Virus record (IMG/VR): IMGVR_UViG_3300042446_001218
Location: 1 to 42,016 of that record
Source: a virus
Length of the DNA: 42,016 nucleotides
Direction: 5' to 3' (one strand)
Shown piece after piece: positions 1 through 42,016 of this stretch. Numbering within the stretch: the first letter of the stretch is position 1; each line of letters starts with the position of its first letter. The translations under genes were made by a program, and so were the position numbers. The notes under the pieces are model-generated. The model worked only from the letters and a program-made list of their open reading frames with translations, had not been told where the DNA came from and did not search any database.

Positions 1-508
1 TCTTCTCTTCCGAGAAGACGTTAATCCCCATAAAGGTAGGATAACCTGCAGTTTCATGGCGGGTGATGAGCACAGGACGATGATGCATCGCCTGAAGCTT
101 TTCGCCCTTACGCACAGAGAAACTATGACACGTCTCTCCGGTTTCTTCGTCCTCCGCTGCGAGGATCACCCCGCGAGCAAAGATACCACCGCATGTATCG
201 AATATTACCTGCGGGTCCTTGGATCGATCGAGCCAAGAATGCTCGATTTTTCCACTGTTATTCATTGTTACGATCTTGGTGCCAATGCCATTTTTGGTTG
301 GAACTTTGATCGCAGCAATGAAGGCGGTAATGCAAGAATCTTTATGGGCAAATACCCATGAGATTCTCGCGTACGGTACTGGGTCGCCGACGCTTGAGCA
401 TCGGGCCTCAGAGACTAGCTCCAACATATTTACTTGAACACGTTGGATTTTCAATTGACTCAGGGCAGAAAACATTCCGCCCACGACTGATGTATTATGG
501 TTCTTCAT
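1..508 (-). CDS. Hypothetical protein, 3' end beyond window
   Basis: The minus strand is open from an ATG at 508-506 to the left edge, giving 169 codons beginning MKNHNTSVVGGMFSALSQLK, with no stop inside the window. I do not recognise the family. The part seen is a mixed alpha/beta soluble protein with no evident membrane segment. Codon use is visibly more GC-rich than in the neighbours. The gene starts just after the terminator of the ubiquitin-like operon and just downstream of a promoter-like element (529-565), so it probably heads its own transcription unit. The promoter and distinct codon use would fit a highly expressed gene or one acquired by transfer; I cannot separate these. Plus-strand reading frames here are shadows of this gene. 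Confidence 0.75.
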   Translation of the reverse strand, partial: MKNHNTSVVGGMFSALSQLKIQRVQVNMLELVSEARCSSVGDPVPYARISWVFAHKDSCITAFIAAIKVPTKNGIGTKIVTMNNSGKIEHSWLDRSKDPQVIFDTCGGIFARGVILAAEDEETGETCHSFSVRKGEKLQAMHHRPVLITRHETAGYPTFMGINVFSEEK

Positions 509-528
509 AATTAAATACTACTTGGTAG

Positions 529-565
529 CATTATTATATAACGCAAAACGCTTAGTTTTTGCCAT
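529..565 (-). promoter_or_regulatory. Promoter-like element, copy 1
   Basis: Read on the minus strand, this 37-nt block begins ATGGCAAAAAC and continues with GTTTTGCGTTATATA. A near-identical block lies at 5594-5630. It sits between the terminator at 568-600 and the start of the gene at 508, where a promoter is expected, and includes a TATAAT-like hexamer. I do not see a matching -35 hexamer at the usual spacing, so a phage-specific promoter or regulator site is possible. Confidence 0.55.
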
Positions 566-567
566 GT

Positions 568-600
568 AAAAAAAAGGGCCCAGATTTCTCTGGACCCTTT
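568..600 (-). terminator. Intrinsic terminator of the ubiquitin-like operon
   Basis: On the minus strand a 12-bp stem (AAAGGGTCCAGA paired with TCTGGGCCCTTT, one G-U pair) closes a GAAA tetraloop and runs into an eight-base U tract. It begins five bases past the stop of the JAMM protease gene. This is a textbook factor-independent terminator and marks the end of the operon. Confidence 0.93.
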
Positions 601-604
601 AGAA

Positions 605-1909
605 TTACTTAGTCATCTCTTCGATAAAGAGTACATTAAACAATCTTGCAAAGTGTCCTGCTAATGCAAATGCATGAGAGGAGTTTGCATTCTCAGTCTT
701 GAGCCCTAATTGTTTCCACGCATTATTCCACGCCACATTATCGTTTTCGATAGCGCGGATTAGTGTTCTAATACTTGGATTATTCATAGACTCCTTACCA
801 TACTTGAGATTAAAGTCCTGAAGCAATTTATTATTTTTCTCAATAATTTCAAGATCACTGAGAGATTCAATTAGATCTCTAGATGAGAAATTTTGAAGCT
901 TAGGAATTTTATTACGAGCAGTAGCCACGATAATAAATGCTGCCATCAGCCCCATATGAAACTGATTGCGTAAAGCATTTATTACATTATTCTGTTGCCC
1001 AGCGTTCGTCTGATTCCCCCCAGTCGAGGGATAGTGACCGCTTTGAGTTACAGTTCCCACGCTTGGAGGTAACCCCCCTGTGCCTCCCATTCCCAGATTT
1101 CTTCCCACCCAGTATTGGGTGGGCTGGTACTTTTTTTCAGTTACACGAGCCTTCCACTCATCGGGGAATGGAAGTTCTACGTCAAAACCAATACCAGTAA
1201 TATACCGCTTCATTGCTGCGTCGATATATTCCTTTGGCATCTCTTTAAAGTGAGCATCGAGATGGGGAACCTCGATGAACGATAAGATAGAGATAGGAGC
1301 AAGATCCATCATTTTCTTTAGGATCTTAGCTTCTGAGGGAAATGGCTTACCAGGCTCAATAAGGCTCATATCTCCATTGAAGATAGCACTTACACGAGCA
1401 TGAATAGACATATCCTTCTGACCAAGATTACCCAGTGTGAAATGGATACCTTGCTGATTTTCCTCGTCATGCTTATCTGTGCCTGATTGAAACGCAGAAG
1501 TATTAACGTGGTTGTGAGTAGTACCATGGAACCCACCAATATCAATCCCGTGCTGCTCTTCGAGACTGCGTAGAAGTTCTTGGTTCTCTGGTGTCTGAAG
1601 ATCAATCTTAATTGTCATTCCGCTCACCGTCTGATGGAATGGCAAAGTAATGAATTGCTTATCTTTAGTAATGAAGTGACTAAGATGAGTCTCCTGCTTA
1701 AATGTCTTGTAAGACCAGCGATGAAAACCAACGACTTGAAGCCATTGTTCATATGGAAACTTAGGAATGTCACTTAGTAGTCCTGGAGCAGAAACTCTTT
1801 CAATTTGCAAACGTTGAGCGATCTCATTAGGATCAGCAATTTCGCTTACAGAGAAGAATGAGTTCTTTCTCATGGATACAATTTGTCCTGCGTCAGTAAT
1901 TGCAATCAT
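605..1909 (-). CDS. JAMM/JAB-family metalloprotease (PRTRC-A/deubiquitinase-like)
   Basis: This 434-residue protein carries a complete JAMM zinc motif: H132-x-H134 followed by seven residues, S142, two residues and D145 (HNHVNTSAFQSGTD). The following GIHFTLG and SIHARV strands resemble the segment after the motif in JAB proteins of PRTRC-type cassettes. JAB enzymes cleave isopeptide or peptide bonds after ubiquitin-like domains; here the likely role is to process the tandem Ubl or remove it from targets. The metalloprotease core occupies roughly residues 50-180. A Gly/Asn/Gln-rich linker (about 272-310) leads to a helical C-terminal domain I do not recognise. The catalytic Glu upstream cannot be assigned with certainty. 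The start overlaps the preceding gene's stop as ATGA, and a strong terminator follows. The motif is certain; substrate and role are inferred. Confidence 0.85.
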   Translation of the reverse strand: MIAITDAGQIVSMRKNSFFSVSEIADPNEIAQRLQIERVSAPGLLSDIPKFPYEQWLQVVGFHRWSYKTFKQETHLSHFITKDKQFITLPFHQTVSGMTIKIDLQTPENQELLRSLEEQHGIDIGGFHGTTHNHVNTSAFQSGTDKHDEENQQGIHFTLGNLGQKDMSIHARVSAIFNGDMSLIEPGKPFPSEAKILKKMMDLAPISILSFIEVPHLDAHFKEMPKEYIDAAMKRYITGIGFDVELPFPDEWKARVTEKKYQPTQYWVGRNLGMGGTGGLPPSVGTVTQSGHYPSTGGNQTNAGQQNNVINALRNQFHMGLMAAFIIVATARNKIPKLQNFSSRDLIESLSDLEIIEKNNKLLQDFNLKYGKESMNNPSIRTLIRAIENDNVAWNNAWKQLGLKTENANSSHAFALAGHFARLFNVLFIEEMTK

Positions 1910-2826
1910 GGAATTTCGATAATATAGATATCAGAGTTGTTTGTTGGTTCTTTAGCGAAATCGCTTTCTTTAGGTACATATGTAAGTTTATCTTCAACCT
2001 CACGGAAAGATTCCATGCGCGTTGCGAAATCTACGTCAGTAAGACCTGTATCGTAAATATCAATTGCTCTGTCCATAACACCAATACTGATCTTCTTATT
2101 ACTAAGTAGATCATCGACAATTACTTCAGGATTTGCGGATTTACCAGAAATAACTGTAGGAACTTCCGCTTCTGTAATATCCCATGATTCAATAGGAGCA
2201 CGGAGACAGTAGTTTACAGATTCAGTAAAACGCTCTTTGAGTGTAGTATCATTTACCGCATAGAAACCATGTACAGCAACTGCATATTGACCTGGAAGCA
2301 ATAATCCCTTAGTAACCATAGAACGACTACGCTCTACAGTTCCCATAAACGCACGGAAGAAGTGATGTCCCTGGGCTTGTACCAATGGCATAATGTTTAC
2401 AACAATGTAACCAGTCTTTCCATCAAGCTTGGCAACATTATTTTTGTAAACAGAAGTCATATGAGAGAACCCGAGGTATGGTGTTTCTCCATCAATATTG
2501 ATAACAAGCTTCCTAGATACATTCGAACATGGTAGTGTTACGGTAATGTTATTCTTAAGAGTTGCATCAAGATACTTCTTGTAAACGCCTACTATAAATT
2601 GCGGAATAGTAATACCGCCATTTGTAATCTTTTGAACTTCTCTTTCAATATAAATATCTTTAACACAGTCAGGTCTAGTTGAGCTAGAGAAGAAGTCATT
2701 ATCGTATAGACGATTAAGCGTACGTGTAGAAGTAGCTCCTACAAGTAGATTTTTAACTTCTTGAATCTTAGCCTCAAGAGGAGTACCTTCGATCAAATTT
2801 TGAGGTGGAGCGGTTTGTTCAGACAT
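1906..2826 (-). CDS. Unknown 306-residue protein of the ubiquitin-like operon
   Basis: I do not recognise this family. The protein is soluble, with a helical N-terminus (about residues 10-75), a beta-rich centre containing VTLPCSN and KLVINIDGETPYLGF, and an acidic C-terminal third. No signal peptide, membrane segment or nucleotide-binding loop is visible. It is locked between the E1-like gene (8-base overlap) and the JAMM protease gene (4-base overlap), so it is almost certainly co-translated with them and should act in the same pathway. It could be a target adaptor, an accessory conjugation factor or the substrate; the sequence does not decide. Its Cys residues, for example in TLPCSN and VNYCLRAP, are possible thioester sites but fit no known motif. 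Confidence 0.85.
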   Translation of the reverse strand: MSEQTAPPQNLIEGTPLEAKIQEVKNLLVGATSTRTLNRLYDNDFFSSSTRPDCVKDIYIEREVQKITNGGITIPQFIVGVYKKYLDATLKNNITVTLPCSNVSRKLVINIDGETPYLGFSHMTSVYKNNVAKLDGKTGYIVVNIMPLVQAQGHHFFRAFMGTVERSRSMVTKGLLLPGQYAVAVHGFYAVNDTTLKERFTESVNYCLRAPIESWDITEAEVPTVISGKSANPEVIVDDLLSNKKISIGVMDRAIDIYDTGLTDVDFATRMESFREVEDKLTYVPKESDFAKEPTNNSDIYIIEIP

Positions 2827-3505
2827 CTGTAGATTGTGAGTCTTGCTCTAGTTGATAAAATGTTTTTGTAAAAATTGTATTATTATTTCCAATTACTTTA
2901 GCCGTAACATGTTCCTCGTGCTCAAACGAAGTATTCATTAGACTATGTAGAATTGCCAATACAAAACCAGCGGCTACTGTATTTGCTAAAGCTGTTTGCA
3001 CATTTGCTTCAGCAGATTCACCAATCTCACCAGTACAAGCTCTCGATGGGTCCCGACCATCTGGCTTAATATTAGCGTAAACAAATGGATCCAGTAGACT
3101 GTCTTTGAATTTAGGCAGATATAAATATGCTTGAGGATCATACTCCTCATTCATACCCATGATCATAGGAACATAGAGCTGATCACTGAATTGCTTTGCA
3201 GTGATTCTAGCGTCATTGTTATCCACAGCTACAATGAGAAGATCACCTTCGCAGATGGATTTCTCGTTGAGATATGTTGGATCAAAGGTAACTTCATTCT
3301 TTGCCCAGGGTTCTACAGTTTCTGCAATAACCTCGGCTTTATTTTTACCAATGTTACCATTGGCGTAGTGCTGTCGTGTAATATTCTTCTCCTCATATTT
3401 GTCTCCGTCGAAAATATGAACAGGTGCGATGTTGGTTAGGGCGTGAACAAGGTGAGTCGTAAGACCCCCTGCGCCGATCAAAATAATGCGTTTCGGTTTC
3501 ATCAT
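2819..3505 (-). CDS. E1/ThiF/MoeB-like Ubl-activating enzyme
   Basis: This 228-residue Rossmann-fold protein has the E1-superfamily signature: nucleotide-binding loop GAGG (residues 11-14) after a beta strand, an acidic pair in FDGDKYEEKNITRQ (D33, D35, N41, R44, Q45), the G-K-x-K segment at 53-56, and VAVDNNDAR (D95, R100). Family members adenylate the C-terminus of ubiquitin-like or ThiS/MoaD proteins, usually passing it to a Cys. C157 in RACTGE is the candidate. The protein is compact, with no rhodanese or extra domains, like the ThiF of PRTRC cassettes. Two Met codons stand at the start; the first overlaps the stop of the upstream 35-residue ORF (ATGA). The neighbours supply a Ubl, an E2-like protein and a JAMM protease, which supports protein conjugation over cofactor sulfuration. 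Confidence 0.88.
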   Translation of the reverse strand: MMKPKRIILIGAGGLTTHLVHALTNIAPVHIFDGDKYEEKNITRQHYANGNIGKNKAEVIAETVEPWAKNEVTFDPTYLNEKSICEGDLLIVAVDNNDARITAKQFSDQLYVPMIMGMNEEYDPQAYLYLPKFKDSLLDPFVYANIKPDGRDPSRACTGEIGESAEANVQTALANTVAAGFVLAILHSLMNTSFEHEEHVTAKVIGNNNTIFTKTFYQLEQDSQSTDV

Positions 3506-3609
3506 TTTTTAATTTTGCGTGTTATGATATCCATCAATCTACCACTAATGGCATTTGAGGATGTACTATTCCTGACCAGGGCTTTAGCCTTTTCGATTAC
3601 TTGTTTCAT
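3502..3609 (-). CDS. Small basic 35-residue protein, coupled micro-gene
   Basis: A 36-codon ORF (MKQVIEKAKALVRNSTSSNA..., ending TRKIKK) fills the gap between the E2-like and E1-like genes. Its ATG overlaps the upstream TGA (ATGA at 3609-3606), and its own TGA overlaps the ATG of the E1-like gene (ATGA at 3505-3502). Two exact coupling overlaps are hard to explain by chance and argue that it is translated. The peptide is basic, has two amphipathic helical segments and lacks Cys. I do not recognise it; an accessory subunit that bridges E1 and E2 is only a guess. It may also serve mainly to couple translation. Confidence 0.7.
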   Translation of the reverse strand: MKQVIEKAKALVRNSTSSNAISGRLMDIITRKIKK

Positions 3610-4511
3610 TCGTTAAACTTTACGAGGTCGTCCCAGATTGGAGGCAGGGACATGTTTACTAAATTTGCTTCAAAATTTTGACCTGGCACTAATTTAAATA
3701 GTGGCATAGTTTTCTGATCAGCACCGCCAAGATACTCAGCATATACTTCATTCATATTCTCTTTCTCTAGGTCTGAATTAGAGGGTGCATGTACGAGGTC
3801 ATGGAACAAAGCACTAGGGCTCTGATTAAATGGATTTCTACGAAGAGCTACAGAAGAGGTATTTGAAAAACACCAGTCACCATGATCGTGCATGTTGTGA
3901 ACAGGAAGCTTGTATAGCTTTGGTATCTTGTCCAGAACAACACCGACAGTACTAAGTTTAACACTAATACCATCTTGATCGAAGTTAAGTTTGGTTCCAT
4001 TCTCATGCTTGAAACGTACAATATTTAGAAAGCCAGACCAACCGAAGTCAGAGGCCTTCAAGCAACATTCCACATTAGGCAGAACTCCAGTCTTTGGAAC
4101 AGCATCTCCGTATTTAATAATATCTCCTCGATTACCGGATCTCGTAAGTTCATCTACGTATGCTCTACCAGTCAATAATTTGAATTTAACTTGTCCGTCT
4201 CCAATTACTGGATACACGCACTCATTAAGGAAAAGATAATTAGTAAGGGTATAAACACTAACGATGTTTTGCGAAAAGCGCCACATCGAAGTCTGGTACT
4301 TAATATGTTCTGTAAGAATATCAGGACCTGGCATCTGACCACGCATTCTAGAAATAAATGTCGGCTCTCCAGAGAAAATATCATCAGGGGTGATAGTTTC
4401 TGGATTCTCCATAGTCAGGGTAAAGACTTTTGGACCATCAGGAGTTGGTAATATAATTGCGCCTCTAACTGGAATGCTATCGGCGGTTGGTGTGATTGGT
4501 GTTGTTGACAT
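3606..4511 (-). CDS. E2-like protein resembling PRTRC-B
   Basis: This 301-residue protein contains LPVHNMHDHGDWCFSN (residues about 202-217, Cys at 214). That resembles the catalytic stretch of the PRTRC-B family, where a Pro/Asn-containing strand leads through an acidic-Gly turn to a Cys. PRTRC-B proteins have been proposed to be E2-like conjugating proteins. A later HDLVHAPSN segment (about 227-235) is in the right place for the family's second conserved block. C149/C150 in NVECC are alternative reactive cysteines. It follows the Ubl gene after a hairpin terminator and is followed by the coupled micro-gene and E1. The assignment rests on motif resemblance plus context, so it is less sure than E1 or JAMM. 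No SD is present before the ATG. Confidence 0.6.
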   Translation of the reverse strand: MSTTPITPTADSIPVRGAIILPTPDGPKVFTLTMENPETITPDDIFSGEPTFISRMRGQMPGPDILTEHIKYQTSMWRFSQNIVSVYTLTNYLFLNECVYPVIGDGQVKFKLLTGRAYVDELTRSGNRGDIIKYGDAVPKTGVLPNVECCLKASDFGWSGFLNIVRFKHENGTKLNFDQDGISVKLSTVGVVLDKIPKLYKLPVHNMHDHGDWCFSNTSSVALRRNPFNQSPSALFHDLVHAPSNSDLEKENMNEVYAEYLGGADQKTMPLFKLVPGQNFEANLVNMSLPPIWDDLVKFNE

Positions 4512-4520
4512 AGAGGTAAT

Positions 4521-4557
4521 AAAATGAAAACCAGTGGGCGGATATACCGCCCACTGG
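4521..4557 (-). terminator. Intra-operon hairpin terminator between Ubl and E2-like genes
   Basis: On the minus strand CCAGTGGGCGG pairs perfectly with CCGCCCACTGG around a TATAT loop, and is followed by TTTTCATTTTATT. This is an 11-bp GC-rich stem with a U-rich tail. It lies after the Ubl stop and before the E2-like start, so partial termination here would leave the Ubl more abundant than its enzymes. Confidence 0.8.
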
Positions 4558-4584
4558 TGCGAATAATTAGTTAACTATATGCAG

Positions 4585-5022
4585 TTACGCAGCCTTTTGT
4601 GAAGTGGCTTGAGAGAACTCAATCACGTCACCAGCGCTAAGCGTAGCTTCGTTGGATTTGGAACCACCGTTGACTTTTACAACAGTGTTTGCACCCAAAC
4701 CAAGGGCAGCACGGTAGTCAGCATCTGCGAGAAGCTGGCTAGCGGTCTTTGCCGAATCAAGGGAGAAAGCTTGAGTCTGGCCATTAGCACGAACGCTGAT
4801 GGTGTAGACTGCAGCTTTTTGACTAGTTGCTTGGTAGAACTCTACCACGTCGTTATGCTGCAAGACATAGCTGTCTGCAGCCTCCGTACCGTTAACGCGA
4901 ACTTTGGTGTTAGCGTTGACGCCATATGCGGGGCCGTGGCTGGATTTGAAGCTAGCGACGGTTGGAGGAGTGGTGATAACTGCGGATTGAGTGGCACCAT
5001 TAGCTTTAACTTGAACGATCAT
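4585..5022 (-). CDS. Tandem ubiquitin-like (ThiS/MoaD/PRTRC-C-type beta-grasp) protein
   Basis: The 145-residue protein is an internal duplication: residues 1-71 and 72-145 each run from a strand (VQVKANG; ISVRANG) through a helix and a V-x-VNG turn to a final strand (NDVVEFYQATSQKAA; GDVIEFSQATSQKAA). That order and the V-x-VNG...GD-V-E-F pattern match the ThiS/MoaD beta-grasp. Both halves end in the identical ATSQKAA. From memory, PRTRC-C proteins end in a comparable F-x-R-A-x-G-x-K-G tail. The final AA is the C-terminus of the protein, so it needs no trimming; the inner copy would need cleavage after A71, a job for the neighbouring JAMM protease. The usual Gly-Gly is replaced by Ala-Ala. 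An E1-like and an E2-like gene follow. Fold and duplication are clear; the conjugation role is inferred. Confidence 0.8.
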   Translation of the reverse strand: MIVQVKANGATQSAVITTPPTVASFKSSHGPAYGVNANTKVRVNGTEAADSYVLQHNDVVEFYQATSQKAAVYTISVRANGQTQAFSLDSAKTASQLLADADYRAALGLGANTVVKVNGGSKSNEATLSAGDVIEFSQATSQKAA

Positions 5023-5046
5023 ATAATGTATGTGTTTGTGTGTTTA

Positions 5047-5301
5047 TTAGGTCTTGATGTAGGTACACAGAAAATAGACCTGATCTCTTCGTGAACCATT
5101 TCTTGGTACTGCTGTCACAGTGACAGTAGAACCTTTTTTAATCATCTTTAGTCGCGGAACCAATTTGGAATAAGCGACTAGTTTAATTTGAACGTCTGGG
5201 GCAGTGGCTTCTGTCTTTTTCAACAAAATCCACATTTCTAAGCCGGGACCACTATTAGTAGAAAACAGAGACACCTCCAGACAAGTACCGGTGATGTCCA
5301 T
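5047..5301 (-). CDS. Small hypothetical protein, 84 aa
   Basis: Beta-rich small protein beginning MDITGTCLEVSLFS with alternating hydrophobic strands and a basic RNGSRRDQ segment near the C-terminus. The pattern could suit an OB-like or other small barrel, but I see no diagnostic motif. It is the second gene of the ubiquitin-like operon, six bases after the 68-residue gene and 24 bases before the Ubl gene. That suggests a role in, or co-regulation with, the conjugation system. Confidence 0.72.
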   Translation of the reverse strand: MDITGTCLEVSLFSTNSGPGLEMWILLKKTEATAPDVQIKLVAYSKLVPRLKMIKKGSTVTVTAVPRNGSRRDQVYFLCTYIKT

Positions 5302-5307
5302 ACTAAT

Positions 5308-5514
5308 TTAGAAATCGACTCCAGTTAGCATAATTTCATTGTCAGAAGTTATGACGGAAATAACTTCAAACTCTTCAGGATAATCATAAGCGAATTCATC
5401 ACACAAAGATTCAAGTAGTACAATGATGCTTTTTTTAGAAACACCTTTCACACTACGAATAACATATTTTGAATCGTCTACTAGATCTTCGGGAAGTTTA
5501 ATTATAGCTTGCAT
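5308..5514 (-). CDS. Small hypothetical protein, 68 aa
   Basis: First gene of the ubiquitin-like operon. It begins MQAIIKLPEDLVDDSKYVIR, has a central amphipathic helix (SKKSIIVLLESLCDEF) and ends in two strands. Overall it is acidic. A small alpha/beta regulator or a degenerate beta-grasp domain are both possible; neither is shown. It follows a 115-base leader holding a promoter-like element and an inverted repeat. The ATG has an A-rich upstream tract (AGAAAAA) and no SD. Confidence 0.7.
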   Translation of the reverse strand: MQAIIKLPEDLVDDSKYVIRSVKGVSKKSIIVLLESLCDEFAYDYPEEFEVISVITSDNEIMLTGVDF

Positions 5515-5561
5515 TTTTTCTATATATGAGGTTGAGCAGTTTCACATATAAAAGAAGTCGA

Positions 5562-5593
5562 ACCAGATATTTAGTTTAGCTAATATATCTGGT
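5562..5593. promoter_or_regulatory. Inverted repeat in the leader of the ubiquitin-like operon
   Basis: ACCAGATAT and ATATCTGGT form perfect 9-base arms, with an inner TTAG/CTAA pair, between the promoter-like element (5594-5630) and the first start codon (5514). As DNA it could be a repressor operator; as RNA it is a leader hairpin. No long U tract follows on the minus strand, which makes a strong terminator unlikely. Confidence 0.55.
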
Positions 5594-5630
5594 CAATTCT
5601 ATATAACACAAAACAGCTCGTTTTTGCCAT
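5594..5630 (-). promoter_or_regulatory. Promoter-like element, copy 2
   Basis: On the minus strand this block begins ATGGCAAAAAC and continues with GTTTTGTGTTATATA, matching the element at 529-565 at about 30 of 37 positions. It touches the stop codon of the upstream gene (5630-6109) and lies directly upstream of the ubiquitin-like operon. Two copies, each at the head of a transcription unit, support a shared phage promoter or activator site. Confidence 0.6.
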
Positions 5631-6109
5631 TATTCTACATCCGTAATAAACTCACGGATCTTATATTTCTTATTAAGAATATCTTTACCACCACGGTCAG
5701 GACCAATCTGATTTAGGAATACAACTTTACCATATTGAGTTACAGCTAGTGTACCTTTGTTCTTAAGTACCTTCACCCACTGATCTGCAGTTCCAGTTCT
5801 AATGAAACTATTTGGAGCCAGTTTCAAAACCTTCTGAATAAGTTTATTTTTGAACTCACCATAAGAAAGAGATTCAGATTTAACAGGAGCAACAGCAACT
5901 TCAGCTGGAGCAGTTGTTTCTTCTTTCACTTCTTCAACTACAGGTGCTTCTTCAACCTGCGGAGTTTCGGTAGTTTCTACAGCAGCAATTTCTTCTACTA
6001 CTGGAGTTTCAGTTACTGTAGCTTCTGCTTGAGGAGCAACTTCTACATTGGTGGTTTCTAAACTAGGAGCACTAGTTACTTGCACGTTTTCTTTTCGTTT
6101 TCTTGCCAT
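5630..6109 (-). CDS. Hypothetical protein with disordered Glu/Val/Ala/Pro-rich N-terminus, 159 aa
   Basis: After a basic start (MARKRKENVQ), residues about 10-80 are a low-complexity Glu/Val/Ala/Thr/Pro tract with repeated TPVVEE, TPQVEE and APVVEE units. The C-terminal half (from SLSYGEFKNKLIQK) looks folded, with helices followed by strands (LAVTQYGKVVFLNQIG). I do not recognise the domain. Disordered acidic N-termini occur in scaffold-like and nucleoid-type phage proteins, but nothing decides the role. It ends at the promoter-like element of the next operon. Confidence 0.78.
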   Translation of the reverse strand: MARKRKENVQVTSAPSLETTNVEVAPQAEATVTETPVVEEIAAVETTETPQVEEAPVVEEVKEETTAPAEVAVAPVKSESLSYGEFKNKLIQKVLKLAPNSFIRTGTADQWVKVLKNKGTLAVTQYGKVVFLNQIGPDRGGKDILNKKYKIREFITDVE

Positions 6110-6145
6110 ATGTTAAATATACTTTAATTTATTATTTTTTCAAGT

Positions 6146-6604
6146 TTAAAGAATGATAGACTTTCCTTCTGATGGAACCATAAATGCTGCTGGAAATTCT
6201 GGGTGTCCTGCTCTGTAATGTTTTACTTTCTTTGCAGTCTTCCATAGATCTTCATAGTCACTATCTTCTAGGGATATAATTTCAGCTAAGGTTTCCATTC
6301 CATAACCTTGATAATTTTGTACTTTTGGAAATGCTTCTTCAGGTACATTGTTTTTTAATCTTACCCAATGATTCCAAAGAGCCATTGCTTTATATGCAAC
6401 CTTATTGGGATCGTTATGATAAAGAAAGATTTCATCTACGTAGTCGAGAGAACTTTGAATAATAGACATTTTAACAGGTAGTCTAACTACAAAAGGATAA
6501 CACATACGTACTAGGTTACCTTCTTTATCGTAAGCCATTTTCTCTTTTAGATCTAGATATGACTGACCTTTATTCTTTTCTGTTTTTACTTTGTGTAGAC
6601 TCAT
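6146..6604 (-). CDS. Hypothetical protein, 152 aa
   Basis: Soluble mixed protein with a basic N-terminus and a Trp/Tyr-containing core (MALWNHWVRLKNN, KVQNYQGYGMETLAEII). No motif is recognised. Its first 35 bases overlap the end of the DUF1064-type nuclease gene in another frame, so the two are probably co-translated. Position between the nuclease and the portal-region genes suggests a late or DNA-processing role; this is context only. Confidence 0.75.
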   Translation of the reverse strand: MSLHKVKTEKNKGQSYLDLKEKMAYDKEGNLVRMCYPFVVRLPVKMSIIQSSLDYVDEIFLYHNDPNKVAYKAMALWNHWVRLKNNVPEEAFPKVQNYQGYGMETLAEIISLEDSDYEDLWKTAKKVKHYRAGHPEFPAAFMVPSEGKSIIL

Positions 6605-7073
6605 TTTGTTGTTTAATAATTTCGATAAGATCTTTAATCTGTTTTTTAGTTTTAGGCAAGTATAAAGTTTTATTAAATTTATAAGTAAACATTTTTTGTT
6701 TTAATTTAAACACAGGATCTATCATTCCTTTAATGTCTACTACAACTACTTGCTCTGGTATTTTTTTAGTAAACTCTGTTTTATTAGTATTAAAAGCAAA
6801 GTCTGCTACATAATAAATAGGTCTTATCTTTGAACCATCTGGATCTATGTATCCTGGTTGTAATAAAAACTTTGGCTGTATAACAAACTTGCGAGTACCG
6901 AATGCTTCCTTGAATAATAGGTAAGCATCTTTTTCAATCATGGAATCAAATGTAATTCCATCGGCTTGTCTTTTGCTAGACTCAGCAACTGTAATTCTAC
7001 CTTTAGCCTTAGGCATATAATCTTCTATGCCTAAGCTATTTAGGATTTTTTCAAACTCATGATTTTTCTGCAT
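6570..7073 (-). CDS. DUF1064-like PD-(D/E)XK nuclease
   Basis: The 167-residue protein follows the DUF1064 phage nuclease pattern: FDSMIEKDAYLLF (E47), the QPKFLLQPGY strand (Q66), YYVADFAF (D91) and VVVVDIKGMIDPVFKLKQKMF (D113, K115). E47, D91 and D113-x-K115 match the PD-(D/E)XK catalytic set. Members are small phage endonucleases, some annotated as Holliday-junction resolvase-like. A role in resolving branched DNA before packaging would fit its place next to the portal-region genes, but the substrate is not shown. Confidence 0.8.
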   Translation of the reverse strand: MQKNHEFEKILNSLGIEDYMPKAKGRITVAESSKRQADGITFDSMIEKDAYLLFKEAFGTRKFVIQPKFLLQPGYIDPDGSKIRPIYYVADFAFNTNKTEFTKKIPEQVVVVDIKGMIDPVFKLKQKMFTYKFNKTLYLPKTKKQIKDLIEIIKQQNESTQSKNRKE

Positions 7074-7088
7074 GAGTTTGATTTAGCA

Positions 7089-8360
7089 TCAATTTAGAGC
7101 TTGGTCAATTAAATCTACAGAAACTTCTCCAGTTTTTTCTTTAAGCTTATTATTGGGAGCTGATAGAATTTCCATGATCTTAGCCATGATTGGTCCAGCC
7201 TCTGAGAAGTTTTCTTCCTCTTCATACTTCTCATCAGACTCATCCTCACCACCCTCTTCTTCTTCGTCATCGTCTTCCATCTCACCATCATCGACTTCTT
7301 CAGTTTCATCAATTACTGTGAGTTTACCATCCATAGGAATTTCTTTAATCATTTCCTGTCCAATAACAGCAGCAATCTTACAAAGGATAACTTGGTCATC
7401 TTCAGCAAGGTTAATAGCTTTATCAAAGAAATAAGAATTCTTTTCAAACAAAGTATCCATTACTGCAAGGGCTGTAAGCGGGGCTGTCTCTGGTAGTCTA
7501 GCTAATGTAGCTGCGACTAAAGCTTCACCTTTAGAATTTAGATCATAGTTTTCAGATGCTGATTTTTCAATAAAAGATTCTAGGTTATCCGAGTCACGAT
7601 TAATGATGTGATCAACCATTTCTAAGCAGTTACCGTTAGCAACAGAACTGAATAGAGATTCAAGCAATGGGTTATTATCATTTGCTTGTTTAGCCATAAA
7701 TGCAGCGAATGCCATACCATGAGCATAATCATTTTCTGTTAGATCAGAAACGCTGGCCATCTTAATTGGATTACCTTCTTCATCGACGTATAGAGTTTCT
7801 ACACGAGATGGTTTAGTATCGAGAATAGCTTTACGCTTCATGTTCTCTTTACGGCTGTCTGCAAGAGATGGGAACTGTTTACGTAACGATTGGTAAGTAA
7901 TCGCACCAGAAGCCAATGCTGCGAGAATTAGAGCACCTACAGGAGCACCAGACATCAAGAGCTCAGGACCACTCATAGGTTTACCAGTAGCGTTATCACT
8001 TGCGGATTTTGTAGCGGTTGCAGTAAACTCAGCTTGCGCCTCATCTAGATCTTTTTGCAACTGCTTCTTTTTCATTTGTTGATAAATCTTTGACAGAGCA
8101 ACATAGGCAGCTAGAGCAGAAGTAGCACCGCCAGCTACAGCCAATCCAGGCTCAAGCATGGATGCGCTCTTAACTCCAGGAATAGTTTTCTCGACGTAAA
8201 TTGTATCGTCGTCTAAGCGGTCGGGATTGTTTTCTAATTCTGATTTATTTTTTAAATACTTGATGTAATCAATTAAAGCAGAAGTACCAGCTACTGCTGC
8301 ACCTGCACCAGCTCCGCCGATTAGAAATTTAGTAATAAGTTGTTTATCTCTTGGTGTCAT
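7089..8360 (-). CDS. Putative virion protein with Gly/Ala-rich membrane segments, 423 aa
   Basis: Three hydrophobic, Gly/Ala-rich stretches (residues about 10-30, 69-90 and 132-156) have small-residue spacing typical of packed transmembrane helices. A helical region follows, then a strongly acidic tract of Asp/Glu at about 345-385. The motif K-x-A-S recurs (VKSAS, TKSAS, EKSAS, IKMAS). It neighbours two other membrane-segment proteins and the portal gene. Internal or ejection proteins that cross host membranes could look like this, but no family is recognised. A plus-strand serine-rich frame here is the complement of the acidic tract. Confidence 0.75.
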   Translation of the reverse strand: MTPRDKQLITKFLIGGAGAGAAVAGTSALIDYIKYLKNKSELENNPDRLDDDTIYVEKTIPGVKSASMLEPGLAVAGGATSALAAYVALSKIYQQMKKKQLQKDLDEAQAEFTATATKSASDNATGKPMSGPELLMSGAPVGALILAALASGAITYQSLRKQFPSLADSRKENMKRKAILDTKPSRVETLYVDEEGNPIKMASVSDLTENDYAHGMAFAAFMAKQANDNNPLLESLFSSVANGNCLEMVDHIINRDSDNLESFIEKSASENYDLNSKGEALVAATLARLPETAPLTALAVMDTLFEKNSYFFDKAINLAEDDQVILCKIAAVIGQEMIKEIPMDGKLTVIDETEEVDDGEMEDDDEEEEGGEDESDEKYEEEENFSEAGPIMAKIMEILSAPNNKLKEKTGEVSVDLIDQALN

Positions 8361-8361
8361 T

Positions 8362-8766
8362 TTATCCTGGAATTAAATATGTTAGTTTTTTAAAAGTAAC
8401 CATTACAGTAAAGTCATCACTTACGCGATTTTCTACTATGGCAATATCTGGGGCGGATTCTGGGTGTGTTCTTTTTAATAGATCGTTATATGCATCTAAT
8501 TGATTAGATTCTCTTAAGTTGAAAATTCTTACTTGAGGATATCCAATCTTTACAGTATCTGGAAATTTATCAAATTGATCTGGTAGGGATGGGTGATCCG
8601 CATAAGTACCCGACTCGTAATTTAAGTTTAATTTTTTAGGGGCATCTTCACGTACAACTTCTTCCTGTTCGTAATTTAAACTTTCCGAATCAGAAGTAAA
8701 TCCAGGAGAGAATGGATCATCATCTTCCTGCGCTACAAAATCTTCATCTTCAAACATCTTAACCAT
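8362..8766 (-). CDS. Hypothetical acidic protein, 134 aa
   Basis: The N-terminal 45 residues are strongly acidic and probably disordered (FEDEDFVAQEDDDPFSPGF). The remainder, from about PDQFDKFPDTVKIGYPQVRIF, looks like a small folded alpha/beta domain ending in strands VMVTFKKLTYLIPG. No family is recognised. It overlaps the upstream gene by one base and lies one base from the next, so it belongs to the portal-region operon. Confidence 0.75.
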   Translation of the reverse strand: MVKMFEDEDFVAQEDDDPFSPGFTSDSESLNYEQEEVVREDAPKKLNLNYESGTYADHPSLPDQFDKFPDTVKIGYPQVRIFNLRESNQLDAYNDLLKRTHPESAPDIAIVENRVSDDFTVMVTFKKLTYLIPG

Positions 8767-9326
8767 TATAGATATTCATCCTCAATTTGTTTGTTAGCCT
8801 GTTCTCTTTGTACGCGACCTCTAAGTTTATGATACTCTTTAATACCAGCCTCAAGTTTTGCAATCTCATCTTCGTCTGGACCTTGCAATGCTTTACGACC
8901 AGCCCATAGTGCTGCACCGCCTGTTGCGCCACCTAAAGCAGCCAAAGCTAAAAAGCTTTTAAGCAATGTTGGAATGTATGTAGTAGCCGCACCAGCCGCT
9001 CCTGTTAAAGCAGCAGCGCCAGCTCCCGAAGATTTAGTGAGTTCATTTAATTCAAACGCAGCATCTAGGATAGCATCCACTACAGAACTATCGAGATCAT
9101 TAGGATCTGAACTAGCAACTTTACTTAAAAGAATACTTGCGAATTCTCCGCCCTCACCAAGATAAGGCATTACGGAAGAAGCTTCTTTACAGAAGTTAAT
9201 AGCAAGTCTTGCTCGCTCTGAACTATCTCCCTCAAAGTCGGTGAAATAGTTTTGTTCTTGCAAAGGAACTCCAAGTTCAGACAATGCGAGAGTTTTACCA
9301 AGAGCTTTAAAATCAATGTTGGACAT
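8766..9326 (-). CDS. Putative virion protein with one Gly/Ala-rich membrane segment, 186 aa
   Basis: A soluble helical N-terminal part carries K-x-A-S-type motifs (CKEASS, SKVASS). It is followed by an Ala/Gly-rich stretch (GAGAAALTGAAGAA) and a hydrophobic segment (SFLALAALGGATGGAALWAG, about 125-145), then a basic/acidic helix rich in Arg, Glu and Gln. No family is recognised. Similar architecture in the two flanking genes suggests a set of related virion or ejection components. Confidence 0.75.
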   Translation of the reverse strand: MSNIDFKALGKTLALSELGVPLQEQNYFTDFEGDSSERARLAINFCKEASSVMPYLGEGGEFASILLSKVASSDPNDLDSSVVDAILDAAFELNELTKSSGAGAAALTGAAGAATTYIPTLLKSFLALAALGGATGGAALWAGRKALQGPDEDEIAKLEAGIKEYHKLRGRVQREQANKQIEDEYL

Positions 9327-9349
9327 GTGGTAATTCTATCAGGTTATGT

Positions 9350-10111
9350 TTATGAATTCAACAGTTTTTTCCTACCAAACGCATCTACCGCATAAGGATC
9401 ATGTGAGGTAAATCCTAGAATACCACCTAAAATAGAACCACCAATAGTAGCTAGCATACCACCACCGAGGAACCTACTAATAATAGCAGCGACTCCAGCG
9501 CCGAATGCAGTCTTCAACATTCTACTCAGTTGACTAATTTGTGATTCAGGAAGAGAAGAAACTTGTTGTAGAATTCTTCTTTTCTCTGAGTTAGGAATAT
9601 CAGGCTCCGACATAATTTTTTGTTGAATGTAAGCTAGGTCAGAAAAAGAACTTTGCTTTTGTAGCGCATTGTTCTGATTGATTTGATCTCTTACACCATT
9701 AAAAGATCTATTAGCTGCGTACGTAACTCCAGCACCCAACGCAGCTCCAATTAATGCATCGCGAACTGGATTCTCACCGCCTCGCAAAAGAGCAGTACCT
9801 AGACCACCTAAAGCACCCAATCCACCACCATAAAGAAGAGAATTACCCCAATGTCCATGAATTGCATTATCTCTATGCTTACTAGCAAATCCACCAACAG
9901 CTCTACCAGCAGGAGCTAATTTGTTTTTAAGTGAGTAAAGCAAATCTACAGTAGGATTAGTACCGTAAGGCTGCCAACGTTCATTTAAGAATTTATCTGG
10001 ATTTTGTTTAATGTAATCACCATCAGTTGCTAATCTTATCTCCTCATCCGTAGATGAATCAATAGAATTAGAAAACATTGGATATTGGTTTTTTAGTTCT
10101 TCTTTAGTCAT
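9350..10111 (-). CDS. Putative virion protein with glycine-zipper membrane segments, 253 aa
   Basis: Two hydrophobic blocks are rich in Gly: residues about 92-136 (LLYGGGLGALGGLGTALL then DALIGAALGAGVTYAA) and about 203-235 (TAFGAGVAAIISRFLGGGML then a Gly/Ile run). G-x3-G spacing is typical of glycine zippers in membrane-penetrating proteins. The N-terminal 70 residues are polar. It overlaps the neighbouring 63-residue gene by eight bases and is two genes after the portal. Function is unknown; an ejection role is inference. Confidence 0.75.
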   Translation of the reverse strand: MTKEELKNQYPMFSNSIDSSTDEEIRLATDGDYIKQNPDKFLNERWQPYGTNPTVDLLYSLKNKLAPAGRAVGGFASKHRDNAIHGHWGNSLLYGGGLGALGGLGTALLRGGENPVRDALIGAALGAGVTYAANRSFNGVRDQINQNNALQKQSSFSDLAYIQQKIMSEPDIPNSEKRRILQQVSSLPESQISQLSRMLKTAFGAGVAAIISRFLGGGMLATIGGSILGGILGFTSHDPYAVDAFGRKKLLNS

Positions 10112-10295
10112 TGATATTGGATTTTTCTGGGTTAACTACTTCTCCTTGTCCATCAACCATTCCTGGTGACCAACGAAACTCAGGATGCTCAGGAAGTCGA
10201 GAGCCTACGTTCTCTTGATTCTGAGCCCCATCTCTTTCTCTGCGTTTAATAACTTGAACTTTTGTACGTAGCTGATCTATATTAACCTTTTTCAT
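10104..10295 (-). CDS. Small hypothetical protein, 63 aa
   Basis: Polar protein with a basic start (KKVNIDQLRTKVQVIKRRER) and a Gly/Pro-containing tail. It shares one base with the portal gene's stop and eight with the next gene, so translation is coupled across the three. No family is recognised. Confidence 0.7.
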   Translation of the reverse strand: MKKVNIDQLRTKVQVIKRRERDGAQNQENVGSRLPEHPEFRWSPGMVDGQGEVVNPEKSNIND

Positions 10296-12079
10296 TATTG
10301 CGGGTTTACGGCTTGGTTTCTTCCTTGAGATTCTGCATCAGATCTAATTTGTTTAAGATACTGCTGCGCCAACGCATGGAGCTCCACATTAGTGTTTCTT
10401 GTGTTCTCCATGTCTTTCTTACGAGGAGCTTCTGGCATACCTGCCCAGTCCTTAGCTTTAGCCATAGCTTCTTCCTGACGACTGAGAGGAGTAACAGCGC
10501 CTTCGCCACCTCCGCCTCCACCTTGAGCTTGCATCTCGGAGAGGCTTGTTTCTTTTTCTTTGGTGAACTGAACTTCTTCCACAGCTCGACTTTTCTCGAA
10601 CTGGGAATCCTCCTTGAGCCTGCGGCGATATGCCTCGACAGGAGATCCAAGTTGCAGAAGTTCGAATAGAGCTTCCCGAGGAGCTTCTCCGCCCGATACG
10701 AGATTCATTACGTAGTTCATTCTCTCTACGCTGTCTGCAATACGTGGTGGAGCAAGTTTAACTTCAAACTCACTAATACGCAGAAACGCAGATACACGCT
10801 TGTTAGCCCACTTTAAGAATTTATCAAAGTAGTGAGGAATATGATGGAACGTTCTTTCAAATAAACGAAGAGCAGGAGGAATTTGTTGGTATGCAAGAGT
10901 ACCTTTAAATAGTTCTGCTGGATATCCTAATCCATTTAATAATGCATCAGTTTGCCAAGACAAAAGATCTTTTGGAGTAAACTGTTTTCCGTTTGTATTG
11001 AGCTCCTGATAAGTTGTAGGCATAGGCATAGCAAACATACTATCTCTGCTATCTCTATACTTCTTAATCATATCAGACATATTCTTTTTCCAAAGAGCAA
11101 TGTTCATTGTAGCCCCTGCATCCATACCACCTGAACTCCCACTAACGCCTGGAGTAAACAAACGCATTGGTACCAAGAAATCTTTAGCTAAAGTTTCATC
11201 TGCTTTTCTATACAACTGCCACTGAAACAAATCACGATAGTGTGCGATAGGAGTAGGGATACCTAATCCATGTTTGGAGATACCAGTAATACTTGGAGGA
11301 GCATAAACGAATACTGCACCAGGATCAAAGATGAAAGCCATGTCCTTAGCAATGGAAGCCAACATGGACTTGTGAGTATTATTTACATAGAAGATATTAC
11401 CACTCTTAATGTACTGAAGTTCTTCTGGATCAAACTTATAGATAACATCTATTCTACCTGTTTGAGGAGCCTTTCTAAGTTTGAAGTATCTAGGATCTAA
11501 ATGAATGAGTCTAATCTCATCTTCTTTTCTTACAAACACATCCGAAAAGGAATATTCGATTTTAGGACAATCTTGCAGTTTTCCTTGATACTTCTCCATC
11601 TGGTCAATATCGGGACCTTTAAACAACATTGTTTTAAAGTCATAACTCAGATGCTCTTCTGGAATAGCATTGATACTGATACGACGAGAGATGATACTAC
11701 CACTCTCGGATTTACCAGTTTTAATTAGATAACGGTCAAATGGTAGATGCATACGCACTACAGAAACACCATAACAGAATCCATCCTCGCCTATTGTTTG
11801 CATAGACTGGAAAATGTTCATCTTATCTACTAAGAGTTTTGTACGCTGATCTCTTTCCTTAAAGTCACCACCTTCACCAAAAAACTCAATTTGTGTAATA
11901 AAGTGAGATACTACGCGTTTGGTTGCTGCTGCGTAAGTACTATTAAGGTTAGTTAAGTGTACGCAGAAATCCAAAGACGATTGCTGATCTTTCGGCATCG
12001 ACTCATTTGCATACAAAAAGAACGGGTTAGCGTCACTAGTCTTTTTTTCGTTAAACGGACTCTGGATGTTCCAACTCAT
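10295..12079 (-). CDS. Portal-like protein
   Basis: The 594-residue protein has the length and layout of a tailed-phage portal: an N-terminal wing region (residues about 40-210), a central part with ETLAKDFLVPMRLFTPG, then the segment around TPKDLLSWQTDALLNGLGYP followed by LRLFERTFHHIPHYFDKFLK, resembling the stem and clip helices of portals, and a disordered Gly/Gln-rich C-terminus. Portals form the dodecameric channel through which DNA enters and leaves the capsid. No terminase or capsid gene is visible in the window to confirm this, so the call rests on overall pattern. The first 29 bases overlap the upstream small gene. Confidence 0.7.
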   Translation of the reverse strand: MSWNIQSPFNEKKTSDANPFFLYANESMPKDQQSSLDFCVHLTNLNSTYAAATKRVVSHFITQIEFFGEGGDFKERDQRTKLLVDKMNIFQSMQTIGEDGFCYGVSVVRMHLPFDRYLIKTGKSESGSIISRRISINAIPEEHLSYDFKTMLFKGPDIDQMEKYQGKLQDCPKIEYSFSDVFVRKEDEIRLIHLDPRYFKLRKAPQTGRIDVIYKFDPEELQYIKSGNIFYVNNTHKSMLASIAKDMAFIFDPGAVFVYAPPSITGISKHGLGIPTPIAHYRDLFQWQLYRKADETLAKDFLVPMRLFTPGVSGSSGGMDAGATMNIALWKKNMSDMIKKYRDSRDSMFAMPMPTTYQELNTNGKQFTPKDLLSWQTDALLNGLGYPAELFKGTLAYQQIPPALRLFERTFHHIPHYFDKFLKWANKRVSAFLRISEFEVKLAPPRIADSVERMNYVMNLVSGGEAPREALFELLQLGSPVEAYRRRLKEDSQFEKSRAVEEVQFTKEKETSLSEMQAQGGGGGGEGAVTPLSRQEEAMAKAKDWAGMPEAPRKKDMENTRNTNVELHALAQQYLKQIRSDAESQGRNQAVNPQ

Positions 12080-12236
12080 TTGTTTTTTCCTTTTGATTTA
12101 AAATTTTAGATAGCTTAGGCGCATCTTCACACGACCTAGCAGAAGCAACCTTCTCTCCGTCAAAAATAAAACCCCGTCTTGACTTATCATCAATACAAGG
12201 AGTTTCATCCGTAACTACGGCAGACTTAATAAACAT
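12051..12236 (-). CDS. Small hypothetical protein, 61 aa
   Basis: Short polar protein beginning MFIKSAVVTDETPCIDDKSR. Its end overlaps the portal gene by 29 bases, and it begins three bases after the previous gene. No recognisable domain. Tight packing supports its being real; the length alone would not. Confidence 0.55.
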   Translation of the reverse strand: MFIKSAVVTDETPCIDDKSRRGFIFDGEKVASARSCEDAPKLSKILNQKEKTNELEHPESV

Positions 12237-12239
12237 ACC

Positions 12240-12836
12240 TTATTTTACCACAAAAATTAATATTTTAAATAAAAAGTTTTTATCAAAACTTACTTCTCCA
12301 AGAAACATTCCTTGTGAGTTAATGAAGGGAGTACCATCTAGATTGTAGTCTAGAATAACCTCAGACGCTACAGGTAAACTAATGTCTAATGCGTTATCTG
12401 CTTTTACGAATACATGTAGATAATTATCCTCCTGTTTAATCATCATGGGATTAATTTTAACCTTAAAAGGAAATCCAGGAATACCTAAAGTAATAGGACT
12501 TGATTTGCCTCTATTAGATTTAAGATTAGAATACCAAATAATAAGATCCTCAGTCTCCTTAGGATGCTGATAAATAAATTCTTGAGCGAATCTATTAATA
12601 GGTAATGTAGGGGCTGTTTGTACGGGTTTTGTTTTTTGGGGTAATGGGTCTATACCATCAAAGTCCAAAGGATCTGCAGGAATGGGGTCATTCATAATAC
12701 GTTCCCTTACTTGTTTATTTGATTTAGCGTTTTGTGCTTTTTCTAGTAGCTCTGCTTGGCGTCTAACTGAATCTGGTATTCTATGACGTCCCAAGTCAAT
12801 ATCAGCGGGAGAGGATTGTAGATTTGAATTGCTCAT
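12240..12836 (-). CDS. Hypothetical protein, 198 aa
   Basis: The first 85 residues look disordered, with Pro-rich stretches (NDPIPADPLDFDGIDPLPQK). The rest is beta-rich (FPFKVKINPMMI, NYLHVFVKADNALDISLPV, EVILDYNLDGTPFI) and ends in a hydrophobic strand. No family is recognised. The start lies inside the end of the upstream gene (35-base overlap). Position upstream of the portal suggests a late structural role, by context only. Confidence 0.75.
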   Translation of the reverse strand: MSNSNLQSSPADIDLGRHRIPDSVRRQAELLEKAQNAKSNKQVRERIMNDPIPADPLDFDGIDPLPQKTKPVQTAPTLPINRFAQEFIYQHPKETEDLIIWYSNLKSNRGKSSPITLGIPGFPFKVKINPMMIKQEDNYLHVFVKADNALDISLPVASEVILDYNLDGTPFINSQGMFLGEVSFDKNFLFKILIFVVK

Positions 12837-13458
12837 AAAGTGTTTTGACTTTTTTAGTCTTACTAGATTTTTTCTGTTTATACAACCATTTAATTAATAT
12901 TTTTATGTTTTCACAATCGAATACACCGTTACATATAACAGTGGACTCATTGATTAACTCAAACATTAAATCTTCTTTGCATGTAATACGCAAAACAATA
13001 TTACTTACATCAGTATAGATAACGGCACTAGAGGGATTAGTATTAATACTTACCCTAGGGAACATTTCTAATTGCTCTGAATTCAACATAAATAAACCCA
13101 CAGTCAAAGATAACTTTTCAGTATCAGTTATCAGATCTGTAGAATTATATGTATCCAGATAATTTTTAAAATGCTTATTTAGCAGTACAGTAGGATGAAT
13201 TGACTCTGATATGAATTCAGGAAGTTCCTCTCTACATAGATTAGCTGTTTTTGTAATCCTTATGGATGTACTCTTTCTAATCTGAGGAAACTCTTGAGAT
13301 GTCCACTTATACCAAGTGCGAGACGAGACTCCTATTTTTTTAAGCCAGTCTGTAGTTCTTCCACCATTTTTAGCATAAGAACCCAGACTGGCTTTTAGTG
13401 AAGCCACCAGAGTCTCTGCATCTGCTTTTAGCAAATACTTTGACTTATTTTTTTTCAC
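12802..13458 (-). CDS. Hypothetical protein, possible N-terminal DNA-binding domain, 218 aa
   Basis: Residues about 10-65 look like a helix-turn-helix: a helix with LVASLKASLGSYAKNGG, a turn (RTTDWLKKIGVSS) and a helix with RTWYKWTSQEFPQIRK. The remainder is alpha/beta with a basic C-terminal tail (KQKKSSKTKKVKTL). A sequence-specific DNA-binding regulator of the virion or RNA-polymerase region is plausible but unproven. It is directly adjacent to the following 61-residue gene. Confidence 0.75.
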   Translation of the reverse strand: MKKNKSKYLLKADAETLVASLKASLGSYAKNGGRTTDWLKKIGVSSRTWYKWTSQEFPQIRKSTSIRITKTANLCREELPEFISESIHPTVLLNKHFKNYLDTYNSTDLITDTEKLSLTVGLFMLNSEQLEMFPRVSINTNPSSAVIYTDVSNIVLRITCKEDLMFELINESTVICNGVFDCENIKILIKWLYKQKKSSKTKKVKTLYEQFKSTILSR

Positions 13459-13644
13459 TTATTCTCCTGTGATAGCCTCGTATGCGGCTGCTAGAGTATC
13501 TTCTCTAGCTTCGCGCTGACTTTCATAACTTTGATACAAACGGTTGATGTCTTCAGGAGCATAACCTGCGCCATTCAATGCTGTAACAAAACCCAACTGT
13601 TGGGCGTCTCTAATGTCTTGTAGTTCTCTTTCGTCGATGTCCAT
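13459..13644 (-). CDS. Small hypothetical helical protein, 61 aa
   Basis: Acidic, probably all-helical protein (IDERELQDIRDAQQLGF, APEDINRLYQSYESQREAR). It begins one base after the RNA polymerase beta middle-fragment gene and abuts the next gene without a gap. A helical accessory of the polymerase or of the portal region is possible; no family is recognised. Confidence 0.68.
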   Translation of the reverse strand: MDIDERELQDIRDAQQLGFVTALNGAGYAPEDINRLYQSYESQREAREDTLAAAYEAITGE

Positions 13645-13645
13645 A

Positions 13646-14866
13646 TTAATCAGGTAGTTTAATTATTTTACTTGCTGCTTGTTCGGGATTTAGGTATTCG
13701 TATTGTCCTGTTCTTCTATTTAAGAACATTTGATACAATCTACCATCAGATCCTATTTTGACGCCTTTTGTTAGGCGAGCGTCAACGCCGATTCGTTCAC
13801 TGTTACCAGCCCACCATGATACTCCTTCGTTTTCACGAACGAGTAGTGATGCGCCAGGAACAGCTGCACAGAAAACTTCTCCCTCAAAAGGAATTAATTC
13901 AGAGTTGAATACTGCATTAGGAAACAATACAGTACCTTGATCGGATTCTCTTTCAGATAAGGTATAAAATTCAGAGTCCAATAATTCATGAGCTAGGTAA
14001 ATTTTTACATTGTGACCAAATAAAGAATCATTATCAGTACTATAGATTCTATGATTCCTTGTTACGGTTAAGTAGTCATTCTGTTGTGTCCAAAACCTAA
14101 TCAGGTTTCCAGTGTACTTCTCTTTAGTGAGCCTATATGCTTTTGCAAAATGACGATAGAATCCAGATCCTAAACATAGGAACTCATGGTCTTCGTTAAT
14201 TTGATCCCATCGTACCCAACCTGCGTTAGTAAATACTTCTACATTACCTGGGAAGCACTCAGGCCCTTCTAGTCCAGATAAGAATCCAAACTGACCAGGA
14301 GTAACACTCTGCATTGATTCCGTAATAGAATCAGAACTTTGAATACCACCTTCTCCTAGTTGGGTTACACGTCGAGCATTTTCCAAGAGGTGAATAGGAT
14401 TAATCTCTTCCAATGGAGAGCTTAATGGATTACCAATAAGTTGCTTCTCTCCATATGAGTCAAAATAAAACGGAGTAAGGAATGATAGATTCTTTCTATA
14501 TGATGCAGCAGCAAGTAACTTCTTTCTCACTCCCGTACCATCGTTACGAATTCTTTCGGAGAGTTGTTTATTAACTGGAAACATCTTCTTAAACATTAGG
14601 TCATCCCTATTGTCAGTTTCTTCCAGTCCTTTGTTTACGTTAAGAAGTTTTTGCGATGAACTAAGCAAGCCGCTAACACCAAAGGAAACATAAGGTTCTT
14701 CAGAGGCATCGTAATCATAGGATACGGACTTACTAAAATCATCAGAGAGTTGAGTCTTATCTCTTTTATCCTCTAATTCATCATCAGCCTCTTCTACAGC
14801 TGAAGACTTTTTTAATTCCTCAAATTGTACAAATTTTAAAATTCTGTTAAAAAGATCTTCACTCAT
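13646..14866 (-). CDS. RNA polymerase beta-subunit middle fragment, interrupted by a mini-intein
   Basis: The extein parts align with the core of bacterial RpoB. QKLLNVNKGLEETDNRDDL resembles the KLLxLNxGxGxxDxxDxL segment. NPLSSPLEEINPIHLLENARR then LGEGG corresponds to the NPLxExxHKRRxSxLGPGG fork region. VTPGQFGFLSGLEGPE joined to SERIGVDARL corresponds to [22 protein letters not shown]. A 152-residue intein (C204-N355) splits that last motif. Removal leaves a 254-residue fragment ending shortly after it (IIKLPD). The C-terminal half of beta, with the nucleotide-binding residues, is absent from the window. The gene overlaps the beta N-terminal gene by eight bases. Split beta subunits are known for phiKZ-like and AR9-like phages. 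The first 60 residues are acidic and without RpoB similarity. Confidence 0.82.
   Translation of the reverse strand: MSEDLFNRILKFVQFEELKKSSAVEEADDELEDKRDKTQLSDDFSKSVSYDYDASEEPYVSFGVSGLLSSSQKLLNVNKGLEETDNRDDLMFKKMFPVNKQLSERIRNDGTGVRKKLLAAASYRKNLSFLTPFYFDSYGEKQLIGNPLSSPLEEINPIHLLENARRVTQLGEGGIQSSDSITESMQSVTPGQFGFLSGLEGPECFPGNVEVFTNAGWVRWDQINEDHEFLCLGSGFYRHFAKAYRLTKEKYTGNLIRFWTQQNDYLTVTRNHRIYSTDNDSLFGHNVKIYLAHELLDSEFYTLSERESDQGTVLFPNAVFNSELIPFEGEVFCAAVPGASLLVRENEGVSWWAGNSERIGVDARLTKGVKIGSDGRLYQMFLNRRTGQYEYLNPEQAASKIIKLPD
13802..14257 (-). mobile_element. Mini-intein in the RNA polymerase beta fragment
   Basis: Protein residues 204-355 of the host ORF. Block A begins with catalytic C204 (CFPGNVEVFTNAGWVRWDQI), block B has TVTRNHRIYS with the T-x-x-H pattern (H272), and block F is FEGEVFCAAVPGASLLVREN. 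The C-terminal end is WWAGN355 followed by Ser356 as the first extein residue. The usual penultimate His is Gly. With only about 55 residues between blocks B and F there is no homing endonuclease, so this is a splicing-only intein. The insertion point is the most conserved motif of the subunit. Confidence 0.87.
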
Positions 14867-16139
14867 GTCTCATTGCTTCTAAAATTTCCATAAAATTATT
14901 TCCAGTAAACCCTGCGCTTTTTAGTAGAGTATCATTTGCATGGATTTCGTCAATATAATCTTTAGTTTTATTAAGAAGTAAATCAAAAGATTCACTCTCC
15001 ATATCATGTGCAATATTAACTCCCCAAGAACAAGCAGATAAAAATACCTCGGGTTCTTTTGCTAGGCTATTAAAATGTGCTGCTGCTTTTCTCCAAGTTA
15101 GTTTATTCTCTTCATCTAATGGACTAGTAATACCTTCGTTAAATGAATTGTACCAAGAGATCCATTTTAATTGAGCAGGAAGAATAACATCCGAATCTTC
15201 ACTAGCTGATTTAACAATATTTTCCAATTCTGGTTTATCGCTGAAATAATAATCCAAACAATCACTAGGAGATAACTGAGGAGCAAACTCTGGTAGCATA
15301 GCATCATTTACAATTTGCTTTGCTTGAATGGATGCTCTTTTCTCCAAATCAAATTTCATAGGAAGGTTTCTACGAACTACTCTTTCGTGTACCTGTGCCT
15401 TCTCAAAGAAGTTTCTAAGGAGCTCACCTTTATTAGGATTCTCTCCTGCTAGTTTCTTTTGGAAGTTAGGAACGATCTTATCATATGCTCTATTAATCGT
15501 AGAAGCATCATATTTAGACGCATTAATATTGTACAACTCTTCTCCCCAATTGTCTTTAATCTCTTCATCAGGAATACCCATATCTTTCATTAGAGAGAAT
15601 AGGTGTAGATTAGAGTTTTTAATCTTCAAAGAATACTGTCCCGTTTCTGCTTCAAGACCAATACGAAATGAACTACCCGTACCAGGTCTTGTATTCACCT
15701 GAGTTTCCAAGTTACCGTTCTCTTGTCGTCTAGTATAAACTCCAGGAATCAAGCGACTCTGCATTAGACTTCCATAGTCATTACCCCCATGAATAAATGT
15801 ACCGCGATCTGTAAGGTATGGTACGCGCATGAGAGTTGTTTCTTTTTCATCTAGAAGTTCTCCATTAAGATCATATAGACTAACTTTACCACGTAGCTTT
15901 CTACCTAGGTATTGATCTTTAGCCAAAGCTTCTTTTTCATACTTCTTAGTAAAGGTTGGAGGATCTGCGTAGTTCAAATCTGATACTCGCATTACTACAT
16001 TACCATACTTTTGAGGAAAGCTTTTCTCGACAGCAGAAAGTGTGTCGTTGTAGATGTCGTCTCTAAGAGTAGCGAAATCTTCTGGATCTCTCAACCTAAC
16101 GTCCTTAGGTTCTACAATTTTTGCATTTAGATTTAGCAT
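14859..16139 (-). CDS. RNA polymerase beta-subunit N-terminal fragment
   Basis: Residues about 104-137 carry the RpoB signature: VPYLTDRGTFIHGGNDYG followed by SRLIPGVYTRR, matching the PLMTDxGTFxxNGxERVxVxQLxRSPGV region, followed by segments in the place of the beta lobe. At 426 residues it corresponds to roughly the first third of a bacterial beta subunit. The next gene continues the subunit, so the protein is split between two ORFs overlapping by eight bases. It opens a transcription unit: a terminator for the preceding genes and a palindrome lie within 80 bases upstream. KRAS, KSAS and KSAG motifs like those of nearby virion proteins occur in the C-terminal half, so a virion-packaged polymerase is possible but unproven. 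No SD precedes the ATG. Confidence 0.84.
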   Translation of the reverse strand: MLNLNAKIVEPKDVRLRDPEDFATLRDDIYNDTLSAVEKSFPQKYGNVVMRVSDLNYADPPTFTKKYEKEALAKDQYLGRKLRGKVSLYDLNGELLDEKETTLMRVPYLTDRGTFIHGGNDYGSLMQSRLIPGVYTRRQENGNLETQVNTRPGTGSSFRIGLEAETGQYSLKIKNSNLHLFSLMKDMGIPDEEIKDNWGEELYNINASKYDASTINRAYDKIVPNFQKKLAGENPNKGELLRNFFEKAQVHERVVRRNLPMKFDLEKRASIQAKQIVNDAMLPEFAPQLSPSDCLDYYFSDKPELENIVKSASEDSDVILPAQLKWISWYNSFNEGITSPLDEENKLTWRKAAAHFNSLAKEPEVFLSACSWGVNIAHDMESESFDLLLNKTKDYIDEIHANDTLLKSAGFTGNNFMEILEAMRHE

Positions 16140-16148
16140 CTGAATATA

Positions 16149-16173
16149 TTGTCATAACCAGAATATATGACAA
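16149..16173. promoter_or_regulatory. Palindromic operator-like site upstream of the RNA polymerase genes
   Basis: TTGTCATA and TATGACAA are perfect 8-base arms separated by nine bases, ten bases before the start codon at 16139. Read on the minus strand, TTGTCA is followed 17 bases later by AATATA, so the site may also hold a promoter with repressor-type symmetry. Placement at the head of the transcription unit supports a regulatory role. Confidence 0.55.
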
Positions 16174-16177
16174 GTAA

Positions 16178-16218
16178 AAAATAAAAAAAAAGATAGGGGA
16201 TTTTACTCCCCTATCTTT
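16178..16218 (-). terminator. Intrinsic terminator after the 254-aa gene
   Basis: On the minus strand GATAGGGGA pairs with TCCCCTATC (nine bp, extended by three A-U pairs) around a GTAAAA loop and is followed by a run of nine U. It lies nine bases past the stop of the gene at 16228-16992 and separates it from the RNA polymerase beta unit. Confidence 0.93.
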
Positions 16219-16227
16219 AGATCTTCA

Positions 16228-16992
16228 TTAGTACTCTTCGATACTTTGAAGAAGTTTTGTAATCTTTAGAATGTCCCTTTCAGGATCATTAGTCTCAAAA
16301 GATATTTCTTTGTCTGCATAACTCACCGACAGAATACTTCCTTTACCGTATAGTTTACAAATAAAGTTCTTATCAAAATAGTGATCTTCAATCTTGATAA
16401 AGTTATTATTGTTTCTACACTCAGAAATATTTAGGCGGGAATTGCTTGAATTTAATTCATCAGCTTCAGATATAGCTTTTACAGCTTTAGTAATTTTCTT
16501 CTCCTTCACTACAGGAGCTTCAATCTCACCAAGTTGCTTTTCAATATCTCCAAGCTGCTTTTCAATCTCATCAAATTCTTTTGAATTAGTAGAAAGAACT
16601 TTGCATTTCATGCCCATTGAATTGAACAAATCTGAAATAGTTTTTTCTAACTCAGGCAAAGATACTGCCTTATGAAATTTCTCTCCATGTTCCGTAACTA
16701 ATCCTTCTAGTTTTTCAAAAAGAGAAGAAGTCCTAGAATAAGCTAGAAGACTTACAATCTGTTTATCTTCATCTAATTCTACTAGAACTGGTGGATCAAT
16801 TTCAGCATCTTGAAGAATCTTTAAACTTAGGGTATTTAGTTTACAGAAATCTTCATAGCTTTCACACTTACTCAGAGAAGCACCCCAAGTAATCAAGTCA
16901 TCAGCGACCTTTTTAAATCCCTGAGACTTGAGCATACCTAGGACAACAAACTCTGGAAGAAATCCAGACTCGGCTATTTTCTCGTTATTCAT
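16228..16992 (-). CDS. Hypothetical protein with short coiled-coil repeat, 254 aa
   Basis: No family is recognised. A helical N-terminal half leads to a heptad-like duplication IEKQLGDIEKQLGEIE near residue 150, then a basic linker (VVKEKKITKAVKAI) and a beta-rich C-terminal domain (FIKIEDHYFDKNFICKLYG, SILSVSYADKEISFE). It is the last gene before a strong terminator and shares one base with the preceding gene (TAATG). Confidence 0.78.
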   Translation of the reverse strand: MNNEKIAESGFLPEFVVLGMLKSQGFKKVADDLITWGASLSKCESYEDFCKLNTLSLKILQDAEIDPPVLVELDEDKQIVSLLAYSRTSSLFEKLEGLVTEHGEKFHKAVSLPELEKTISDLFNSMGMKCKVLSTNSKEFDEIEKQLGDIEKQLGEIEAPVVKEKKITKAVKAISEADELNSSNSRLNISECRNNNNFIKIEDHYFDKNFICKLYGKGSILSVSYADKEISFETNDPERDILKITKLLQSIEEY

Positions 16993-17618
16993 TAGATTTC
17001 AAGAACAAGACGAGTACCCACGATGGAAGTTACTGTAGCAGGACCTACACTATCTCCGAGGTTAAATCCATCTGAACCCATTACGGAAGAAATGATTTTC
17101 TCAAGATCTTGCCTACTGGTTTTAAATGGAACTTTAAAGATAGTTTTACCTTGATCTGGATAATGTTCAGAAGCAACTTCAAATCCACCTGATGGGAAGA
17201 TATTGATTTCGATATTCCGAATATGTTCCATTTCAGATGGAGTCTTTCCATTTCGTGAACTTTGCAAGATCACTGGAAAAGCTACAATAGCCTCTACCAA
17301 TTTAGTTTGCTTATTCTCGAAGATGAAATACTGCATACCAGTACTGTTCGCGTAACCACCGATAGGAGCACTATCTTCAGTTTTAACACGACCGAATACT
17401 TTCTGGAATACTTCTTTCGTGCATTGAGCTTGGACAGATGTACTAGACATACCATTCTTAACTACGATGTAGTTGAATGAGTATTCGATATCTCCATCGA
17501 CTTCTTTGACACTAGGATGACGAACCCGCGTAGAGCGCAGGACTTTATAATTATTAAGGTTTTTGTTTGGCAGAGCATAAGTAATCTCTGCTTTCAGTGG
17601 TTCTAATTTTTCAATCAT
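16992..17618 (-). CDS. Hypothetical protein, 208 aa
   Basis: Beta-rich soluble protein (KAEITYALPNKNLNNYKVLR, YSFNYIVVKNGMSSTSVQAQ, KLVEAIVAFPVILQ). No motif is recognised. Start and stop overlap its neighbours (ATGA at 17618-17615, TAATG at 16994-16990), placing it in one operon with the zinc-ribbon protein upstream and the coiled-coil protein downstream. Confidence 0.75.
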   Translation of the reverse strand: MIEKLEPLKAEITYALPNKNLNNYKVLRSTRVRHPSVKEVDGDIEYSFNYIVVKNGMSSTSVQAQCTKEVFQKVFGRVKTEDSAPIGGYANSTGMQYFIFENKQTKLVEAIVAFPVILQSSRNGKTPSEMEHIRNIEINIFPSGGFEVASEHYPDQGKTIFKVPFKTSRQDLEKIISSVMGSDGFNLGDSVGPATVTSIVGTRLVLEI

Positions 17619-18055
17619 AATTTATAGGGTATATTGTTTCTTTTAAAATAAACAAGCATCTCTGCTACATGGGACTTACCACTAGTACTACATTGAGGAC
17701 AATGCTTACTGTGATAAAACTTGCCAGGCTGAAATGCAAAACCAGTTTTATCTTTCTTTCCTGGCTCTATGTGGGCATATACTTCCTTGCAAGAATAACA
17801 GCAAAGATGACTTACTTTTTCTGCATGCGTAACGCACTCCTGACAAACATTATACAGGGCTTTACATACACCAGTATCAACAATAGGAAATTGCTCTACT
17901 GGTTTCTGTAGACCACAAGCACATTGGTATTGTACTTTTCTAACAGGCAATTGTGGTTCGCCTAGTTTGTCGTCTAAAAACAAAATCAATTTATCTGGAT
18001 CTGGATTTTCACCCAGTTCAGATTTTATTAATTTTTGTAATTCGTCGCTACGCAT
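17615..18055 (-). CDS. Multi-zinc-ribbon protein, 146 aa
   Basis: Cys pairs occur as CACG, CQEC, CCYSC and CPQC, plus intervening His, enough for two to three zinc sites. The first pair fits the CxxCG-x-x-KP...F...CxxC treble-clef start seen in endonuclease VII-like and related phage proteins (CACGLQKPVEQF...NVCQEC). No clear HNH catalytic block is visible, so a DNA- or RNA-binding zinc protein is equally likely. It overlaps the next gene by ATGA. Confidence 0.72.
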   Translation of the reverse strand: MRSDELQKLIKSELGENPDPDKLILFLDDKLGEPQLPVRKVQYQCACGLQKPVEQFPIVDTGVCKALYNVCQECVTHAEKVSHLCCYSCKEVYAHIEPGKKDKTGFAFQPGKFYHSKHCPQCSTSGKSHVAEMLVYFKRNNIPYKL

Positions 18056-18093
18056 GCGGATTATATTAGGACAATTTTAATTTTTTGCAAGTA

Positions 18094-18447
18094 TTATTCT
18101 TCCTCAATATCAATAGAGCAGAGAGGAGCGAAACGATCTAGATCTTCGGGGAATGCATCTTCTCCTGTATAGACGGCGCAGATCTTAGAAAATCCGAGCG
18201 TATCTAGTACAGCGTTAAGAAGGCTAATAACTCCAACGGTATAGATTTCATTTCCTGCAGAATCTAGTTCTGGTTGTACGCAGAGTGTAGGATGCTCTTC
18301 CAAGAGATCCCTACTGCAGTTTACTTTAACAGATACTAGTTCTGCAATAGCTTTATGGTCAAGAGCTAGAGCATAATTGAGCGCGTCAGAAGCTTCTTGA
18401 ATTCTTTGTTTTGAGATGTATTGATTACAGCAGTTATTTGAGCACAT
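18094..18447 (-). CDS. Hypothetical protein, 117 aa
   Basis: Starts with a Cys-rich MCSNNCCNQYISKQ, has a long helix (EASDALNYALALDHKAIAEL) and an acidic tail (CSIDIEEE). No family is recognised. The N-terminal Cys cluster could bind a metal. It sits 15 bases after the RecQ-like helicase gene. Confidence 0.72.
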   Translation of the reverse strand: MCSNNCCNQYISKQRIQEASDALNYALALDHKAIAELVSVKVNCSRDLLEEHPTLCVQPELDSAGNEIYTVGVISLLNAVLDTLGFSKICAVYTGEDAFPEDLDRFAPLCSIDIEEE

Positions 18448-18462
18448 ATATTTTTTATTAGT

Positions 18463-20163
18463 TTATTGGTCTGTTGACGATTTTGCTATACCTAGCTTTT
18501 CTTCAATGAAAGCATGCTTTTCGTCATCTGGTATAGAGGTATATTCAATTACCTCCTGAAGTTTACGGTGAGCCTCTTCACGGCGTCTAGCAAGTCTAGC
18601 GAAGTCAATGGTATCACAGTTGCCTAAGACTTCAAGAGGTCCAAGTCGAGCGGGTAACTCGAGATGAATTCTTTTTTCTCTAGACCATTGGGTTAACCAT
18701 TTCTTTGGAGTCTGTGTTGAGCTAAATCCTAATTTCTCAGAAAACTCTTCAAGATCCAAATACAATGTAGTAGAGTCACCATACTCTCCACATTCTTCTG
18801 CTTGTGCTATCCATAGATCATATTTATCATCTGATCCATTGGGTGGTATTAATACTTTTATTTTAGTCAGACAGTCTTTATCTTTAGATCTTCTTACGAT
18901 ATTCTCTGACGTAAGATTAGCTAGGATACTATCAATCTGAAAGTTTGAAGCTCCTGCAACACTAGCGATTTGACTTTTAGTGGCAAAACACTTTCCATTA
19001 TTGTCTGCTGTACTTCTAATAGCATTATAGACAGAAACAATATCAGATTTTACAGGATAGGAGTTACGTAGAAAGAACTCCTGTGTCTTTACAGAGTCAT
19101 CACTATAATAGGTTACACACAACGCATCTTTACCATCACGACTAGCACGACCCAATTGCTGAGTCATAGCTTCGACGCTTGATGATAAATCTCGTTCTAT
19201 TACATGACGAATATCTGGTTTGTCGATACCCATACCAAAGGCAGATGTAGCTAGCATAACTCGTACAGATCCATTAATGAAGCTGTCTTGCTGATGCTTT
19301 TTAGTGGCAGGAGATAGCTGTCCATGAAAGAACCCAATAGGCTCTGAACTAAACTTTCCTAACTCTTCTGCTATTTCTTCTACCTTTTTAATTGTGGTGC
19401 AGTATATCAAAGTCGATCCATCTACCTGACGAATGTCCTGTAGTAGATCATAATTATTTCTAAGAGGTCTTGATGTCAGCTTTAGATTAGTTCTTCTTGG
19501 GTAATAAACAATCTTATGTGCTGTCTTCAATCCTAGTACCCATCTGATATCTTGTTCTACTGGGGCAGGACAAGTTGCAGTAAACGCAGCTACTACTTTG
19601 GGATTAAATTTATTGATAAAGTCTCCTGCTGATTTATACGACGGTCTAAAGTTATCAGACCATGACGAGATGCTATGGGCCTCGTCAATCACTACACAGT
19701 CAGGTGGTGTTTTATTACATGCTTGAATAAAATCCTCATTATTAACTCTTTCAGGAGCAATATATAAGAAGTTTAAATCTCCATTAGCCCAATCTTTCAT
19801 TGTTGCTAGATTTTGAGCTGGAGTATTCAAGGACGTAAGTTCTCCTGCGGCAATACCTTTATCCCATAGACCTTTCATCTGGTCACGAATAAGAGCTACT
19901 AGAGGAGATATAACAATTGTCTTCCATTCATGACAGAGCGTAGGAACAACAAAGCATGCTGTTTTACCTAATGATGTAGGTAGAATACATACAACGTCAG
20001 CTCCTCCCAATAAATGGTACACAACTCCATCCTGTCCTTTTCTTAGGCTAGAGAATCCCATCTGGTTTAACACCGCTGGTAGTCTCTTCATACCCTTTTT
20101 AAGTTCCTCTGTATTGATTGTAGTATTTCTAGTGGGAAAACGATCTGTTAAGATTTCGATCAT
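18463..20163 (-). CDS. recQ: RecQ-family ATP-dependent DNA helicase
   Basis: A 566-residue SF2 helicase. Motif I is PTSLGKT (62-68), with the usual Gly-Gly replaced by Ser-Leu. Motif II is DEAH (160-163) followed by the RecQ aromatic-rich loop SISSWSDNFRPSY. Motif V/VI appear as ATSAFGMGIDKPDIRHVI and QLGRASRDG. The C-terminal part looks winged-helix-like but lacks an obvious RecQ zinc site. The family unwinds 3'-5' and handles forked or recombining DNA. It lies in a run of recombination genes with UvsX/RecA-like upstream. Confidence 0.9.
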   Translation of the reverse strand: MIEILTDRFPTRNTTINTEELKKGMKRLPAVLNQMGFSSLRKGQDGVVYHLLGGADVVCILPTSLGKTACFVVPTLCHEWKTIVISPLVALIRDQMKGLWDKGIAAGELTSLNTPAQNLATMKDWANGDLNFLYIAPERVNNEDFIQACNKTPPDCVVIDEAHSISSWSDNFRPSYKSAGDFINKFNPKVVAAFTATCPAPVEQDIRWVLGLKTAHKIVYYPRRTNLKLTSRPLRNNYDLLQDIRQVDGSTLIYCTTIKKVEEIAEELGKFSSEPIGFFHGQLSPATKKHQQDSFINGSVRVMLATSAFGMGIDKPDIRHVIERDLSSSVEAMTQQLGRASRDGKDALCVTYYSDDSVKTQEFFLRNSYPVKSDIVSVYNAIRSTADNNGKCFATKSQIASVAGASNFQIDSILANLTSENIVRRSKDKDCLTKIKVLIPPNGSDDKYDLWIAQAEECGEYGDSTTLYLDLEEFSEKLGFSSTQTPKKWLTQWSREKRIHLELPARLGPLEVLGNCDTIDFARLARRREEAHRKLQEVIEYTSIPDDEKHAFIEEKLGIAKSSTDQ

Positions 20164-20164
20164 A

Positions 20165-20488
20165 TTAGTTTAATTTTTCTTGTTTGACGAGACGATAACC
20201 TTTCTGGTCACCGTTATCTTTGAATATGTGGGCGTTTCTTGGTGTAACAAGAAAATATATTGATTCAACTTTTAATGAATCTATTTCTTTAAGACTGACA
20301 ATAATGTGATTATCTTTCTTTTCAATTCCTGCTTCTTTCAGGAAAATGAAAAACTCTCCAATATCATCAAACTCTGCGGCAGGATATCTACCTAATGATT
20401 CAAAATTACTATGATTCAATATGTCTTCTTCAGAGGCAATATTTGATTTTGGATTTAATATTTCGTACGATATGGTTCTTTGGGTCAC
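20165..20488 (-). CDS. Hypothetical protein, 107 aa
   Basis: Acidic N-terminal half (NIASEEDILNHSNFESLG), then strands (NHIIVSLKEIDSLKVESIYF) and a short basic tail. It abuts the upstream gene and precedes the RecQ-like gene by one base, so it could be a helicase partner. No family is recognised. Confidence 0.72.
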   Translation of the reverse strand: MTQRTISYEILNPKSNIASEEDILNHSNFESLGRYPAAEFDDIGEFFIFLKEAGIEKKDNHIIVSLKEIDSLKVESIYFLVTPRNAHIFKDNGDQKGYRLVKQEKLN

Positions 20489-20926
20489 TTAAATGATACA
20501 AGCATATGCTGATAGGTTAAGACGCTTGTTATAACTTATAATTCTGGCTGTTATGGATTTCCGTTCTAAATCGAACGACGATTGATTTTCAGCGAACCAA
20601 GGAGCTCGTGATGCGAACACCAAGCAACTATCAACTGCTCGATGTGGATCACAAAACATAAATACATTATCTGACTGAGATATAGTCTGCCAGAATACTG
20701 AATTTTTTTGGTGGCTTAGCATTTCGGCTATTACTGGAAATTTATCAGTGTTTAGCACGACGTCTGACATACGAAATGGTAGATGGTCAAGAATGTCATC
20801 TGATTCAGCGAGAACGCCAATCAGTGTCTTATTCTTATTACTACTATTTTCAGGTATGCCTAAAGATTTAAGGATTCTGTGACGCAATAGTCCAGAGTCC
20901 CAACCCCATTCTTGTTTTGATTTCAT
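20489..20926 (-). CDS. Hypothetical protein, 145 aa
   Basis: Contains DNVFMFCDPHRAVDSCLVFA and DLERKSITARIISYNKRL, a mixed alpha/beta pattern with no motif I know. It starts just after the hairpin at 20940-20971 and is directly followed by the 107-residue gene. Confidence 0.72.
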   Translation of the reverse strand: MKSKQEWGWDSGLLRHRILKSLGIPENSSNKNKTLIGVLAESDDILDHLPFRMSDVVLNTDKFPVIAEMLSHQKNSVFWQTISQSDNVFMFCDPHRAVDSCLVFASRAPWFAENQSSFDLERKSITARIISYNKRLNLSAYACII

Positions 20927-20939
20927 ACATTTATTTAAT

Positions 20940-20971
20940 GAGCCCCAGGGAGGTTTAATTCCCTGGGGCTT
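20940..20971. terminator. Strong hairpin after the 64-aa gene
   Basis: GAGCCCCAGGGA and TCCCTGGGGCTT form a GC-rich stem of 11 bp around an AT-rich loop. It lies seven bases past the stop of the gene at 20978. On the minus strand the stem is followed by CATTAAAT rather than a U run, so it may slow polymerase or protect RNA ends rather than terminate fully. Confidence 0.6.
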
Positions 20972-20977
20972 TGCTAA

Positions 20978-21172
20978 TTACTCTAATAAGGTTCTACGTG
21001 CTAAAACATCTTCATAAGAATTCATTGCTATGAGCTGCTCACAAAGAAGATCTTTCTTCTCTTGCGGTAAGACTTCATAGATAATGGATTCATTAATAAA
21101 TGCTTTGAGTTTTGTAATCTTGTCACGCAACTCTTTTCTCTCATCGTAGACACGATCTATCCAATCAGACAT
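20978..21172 (-). CDS. Small hypothetical helical protein, 64 aa
   Basis: Helical charged protein (VYDERKELRDKITKLKAFIN, LPQEKKDLLCEQLIAMNSYE). No family is recognised. It begins two bases after the upstream 64-residue gene and is followed by a strong hairpin. Confidence 0.65.
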   Translation of the reverse strand: MSDWIDRVYDERKELRDKITKLKAFINESIIYEVLPQEKKDLLCEQLIAMNSYEDVLARRTLLE

Positions 21173-21174
21173 AA

Positions 21175-21369
21175 TTAATCAATGATAATGATTTTCTCTG
21201 GAGTACCATAATGAGAAGCACCACGAATGTTGCGCTCATGCCGAACTTTTTCTCTAGTATCCGATGCAATCAGGTTGTAACCCTTAGTGACTGGACGAGA
21301 AATCCAGACGTGAGGATATCCTTTTACATTGTTATTAACTGCTTTATTGGTGGATTTACGATTTTTCAT
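21175..21369 (-). CDS. Small basic hypothetical protein, 64 aa
   Basis: Basic protein rich in Lys, Arg and Asn at the start (MKNRKSTNKAVNNNVKGYPH) and ending in a hydrophobic strand with acid (KIIIID). No recognised domain; nucleic-acid binding is possible from charge alone. Confidence 0.62.
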   Translation of the reverse strand: MKNRKSTNKAVNNNVKGYPHVWISRPVTKGYNLIASDTREKVRHERNIRGASHYGTPEKIIIID

Positions 21370-21393
21370 ATTCTAATATTCTGTGTGTTTGGT

Positions 21394-21666
21394 TTATTTA
21401 ACTGTATCAATTGACAAGGCGAATTGCATCTGGGTAATTAACCGAGAGACATTCGAAATGTCGGAGGTATGTAACAATTTGATTTTAATAAGATCAATCA
21501 AATTATGTCTAAACTGAGTAGAAATTTTATTCTGCTCAAGGTTGATGAAGATATTTCCTGGTAAAGGCTTTTCACTTTCCATGGAAGCCAATAATGCTTT
21601 TGACACTAATGGATTCTCTTTATCTTCATCAAAAAACTGCTTAAGGTATTCTATTTTTTCTTCCAT
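21394..21666 (-). CDS. Small hypothetical protein, 90 aa
   Basis: Mostly helical (EYLKQFFDEDKENPLVSKAL, FRHNLIDLIKIKLLHTSDIS). No family is recognised. It starts four bases after the RecA-like gene stop and may be translated with it. Confidence 0.7.
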   Translation of the reverse strand: MEEKIEYLKQFFDEDKENPLVSKALLASMESEKPLPGNIFINLEQNKISTQFRHNLIDLIKIKLLHTSDISNVSRLITQMQFALSIDTVK

Positions 21667-21670
21667 TTAA

Positions 21671-22987
21671 TTAATATCCTGCAATGTTGCAAGATTTGCA
21701 AAGTTCTATAAAATGTGGGTAGTTATCTTCACTGAGGATAGCTTCATAGTACTCACTAGATGGAGCACCAGTTACACCAATGATATCAGAACTATACCGC
21801 TTCATATTACACTTAGTACTAAAGTAACCTTTATCAAGCAGCCATTCACAAACCCAACGGTCAAACCTAATGGGTCTGTCCATGAAGTTAGCATTGTCTT
21901 GATAACCATCGTTAATCAAATCCCACTCAGCAATACGGTTTTCTGGACCGTAACTATTCTTTTGAATACGAGCTCGGATTGTTTTACCGATAGGTTCATT
22001 AGCACTGTTTTTAACTTGTCCTTTATTAACGAGAATCAACTGTAGTGAGTCGAGCTGGTCGAAACCTTTTCCACCTACTTTAGTTGTATTTCTCAGAGCC
22101 ATGGAATCAGCAGGAATGTATGATGGGGTTCCTGACATATCAATCTTAGTATTTTGGTGCTGCACGAGTACCAAAGTAAAATTGAAGCGATCCATTAGCT
22201 GGGGTAATTGTCTTGCCCATCTATGACTAGCTTTAGCATGTCCTAGGTTTGACAATGTTAATAGATTCTTTTCTTTATCCGAGTTAGCGTTACCATAGTT
22301 ATACACACCAGCAGCTTCCGCATCTGACATGAGTTTACCCCATGGATCAATACAGACTAACAACGGCACATGCAACGGAACGGTAACTCCTACTTTTCTA
22401 CCAGCAGTCTCCACGCCACGCATAACCTCGACCCAGCTTTTCATCTTATCATAAGACTCCTCTAGGGAACGAGCGCTATCCATGAATATAGCATTAGCAA
22501 TCTCCTGACCCAGTTGTGGTTCTGGAGATGCAATACGAGCTACGTGATTACCACTAAGGGGCTTGGCCTCACACTCCTGATAATAACAAGGGACACCAAG
22601 CTTTACTGCTTCTGATATGAAGGACATACAGAGAGTAGATTTACCCGTACTCTCGCCTCCGATAACCTCAATAAGTGCCTTTGTAGGCAAACCAATGTTT
22701 CCAAATAAATACTGAAAAGTAAATTCAGGTAGTGGTAACATTGCCTTTTGAGAATTGCTTACAGTGGTAAGACTGAAATTTCCGTTTTTCTTTCTATTGC
22801 TGACAGATGCAACAATAGATGTAACTTCGTCCATAAGACTATTGTTACCAATTACGGAAAATCCATAACCACTAAATTTTTTAGGTTTCTTAGGACCTAC
22901 GTCAATAGTCTCCTCGACTTCCTCCATTTCACTTTCAGGAGCGGAAACTAATTCTGGTTCTAGTTCTATTTTCTTTTTTCTTGGCAT
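21671..22987 (-). CDS. RecA/UvsX-like recombinase
   Basis: A 438-residue RecA-fold ATPase. Walker A is GGESTGKST (110-118), preceded by ALIEVI. Walker B is PLLVCIDPWG. The segment FNFTLVLVQHQNTKI corresponds to the strand before RecA loop 2, and VGGKGFDQLDSLQLIL follows it. The N-terminal 40 residues are charged and disordered. Phage UvsX/RecA proteins form filaments on ssDNA for strand exchange and recombination-dependent replication. It sits among SbcC-, RecQ- and UvsW-like partners, so a full recombination-replication set is present. Confidence 0.88.
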   Translation of the reverse strand: MPRKKKIELEPELVSAPESEMEEVEETIDVGPKKPKKFSGYGFSVIGNNSLMDEVTSIVASVSNRKKNGNFSLTTVSNSQKAMLPLPEFTFQYLFGNIGLPTKALIEVIGGESTGKSTLCMSFISEAVKLGVPCYYQECEAKPLSGNHVARIASPEPQLGQEIANAIFMDSARSLEESYDKMKSWVEVMRGVETAGRKVGVTVPLHVPLLVCIDPWGKLMSDAEAAGVYNYGNANSDKEKNLLTLSNLGHAKASHRWARQLPQLMDRFNFTLVLVQHQNTKIDMSGTPSYIPADSMALRNTTKVGGKGFDQLDSLQLILVNKGQVKNSANEPIGKTIRARIQKNSYGPENRIAEWDLINDGYQDNANFMDRPIRFDRWVCEWLLDKGYFSTKCNMKRYSSDIIGVTGAPSSEYYEAILSEDNYPHFIELCKSCNIAGY

Positions 22988-23035
22988 AATTTAAGGTGCT
23001 GAATTATTAACATCAGCTTTTGTAAATGCAAACAA

Positions 23036-23557
23036 CTAAATTACAATTTTTATAATTTCTGGATTACCTGTGTATTTATCTTCTTCTACAAGTACACACA
23101 ACGGATGAGAAGACCCATGATTGTCATGATACTGAACATGAGCAATAAGCGCACACTCAGGAAATTCTTTAACAATTCGTTCGGCGTCATCTAGTATGAG
23201 ATTATATTGCTCCTCCCCTCTAGCAATCGCGAAATTAGTAAACCAAAAGTCGGTCGTTTTTGATTCATTAATTCTAATATTAGGAGAAGGAAACTTTTCT
23301 GAAATTGTATAAGGACCAAGAGACGCATCATCCCATTCAAAATCAAAGTCATCTATTGAATCCACTTCTTGATAAATAATATCCTGTAGCTCTGGTAAAC
23401 TTTCCTCATATACACGATTTCCTAATACTCGAAAGAATTCGAAAGAAATTATCATGTAAGATTTGTGAAGCTCTTGTTCTAAATTAGGGGGAATGGCATT
23501 GCCAGCTACACTGGCAATGCTTTTAAATTCCTCGTAAGGTAATCTTTTTATTTTCAT
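23036..23557 (-). CDS. Hypothetical protein, 173 aa
   Basis: Acidic soluble protein containing DSIDDFDFEWDDASLGPYTI and CALIAHVQYHDNHGSSHPL. The His-rich HDNHGSSH could bind metal, but no known motif is met. It overlaps the upstream 430-residue gene by ATGA and precedes the RecA-like gene, suggesting a replication or recombination accessory role. Confidence 0.75.
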   Translation of the reverse strand: MKIKRLPYEEFKSIASVAGNAIPPNLEQELHKSYMIISFEFFRVLGNRVYEESLPELQDIIYQEVDSIDDFDFEWDDASLGPYTISEKFPSPNIRINESKTTDFWFTNFAIARGEEQYNLILDDAERIVKEFPECALIAHVQYHDNHGSSHPLCVLVEEDKYTGNPEIIKIVI

Positions 23558-24846
23558 TTCTTTCCATTAACATATTTAAGGATCATTGCTGAATCCTTAA
23601 GGTATGAAACAAAATGAACCGTAGGATCTACTTTAGCAATTTCTGCAATCTCTGCATCAATCCTTGCTGCAAATAGAGCATCAGATTCTTCCTGTGGTGG
23701 TATACCTGGACTACTTACTGGGGCTGGCGCTGCTGCCTGAGGTGGTTCATAAGCGGGGGTCCCTGGAATTGTTCTTGGACCAGCATATGTTGGTTCAGGA
23801 TTAGTGTTTACGAATACTCTAGGGATCTCTGGCTCGGAGATTCCTTGACTTGAAAATGAGGTAGACTCTTCATCAAATCTTGGACTTTCTTTGCTAGGGA
23901 AATCGCAGAAATTACCGCAAACTTCTTTCATGAACTCCAGTGGAATTTCGTTATCATCAATAAGACGATCTACGATTGTTTGAGGATGTGGAATATTCCA
24001 GATATTCTCAATATCGAAGAAGTTATAACGACCCGCAAGAGCCTCTGGACTAACTGCCATTTCCTTACTTCCTGTTAGAATTTTGTCTCCAGTAGAGAAG
24101 CACATCGTATTGATACCGATACCACGTTCGTTGTTACCAGTAGCAACCTTTGTAGTTGCTCTAGCTTCAAGACCTGTAGTTGGATGGGTTACGTCACCAA
24201 ACAGGAAGTCTTGCCAGTTTGGATCTCTAGGGGCTTGAGAACGCAGACCAGCCATGTCTAATACTTCTTTTGTCATATTCATGCCCATCTCAGACAGAAC
24301 CAATAGGAAATTGGAGTTGTCATACTTGGGATCAACAGACCCATAGAAATTCATAACTGCTAGTTTTCTTGCTGCCGCCAATGGTAGGTTTACAACCTCA
24401 GTAGATCCCTGAGGTTTCATTACCAAATTACGCAGATGCATATGCTGTGTGTCTTTACGGCGAATCTTCCAGAACATCTCCTCGACAGGATCAAAGCAAT
24501 CAATAGCTGCTACTCCTGGATTAAATGATTTTCTGATTCTAGGACTAACAAAGAAGTGCTTGTTCTTACCCAAATACGTATGCATTGGATAGTAGAAGAA
24601 CCAGCTTCTGAATACAGGAATACCCTGATCAGAAAGTTTATCTTTGTCTCTGTAAGGACTAAAGCTTGTTTTAAAAGCTTCATCCTTTGGATTTAGACTG
24701 AAATCAAAAGATGGGAGAATACGACCCACAGCAGGATTATTCTTGCTTAGGATTACATGATTAACTCCATCTTTTGTGAGTTTAAGATTGTTTCTATTGG
24801 TTGGTGTACCGTTATTGTCTTCGTCTGGATAGTATGGTGTATACAT
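23554..24846 (-). CDS. Hypothetical 430-aa protein, candidate ssDNA-binding or replication accessory protein
   Basis: Residues 1-300 look like one folded domain with many aromatics (RSWFFYYPMHTYLGKNKHFF) and a CFDPVEEMFWKIRRKD segment. A Pro/Ala-rich linker (about 345-385) connects to a small acidic C-terminal region. I do not recognise the family. A folded body plus an acidic or linker-borne tail, located between MazG/polymerase and the recombinase, resembles the layout of phage ssDNA-binding proteins, but this is inference. The start is preceded by A/T-rich sequence without SD. Confidence 0.75.
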   Translation of the reverse strand: MYTPYYPDEDNNGTPTNRNNLKLTKDGVNHVILSKNNPAVGRILPSFDFSLNPKDEAFKTSFSPYRDKDKLSDQGIPVFRSWFFYYPMHTYLGKNKHFFVSPRIRKSFNPGVAAIDCFDPVEEMFWKIRRKDTQHMHLRNLVMKPQGSTEVVNLPLAAARKLAVMNFYGSVDPKYDNSNFLLVLSEMGMNMTKEVLDMAGLRSQAPRDPNWQDFLFGDVTHPTTGLEARATTKVATGNNERGIGINTMCFSTGDKILTGSKEMAVSPEALAGRYNFFDIENIWNIPHPQTIVDRLIDDNEIPLEFMKEVCGNFCDFPSKESPRFDEESTSFSSQGISEPEIPRVFVNTNPEPTYAGPRTIPGTPAYEPPQAAAPAPVSSPGIPPQEESDALFAARIDAEIAEIAKVDPTVHFVSYLKDSAMILKYVNGKK

Positions 24847-24910
24847 TTTTTAGAGTGTGTTAATGTTGCTGCAGATAATTTTTAAGAAAATACTCTAAAC
24901 TAGTTTTACC

Positions 24911-25267
24911 TTATTGTTTGTCTGCTCTTGTTTGTGCTGCTTCGTTGGAATAAGATAATTTTTCATATCTTATTCTTAACTTTTCAATAGTTGCTCTGAG
25001 TGTTTCCTCGCGCTTAATATCCAACAATTGTCGAATACGTGCAAGGAAAAATTCAATATCTCCTAATTCTTCGACCACATTTTCGCGGTCGAGTTCTTTT
25101 TCATAAATAATATGCTTTTTTACGGCATCTAGTAGTTCTCCTACTTCTCCTGGCAAAGCGATAAGCATATGTAGCATATCTGATTTTTCAGGAGTCAAGG
25201 TGTCAAGAATTGCTTGCCCTGGCTTAACCAGAGCAGCAACCATATCTTCGAATTCAATTTGTTCCAT
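24911..25267 (-). CDS. mazG: MazG-like NTP pyrophosphohydrolase
   Basis: The 118-residue protein has the MazG metal-binding pattern: GEVGELLDAVKKH (G40-E41-x-x-E44) and EELGDIEFFL (E66, E67, D70). These all-alpha enzymes hydrolyse NTPs to NMP and pyrophosphate. Phage copies may adjust nucleotide pools or alarmone levels. It is directly downstream of the DNA polymerase gene with a one-base gap, fitting nucleotide metabolism during replication. Confidence 0.88.
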   Translation of the reverse strand: MEQIEFEDMVAALVKPGQAILDTLTPEKSDMLHMLIALPGEVGELLDAVKKHIIYEKELDRENVVEELGDIEFFLARIRQLLDIKREETLRATIEKLRIRYEKLSYSNEAAQTRADKQ

Positions 25268-25268
25268 A

Positions 25269-26435
25269 TTATATAATTCCTAGTAGTTTCTGTTCGTGTT
25301 CCGAACGACGCTTGTCAGTCCAGCGGAAAACGAACTCCGTGTCAATAGGGTAATACATTTTTCTTTCATTGTATTCCCATTCATTATTTTCAGCCATGTA
25401 TAGCTGATGTAACTGTGCCACTAAATTACGTTCTTCAATAGGACACACAGTTACCAATGCGTCATAAAGACATATCATAACTCTAGCTTTCATACCTAAA
25501 GCTTTATACGCCTCTATTAACCATATGCAAGCTCTCATGGCAGTAGCCCCAACTGATTCCTGCATAGGAAAGTTCCTAGCCTCTCGACCCTGACTCGACA
25601 TAAGAGTTTTTCTTTCTTTGAATCCAAGACTTTTATCATTGGTTCCAACAAAGTGTCTACGTCTTCCAGAAGCAGCCGTAATGAATGGATACATAGAGGG
25701 AAGCATTTGTTGCTCCTCTAAGTATTCTACAGCGCGTCCTTGTCTTGTTTCGAGAGCTTTAAATATTCTATCTCCAGTTCCAGGCTCTGGTAGTACTCCA
25801 GAGTCTGCATAAATTTTTCTTTCAAGTGTAGAAGGCGTTGCTCCGTACGAAGTGGAGAAGTTACCCACCTTACCCATACCATCTCTATGCATTTTCTTGT
25901 CTAGAGATTCTCTGGGTACTTCATACATGAATTCTACTAGTGACCAGTGAAGATCATGAGACGGATGTCTTAGATTTCCTTCTGAGTCTCGGAGTAGTTC
26001 GCCTTCTTCTACTTTTCTAATAATCTTATTACTCTTAGCCAAATGCATAATGAAATCTTCACGGCGATTCTGCTCAGGAATACCGCAGTTTTCATCATAA
26101 CTTAGTCTTACTGGTGTTGCCTCGTCCTCTACCAATACTAATCCAAATTGCTTATCAGATTCCGTCATCAAGCGTATTAGATTAACATCTCCAGAAATGA
26201 AAGCTAACGCTCTAATCTCTGCAGTGGCATAGTCAGACTCAACCATACAAGATCCGTCAGGTGATTTTACACAAGAACGAATACTTGGAATAGGAGTATG
26301 TAGATATTTTTCCAGGTTTTCTGGTAGTTCTGATTTATCAAAACACTCCTGGAGAATCTCTTTGATATCTTTAGTAATACGTCCTTGTACATAGCTAGGC
26401 CAGTTGAGTACATTTGGCTTCCATGCTCTAGGTCT
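25269..26435 (-). CDS. polA: UDG-PolA DNA polymerase, exon 2
   Basis: Exon 2 encodes 388 residues starting RPRAWKPNVLNWPSYVQGR, which continues the TG-R-x5-PNLxNxP motif begun in exon 1. Motif A is ESDYATAEIRALAF. Motif B resembles GKVGNFSTSYG. Motif C reads CLYDALVTV, with Tyr-Asp-Ala in place of His-Asp-Glu. SQGREARNFPMQESVGA resembles the nearby ARxxxNxPxQ segment. This forms the palm and fingers of a family A polymerase. An in-frame TTG at 26447 inside the intron gives a stand-alone ORF but is not the real start. Total spliced protein length is 649+388=1037 residues. MazG follows. Confidence 0.9.
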   Translation of the reverse strand, partial: RPRAWKPNVLNWPSYVQGRITKDIKEILQECFDKSELPENLEKYLHTPIPSIRSCVKSPDGSCMVESDYATAEIRALAFISGDVNLIRLMTESDKQFGLVLVEDEATPVRLSYDENCGIPEQNRREDFIMHLAKSNKIIRKVEEGELLRDSEGNLRHPSHDLHWSLVEFMYEVPRESLDKKMHRDGMGKVGNFSTSYGATPSTLERKIYADSGVLPEPGTGDRIFKALETRQGRAVEYLEEQQMLPSMYPFITAASGRRRHFVGTNDKSLGFKERKTLMSSQGREARNFPMQESVGATAMRACIWLIEAYKALGMKARVMICLYDALVTVCPIEERNLVAQLHQLYMAENNEWEYNERKMYYPIDTEFVFRWTDKRRSEHEQKLLGII

Positions 26436-26711
26436 CGTTGTGTTCAAATAGGGTCGTTAATCCTATCCAGCTTTCGCGTCTGCAAGTTATGAATTCCTTG
26501 CAGTCCAGACTATATCATCATCTATTAAAGATGCCTCCCGTTTCGCTTTACTTAAAGCTACGCCTTTCGGCTAGTCGTTGAACCTTCCCTTTCGGGCTTG
26601 GCTGCTGATTGAGATCTTTCGAACCTTTCCAGCAATTAAAGAGGTTCCTGTTTATTGTCACCAATAAAAGGGGCTAATTTTTGTTGTAACAACTTACAAC
26701 AAATTTTTTTT
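26436..26711 (-). ncRNA. Group I self-splicing intron in the DNA polymerase gene
   Basis: The 276-nt insertion carries group I core features on the minus strand: AAACAGGAACCTCTTTAATT near the 5' part, a CAACGACTAGCC helix, the P7-type segment GATATAGTCTGG (26516-26505), a P8-like ATC/GAT hairpin and a 3' end TTAACGACC...TTTGAACA that closely matches the T4 td intron 3' end. It ends in G. Splicing joins ACTGGT (Thr-Gly) to AGA (Arg), restoring the polymerase motif TGR exactly. There is no room for a homing endonuclease. An early 10-bp hairpin (TTTGTTGTAA/TTACAACAAA) likely extends P1. The internal guide pairing I find is short (GGU with GCC). Confidence 0.9.
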
Positions 26712-28658
26712 ACCAGTTTCTGTACTACTAAAATTTGGACGAATATATCCATCTTTATCAATAAAGAAGAATAGACCATTCTCCTTAACGACGTTACCTT
26801 CGTCATCTACTTCCGCTGGTTTTAAACACATCTTAAATATGTTACCAACCAAGTTTAATCCAACAAGTCTTGCCACTAATGGATCTTGGTCTGCATAGAT
26901 ATTAAGTGTTTGTTTATCCGCACTAGGAGTATACAGCTTCTGTTGTTCTGCTGGCATTTGCAAAACTTTATCCCATGAAGTACTTGGTCTACCTTTATCC
27001 TTTTGTGGAGTAGATTTGAAAGGCTTGAACTGTTTAACATCAAATAACCATCTACGCATATCATCTCCAGATCTGAAGTTGAAATGTTCTCTATGGTCAT
27101 AATGTTTTAACAAAGCAGATACACGCTCAACTGTTTCTCCTTTTAGTTCAGCAATAACTTCTTTAGGTAGCTTAAGTGCATCCTCAAATGGAAGATTAGT
27201 AGATGCTAGAAACTCTCTCATGATAGTATCCGCATCCGTAGCCATAAGTTCAACAAACTTATACTCTAATCTCTCTTTGCAGAATCCGTACAACTCTCTT
27301 AGTTCTTGAAGTTTAGCAACATCAATCAGAAGTCCAGTTGTAGTGAAATGAATGAATACATCTGTTACGAATTTATTAAAGTAATTGAAATAGTAGTCCG
27401 TCAGATTCTGCTCTCTCAATTCCTCAACAAGAAATGGTACTGCACGAATAACACAGTCCACATCCTTCATAGCATACGGAAACATAATCTCATCAGGAAT
27501 AAATGCATACCCATCATTATCTTTCTGAGGATTAGATTTCTTCCATAAAATAAGATCCATTTCATAACGACCCAAATCTGTATATCTCATAGCAATAGAT
27601 TCCAAGCCTAACTCGCGGTGCTCATTCACGGTTTGACTAGCGAACTCTGTATCGAGATAGCATTTCTGATAAGTATCAATTTTAAGGACTTGCTCCATCC
27701 AAACTCCGTCAGCGGCGAAGTGATGTCCTACAAATTTAACTTCTGGTCTATCTAACTGCTTTCTTAGAATATCACCGACTTCTTCATAGCCCACATCAAA
27801 TGTATAGTTACCTTTATCATCCATGAAACGTATGTAACATGCTTGACCAGGAGCCCACGCCATTTGCAGAGATCTTAGATTACCTTTCCAAGGATTAAGT
27901 CCTCCCCACTCACAGTCAATGGATATAAGATTAAATTGATTATTATACAAGTAATCTACTACCTCTTTTAGCTCATTAGAGTTGTAGATTACTTTGTAAT
28001 TTAACTCAACCGCGTTACGAGAAATACCATATGTCTCTTTAAGTAGAGTAATGGATTCCTTCATGCAGATCTTATATTTCTCAATCTCGAATGGTTTGTT
28101 CTGAAGTACTTGAATTGGATCTAGCAGGGTGTAATAACAGGAGTATTCTTTTGACCAGAATACACCTCCTAGAATATCATCTGCTTTAAGTGTGTATGGA
28201 GAAAGGAAATCAAATGCTGCTTTTCCTAGACATAGTACAAGCTTAGGTTTAATCTTCTCAATCTCCTTAGCAAAGAACTGAAACCCAAAGTTTAGTTCTT
28301 CCTTTGTTGGTCTATTTCTTCTTTCTTTAGGAAGAAGCCATTTAATAATTGCTGTTGTGTAGATGTTACTACCCTCAATTCCGTAAGAGTTAATTAGATC
28401 TTTAATAGCCGCCCCTGCTTGACATTTAAGAAATGCAGGAGGATCTTTTAGAATTTTATTGTACGCTCCCAAGACACCATCCCTGGCATCCTCTTCATAC
28501 AAACAAGGCATTAACACCATACAATCAGCAGAAACTCTTCCCTTGCCTCCTACATACGTAATTCCGTCTACGATAGCAGATTTCCAAATCTCGGGATGCT
28601 CTCCTTCAAGATTTGGTTGAGGTGGGTTGTCAGGTAATTCTACTTTTTTGGTGTACAT
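26712..28658 (-). CDS. polA: UDG-PolA DNA polymerase, exon 1 (glycosylase-like and exonuclease domains)
   Basis: Exon 1 encodes 649 residues. Residues about 30-210 resemble a family 4/5 uracil-DNA glycosylase: SNIYTTAIIKWLLPKERRNR then PTKEEL and IKPKLVLCLGKAAFDFL; the usual GExPG motif is degraded. Residues about 225-435 are a 3'-5' exonuclease: SIDCEWGG (D248, E250), GHHFAADGVW and YAMKDVDCV. The polymerase thumb follows and the exon ends within the GYIRPNFSSTETG motif. A similar UDG-like/PolA arrangement with a group I intron is known for SPO1-type phage polymerases. Without splicing the frame runs five codons into the intron and stops. It follows the acidic 157-residue gene by six bases. 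Confidence 0.9.
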
Positions 28659-28664
28659 GATTAA

Positions 28665-29138
28665 TTACTTTAAAATATTTTTTCTATCGAATGGGATGTC
28701 ATCATCATCGTCATCATCGTCGATGTCTCCGTGTATGTAATTCCAGGCTTCAGAATAATGCTCGTGAAGCTCATCAGGAACTCCGCCTACATCATTACCC
28801 CATGAAGTGATTCCGTCAACAAGTTTTGCAACTAACCAAGATAAATATTTGTACTCGATGAGTAGTTCCGCATCCGTGTCAAACATAGGTGCGTCGTCGT
28901 CTTCATCAGCGTCTCCTAGATATTGTCCTGATCCTGTAAAGTATCCAGGTCCAAAACTCTTATTCTCAAATCCTCTAGCTGCTAGCCATTCATCTTCATC
29001 TAGTAGATCAAAATCAACTGCAGTATTTAATGCTGGTGGTGTATTAACAACTTGTACTGGAACCTCAATTGGCTCCACTTTTTTAACATAAGATGGTAAC
29101 ACAGGTTTACTTGTATCAGGTATAAAAGCTAGTGACAT
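28665..29138 (-). CDS. Hypothetical acidic protein, 157 aa
   Basis: Pro/Val-rich start, two acidic stretches (residues about 75-90 with DADEDDDAPMFDTD, and about 137-147 an eight-Asp run before IPFDRKNILK) around a helical core (LLIEYKYLSWLVAKLVDGI). No family is recognised. It overlaps the primase gene end by 23 bases and precedes the polymerase by six, so an accessory role in replication is likely by context. The acidic tail could mimic DNA. Confidence 0.75.
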   Translation of the reverse strand: MSLAFIPDTSKPVLPSYVKKVEPIEVPVQVVNTPPALNTAVDFDLLDEDEWLAARGFENKSFGPGYFTGSGQYLGDADEDDDAPMFDTDAELLIEYKYLSWLVAKLVDGITSWGNDVGGVPDELHEHYSEAWNYIHGDIDDDDDDDDIPFDRKNILK

Positions 29139-30279
29139 ATTCTTTTACTTTTTCGTGTGGCATTTCCCCAAAATCGTTAAAATCATCAGGTGGGGTAACT
29201 CTGAAGATCTCTATATTTAAATTACGAAATAACTCTTCATTTGCACGGAAACCGCTTTCTGAAGGTTCGTCGTTCTGAACCATGAATACAATCTTAGGAC
29301 TTAGGGAAAGTAGTAACGGAATTTGCTCTGGGCATATTTGTTTACCTAGACACGCTACACCATCTCCTCCTACTTGCACAGCATCCAATATACCCTCCGC
29401 TACGAATATAACTCGTTTATCGTATGGTACATCTTTGTTGTGATTTGCATAAGCATCATAACCAAAAACTAATTTGTGTTTATGAAACCTACCATTGTAA
29501 TACTTGGTTGGTATTTTACTCTTAGAAGTTACTGGAGCAATGAAACTCATTTGTCCTTCCATCGTAAAAGTTACTGGAATAAATTCAAGTGTATCTGGAT
29601 GTAGTATGGACGTTAGTTTACCTCCATTAATACTAATACTTTGATCAATAAGTCTAGACTGCCATGCCTGAAGATGACCATTACAATAAGAATGAAATAC
29701 AATTCTGCCCTGAGGAGTACTTCTAGAGTTAGGTGTACGTTTGTAGAATATACCTAACTCCTCGCTTTGCGGTCTTTCCTTTACACAGAAGCTTGGATGA
29801 AAATCTCTAATAAGAGTTTCTACATCCAATGTTTCCCTGCTTAGAATATATTGCCAAGCAGGATGTGAATTAGGTAGTTCGCTAATAGCTACAACTTCTC
29901 CAGGACCATAAGGAATTTCAACGCCATCAATAACTGCTTGAAGTGTTACTGGTTTTGGTTGTTTCCTTACGAATACGTTTTTATTATTATCGCTAAAGTT
30001 TCTTTCTTTTAGACTAGGCCAGTTTGAAAGCTCTAGTTTCTTATACTTACGATCACAACGCATGCATTTGCCTACAGTAGTGTTGTAAGTAGTTTTTAGC
30101 CATGCATCCAACATAACTGCTAGATGGCGAGATTCAAATTCTTGTCTACCTTTTACATCCAGACAAGCTGGACAAGCCATGTAAGCAATTACACCAGATC
30201 TCTCATTAGCGAGTCTATAGCTGCCATGACGAGGAGCTAAGTTGTCCGCTATGCTGATGTGTGCTTCCGTTATGCTCAT
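29116..30279 (-). CDS. DNA primase, zinc ribbon plus TOPRIM
   Basis: The 387-residue protein has an N-terminal zinc ribbon (C36-x-x-C39, C72-x-x-C75; CPAC and CMRC). A TOPRIM-like catalytic core follows: VIFVAEGILDA (E295, D299) and VFMVQNDEPSESG. Primases of this type make short RNA primers for lagging-strand synthesis with a DnaB-type helicase, present two genes upstream. The chosen Met gives a 65-base overlap with the upstream gene; an internal Met just before the first zinc Cys (MACPAC) is an alternative but would lie too close to the ribbon. Confidence 0.85.
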   Translation of the reverse strand: MSITEAHISIADNLAPRHGSYRLANERSGVIAYMACPACLDVKGRQEFESRHLAVMLDAWLKTTYNTTVGKCMRCDRKYKKLELSNWPSLKERNFSDNNKNVFVRKQPKPVTLQAVIDGVEIPYGPGEVVAISELPNSHPAWQYILSRETLDVETLIRDFHPSFCVKERPQSEELGIFYKRTPNSRSTPQGRIVFHSYCNGHLQAWQSRLIDQSISINGGKLTSILHPDTLEFIPVTFTMEGQMSFIAPVTSKSKIPTKYYNGRFHKHKLVFGYDAYANHNKDVPYDKRVIFVAEGILDAVQVGGDGVACLGKQICPEQIPLLLSLSPKIVFMVQNDEPSESGFRANEELFRNLNIEIFRVTPPDDFNDFGEMPHEKVKEYVTSFYT

Positions 30280-30694
30280 GATGTTTATTTCCTTTGTAGT
30301 GTACGCTTCCTCTTATAGAAGAAGCAAAGTGATTCAGAGAAGTAAATGTTTTTATACCTCTTGAGTTAAACTTATCCATGACATAATCAATTTCTTCTTT
30401 TGTAAACTGAATTCCTCTTTCTGAATTATTACTGACCAAAGCAGTCACCTTATGTGCATGGTCTGTAATTATTTCGTCGTAGTCATCCATATTTTTTATA
30501 TCACAAGAAGTAGGAGTAACGAATAACAGAATGACTTGACTGTTATGACAAGCTAAAGGAATAATCTCCTTTTCCCATCGCGCAGACTCAAATACTGTAA
30601 CCGCTTTTGGTAATCTATTCAACAATAGTTCAGCCAGCATAGTTTTCTTATGCGTGTGAACAACCAACGTAGGACTAAATGGGGATCTTTTCAT
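30215..30694 (-). CDS. Hypothetical protein with His/Ser-rich tail, 159 aa
   Basis: Alpha/beta protein beginning MKRSPFSPTLVVHTHKKTML with strands SQVILLFVTPTSC and HKVTALVSNNS, ending in a low-complexity tail (HHEHNGSTHQHSGQLSSSSW) that lies over the start of the primase gene. The first part has the look of a P-loop-less NTPase-like fold, but no motif is recognised. The start overlaps the upstream stop (ATGA). It is the only gene I traced that ends in TAG. Confidence 0.7.
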   Translation of the reverse strand: MKRSPFSPTLVVHTHKKTMLAELLLNRLPKAVTVFESARWEKEIIPLACHNSQVILLFVTPTSCDIKNMDDYDEIITDHAHKVTALVSNNSERGIQFTKEEIDYVMDKFNSRGIKTFTSLNHFASSIRGSVHYKGNKHHEHNGSTHQHSGQLSSSSWQL

Positions 30695-31293
30695 AGGATT
30701 ATTTTTTCAATGACTACGTTGTCAGGAGTCATAAAACGATTAAACATGGTTCCGTCAGTACCGATTACGGCTAAACAAACTTGTGAATTCTGATGAAAAT
30801 AACCATATGCATTATGTTCAGGAGAATAACTTATTTCTGCCATTAAGAAGCAATTCACTTCCCATGTGAAACCAGCACACAAAGATTTTAAATCTTTATT
30901 ACATTCTCCAGAAACAATGTAGTTAAATCTATTAATTTGTTCTTCTGAAGGAATATTGAATTGGTTTCTTTGAAAGAAATTCCACGGAAGCCTAATTTGT
31001 CTTATTTTATTACTAATGATACCATCTAATATTTTAGGATCTCTAATAACTCTTGGATGTTTATCTGTCTTTAGAAGATGGATAGAATCCCATCTTGCAT
31101 AACCAGGAGCAAAGGTGTCTAATGTTGCCGCCCGAAGACCTCGGTTAGCAAAGAATCCTCTTACTATTCCACTTGCCCCAGAAGGAGCTGATATAATTTT
31201 TTTTGTTCTCTTACTAACAAACTGTAAATGAATTGAATATATGTATGGTTTTACTTCTGTTTGGAAGTTTAAAACGGGTGTAGGAATTGACAT
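30691..31293 (-). CDS. Hypothetical protein, 200 aa
   Basis: Mixed alpha/beta protein (KPYIYSIHLQFVSKRTKKII, RQIRLPWNFFQRNQFNIPSE, CFLMAEISYSPEHNAYGYF). No family is recognised. It is located between the DnaB-like helicase and the primase, where a helicase-primase accessory would fit. Confidence 0.75.
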   Translation of the reverse strand: MSIPTPVLNFQTEVKPYIYSIHLQFVSKRTKKIISAPSGASGIVRGFFANRGLRAATLDTFAPGYARWDSIHLLKTDKHPRVIRDPKILDGIISNKIRQIRLPWNFFQRNQFNIPSEEQINRFNYIVSGECNKDLKSLCAGFTWEVNCFLMAEISYSPEHNAYGYFHQNSQVCLAVIGTDGTMFNRFMTPDNVVIEKIIL

Positions 31294-31346
31294 TATTATT
31301 TAATAAATTGGGTTGATAACATACCCAGTTAGCATTGATAAAACTT

Positions 31347-32747
31347 TTAGAATTTCAATCGCTGAAATCTAAAATCTCGCATGACGGCTCTAGTACCTCC
31401 AGAACCATGTCTTAATTTTGTTGCACTGATATATTGTCTTTCCTCGTAAGTATTTTGTACAGAAGTCTCGTCTCCTAGATCTCTGCGCTTTAGAGCAGAT
31501 AGACCTATAGTACCAAAACATCTTGCTTGGAGAGTTTTATTCTCCGCTGCATCTTCACCACTTACGATTTTATTTTTATAGGCAGAAGGACTAGCCTGTG
31601 CCGTAAAGAATACAACTGCCTGACTATTGTCTGCGAACTCCGCTAGATAGTCTGCTTGCTGCTGATACTGAAGTCTAAAGAAGTTAAGATTACTCTTATC
31701 GGTTGCTCCGCCGATCCAGTCAAATACTACAAAGTCAGGATTTCTTCCTTTTGCTTGTGCATATTTCTCCAGTAGAATTGGTAAGTCTCTTGTCGCTAGT
31801 GCAGAGCTTGACCAATCCACGAAGTCAATTTTATTACTAAGAATCTCCATTAGAGACGTGTATCTATTTCTTTGCGTAGGACGTAGATCTTCTAGATCTA
31901 CTCTTCCCTTTTTAATAATGTGATCGTATGGAATATCGCACCAGTTTGAGCACATCCGCATTTTTAATACTTTAGGCTTATCCTCCGTAGTGATGAACAA
32001 TACGTTCTTTGCGGATAGCCCTGCCGCGTTTAAAGCCATCTGAGAAGCGATAACCGTCTTACCGCCACCAGTAGGAGCCAAAAACATGTAAGCACCTCCA
32101 TGATAGAAACCTCCGTCAAGAATTCTATCAAGTTCAGGCTCACCAGTTGACATTAGTTTTAGAGATGACGAAGAAGTAACGTCTAGCTCAGAGAAATCAA
32201 TCAGATCGAATTTTCTTCTTTCGTGATCATTATTTCCTGAGCTAGCAGTCGATACCGCATGCTGCATCTGGTCTAATAACTTTTTAGTCGGATTTTTGCC
32301 AGCAGTCTGCATTAACAATTGCATTCTACGTCTTGATAACCAGAACGTAAATATAGCAGCTTGCTGGCATATAATTTTCATTTCTTCAGGAGCAGATCTT
32401 ATAGACTCCCACTCCTGTTTAATTTGTGCCTCTTCAACTGTACTTCCAAGATGAGGAAACTTTACTACCTGTTCCTTGTATAGAACAGACATAAGATCCC
32501 ATGTAATGTCTTTAAGAGTGGAAGGATTACTCACAATATCATTCCAACTCTTAAGGCATAAGAATATTAGGTTTCTATGTCGCGAACTAAATTCATGCAA
32601 CATATTACCTTCAATTGGAGCTCCACAAAGCATAGTCAGAAAGTTTCCTGACTTCTCTGGCTCCTCCAATACACGGGATATAATCGCTCTCTCGAAGCCA
32701 TCAGGATTGTAATCAATTAAAGAACTAAGCGTGGAATTATTACTCAT
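31347..32747 (-). CDS. DnaB-like replicative helicase
   Basis: A 466-residue RecA-fold ATPase with Walker A PTGGGKT (225-231), DnaB-like strand NVLFITTEDKPKVLKMRM, Walker B DFVVFDWIGG, and a later FFTAQAS strand corresponding to the sensor region (VxxxxQLS in DnaB). The N-terminal 190 residues are helical and less conserved. Phage DnaB-type helicases form hexamers on the lagging strand and partner with primase, found two genes downstream. A 46-base gap with a weak hairpin precedes it. Confidence 0.85.
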   Translation of the reverse strand: MSNNSTLSSLIDYNPDGFERAIISRVLEEPEKSGNFLTMLCGAPIEGNMLHEFSSRHRNLIFLCLKSWNDIVSNPSTLKDITWDLMSVLYKEQVVKFPHLGSTVEEAQIKQEWESIRSAPEEMKIICQQAAIFTFWLSRRRMQLLMQTAGKNPTKKLLDQMQHAVSTASSGNNDHERRKFDLIDFSELDVTSSSSLKLMSTGEPELDRILDGGFYHGGAYMFLAPTGGGKTVIASQMALNAAGLSAKNVLFITTEDKPKVLKMRMCSNWCDIPYDHIIKKGRVDLEDLRPTQRNRYTSLMEILSNKIDFVDWSSSALATRDLPILLEKYAQAKGRNPDFVVFDWIGGATDKSNLNFFRLQYQQQADYLAEFADNSQAVVFFTAQASPSAYKNKIVSGEDAAENKTLQARCFGTIGLSALKRRDLGDETSVQNTYEERQYISATKLRHGSGGTRAVMRDFRFQRLKF

Positions 32748-32793
32748 ATTAAGCTGGCCGAAAAGTACGATAAATTATTCGCACTTTCAAACT

Positions 32794-33117
32794 TTATTTT
32801 TTAGATGAATCAGAAATATTTTTAATTTTGCTAAGTCTGCCTGTAGCGATATCTCTACCCTTACGACGGCAGAAATGTTCTTTGAGTCCACAGACAGCAA
32901 TAGCTGACTCTTTAGTGAGGTCGTCAGAAACGATTGTCACACCACCTTTTGCTTCAATCTCTAATCCGCTTGTACGAATATGATGCGTGTCAGCAAACAT
33001 AGGAAAATCTGTTGGGCTTGCAGCTCCAGAGATGATCGCTTTCATTGCATGCTTGAGTTCTTTCTTATTCGATTTCTTAACGATACGGAAGTGGGTAATA
33101 TTTGGATTATTTGTCAT
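32794..33117 (-). CDS. Small basic hypothetical protein, 107 aa
   Basis: Basic protein (KKSNKKELKHAMKAIISGAA, CGLKEHFCRRKGRDIATGRL) with a central beta part. Nucleic-acid binding is plausible from charge. It overlaps the upstream gene by 11 bases. Position next to the DnaB-like helicase hints at a replication accessory such as a loader or ssDNA-binding helper, without motif support. Confidence 0.72.
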   Translation of the reverse strand: MTNNPNITHFRIVKKSNKKELKHAMKAIISGAASPTDFPMFADTHHIRTSGLEIEAKGGVTIVSDDLTKESAIAVCGLKEHFCRRKGRDIATGRLSKIKNISDSSKK

Positions 33118-33730
33118 GATGTTGTAGTATTAGATTAATATCAGGGTCGATGTCCTCATAAGGGAGGACTTTATCTGAGCGGAATTGCTCGAAGTGCAAG
33201 TTTAATTCGCTATCGTTTAACTCTAGATTTCTATAAATATAGTCTAGAGTTAAATTAGATATTCTCTCTGAAAAGACAAAGTTGTTAATGAGCTCCACAG
33301 GTTGTTTACCTGCTTGAATGAAACTATTTAAGCAGCTCATGAACGTTTGATATTCTCCCCAACAAGGTAGGGAGTACGGGCTGTTCAGCTGATTGGCGTC
33401 TATTGGTAAGTTGAGAGAAGCAACATAAGTGTCATATCTTGGAATCCAATTTTCTGACATAATGATGTTAGCGAATACTTTCGTATCTGGTAATTCGCGA
33501 AATACGAATGCTACGAAATGCTGATAGGGTAATCTGTATTTATTGACAAACTTTGCAATTTTTTGCTTATTCTCAGTTGAAAAGAATGTCCTGTTCTCTT
33601 CTCCATAAAGCTTTATATGATTATCGAGGAAATAATCAAGAATCGTTTTTTGTGGAGTGTAAGAGCTTTTAGTTTTATAATCTCTTCTATTAGCTTGAGG
33701 TGTATCTTCACAGAATATATCTTGCATCAC
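33107..33730 (-). CDS. Hypothetical helical protein, candidate helicase-loading accessory, 207 aa
   Basis: Mainly helical, with aromatic-rich segments (DYFLDNHIKLYGEENRTFF, RLPYQHFVAFVFRELPDTK). A gp59-like helicase assembly role would suit its place between the SF2 and DnaB-like helicases, but I cannot show homology. Its stop and start overlap neighbours by 11 and 4 bases. Confidence 0.72.
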   Translation of the reverse strand: MMQDIFCEDTPQANRRDYKTKSSYTPQKTILDYFLDNHIKLYGEENRTFFSTENKQKIAKFVNKYRLPYQHFVAFVFRELPDTKVFANIIMSENWIPRYDTYVASLNLPIDANQLNSPYSLPCWGEYQTFMSCLNSFIQAGKQPVELINNFVFSERISNLTLDYIYRNLELNDSELNLHFEQFRSDKVLPYEDIDPDINLILQHHDK

Positions 33731-35175
33731 AGAAACTTATCAAAAAATTCTTTTACATCCTGCTTAGTATGAGCCAGGTGAATACCATAGCCTTTTTCTG
33801 TATATACTCTAAGTCTCTCAAGACTATCATATACAAGCATACTTGCAGCATTTTTAAAGTTAACTCCTTTTGTTGTAGTAAACAGATAATCCACTAACAG
33901 ACCTCTTTTCTTACCAGGTCTAATCTCCGCCAGACGACCAGGCTTTTGAATTGAGTTAGTATAAGGACCACCACCTGCCAAATTAACAACACATCTTAAA
34001 TCACTGAATGTAACACCCTGAGCATAAATGTCAGAAGCCAGACAACGAGTAATAGAACCGTCGCTCATACTGTTCTTTAATACTTTACGTTGCTTACTCT
34101 TTAACTTTTTAGCCATTGCTATCTCTGGTTTACATGCTAGGAACTCATGAAGATAGTCAGCCTGTGCTTCGTTTTTAATGAACATCAGAGTTTGATAATC
34201 TTGAGGGATATGATTTTCTAACATATAGTTTACAGATCCAGCAATTTCAGGATTTTGAAACAGCAATTTCTTATAAGCTACATTACGCATAGGTATAAAT
34301 GAATTTCCTATGTCTTGTACAATAATAAGACATTCAATCTGGCAAACAGCACCAATAGCCACAGCTTCAGGAAATGTAATCTGAGCGAGTACTTCTCCGA
34401 ATAGACCATTAATGAGTTTGTCTTTACCATCAAACCTACCTGTAAGCGTAGCTCCAAAGGCAAGCTTTCTAGCATTCTGAAATGTCTTAATTATTGGATA
34501 CCTTGAATCCGTAACCGTAGTGTGCGGTTCGTCAGCAAGGATTAATCGTGTAGTATTAGGACAACACTTCTCCAAACTATCTGATGAACATACAGTAATA
34601 TCTTCTGATTGGTATCTGGTCTTTGATGACCCTCCAATCATTACTACTTCTCTATCAGGTAGTTTTTCTTTAAGATCTTCGTACAGCTGGTCGATCAGGT
34701 CTATACCAGGAGCCATTACAATCGTTTTAACTCCAGGATAAGCTCTAAGAGTATTAACCATACAAGTAGTCTTACCATAACGTGTTACAGCAGAGAAGCA
34801 CCCAGACTTATCTGCTAATAACAGTTTAGTAACTAGCTCTTCCTGATTAAATCGAAAGCCATGCATGAGATCAAGTCTTGGCTTAGGAAACTCCAGTTTA
34901 TTCTCTACGAATGTAAACTGATGTCCCTTATCTGTTAGCCATTTTTTAATCTCTGCATGATGTCCCTGATCCCCCATGATAATACGAGGTTCCTTTTTCT
35001 GAACTTCAAAAAGTTTCAGCGTCTTTTTAACAATCTTTTGAATCCAAGGCTTTTTATCGTCTGGTTTCATTTCCTTGACCTTAATGGTCAAAACTTCTGT
35101 CTCTAATTCTTTTGGAGGATTAGTAAGACAGAAAAATGCGTCGTCTACATATAATATAATTTCTTCATTACTCAT
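33727..35175 (-). CDS. SF2 DNA helicase, UvsW-like
   Basis: A 482-residue helicase with motif I TRYGKTT (131-137), motif Ia TIVMAPGIDLIDQLYED, motif II as DEPH (215-218), motif III FGATLTGRF, motif V ASDIYAQGVTFSDLRCVV and motif VI QKPGRLAEIR. The layout (N-terminal substrate domain, then helicase core) resembles T4 UvsW, which migrates Holliday junctions and dissociates R-loops. DEPH instead of DEAH and GATLTGR are distinctive. It abuts the preceding unknown gene. Confidence 0.85.
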   Translation of the reverse strand: MSNEEIILYVDDAFFCLTNPPKELETEVLTIKVKEMKPDDKKPWIQKIVKKTLKLFEVQKKEPRIIMGDQGHHAEIKKWLTDKGHQFTFVENKLEFPKPRLDLMHGFRFNQEELVTKLLLADKSGCFSAVTRYGKTTCMVNTLRAYPGVKTIVMAPGIDLIDQLYEDLKEKLPDREVVMIGGSSKTRYQSEDITVCSSDSLEKCCPNTTRLILADEPHTTVTDSRYPIIKTFQNARKLAFGATLTGRFDGKDKLINGLFGEVLAQITFPEAVAIGAVCQIECLIIVQDIGNSFIPMRNVAYKKLLFQNPEIAGSVNYMLENHIPQDYQTLMFIKNEAQADYLHEFLACKPEIAMAKKLKSKQRKVLKNSMSDGSITRCLASDIYAQGVTFSDLRCVVNLAGGGPYTNSIQKPGRLAEIRPGKKRGLLVDYLFTTTKGVNFKNAASMLVYDSLERLRVYTEKGYGIHLAHTKQDVKEFFDKFL

Positions 35176-35709
35176 TTAAATTTTAATCGTTTCAATCGTT
35201 ATGTTGCTATTAGTATTAGTTTTACTTGCAATTGCCTTTGCTGCTGCGTGTAATTCATGATCTAAATAAATCGTAGAAATGTGTGGTGTGTATCTTACTC
35301 TTGTTCTTTCTGATAGAGTAAACTCCTCCACCCTGTTTACGTACTCACTACCATAACAGGATGTAATTGCTATTTCGTTGTTATCAAAATCGATTACACC
35401 CTCAGCAAATAACCTATATAATTCATTGTCTAAACAAGCAGCTGCGTAATATAGAAGATTTTCACAAACCATATTGATAAGATCCTCATTAATTGTATAA
35501 GCACTATCTTTTGCAAGTAAAGCATGCTCAAATTCAGCGACCTCTCCGTCCTCAAATAATCTGAACTCGTTAATTTCAGACACACAATTCGTATCGGTAA
35601 CATCGAAGTCACAATTAAAGTGCAATTGTTTAACACCCAATACATGGGAAAGCGTATATAGATGATTCGCGATTACACTTAAGTCAATTCTATAAATAGG
35701 GCTATGCAT
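35176..35709 (-). CDS. Unknown protein of four-gene cluster, 177 aa
   Basis: Starts MHSPIYRIDLSVIANHLYTL, followed by a beta-rich acidic part, a helix (EDLINMVCENLLYYAAACLD) and a strand FDNNEIAITSCYG. The helix-then-acidic-strand order resembles that of the 131-residue neighbour, suggesting distant paralogy. No family is recognised. It abuts the helicase gene. Confidence 0.72.
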   Translation of the reverse strand: MHSPIYRIDLSVIANHLYTLSHVLGVKQLHFNCDFDVTDTNCVSEINEFRLFEDGEVAEFEHALLAKDSAYTINEDLINMVCENLLYYAAACLDNELYRLFAEGVIDFDNNEIAITSCYGSEYVNRVEEFTLSERTRVRYTPHISTIYLDHELHAAAKAIASKTNTNSNITIETIKI

Positions 35710-36104
35710 TATTCTGAAATAGTAAAATTAAATTCTGGTTTAGGTACATCACGAATAACTTTTTCTCTAGTAGTTACATCAATCTGATCTGCATTGAAAT
35801 CAATCTTAATGTTCCAGATAAGACCTAGTTTTCTGCTAGATGTAGTCCATTCCTGACAATGCTCAGTAAGAAGCTCATTACTCAAATACTCCACAAGAAG
35901 GAGTAAGTCATTCTGAACCTCCTCTACATCTACAGTTAAATCCTGAAATGTAGCATCAATAAATTTATGGTATCTCGCTTCATTGAATTCAATAATTTCC
36001 ATTTCCAAAAAAGAAATAGATGAAACACCAAACCTCTTAGCAGCCAAGGCCAGAGTTATAGACAGATTTTTTTCGTATTTGTTTTCGGTAGTAACTTTAC
36101 TCAT
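35709..36104 (-). CDS. Unknown protein of four-gene cluster, 131 aa
   Basis: A helix-strand pattern (FLEMEIIEFNEARYHKFIDA, then EEVQNDLLLLVEYLSNELL, then WNIKIDFNADQIDVT) similar in order to the 177-residue neighbour. It overlaps both neighbours (1 and 4 bases). No family is recognised. Confidence 0.72.
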   Translation of the reverse strand: MSKVTTENKYEKNLSITLALAAKRFGVSSISFLEMEIIEFNEARYHKFIDATFQDLTVDVEEVQNDLLLLVEYLSNELLTEHCQEWTTSSRKLGLIWNIKIDFNADQIDVTTREKVIRDVPKPEFNFTISE

Positions 36105-36796
36105 ATAATGATCTTTGTAATTTGTTCCTTACTTATAAATTTTTTCGCTACTGCTGCAACTAAATCGAATGCCTTCATAGAACTCCAAGTAAAAGCAGTG
36201 GAGTTTAAGCTAGCCACTCGTGCCAAGCAGGAAGGAGAAGCGATAAATGTTGCTTCTATAATATCATCATCAAATAATTCAAATTCGCCATCTTCATTAT
36301 CCCATCCATTATCTAGTACGTCTAAATCAAAGTCATCATGTAGTTTTTCTACAGGTATTGTATCACTTACATATAACATTGAGTTTCTAGGACTAAATAT
36401 CAATGTTACTTTAGCCTTCGTCCAGGTTTCATTGAAGTATAAATCACCCGCCAGCATAGTGAAAATACACTCTAGTGGTAGGCAAGGACAATGCCAACTG
36501 TCACCCCTGGTCACATAAGCTCTTTGCCTTTGATTAAAAACACCTTCTATTATTTCAGGAGATCGACTAACAGCATTTTGTATGTAATTATTTAATTTAT
36601 CTGCGCAATCTAGGTTTATTGTTCCACTAGGGTAAATATGTCTAGGATTGCGGGTACTAAGCTCCACATCATATCTAATTTCTTTTTTATTACAAATTTT
36701 ACAAACATCTGTAATAAAATTATTAAAACGAGCAGGTACTACAGCAGCTCCTATGAAACCAGGATACGTAGTAGTGTCAGTTGCGATATTTGTCAT
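36101..36796 (-). CDS. Unknown protein of four-gene cluster, 231 aa
   Basis: Contains a possible zinc pair (VCKICNKKEIRYDVEL, with a further CPC near residue 100), a CADKLNNYIQNAVSRSPEII helix and an acidic tract (GWDNEDGEFELFDDDII). No family is recognised. ATGA overlaps on both sides tie it to its neighbours. Confidence 0.72.
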   Translation of the reverse strand: MTNIATDTTTYPGFIGAAVVPARFNNFITDVCKICNKKEIRYDVELSTRNPRHIYPSGTINLDCADKLNNYIQNAVSRSPEIIEGVFNQRQRAYVTRGDSWHCPCLPLECIFTMLAGDLYFNETWTKAKVTLIFSPRNSMLYVSDTIPVEKLHDDFDLDVLDNGWDNEDGEFELFDDDIIEATFIASPSCLARVASLNSTAFTWSSMKAFDLVAAVAKKFISKEQITKIII

Positions 36797-37365
36797 AATT
36801 TGATTGTGAACAATGATACGGTATTTTTAATTTTAGTTTTCACTTCATAAAATCCATTTAAGTCTATAATAGCATTCGGAACATTACGTGTATCTGGTAA
36901 AGTTACAGATAGTTGTACTTCAGGTTCTATAATGCGTATGCAATTAATATCTCCAGTACGACTAAATTCAATTAACAAATCAAAGTCAGCCTGTGCAATA
37001 TATGAATCTGTCATATTAATCTGATGTCCTAAATGATTTACAATGCTATTTACAAATTCATAATCTTGATACAATCTATCAGATAAAGCTTCCCCGTAGT
37101 TGTGTATACTAGCGGGACAAACTCTTGCTGGATTTATTGTTGTACCTACGTAGCTAAAATAGGTGTAATCTTCCCCCTCATAAGTTACTCTAAACTTAAA
37201 TGTAACTGAGTCTACTCCAGCTGGACATATATGAGCAAAAGATGCTCTACCACTAAGTGTAACTAGTTCTACCTTATTCTTTTTCTGTACTAAAGTATTT
37301 ACTGATTTTTGCTTAACTGTCGTCTTTGGTGCTTTAGTTTTAGCAGCTGCTGTTTTCTTAGCCAT
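36793..37365 (-). CDS. Unknown protein of four-gene cluster, basic N-terminus, 190 aa
   Basis: A Lys/Ala/Thr-rich N-terminus (MAKKTAAAKTKAPKTTVKQK) resembles histone-like tails. A beta-rich body follows (VTFKFRVTYEGEDYTYFSYV, DFDLLIEFSRTG, EVQLSVTLPDTRNV). It could bind DNA through the tail. No family is recognised. It shares one base with the exonuclease gene. Confidence 0.72.
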   Translation of the reverse strand: MAKKTAAAKTKAPKTTVKQKSVNTLVQKKNKVELVTLSGRASFAHICPAGVDSVTFKFRVTYEGEDYTYFSYVGTTINPARVCPASIHNYGEALSDRLYQDYEFVNSIVNHLGHQINMTDSYIAQADFDLLIEFSRTGDINCIRIIEPEVQLSVTLPDTRNVPNAIIDLNGFYEVKTKIKNTVSLFTIKL

Positions 37366-37970
37366 TAGAAATTAAGAATTAGTTTTCTATCTCTTCTAAA
37401 ATTCCAAGCCTGTACCATATCAAAAATCTCAATATCAACATCCTTTGCTGCTACATGTGGTTTCTTGGAGGGTAATCCAGTTTCCTCAGTTAGCTCATTA
37501 AACAATGTTCTTGCGCATCTATAATTTCCAAATCTCCATGGGTAGAAAGAGTCAGAAGTATTTGTTTCTTTAGTGTAAGCAACATAAGACTTGTGAATGA
37601 TAGGAAGATCAAAATCTGATCCCCATGCATACACTTTAACATCTTTGTGTAGATTCTTTCTAGCCCATGCAAGAAATGCATCAATACCTACCGCTAGATC
37701 TTCACCTTTCTGATACAATAGATCCTCAATATTTCTTCCATTTTTAACATGCCATTTCAAAGTATCTGGATCAACTCTAAGTCCAGCATTTGTTTGAGAC
37801 GGTACATCTAGAATTGTAGAGAATAGATCTCCAAGCTCTACTTTGCAGTCATTAATATTAAATGGACGTGCAGCAATCTCCGTGATTACTACACCTCCGT
37901 CTTTAGTCTTATCGGGGCTTAACGTCTCGATATCTACTACCATTTGTTTGTACTGAGTAAAGTTATTCAT
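37365..37970 (-). CDS. DEDD-family 3'-5' exonuclease
   Basis: The 201-residue protein starts with the exonuclease I motif MVVDIETLS (D13, E15). It continues with DPDTLKWHVKNGRN, a segment common to T4 DexA-like/Rv2179c-like exonucleases, and VYAWGSDFDLPII (exo II). CARTLFNEL and HVAAKDVDIEIFDMVQAW are in the place of exo III. Such enzymes degrade ssDNA or RNA ends. It overlaps the receiver-domain gene by eight bases. Confidence 0.82.
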   Translation of the reverse strand: MNNFTQYKQMVVDIETLSPDKTKDGGVVITEIAARPFNINDCKVELGDLFSTILDVPSQTNAGLRVDPDTLKWHVKNGRNIEDLLYQKGEDLAVGIDAFLAWARKNLHKDVKVYAWGSDFDLPIIHKSYVAYTKETNTSDSFYPWRFGNYRCARTLFNELTEETGLPSKKPHVAAKDVDIEIFDMVQAWNFRRDRKLILNF

Positions 37971-38448
37971 GTTTCATTAGATTTTCAATGAAATCCACAG
38001 CATGATAATTAGCGCTATGGACATAGTAAGTTGGTAATGGTTTGTTTTGCTCTTTGCAATATTGAATAAGAAATCTTGCACAACTGATTCCGTTATCATT
38101 GTACACATCTACATTAAAGCCATTCTTTTCATGGTTTCTTACAAAGTATCTGGTCTGCTCTTGACTCAGATCATTGTCGAATGAAACCACATTAGGAACT
38201 CCTTTTTCTTTAACTGTTTTTACAAAATCGTCATAAGACCTTACAATCCACCAATCCACTGCTGGGATTTTAGATTCTTCGATTAACTTACGATTTAGTT
38301 TATGGATTACGGCATCCTTTACAACACGAACATCATCTAGAAATAGATTGTATACTTCCTTCTTTCTAAAGATGTTATCGTAGTTAGTATCAAATGCTTT
38401 TTTATCTACAGGTCTTGGTTTATCTCCTTTTCCTCCGTGCCAGCTCAT
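37963..38448 (-). CDS. Cyclic-phosphate-processing-type receiver domain protein
   Basis: The 161-residue protein matches the cREC pattern: YNLFLDDVRVV (D38, D39), WWIVRSYDDFVKTV, VPNVVSFDNDLS (D91, D93), CARFLIQYCKEQNKPLPTYY and VHSANYHAVDFIENL. This receiver-like family has been proposed to act on cyclic phosphate ends of nucleotides or RNA rather than in two-component signalling. Placement between SbcC-like and exonuclease genes suggests nucleic-acid end processing. Family assignment is by motif; the activity is inferred. Confidence 0.75.
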   Translation of the reverse strand: MSWHGGKGDKPRPVDKKAFDTNYDNIFRKKEVYNLFLDDVRVVKDAVIHKLNRKLIEESKIPAVDWWIVRSYDDFVKTVKEKGVPNVVSFDNDLSQEQTRYFVRNHEKNGFNVDVYNDNGISCARFLIQYCKEQNKPLPTYYVHSANYHAVDFIENLMKHE

Positions 38449-38951
38449 ATTGTTTCTTTCTCGTTAAATTCAATTAGTTCAAATCTTCCAAATTTACCAG
38501 TATGACTACCCCACGGACTAATTCCAAAAAACTTACCAATCGTAGTGATTACAGTTTTAATTTCATTAGTAGAAGGGGCTCTTAGGTTTGCATTGTTGAA
38601 AGTTTTAGGTAGTTTTTTCAACACTAAAATATCTAGAGTAATCGTTGCTCCTGCTCGAACAGCTTCATGACTCGATACTTTAAATTTCTCCGATATCTTA
38701 TCCTTATACTTCCGATTGTATAGAACAAGGGTTGGTCTTCTTACTGGTAAAACCTCAACAAAATATTCTGATGATATAACATTATCCAATCTCAGTAGGC
38801 TTAGACTTTCTTCTACTGCCCATTTGAAGATGTCATTACTGAAATGAATAAATTCTCCGTCTGCTGTTTTACCGAATCTCTTTACGCCAGACCCATCTTC
38901 TAGATTACCTAGAATGGGCGAGTCCAGCTTTACCTTTAGTGTATATAACAT
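38445..38951 (-). CDS. Hypothetical protein, 168 aa
   Basis: Beta-rich protein (LYTLKVKLDSPILGNLEDGS, ATITLDILVLKKLPKTF) ending in a Gly-rich turn SPWGSHTGKFGRFELIEF. The ending resembles that of RAMP-like or other ferredoxin-fold nucleic-acid proteins, but nothing is conclusive. It overlaps the next gene by ATGA and follows the SbcC-like gene by one base. Confidence 0.74.
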   Translation of the reverse strand: MLYTLKVKLDSPILGNLEDGSGVKRFGKTADGEFIHFSNDIFKWAVEESLSLLRLDNVISSEYFVEVLPVRRPTLVLYNRKYKDKISEKFKVSSHEAVRAGATITLDILVLKKLPKTFNNANLRAPSTNEIKTVITTIGKFFGISPWGSHTGKFGRFELIEFNEKETI

Positions 38952-38952
38952 A

Positions 38953-41433
38953 TTATAGCTTAATGTGTGTTGTATAGGCTGCGCTCAAAGTTTCTTTGTG
39001 ATCGCAGACAATTAATTGCATACCAGCCGCGTCTAGCTCAGGACGAATTCTAATGAAGAAATCTCTGAGATCTGCGGTGCCAGTATCATCCACATGATTG
39101 GATGGCTCGTCAAGAATAATAAAACCTAGATTTGGAACAAGTACTTGCTGGACAGCCATAATGAAAGCCAGACACAATCTAACTCTTTGACCACCCGACA
39201 TAAGTGTCTGAGGTAACCATACTGCTTCAGATGTATCGTGTCTTAGATATTGGAACGAAAGAGGTTTATCTGGATCTTGTCTAATCTCAAATGAGACATT
39301 TAGCTTTTTCAGATTCTCTTTTGTAGCCGATATTAGATTTTCAAACTTAGCAGTAATGTATGCTTGCGCTAGTCCATCTCTACCAAATGCTTCTTTCAAT
39401 TCAGTAAGTTCTTTAATTACTTCCAGAATAGGAGCGTATCCATTCTTTTCCTTAATAAGCCTAGTATGCGTTTCTTTGAGTTGAGAAAGCATAGCTTCAG
39501 ACAACTTAATGTTCTGTTCTACAAACTCATACTTCTCAGCTGCTGCTTGAGCTGTATCTACTTTATCTCTAAACTGAGGAATTGCTTCTAAGTTTAGAGG
39601 GAATTTCAATACAAGTCCAGTAATGGATGTTTCGTAACGATTGATCTGCTGTGCTGTAGTCTGTACTTTTTCTTCAATCTTAACAATCTGATCCTGCACA
39701 GAATCATACTCTTCCAACCGAGATAGGTCAGAACTACTAACCTCATTCATTACTTCTGATTGTAGGCTATACATCTGATTCTTACATACACTAATATCGC
39801 TATTGAGATATGTTACATACTCATTGATATCTGTAGCAGTGAATGGAGATAAGGCGTACAACTTAGCAGAATGATTCAAGCTAGTGGTATCATACTCTTT
39901 AGAAGTCTGTCTCGCTTTAATCGCGGAACGATATTGATTCGTATCGCCTACTAGCTTATTAATCTCATGTAGTCTTGTGTGTACTTGAGGATTATCATTT
40001 ACTAGAGTAATAAGAGATTGATTGAACTTTTTCATTCTACCAATTTTGTATAATTCAGATTCTAGTGTTTCCACCTGACTTTCCTTAACCTTCTTATTAC
40101 CATTTAACGCAAACCCATTCTGAGATACAACCTCCAGAGCTTTTTTAAGACCAGAAAGCTTTTGTTTATTCTGCTTTACCGTTTCTTCTGTAACTACGGA
40201 ACCGCAAACAGTACAGTTAAGATCTCCACAGATTTCACTCTCATAAATATGAAGAGCTTTTATCTGAGTATTAATCTCTGTATGTTGTTGTCTTGCCGTA
40301 TTAGTCTCCTCGACTATAGTGCTAATCTCTAGTTTGAGAGCTTGAGTCTCAGTAACGATTACGCTGATGCGATCCTGTGCTTTGATATACTCATCAATTT
40401 CACTCTTTCTAGTACCAAGTTCCAGACCATTCTCGATTAACTCCAAGAATACCTTAAAGTCACTTTCCTCAATAATAGGTAGTGCTTTATGGAAATTACC
40501 GATTACTCTATCATGCTCAATAATTTTATCACAGAGAGGAAGCATCAACTGATTGATACCATTGATTCTATCTTCCAATTTCCTAATCTCAATCGAGTTC
40601 TCACTATTCCCGCTAGCAATACTCGATTTGGATCTGATTATTTCAATACTACCATCAGGATTAAGAATAGATAGTCTTTCTCTTAGTTTAGCAATAGACA
40701 TGTTTTCGTTGCGGAATGTTTCATCCAACAATTCAATCATGCGCAGTTCTACAAAGCATTGCTGCAATAGATCTCTGCTAATCTTAGGGAGGCTATTCAA
40801 CTCTTGTCTCATAGAGTTTAGACCTTCTTCTTTCTGCTCGATATCATAATTGATTTCAGCAATCTGAATTTCAATATTAGGATTAATCTTTCCGTTCAGA
40901 TAGTTAATCTTTTTAAATAAAGCCTCATAGGCATCTTTAAGATGTCCTACGTCCAGAATCTTAATCAATAGTTTCTCCTGCTCAGTAGCTGTACCAAACA
41001 GAATGTTCTTAAGGTCACCTTGAGGAATGAATAGAATGTTAGCTAGTGTATCTACATCAGTACCAAGAATATTGCCGATCTGCTCATCGACTTGTTCTGC
41101 ATACGAATAAGTACTACCATCATCAAGAGTAAGAATTCTCTCACTTCCTTTAACAGCTAACTTTCTATAGATATCAAAACTCTTACCTCTACGTGAGAAC
41201 TTAGCTGTCACTTCCGCATGTGTAGCTCCGCCCTTGAGTCCATAAGATCTGATTCTTTCTGAAGCAATTCTTTTCTGAGGTAGTTTACCGCGAATCAGGT
41301 AATCAATGGATTCTAGAATAGTAGTTTTTCCAGCACCATTTTCTCCACTAAATCCAATAACACTTCCCTCAAATGTTAGTTCTTTATGTTTATGTCCTGC
41401 CCAGTCTTTGAGCGTTAATGTTTCAATCTTCAT
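38953..41433 (-). CDS. sbcC: SbcC/Rad50-like recombination ATPase (T4 gp46-like)
   Basis: The 826-residue SMC-type ATPase has Walker A GENGAGKT (30-37), Q-loop region PQGDLKNILFG, long coiled coils on both sides of a zinc hook CTVC (407-410), the signature SGGQRVRL (746-753) and Walker B FIILDEPSNHVDD (D775). With SbcD/Mre11 it forms a nuclease complex that processes DNA ends and hairpins; phage homologues make 3' overhangs for recombination and degrade host DNA. The start overlaps the SbcD-like gene by ATGA. Confidence 0.93.
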   Translation of the reverse strand: MKIETLTLKDWAGHKHKELTFEGSVIGFSGENGAGKTTILESIDYLIRGKLPQKRIASERIRSYGLKGGATHAEVTAKFSRRGKSFDIYRKLAVKGSERILTLDDGSTYSYAEQVDEQIGNILGTDVDTLANILFIPQGDLKNILFGTATEQEKLLIKILDVGHLKDAYEALFKKINYLNGKINPNIEIQIAEINYDIEQKEEGLNSMRQELNSLPKISRDLLQQCFVELRMIELLDETFRNENMSIAKLRERLSILNPDGSIEIIRSKSSIASGNSENSIEIRKLEDRINGINQLMLPLCDKIIEHDRVIGNFHKALPIIEESDFKVFLELIENGLELGTRKSEIDEYIKAQDRISVIVTETQALKLEISTIVEETNTARQQHTEINTQIKALHIYESEICGDLNCTVCGSVVTEETVKQNKQKLSGLKKALEVVSQNGFALNGNKKVKESQVETLESELYKIGRMKKFNQSLITLVNDNPQVHTRLHEINKLVGDTNQYRSAIKARQTSKEYDTTSLNHSAKLYALSPFTATDINEYVTYLNSDISVCKNQMYSLQSEVMNEVSSSDLSRLEEYDSVQDQIVKIEEKVQTTAQQINRYETSITGLVLKFPLNLEAIPQFRDKVDTAQAAAEKYEFVEQNIKLSEAMLSQLKETHTRLIKEKNGYAPILEVIKELTELKEAFGRDGLAQAYITAKFENLISATKENLKKLNVSFEIRQDPDKPLSFQYLRHDTSEAVWLPQTLMSGGQRVRLCLAFIMAVQQVLVPNLGFIILDEPSNHVDDTGTADLRDFFIRIRPELDAAGMQLIVCDHKETLSAAYTTHIKL

Positions 41434-42016
41434 ACGACAGTGTTAAGTCTTTCCTGTACAAACATCTCTACGATCTTTTCACAGTTTGCAGTTTTGCTAA
41501 TTAGTTCCAATGCTGTACTTCCTAGATTTGAGTTTTTGAATCTCTCCATAGTCAAACCTGGTAGTGTTACAGTACCTGTTGCTTTTTCTTCTTCTGATAT
41601 TTCCACAGTAGATGGAGATTCATTAGAGAATCGAATAATATCTTTGAAGTTAGTTTCTCTAGTTTTAAGAACTAGATTCAATGAATTGAATAGTTCAAGT
41701 CTATCATCTAGGTAATACGTAATGGATATCAAAGCAGATTTTTGCTGCTGTGATAAATCCTGAATCGCTTTACTAAGTGAGTCCTGATCTTTCAAATCAA
41801 TCTCAATAAATGGACGAGACTGCAATGGTACATGTTCCAACTCAAGAGTATCTGTATCTACAATGGTAAATGTCTTTGTACCCAATTCTTGAGTATTAGC
41901 CATCTCAATAGATCCAGGATAACCTGTAACTGTATATGTTCCATCTTTTCTTTGTCTCTGATAATACTGAGGTTTATGAATATCCCCAAAGAGAAACATC
42001 CTTGTACCTAGATGAT
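41430..42016 (-). CDS. sbcD: SbcD/Mre11-like nuclease, C-terminal part, start beyond window
   Basis: The frame is open through the right edge, reading HLGTRMFLFGDIHKPQYY, which matches the Mre11/SbcD region with the metal-binding GHIH (here GDIH). GYPGSIEMANTQELGTKTF resembles the conserved YxGSxxRxxxxE segment. The C-terminal part (from RPFIEIDLK) is the capping and SbcC-binding region. The internal Met at 41999 is not the true start. It sits directly before sbcC, the usual gene order. Confidence 0.87.
   Translation of the reverse strand, partial: HLGTRMFLFGDIHKPQYYQRQRKDGTYTVTGYPGSIEMANTQELGTKTFTIVDTDTLELEHVPLQSRPFIEIDLKDQDSLSKAIQDLSQQQKSALISITYYLDDRLELFNSLNLVLKTRETNFKDIIRFSNESPSTVEISEEEKATGTVTLPGLTMERFKNSNLGSTALELISKTANCEKIVEMFVQERLNTVV

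Follow-up and report, generated by a model that had tools for sequence, protein, structure and literature searches.

A phage-borne gene cassette that probably encodes a ubiquitin-like conjugation cycle, and its relatives in uncultivated viruses

The window analysed here, 42,016 nt of the IMG/VR virus record IMGVR_UViG_3300042446_001218 (positions 1 to 42,016), carries on its minus strand (nt 605–5022) genes for a tandem beta-grasp ubiquitin-like protein (Ubl), an E2-like protein, a ThiF/E1 protein and a JAMM peptidase. Together, these very likely form a self-contained, phage-encoded ubiquitin-like conjugation cycle. What the sequences show is the presence of the components with their catalytic motifs, co-inheritance of the genes and a Lys-Ala/Gly tail with variable extensions. 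Dozens of further uncultivated phages also carry the cassette. This distribution suggests that a small protein tag is attached to other proteins by a sizeable group of phages. The features of the unit are as follows.

5600–5627, minus strand: 28-bp promoter-like element (GCAAAAACnnnnnGTTTTGyGTTATATA) upstream of the cassette, its function assigned from position
5308–5514, minus strand: 68-aa ORF, first gene of the unit; no homologue found
5047–5301, minus strand: 84-aa ORF; no homologue found
4585–5022, minus strand: tandem ubiquitin-like (beta-grasp) precursor, 145 aa (Pfam ThiS, leave-window-out HMM, tail alignment)
4530–4558, minus strand: terminator-like hairpin between the Ubl and E2 genes (-29.1 kcal/mol, z -7.25)
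3606–4511, minus strand: E2-like protein, 301 aa, family D-like (leave-window-out HMM); Cys214 codon at about 3870–3872
3502–3609, minus strand: 35-aa ORF, with 4-bp overlaps with E2 and E1
2819–3505, minus strand: E1/ThiF-like adenylyltransferase, 228 aa (Pfam ThiF, leave-window-out HMM)
1906–2826, minus strand: 306-aa protein between E1 and JAMM, in the slot of family g3 of other type I cassettes
605–1909, minus strand: JAMM metallopeptidase, 434 aa (NCBIfam PRTRC_A, leave-window-out HMM, motif)
573–600, minus strand: intrinsic terminator after JAMM (12-bp stem, -20 kcal/mol, z -3.9, then a T run)
535–562, minus strand: the 28-bp element again, here preceding the next gene, which is truncated

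All ORFs named in an earlier, sequence-only reading of this DNA were found at the position and on the strand it gave, and the order of the core genes is Ubl-E2-E1-JAMM. That reading described a single operon of overlapping or nearly overlapping genes bounded by a promoter-like element and a terminator; consistent with this, every gene junction from E2 to JAMM overlaps by 4–8 bp, and the cassette is flanked by the repeated 28-bp element on one side and the strong terminator on the other. The element has two exact matches in the window (0.01 expected). Because of the strong hairpin at nt 4530–4558, transcription of the Ubl gene may exceed that of the enzyme genes. An internal terminator at this place is not claimed as a family-wide feature, as perfect stems were seen in just 9/56 cassettes.

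The catalytic motifs previously proposed for the E1, the JAMM protein and the E2 (Cys214) can be read directly in the translations. In the E1 these are G11-A-G-G14, D33-G-D35, N41-I-T-R-Q45 and V94-D95...R100. This protein matches Pfam ThiF over the cut-off (2e-13), and its best NCBIfam match is PRTRC_ThiF (1e-11; 44.6 of 144.75 bits, under the curated cut-off). Cys157 is the candidate catalytic cysteine; the corresponding motif is present in 88/91 single-E1 cassettes, and two of the three exceptions are truncated. The JAMM motif (H132-x-H134-x7-S142-x2-D145 plus E73) is kept in every aligned relative ungapped at those positions, and the protein is matched by NCBIfam PRTRC_A at 2.3e-4 (20.8 of 101.8 bits, under the curated cut-off). 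A PADLOC match to Csm2 in the C-terminal part of the JAMM protein (1.7e-5) was judged a likely chance helical similarity. ThiS is the sole Pfam match over cut-off for the Ubl (2.4e-6), and a profile search of the PDB gave 11 matches, mostly ubiquitin/MoaD/SAMP-like, each only at E 0.02–0.7. When HMMs built from other loci only were run on the 152 window ORFs, each of the four matched solely its right ORF: the Ubl at 1.5e-23 (two domains), the E2 at 6.1e-6 (aa 197–269), the E1 at 4.7e-41 and the JAMM at 1e-46.

Public viral contigs contain 77 complete distinct cassettes, the window included, in three gene orders, of which the order of the window is the commonest (55/77; type I). The number of viral stretches confirmed by JAMM scanning alone is 187. 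Single-protein scans of viral contigs with the window E1, JAMM and 306-aa protein gave no relatives; these were recovered by profile scans only. Among 50,697 GenBank phages, three of the JAMM proteins had no tblastn match. Searching with the window E1 turned up a gut contig that carries a JAMM-ThiF pair and a phage with an E1 only. The distances of E1, E2 and JAMM track each other (Mantel r 0.79–0.92 versus at most 0.20 in shuffles), a signal that is inflated by shared ancestry.

In several phage groups the cassette neighbours are recombination or replication genes. RecT occurs in 6/49 records, and the same six have the RecT family (g24) beside the cassette; DNA polymerase A is among the neighbours (a family of 36 loci), and the window has a resolvase gene. 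These neighbours hint at a role of the cassette in recombination or replication. Its targets might, speculatively, lie in phage DNA replication/recombination, or among the host proteins that meet it. The earlier idea that the tag goes onto host or virion proteins received no support, and nothing points to virion proteins.

The C-terminal tails of the Ubls follow a pattern across the family that escaped the sequence-only reading and goes beyond its claims. In the window, Ubl1 (aa 1–70) and Ubl2 (about aa 72–144) are 41% identical (E 5e-16), and both finish in ...ATSQK-A followed by A, with the invariant lysines at Lys69 and Lys143. A lysine near the end is invariant in 77/77 Ubl domains, and the next residue is Ala or Gly in 74/77, the exceptions being Lys-Gln or Lys-Asn in three Ubls (L005, L006, L082). 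The Lys-Ala tail is found in 49/55 type I cassettes and Lys-Gly in all 22 cassettes of the other two types. Downstream there are 0–30 variable residues, nothing, or a further Ubl copy. As far as the alignments tell, a Lys-Ala/Gly end followed by an extension or a Ubl copy is the layout of ubiquitin precursors, and for this reason the JAMM peptidase is probably the maturase of the tag. In many family Ubls the chain already stops at Lys-Ala or Lys-Gly, which would make maturation unnecessary in those cases.

A cycle can be proposed on this basis. The JAMM peptidase would trim or split the Ubl precursor right after Lys-Ala (Lys-Gly in sister lineages) to give the mature tag; in the window, the tandem ...QKA|A... 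would be split into two Ubls. The E1 would then adenylate the terminal Ala and probably load the tag onto Cys157, from where it would be handed to Cys214 of the E2-like protein. The E2, acting without a recognisable E3, would attach it to phage or host proteins, at lysines or at other nucleophiles, and the JAMM peptidase may also remove it. That a terminal Ala is usable by bacterial E1/E2 enzymes follows from type II CBASS, where cGAS, with Gly or Ala as its last residue, undergoes conjugation (PMC10097602). The tail pattern predicts JAMM maturation after Lys-Ala/Gly and an Ala-accepting E1. With a mature ...Lys-Ala end, the trypsin remnant on a target would be a single Ala (+71.04 Da), a one-residue remnant of the kind that standard Gly-Gly searches miss, and the mass-spectrometry signature suggested earlier (ATSQKAA-tailed branches) needs revision.

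The earlier proposal of a Ubl/E1/E2/JAMM set carried by the phage and comparable to PRTRC cassettes is supported. Among bacterial systems, those of the PRTRC type are closest to it, and profile comparisons show the E1, E2 and JAMM of the cassette to be distantly related to their counterparts in plasmid-borne PRTRC systems (type 6d operons in Iyer et al. 2006, PMC1779556). The reference loci from Dyella (L202), Novosphingobium (L203) and Methylomonas (L205) share with the cassette a PRTRC ThiF-type E1, a PRTRC A-type JAMM and a family D E2 with the same Cys motif; they also resemble it in having a stand-alone Ubl, with a ...KG tail (one with an extension of about 60 aa), and DNA-maintenance genes close by (ParB, SSB). 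The viral sets differ in being located in phage genomes, in their mostly Lys-Ala tail, in gene order and in scoring under the PRTRC cut-offs. The viral Ubl HMM did not match PRTRC C, and the window tail is ...QKAA rather than the terminal Gly of PRTRC C. The seven cassette proteins gave no NCBIfam matches to the companions ParB, E and F, those to A and ThiF being the only ones. In the E1 tree, the viral proteins form a clade separate from PRTRC ThiF (support 100/98). Plasmid sets of Bacillota (Alicyclobacillus L003, Cytobacillus L206, Metabacillus L207) likewise have adjoining family-D E2, JAMM and ThiF genes but in the order E2-JAMM-E1, and the viral Ubl family has no match there; unlike the viral cassette, Alicyclobacillus has a PRTRC-C-like Ub stretch fused to its JAMM. 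Lambdoid phages also encode a Ubl and a JAB domain, in TAPI and TAPK (Ubl, JAB-NlpC; PMC1779556), but these are tail-assembly genes without E1 or E2.

BilABCD, the bacterial ISG15-like antiphage system, is a comparable set of four parts, namely E1, E2, JAMM and a Ubl of two domains, which the JAMM processes (PMC11354881). It is, however, bacterial and antiviral, its E1 (BilD) is a larger pseudodimer as against a single 228-aa domain here, and the CEHH motif of BilB (PMC11354881) is absent, Cys214 being followed by FSNTSSVALRR. As a PADLOC search for Bil components gave no match either, membership was rejected. Type II CBASS (Cap2/Cap3) and Bub share the E1-E2 chemistry and reversal by a JAMM, and the CBASS tag ends in a single Gly/Ala, but in CBASS the tag is cGAS rather than a Ubl and E1 and E2 are fused; of the PADLOC E1-E2 models only the E1 part matches the window cassette. 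Membership was rejected, given the separate E1 and E2 ORFs and the lack of a recognised cGAS-like gene in the unit.

Since Bil and CBASS use the same chemistry in phage‒host conflict (PMC11354881, PMC10097602), the cassette could serve counter-defence or superinfection exclusion, by tagging host defence proteins or an incoming rival phage or by competing with host Bil/CBASS. This concerns the purpose rather than the chemistry and is compatible with a conjugation cycle. We consider it rather unlikely: PADLOC detected no Bil component, and the core of Ubl, E1, E2 and JAMM shows strong conservation even between distant phages and in several groups lies beside core replication genes, a pattern that differs from that of most variable counter-defence loci.

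The 301-aa protein might instead be a structural partner or substrate, with E1 and JAMM acting directly on the Ubl. It is very divergent, with similarity limited to about 70 aa around Cys214 and hardly any identity to PRTRC B. Structure prediction, another check named by the sequence-only reading, gave a mediocre AlphaFold model (mean pLDDT 60) that has no significant PDB match in Foldseek, where Ubc9 entries at E of about 2–4 were not counted as evidence, and the family profile found no match in the PDB by sequence. Shorter members of the family include E2s of 237 to 246 aa, for instance in L005 and L008. PRTRC B-like E2s have a conserved downstream His (PMC1779556); H241 lies downstream of the Cys in the window and is not conserved among viral relatives. 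Against this alternative, which appears improbable, Cys214 and Asn206 are invariant in 116/116 distinct aligned sequences, and a profile of the viral family recovers PRTRC-B/Prok-E2_D proteins at E 1e-3 to 3.5e-8, with an hhalign P of 2e-7 for the region around the Cys.

A sulfur-carrier pathway would use the Ubl as a thiocarboxylate donor (ThiS/MoaD/QbsE-CysO type) that is trimmed by JAMM and adenylated by E1, with the sulfur passing to a cofactor, tRNA or metabolite. The Pfam ThiS match fits such a role, as does the best solved-structure neighbour of the Ubl, a MoaD-family protein (E 0.02), and JAMM-trimmed C-terminal extensions are known from the sulfur carriers of the QbsE/QbsD and CysO/Mec pairs. 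Such pathways are without E2s, however, while complete cassettes include the E2-like protein with its invariant Cys. A cofactor pathway nearby, which the sequence-only reading had named as an argument against itself, was looked for: rhodanese is absent from all 49 viral records (window included) and desulfurase from the window, and the only Aminotran_5 match is weak and lies in a 527-kb record. CxxC zinc motifs are missing from the E1, and most type I members have a Lys-Ala mature end. Membership of the MoeB/ThiF sulfur-carrier systems was rejected on the missing sulfurtransferase/desulfurase partners and an end that is not Gly-Gly, and we regard the pathway as quite improbable. ATG8-like conjugation, with a membrane lipid or a nucleotide instead of a protein as acceptor of the Ubl, recalls the single C-terminal residue and lack of an E3 in ATG8, the ATG7 and UBA5 matches of the E1 profile and a possibility left open for cGAS (PMC10097602), but is highly improbable, no membrane-associated partner being recognised and the gene neighbours being DNA enzymes.

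The conjugation cycle thus remains the preferred reading. It is possible, though somewhat short of probable, that the cassettes represent a broad, previously undescribed and virus-specific Ubl family of uncultivated tailed phages, with its own precursor logic and a change of the reactive end from Gly to Ala in its largest branch, which tags proteins in DNA replication or recombination. Prokaryotic Ubl conjugation is known from plasmids (PRTRC) or as a bacterial anti-phage weapon (Bil, CBASS). This picture would be reversed by a full Ubl system that many phages carry and conserve, and the dozens of natural variants of such a system provide compact cascades for studying how the last-residue specificity of E1 and E2 evolves.

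The sequence-only reading had left the 68-, 84- and 306-aa genes and the 35-aa ORF unplaced, and no homology emerged for any of them. The 306-, 84-, 68- and 159-aa proteins showed none to the gap ORF families or to E1, E2, Ubl and JAMM, and none was detected between the 306-aa protein and family g3; an AlphaFold model of the 306-aa protein, made without homologues, was discarded (pLDDT 29.5). Pfam matches to 'Acetate_kinase' and 'IgGFc_binding' were under cut-off and disregarded. By position, the 35-aa ORF occupies the slot of a protein of about 110 aa in many other type I cassettes.

The 42-kb window is a virus record in its database, and since its ORFs include a UvsX-like recombinase, a DnaB-like helicase, a primase, a DNA polymerase, an SbcC-like protein and a Holliday junction resolvase, it represents a phage. 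The sequence-only reading had placed a ubiquitin-like protein (Ubl), an E2-like protein, an E1 (ThiF) and a JAMM protein in a single unit. This layout was confirmed: the gene order is as claimed, each junction from the E2 to the JAMM gene is a 4–8 bp overlap, and a promoter-like element and a terminator lie at the ends.

Features of the cassette unit
605–5022, minus strand: the cassette from the Ubl to the JAMM gene; the whole unit, which starts upstream of it, encodes, in transcription order, proteins of 68 aa, 84 aa, 145 aa (tandem Ubl), 301 aa (E2-like), 35 aa, 228 aa (E1), 306 aa and 434 aa (JAMM)
5600–5627 and 535–562, minus strand: 28-bp element, exact, two copies in the window (0.01 expected)
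4530–4558: strong hairpin with T-rich tail between the Ubl and E2 genes (z −7.3)
573–600: clear terminator at the end of the unit

Both copies of the 28-bp element stand where a transcription unit begins, the cassette unit starting directly after one of them, and the element is probably a phage-specific promoter. The strong hairpin separating the Ubl and E2 genes suggests that the Ubl tag may be produced in excess over the enzymes. The 306-aa protein, encoded between E1 and JAMM, has no detectable homology to g3, the family occupying this slot in other loci of the same gene order (e.g. L054:2945–3856, L005:2351–3388). Family g3 is conserved (26 sequences, often duplicated), shows a weak, below-threshold match to TSCPD, and is a candidate E3 or substrate adaptor.

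In curated libraries, the E1 matched Pfam ThiF (2e-13) and the Ubl ThiS (2.4e-6), the JAMM protein gave a weak PRTRC_A match (2.3e-4) under that model's cut-off, and the E2-like protein had no match. To avoid circular reasoning, HMMs for each part were trained on viral, phage and plasmid loci with the window left out, and searched against the 152 window ORFs. Each matched only the expected ORF (E1, 4.7e-41; JAMM, 1e-46; Ubl, 1.5e-23 with two domains; E2, 6.1e-6 over residues 197–269), which, with the Pfam matches, bears out the earlier Ubl, E1 and JAMM assignments. JAMM residues E73, H132, H134, S142 and D145 do not vary wherever aligned. The best solved structures for the E1 profile were SUMO E1, UBA5, MoeB and similar; those nearest the Ubl profile were almost all beta-grasp proteins, each a weak match (E 0.02–0.7). 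The E2-like claim stands in part: Asn206 and the proposed Cys214 are invariant in all 116 distinct sequences, and the viral profile matches PRTRC B and family-D E2 proteins (3.5e-8 to 1e-3; hhalign against the PRTRC-B profile, P 2e-7), but the AlphaFold model was mediocre and returned no significant structural match.

The cassette shows the parts and motifs of a Ubl cascade, and conjugation, on the working principle of other Ubl cascades, is the best reading of its chemistry. The Ubl would be matured by JAMM cleavage after Lys-Ala, adenylated by E1, then probably carried on E1 Cys157 (88 of the 91 cassettes with a single E1 have a Cys followed by a Q/N motif, and two of the remaining three are truncated) and passed to E2 Cys214 for conjugation; JAMM would also reverse the bond. 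A sulfur-carrier role is disfavoured, since complete cassettes contain the E2-like gene and the Ubl tail speaks against it. No sign of the nearby cofactor pathway that would have favoured this role was found: the 49 records searched have zero rhodanese and essentially no desulfurases.

A Lys, the one residue invariant across the Ubl alignment (77/77 domains), has Ala after it in 49 domains, Gly in 25, Gln in 2 and Asn in 1. Lys-Ala is found in 49 of 55 type I cassettes and Lys-Gly in all 22 of types II and III (gene orders are listed below). The protein stops at the residue next to the Lys in 26/55 type I and 12/19 type II cassettes, while others carry 1–30 further residues that are not conserved (A, V, C, SL, HG, VSLC, TEVLA, NELELVAA etc.) or run directly into another Ubl (the window and loci L072, L075, L088 and L130); each repeat in the window ends ATSQK-A-A. 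Eukaryotic ubiquitin/Ubl precursors share this arrangement, and it suggests that the reactive end is Lys-Ala or Lys-Gly. As plasmid PRTRC C proteins end in ...TKG (one with a ~60-residue extension), the Lys-Gly tail probably predates the phage family, with the Ala end derived. A terminal Ala is chemically credible, since conjugated cGAS of type II CBASS has a terminal Gly or Ala (PMC10097602).

Scanning IMG/VR with the JAMM profile led to 187 confirmed stretches of viral DNA, of which 80 were kept, and E1-profile scans added further loci. After removal of duplicates there were 99 loci with E1 and JAMM, including 77 complete cassettes.

Gene orders of complete cassettes
Type I: Ubl-E2-E1-JAMM, 55 (window included)
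Type II: E2-JAMM-E1-Ubl, 19
Type III: Ubl-E2-JAMM-E1, 3

In the E1 tree, PRTRC and plasmid E1s branch separately from those of the viral cassettes (100/98), and the window sits on a long branch within type I (100/100). Mantel correlations among E1, E2 and JAMM distances (r = 0.92, 0.79 and 0.87, against ≤0.20 in shuffles) are as would be expected of a jointly inherited module, with shared phage ancestry contributing. At least some carriers are tailed phages, as 16 of 48 records have terminase-like matches (8 above the curated cut-off). Three cassette JAMMs had zero matches among 50,697 GenBank phages. Bacterial loci recovered by the viral E1 profile, a scan with one degenerate pattern that does not prove absence from bacteria, were only E2-JAMM-E1 sets lacking the viral Ubl.

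The earlier comparison with PRTRC holds as relatedness, but not as membership, whether judged by curated thresholds, Ubl family or companions. It belongs to neither Bil nor CBASS. Iyer et al. (2006) reported operon type 6d in bacteria and, among lambdoid tail genes, a Ubl-JAB pair; their passages on these systems describe no phage E1-E2 cascade (PMC1779556). No complete phage-encoded cascade was found described in the open-access papers searched, a scope outside which subscription papers and preprints fall, so that priority is uncertain. The interest of the cassette lies in its breadth, its viral ownership and a testable Lys-Ala/Gly maturation rule.

The Holliday junction resolvase gene (6570–7073) lies slightly upstream of the unit in the window. 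Elsewhere, a DNA polymerase A family gene is found 3′ of JAMM in 36 loci, six of 49 records have RecT (in those same six, a RecT-family gene lies 3′ of JAMM within the locus), and in several large phages RNA polymerase beta′ or an AAA+ ATPase adjoins the cassette. These neighbours weakly suggest that it acts on replication, recombination or transcription proteins, though early-gene modules cluster such genes anyway.

Several loci depart from the basic layout. In L104, L107, L108, L110, L115, L116, L117 and L120, an additional E1-like gene, diverged in sequence, lies 3′ of the Ubl and close to a gene for RNA polymerase beta′; it lacks the GxGG motif and mostly the Cys motif, and by analogy with heterodimeric E1s it is possibly an inactive E1 partner. 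In the large phage contigs L139 and L142–L152, an AAA+ ATPase and two more E2 paralogues come after E2-JAMM-E1-Ubl; they could form an unfoldase set linked to the Ubl. Two E2-like paralogues stand in tandem in L014, L023 and L027, and Cys is retained in all four of those in L014 and L023. In the gut contig L001, the gene that comes next after a JAMM-ThiF pair (gene at 1679–2761) resembles a DNA polymerase sliding clamp by eye.

Elsewhere in the window, two adjoining minus-strand ORFs (13646–16139) appear by eye to be RNA polymerase beta pieces (RGTFIHGGNDYGSLMQSRLIPGVYTR; LEGPE...SERIGVDARLTKG). The second has an intein-like insert, starting CFPGNVEVFTNAGW and ending WWAGN, and a weak phrog_85 match overlaps this region. 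DNA polymerase A is apparently split on the minus strand (25269–28658) into ORFs 26694–28658 and 25269–26447, with a gap of ~245 bp.

Follow-up and report, generated by a model that had tools for sequence, protein, structure and literature searches.

A tandem ubiquitin-like gene with alanine-ended tails in a tailed phage contig, probably a polyubiquitin-type precursor

Introduction

Polyubiquitin genes are regarded as a hallmark of eukaryotes. Bacterial genes for several ubiquitin-like (Ubl) domains have been known since 2006 (PMC1779556). Can a virus of bacteria, then, carry such a gene together with enzymes able to process and attach its product, and could the modifier do without a C-terminal glycine? 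The question is raised by a short gene in the window, as we call the whole stretch of 42,016 bases analysed here, whose product consists of two Ubl repeats ending in the same seven residues. The window is a viral contig, probably a fragment, and comes from a tailed phage: it carries genes for UvsX, DNA polymerase, a DnaB-type helicase and an SbcC-like protein, as well as a portal-like gene with a match to the portal annotated in Salmonella phage Arash. Elsewhere in the window, 13646-14866 (minus strand) encodes a protein with an intein-like stretch starting CFPGNVEVFTNAGWVRW; residues 171-279 of this protein match part of the 866-position PHROGs thymidylate synthase family, possibly via a shared intein.

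Two repeats with one tail

The tandem Ubl gene (4585..5022, minus strand), identified as an open reading frame, by its ThiS match and by a phage profile, encodes 145 residues, with repeat 1 at 4810-5022 and repeat 2 at 4588-4809, both on the minus strand. ATSQKAA occupies residues 65-71 and 139-145. The inner tail (4810..4830, minus), followed by V72, precedes repeat 2 and is the presumed processing site in view of homologous junctions in other phages, while the C-terminal tail (4588..4608, minus) has the stop codon directly after it, so that the final copy stops exactly at the two alanines, as the first-pass annotation had stated. That annotation had also described halves with identical ends and different interiors and had proposed that the tail is under selection, and the alignment agrees with both points. 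Over 71 aligned columns the repeats are 41% identical, with 7/7 identities in the tail and 22/64 (34%) in the interior. Given 29 identities in 71 columns, seven identical tail columns have P = 0.0012, and a longest run of at least eight identities between the repeats arises in about 1.7% of permutations. The codons of the two tails differ at 6 of 21 bases, all synonymously, and the serine codon (AGT versus TCA) differs at all three positions. Because of these six differences, the serine codon included, the identical tails are no recent copy; their codons suggest either purifying selection or an old copy that has since drifted at synonymous sites. The window holds a tandem Ubl with a conserved tail.

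Predicted fold of the repeats

The window Ubl matches Pfam ThiS in two stretches (28.5 bits, cut-off 22.5) and is found by a profile of 10 related phage Ubls built without it (1.3e-6, next ORF 0.85). Pfam and NCBIfam scans returned neither a Prok_Ub nor a PRTRC_C match for it, and Multi_ubiq did not match up to an E of 1. A model of repeat 2 built with 14 related sequences has a mean pLDDT of 85.3 and the order strand-strand-helix-strand-strand, with pLDDT below 50 for tail residues 71-74, as expected of a flexible tail. The best Foldseek matches of this model are SUMO, Mth1743, MoaD and ThiS (E about 0.007-0.02), and the top of the VIA-align list comprises MoaD, Mth1743, FUBI, ISG15, SUMO and ubiquitin, with Z up to 7.9. 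Such middling Z values are weak taken alone, but almost all the structures matched have a ubiquitin-like fold, and Pfam ThiS provides separate evidence. Repeat 2 is thus predicted to be a beta-grasp domain of the ubiquitin/MoaD type with a floppy tail. The fold was modelled for repeat 2, and repeat 1 is linked to it by the 41% alignment and by the ThiS match, which is above cut-off for the protein as a whole; a single-sequence model of all 145 residues was poor (pLDDT 49.8) and was left unused. The beta-grasp fold, whose absence had been named as grounds for abandoning the first-pass reading, is hence predicted from the ThiS match, the model and the structure matches together.

A conjugation module downstream

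Four further genes follow downstream of the Ubl gene on the same strand; in order, they encode an E2-like protein of 301 aa, the ThiF-type E1, a protein of 306 aa and the JAMM protein. So that the searches would not be circular, the profiles were built solely from proteins of related phages, excluding the window, and were run against the 186 ORFs of the window. The E1, E2-like, JAMM and Ubl profiles each pick a single ORF, the next one never scoring better than 0.5.

The E1-like adenylyltransferase of ThiF fold (2819..3505, minus; 228 aa) matches Pfam ThiF PF00899 at 2e-13 and the profile made without the window at 1.9e-32, and its candidate catalytic Cys157 is invariant in alignments of 7 and 8 sequences. 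PADLOC assigned only generic E1-E2 models to it. The JAMM metallopeptidase-like protein (605..1909, minus; 434 aa) is found by its profile at 3.6e-19 and carries an HNH..S..D metal motif whose H132, H134, S142 and D145 are invariant in alignments of 5 and 8. The 301-aa protein (3606..4511, minus) is a candidate E2-like protein of divergent PRTRC B/Prok-E2_D type, on the strength of one distant match to a deep profile of 69 phage E2-like proteins that excludes the window (9.3e-5, next ORF 0.6). Its candidate catalytic Cys214 and an N-x-D-L motif are invariant among the window and four phage relatives, and E2-like relatives at two other loci (L041 and L086) match Prok-E2_D above cut-off. The window protein itself has no Prok-E2_D match in Pfam, and hhalign found no significant similarity between its single sequence and either of two E2-like alignments. 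The 306-aa protein inside the module (1906..2826, minus) has no assigned function, gave no family match and had no relative in the viral-contig scans; it was also tried as the E2-like member and rejected, as it does not match E2-like alignment A9.

Judged by these profiles, it is well supported that the window holds a Ubl conjugation module. The best NCBIfam matches of its E1 and JAMM are PRTRC_ThiF (1e-11, 44.6 bits, cut-off 144.75) and PRTRC_A (2.3e-4 over residues 132-174, 20.8 bits, cut-off 101.8). Since both lie below the curated cut-offs, the module appears to be a divergent relative of the bacterial '6d'/PRTRC-type Ubl modules and not a filed member of them.

Related modules carry one to six Ubl units

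JAMM alignments brought up 97 matching viral-contig loci, of which 80 were listed and complemented by 16 further loci, many of them near-duplicates. These 96 listed loci contain 71 distinct JAMM proteins. An E1-like gene is present in the same stretch in 96/96 and a Ubl gene in 83/96 of them; counted by distinct JAMM proteins among the matches listed, 71/71 have an E1-like gene and 60/71 a recognised Ubl. Salmonella phage Arash, Vibrio phage D181, Bacillus phage KLEB27-3 and Acinetobacter phage ME3 all have Ubl, E2-like, JAMM and E1 genes, and the portals of Arash and D181 are distant relatives of the window portal. The ORF sets leave out L001, a copy of the window, and L011, with MoeB in bacterial-looking DNA. 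The latter record (CAKLQH020000004.1), named Acinetobacter phage MD-2021a, has ordinary bacterial moeB, kdpA and folB and is probably host DNA.

The matches listed, the named phages and the window together gave 60 distinct Ubl proteins. At least 12 of these, encoded beside JAMM/E1 genes, are in-frame fusions of two to six Ubls; as multimers were recognised by eye and then split by tail pattern, 12/60 is a minimum. Two units are found in the window, L015, L016, L018, L024, L030, L050 and L058, three in D181, four in KLEB27-3 and L086, and six in L055. Each repeat ends in the family tail, usually ...GTKG, and the tail is identical (7/7) in all pairs of repeats except two involving repeat 3 of D181 (5/7), with interiors from 34% to 100% identical. 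The divergent multimers (window, D181, L018, L086) keep the tail with interiors 34-68% identical. The four KLEB27-3 units are 88-100% identical inside and are followed by a final MPRIVVK. Prok_Ub matches above cut-off comprise four stretches in the KLEB27-3 multimer and six in that of L055; among the ThiS-like Ubls found, that of the window is the only tandem. The polyprotein reading of the first-pass annotation thus gains from a family in which copy number varies and a tail closes each repeat. Its expectation that single-domain relatives lacking the tail would speak against the reading is borne out formally at most: single-domain relatives do exist, but nearly all of them keep the equivalent ..KG tail.

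The reach of the searches differs. Viral-contig scans with the single window E1, Ubl, E2-like and 306-aa proteins gave no close relative, and tblastn of the window Ubl and JAMM against phages gave nothing. The portal scans of viral contigs returned one syntenic relative, L005, whose contig stops just before the module, so that the absence of a Ubl there is meaningless. With tblastn, the ME3 Ubl found only ME3 and one weak hit in phages, and a KLEB27-3 unit found only KLEB27-3 among phages, plus three weak plasmid hits. In 47 loci from bacterial genome contigs a Ubl was recognised in 10, mostly single, with one clear tandem (L142); this search was tuned to phage Ubls and does not show that bacteria are without multimers.

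Several loci depart from the common pattern. L041 (4357-4807) and L096 (3013-4969) each have two Ubl genes side by side and not fused, whose tails are near-identical; this may be an intermediate on the way to fusion or another arrangement in its place. In L063, L087, L088 and L091, JAMM/E1-linked ThiS-like Ubls end in AGA, AGAIILCQ, AGSK and AGRANR and are a second lineage in these phages, with another tail type. In the crAss-like phage cr85_1 (L004 2948-6663) a Ubl-looking N-terminal stretch, an unknown protein, JAMM and ThiF stand in a row, which may be a distant version of the module in crAss-like phages. The record of Arash overlooks the single Ubl of this phage (L006 107-307), which ends RRTGTKG, and has gp251 in another frame at that place. 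The E1-like and E2-like genes beside the Ubl are labelled 'structural protein'; if these labels stem from virion proteomics, both proteins would be in the particle. The JAMM gene of ME3 (L010 2736-5846) is broken inside the metal motif, its first part ending ..VVVMDIH. The rest of the gene apparently starts some 2 kb further along, beyond a tRNA and other ORFs, as in an intron insertion.

Is the tandem protein cleaved at all? It might stay intact as a two-domain modifier like ISG15 or BilA, with the C-terminal tail alone activated and the inner tail serving as a linker. The window Ubl has exactly two divergent domains, ISG15 is among its best structural matches, and BilA is described as a two-domain Ubl in an E1/E2/JAB operon (PMC11354881). 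However, a linker need not keep all seven tail residues through synonymous change only, and in the relatives, whose unit number is 1, 2, 3, 4 or 6, every inner junction has the whole tail. We consider an uncleaved modifier unlikely and favour a precursor, because copy number varies so freely in the relatives. Polyprotein processing of the window Ubl is likely on these comparisons.

Nor is conjugation the only use to which ThiS-like units are suited, as they could be sulfur carriers, thiocarboxylated by the E1-like protein and donating sulfur to, for example, a modified base or tRNA. ThiS is the best curated match of the window Ubl, MoaD tops the structural list and the E1 is of ThiF type, but the module also includes an E2-like protein with a conserved cysteine, the family tails read ..GTKG and similar and not Gly-Gly, and none of the ten proteins scanned around the module was recognised as a sulfur-transfer gene. 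A sulfur carrier is, in our opinion, quite improbable.

The alanine end and the position of the cut

The tails of the 60 distinct Ubls comprise 53 with KG (52 by script and L051, missed by the pattern, by eye), five with a near-end glycine but no KG, and 2 with KAA. The window Ubl lacks a C-terminal glycine, and its KAA end recurs only in Acinetobacter phage ME3 (...GNKAA), a rarity (2/60) that agrees with the early remark that Ala-Ala is unusual. In a 14-row alignment of window-like Ubls the lysine is invariant and is followed by glycine in 12 rows and by alanine in the two window repeats. From this Lys-[Gly/Ala] column, the first alanine (A70/A144) is the homologue of the terminal glycine, and the second may then lie past the cut, which might fall at QKA/A instead of after A71, where the first-pass annotation had placed it. 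Among 54 Ubls scored by script, 31 end exactly at the tail and 23 continue for one to more than 20 residues, so trimming, as well as freeing of inner copies, would be needed if the tail is to be activated. Where the KG tail is followed by a residue and not by a stop, alanine is the commonest (15/45), and the Ubls of L074 and L080 end DTKGA; on these grounds QKA/A appears as likely as QKAA/. The obvious candidate for the protease is the JAMM protein, since its gene and the Ubl gene share a strand in 88/88 loci listed.

Alternatively, the Ala-Ala end might serve mainly as an ssrA-like degron, through which host ClpXP would destroy free Ubl while conjugated Ubl is protected, keeping the free pool low. 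C-terminal Ala-Ala is recognised by ClpX, and both Ala-ended Ubls, those of the window and ME3, have two alanines, not one. Against this, there are just two cases, the Lys-[Gly/Ala] column already accounts for one alanine as the glycine equivalent, and alanine is frequent after the tail of Gly-type precursors, as the residues after KG show. We leave the degron a slim chance only.

Can alanine replace glycine in a precursor that is cut and conjugated? The closest published experiment comes from CBASS, where the JAB protein Cap3 cuts a tandem cGAS fusion after its first unit. In the same work, 1,583 aligned CBASS cGAS proteins end in Gly or Ala, the Ala-ended cGAS of E. cloacae is conjugated, and a Gly-to-Ala change in E. 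coli cGAS reduced conjugation but did not abolish it (PMC10097602). By this analogy, alanine is a usable conjugation end.

Comparison with known systems

We take operon type 6d to be that of the PRTRC-type systems. In Iyer, Burroughs and Aravind (2006), 6d operons encode a small Ubl, an E2-like protein with a cysteine, a JAB protein and an E1 (PMC1779556). The window is like them in its separate E1-like, JAB and E2-like genes, the last with a cysteine and downstream conserved residues, and it also resembles PRTRC systems in the below-cut-off matches of its E1 and JAMM. In contrast, the 6d Ubl of that paper is small, standalone and has a highly conserved C-terminal glycine (PMC1779556), while the window has two fused Ubls with an alanine end, ThiS-like and not Prok_Ub-like. 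The 6e operons, as described there, encode between one and three Ubls in tandem, each 70-75 aa long, that were likened to eukaryotic polyubiquitin, and here the window is alike in its tandem Ubls; unlike the window, however, they usually have the JAB fused to the E1 and an E2-like domain without the cysteine (PMC1779556), and the window Ubl lacks the Multi_ubiq match. In short, the window pairs enzymes of the 6d kind with a tandem Ubl like those of 6e; it does so in a phage, and with the terminal residue changed.

With Bil (BilABCD) and ISG15 the window shares a two-domain Ubl with E1, E2 and JAB partners. BilA is described as a two-domain ISG15 homologue with a reactive C-terminal glycine, whereas the window repeats the full tail after each domain (PMC11354881). 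Closer in layout is eukaryotic polyubiquitin, with head-to-tail in-frame units and the same tail at every junction, an arrangement that KLEB27-3 has with its near-identical units and short final extension; the window differs in its 34% identical interiors and in the proposed protease, a JAMM. The window repeats might have different jobs, as they diverge much more than the units of true polyubiquitin do. The CBASS cGAS with Cap2/Cap3 offers a naturally conjugated C-terminal alanine and a cleaved artificial tandem (PMC10097602), but that cGAS is neither a beta-grasp protein nor a natural polyprotein. No publication about polyubiquitin-like genes of phages turned up in a literature search that did not extend to preprints or to most subscription journals, so novelty in print is not established. 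CBASS conjugation systems (PMC10097602) and Bil (PMC11354881) do confront phages, yet a role as a linear scaffold or a decoy that acts without covalent attachment, jamming for instance host Ubl-based defence beside vestigial enzymes, is very improbable given that the JAMM metal ligands and the candidate E1 and E2 cysteines are all intact.

Expression and proposed mechanism

Between the Ubl and E2-like genes lies a terminator-like hairpin with a 12-bp stem and a T-rich tail (4530..4558, minus), and the stretch 4515-4587 has a z of -6.75. Similar hairpins occur within 90 nt of 32/60 Ubl genes, against a shuffled expectation of 3.2, and after 24/65 E1, 23/65 JAMM, 3/44 E2-like and 81/630 other same-strand genes. 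These counts exclude L002-L005 and L007, and because the loci are related and not independent, the P values are optimistic and overstate the strength of the signal. The terminator is less peculiar to the Ubl gene than the shuffled expectation implies, as the contrast shrinks when real genes are the comparison. The hairpin suggests that the Ubl modifier has a transcript to itself and outnumbers the enzymes that act on it; such an excess also fits a multi-copy precursor.

How would the module work then? Two Ubl units would be translated head to tail as a polyubiquitin-like precursor, and the adjoining JAMM would cut behind the tail of the first, as well as trim the end where relatives have extra residues. 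The E1-like protein would adenylate the freed tail and hold the Ubl as a thioester, the E2-like protein would hand it to amines of target proteins, and the JAMM could remove conjugated Ubl again. In the window phage the terminal glycine of the family would have become alanine (QKA, plus one more alanine), which its E1, E2 and JAMM must accept. The mature end would be Ala144 (or Ala145). Cleavage, conjugation, reversibility and the existence of any target are inferred; if there are targets, we would guess that they are most probably proteins of the phage virion or of the host. Taken as a whole, we regard a conjugated, polyubiquitin-like precursor processed by JAMM as fairly probable.

Implications

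If this account is true, bacterial viruses would both face and use ubiquitin-like tagging, with a full set of writer and eraser genes. More tentatively, and with considerable doubt on our side, phages of several unrelated groups may run complete Ubl cycles from polyubiquitin-type precursor genes of one to six copies, transcribed apart and ahead of the E2, JAMM and E1 genes; in the window phage and ME3, glycine would have been exchanged for Ala-Ala with matching enzymes, so that the modifier would be poorly removed by the Gly-specific JAMM proteins of hosts or rival phages. The Ala-ended modifier could be long-lived, since conjugates of Ala-ended ubiquitin (Ub G76A) are more resistant to isopeptidases (PMC5298413). 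Such modules occur in named phages (Arash, KLEB27-3, ME3 and D181), which renders this reading testable, and the alanine end provides a clean natural experiment on the demands that a tail must satisfy for E1, E2 and JAMM.
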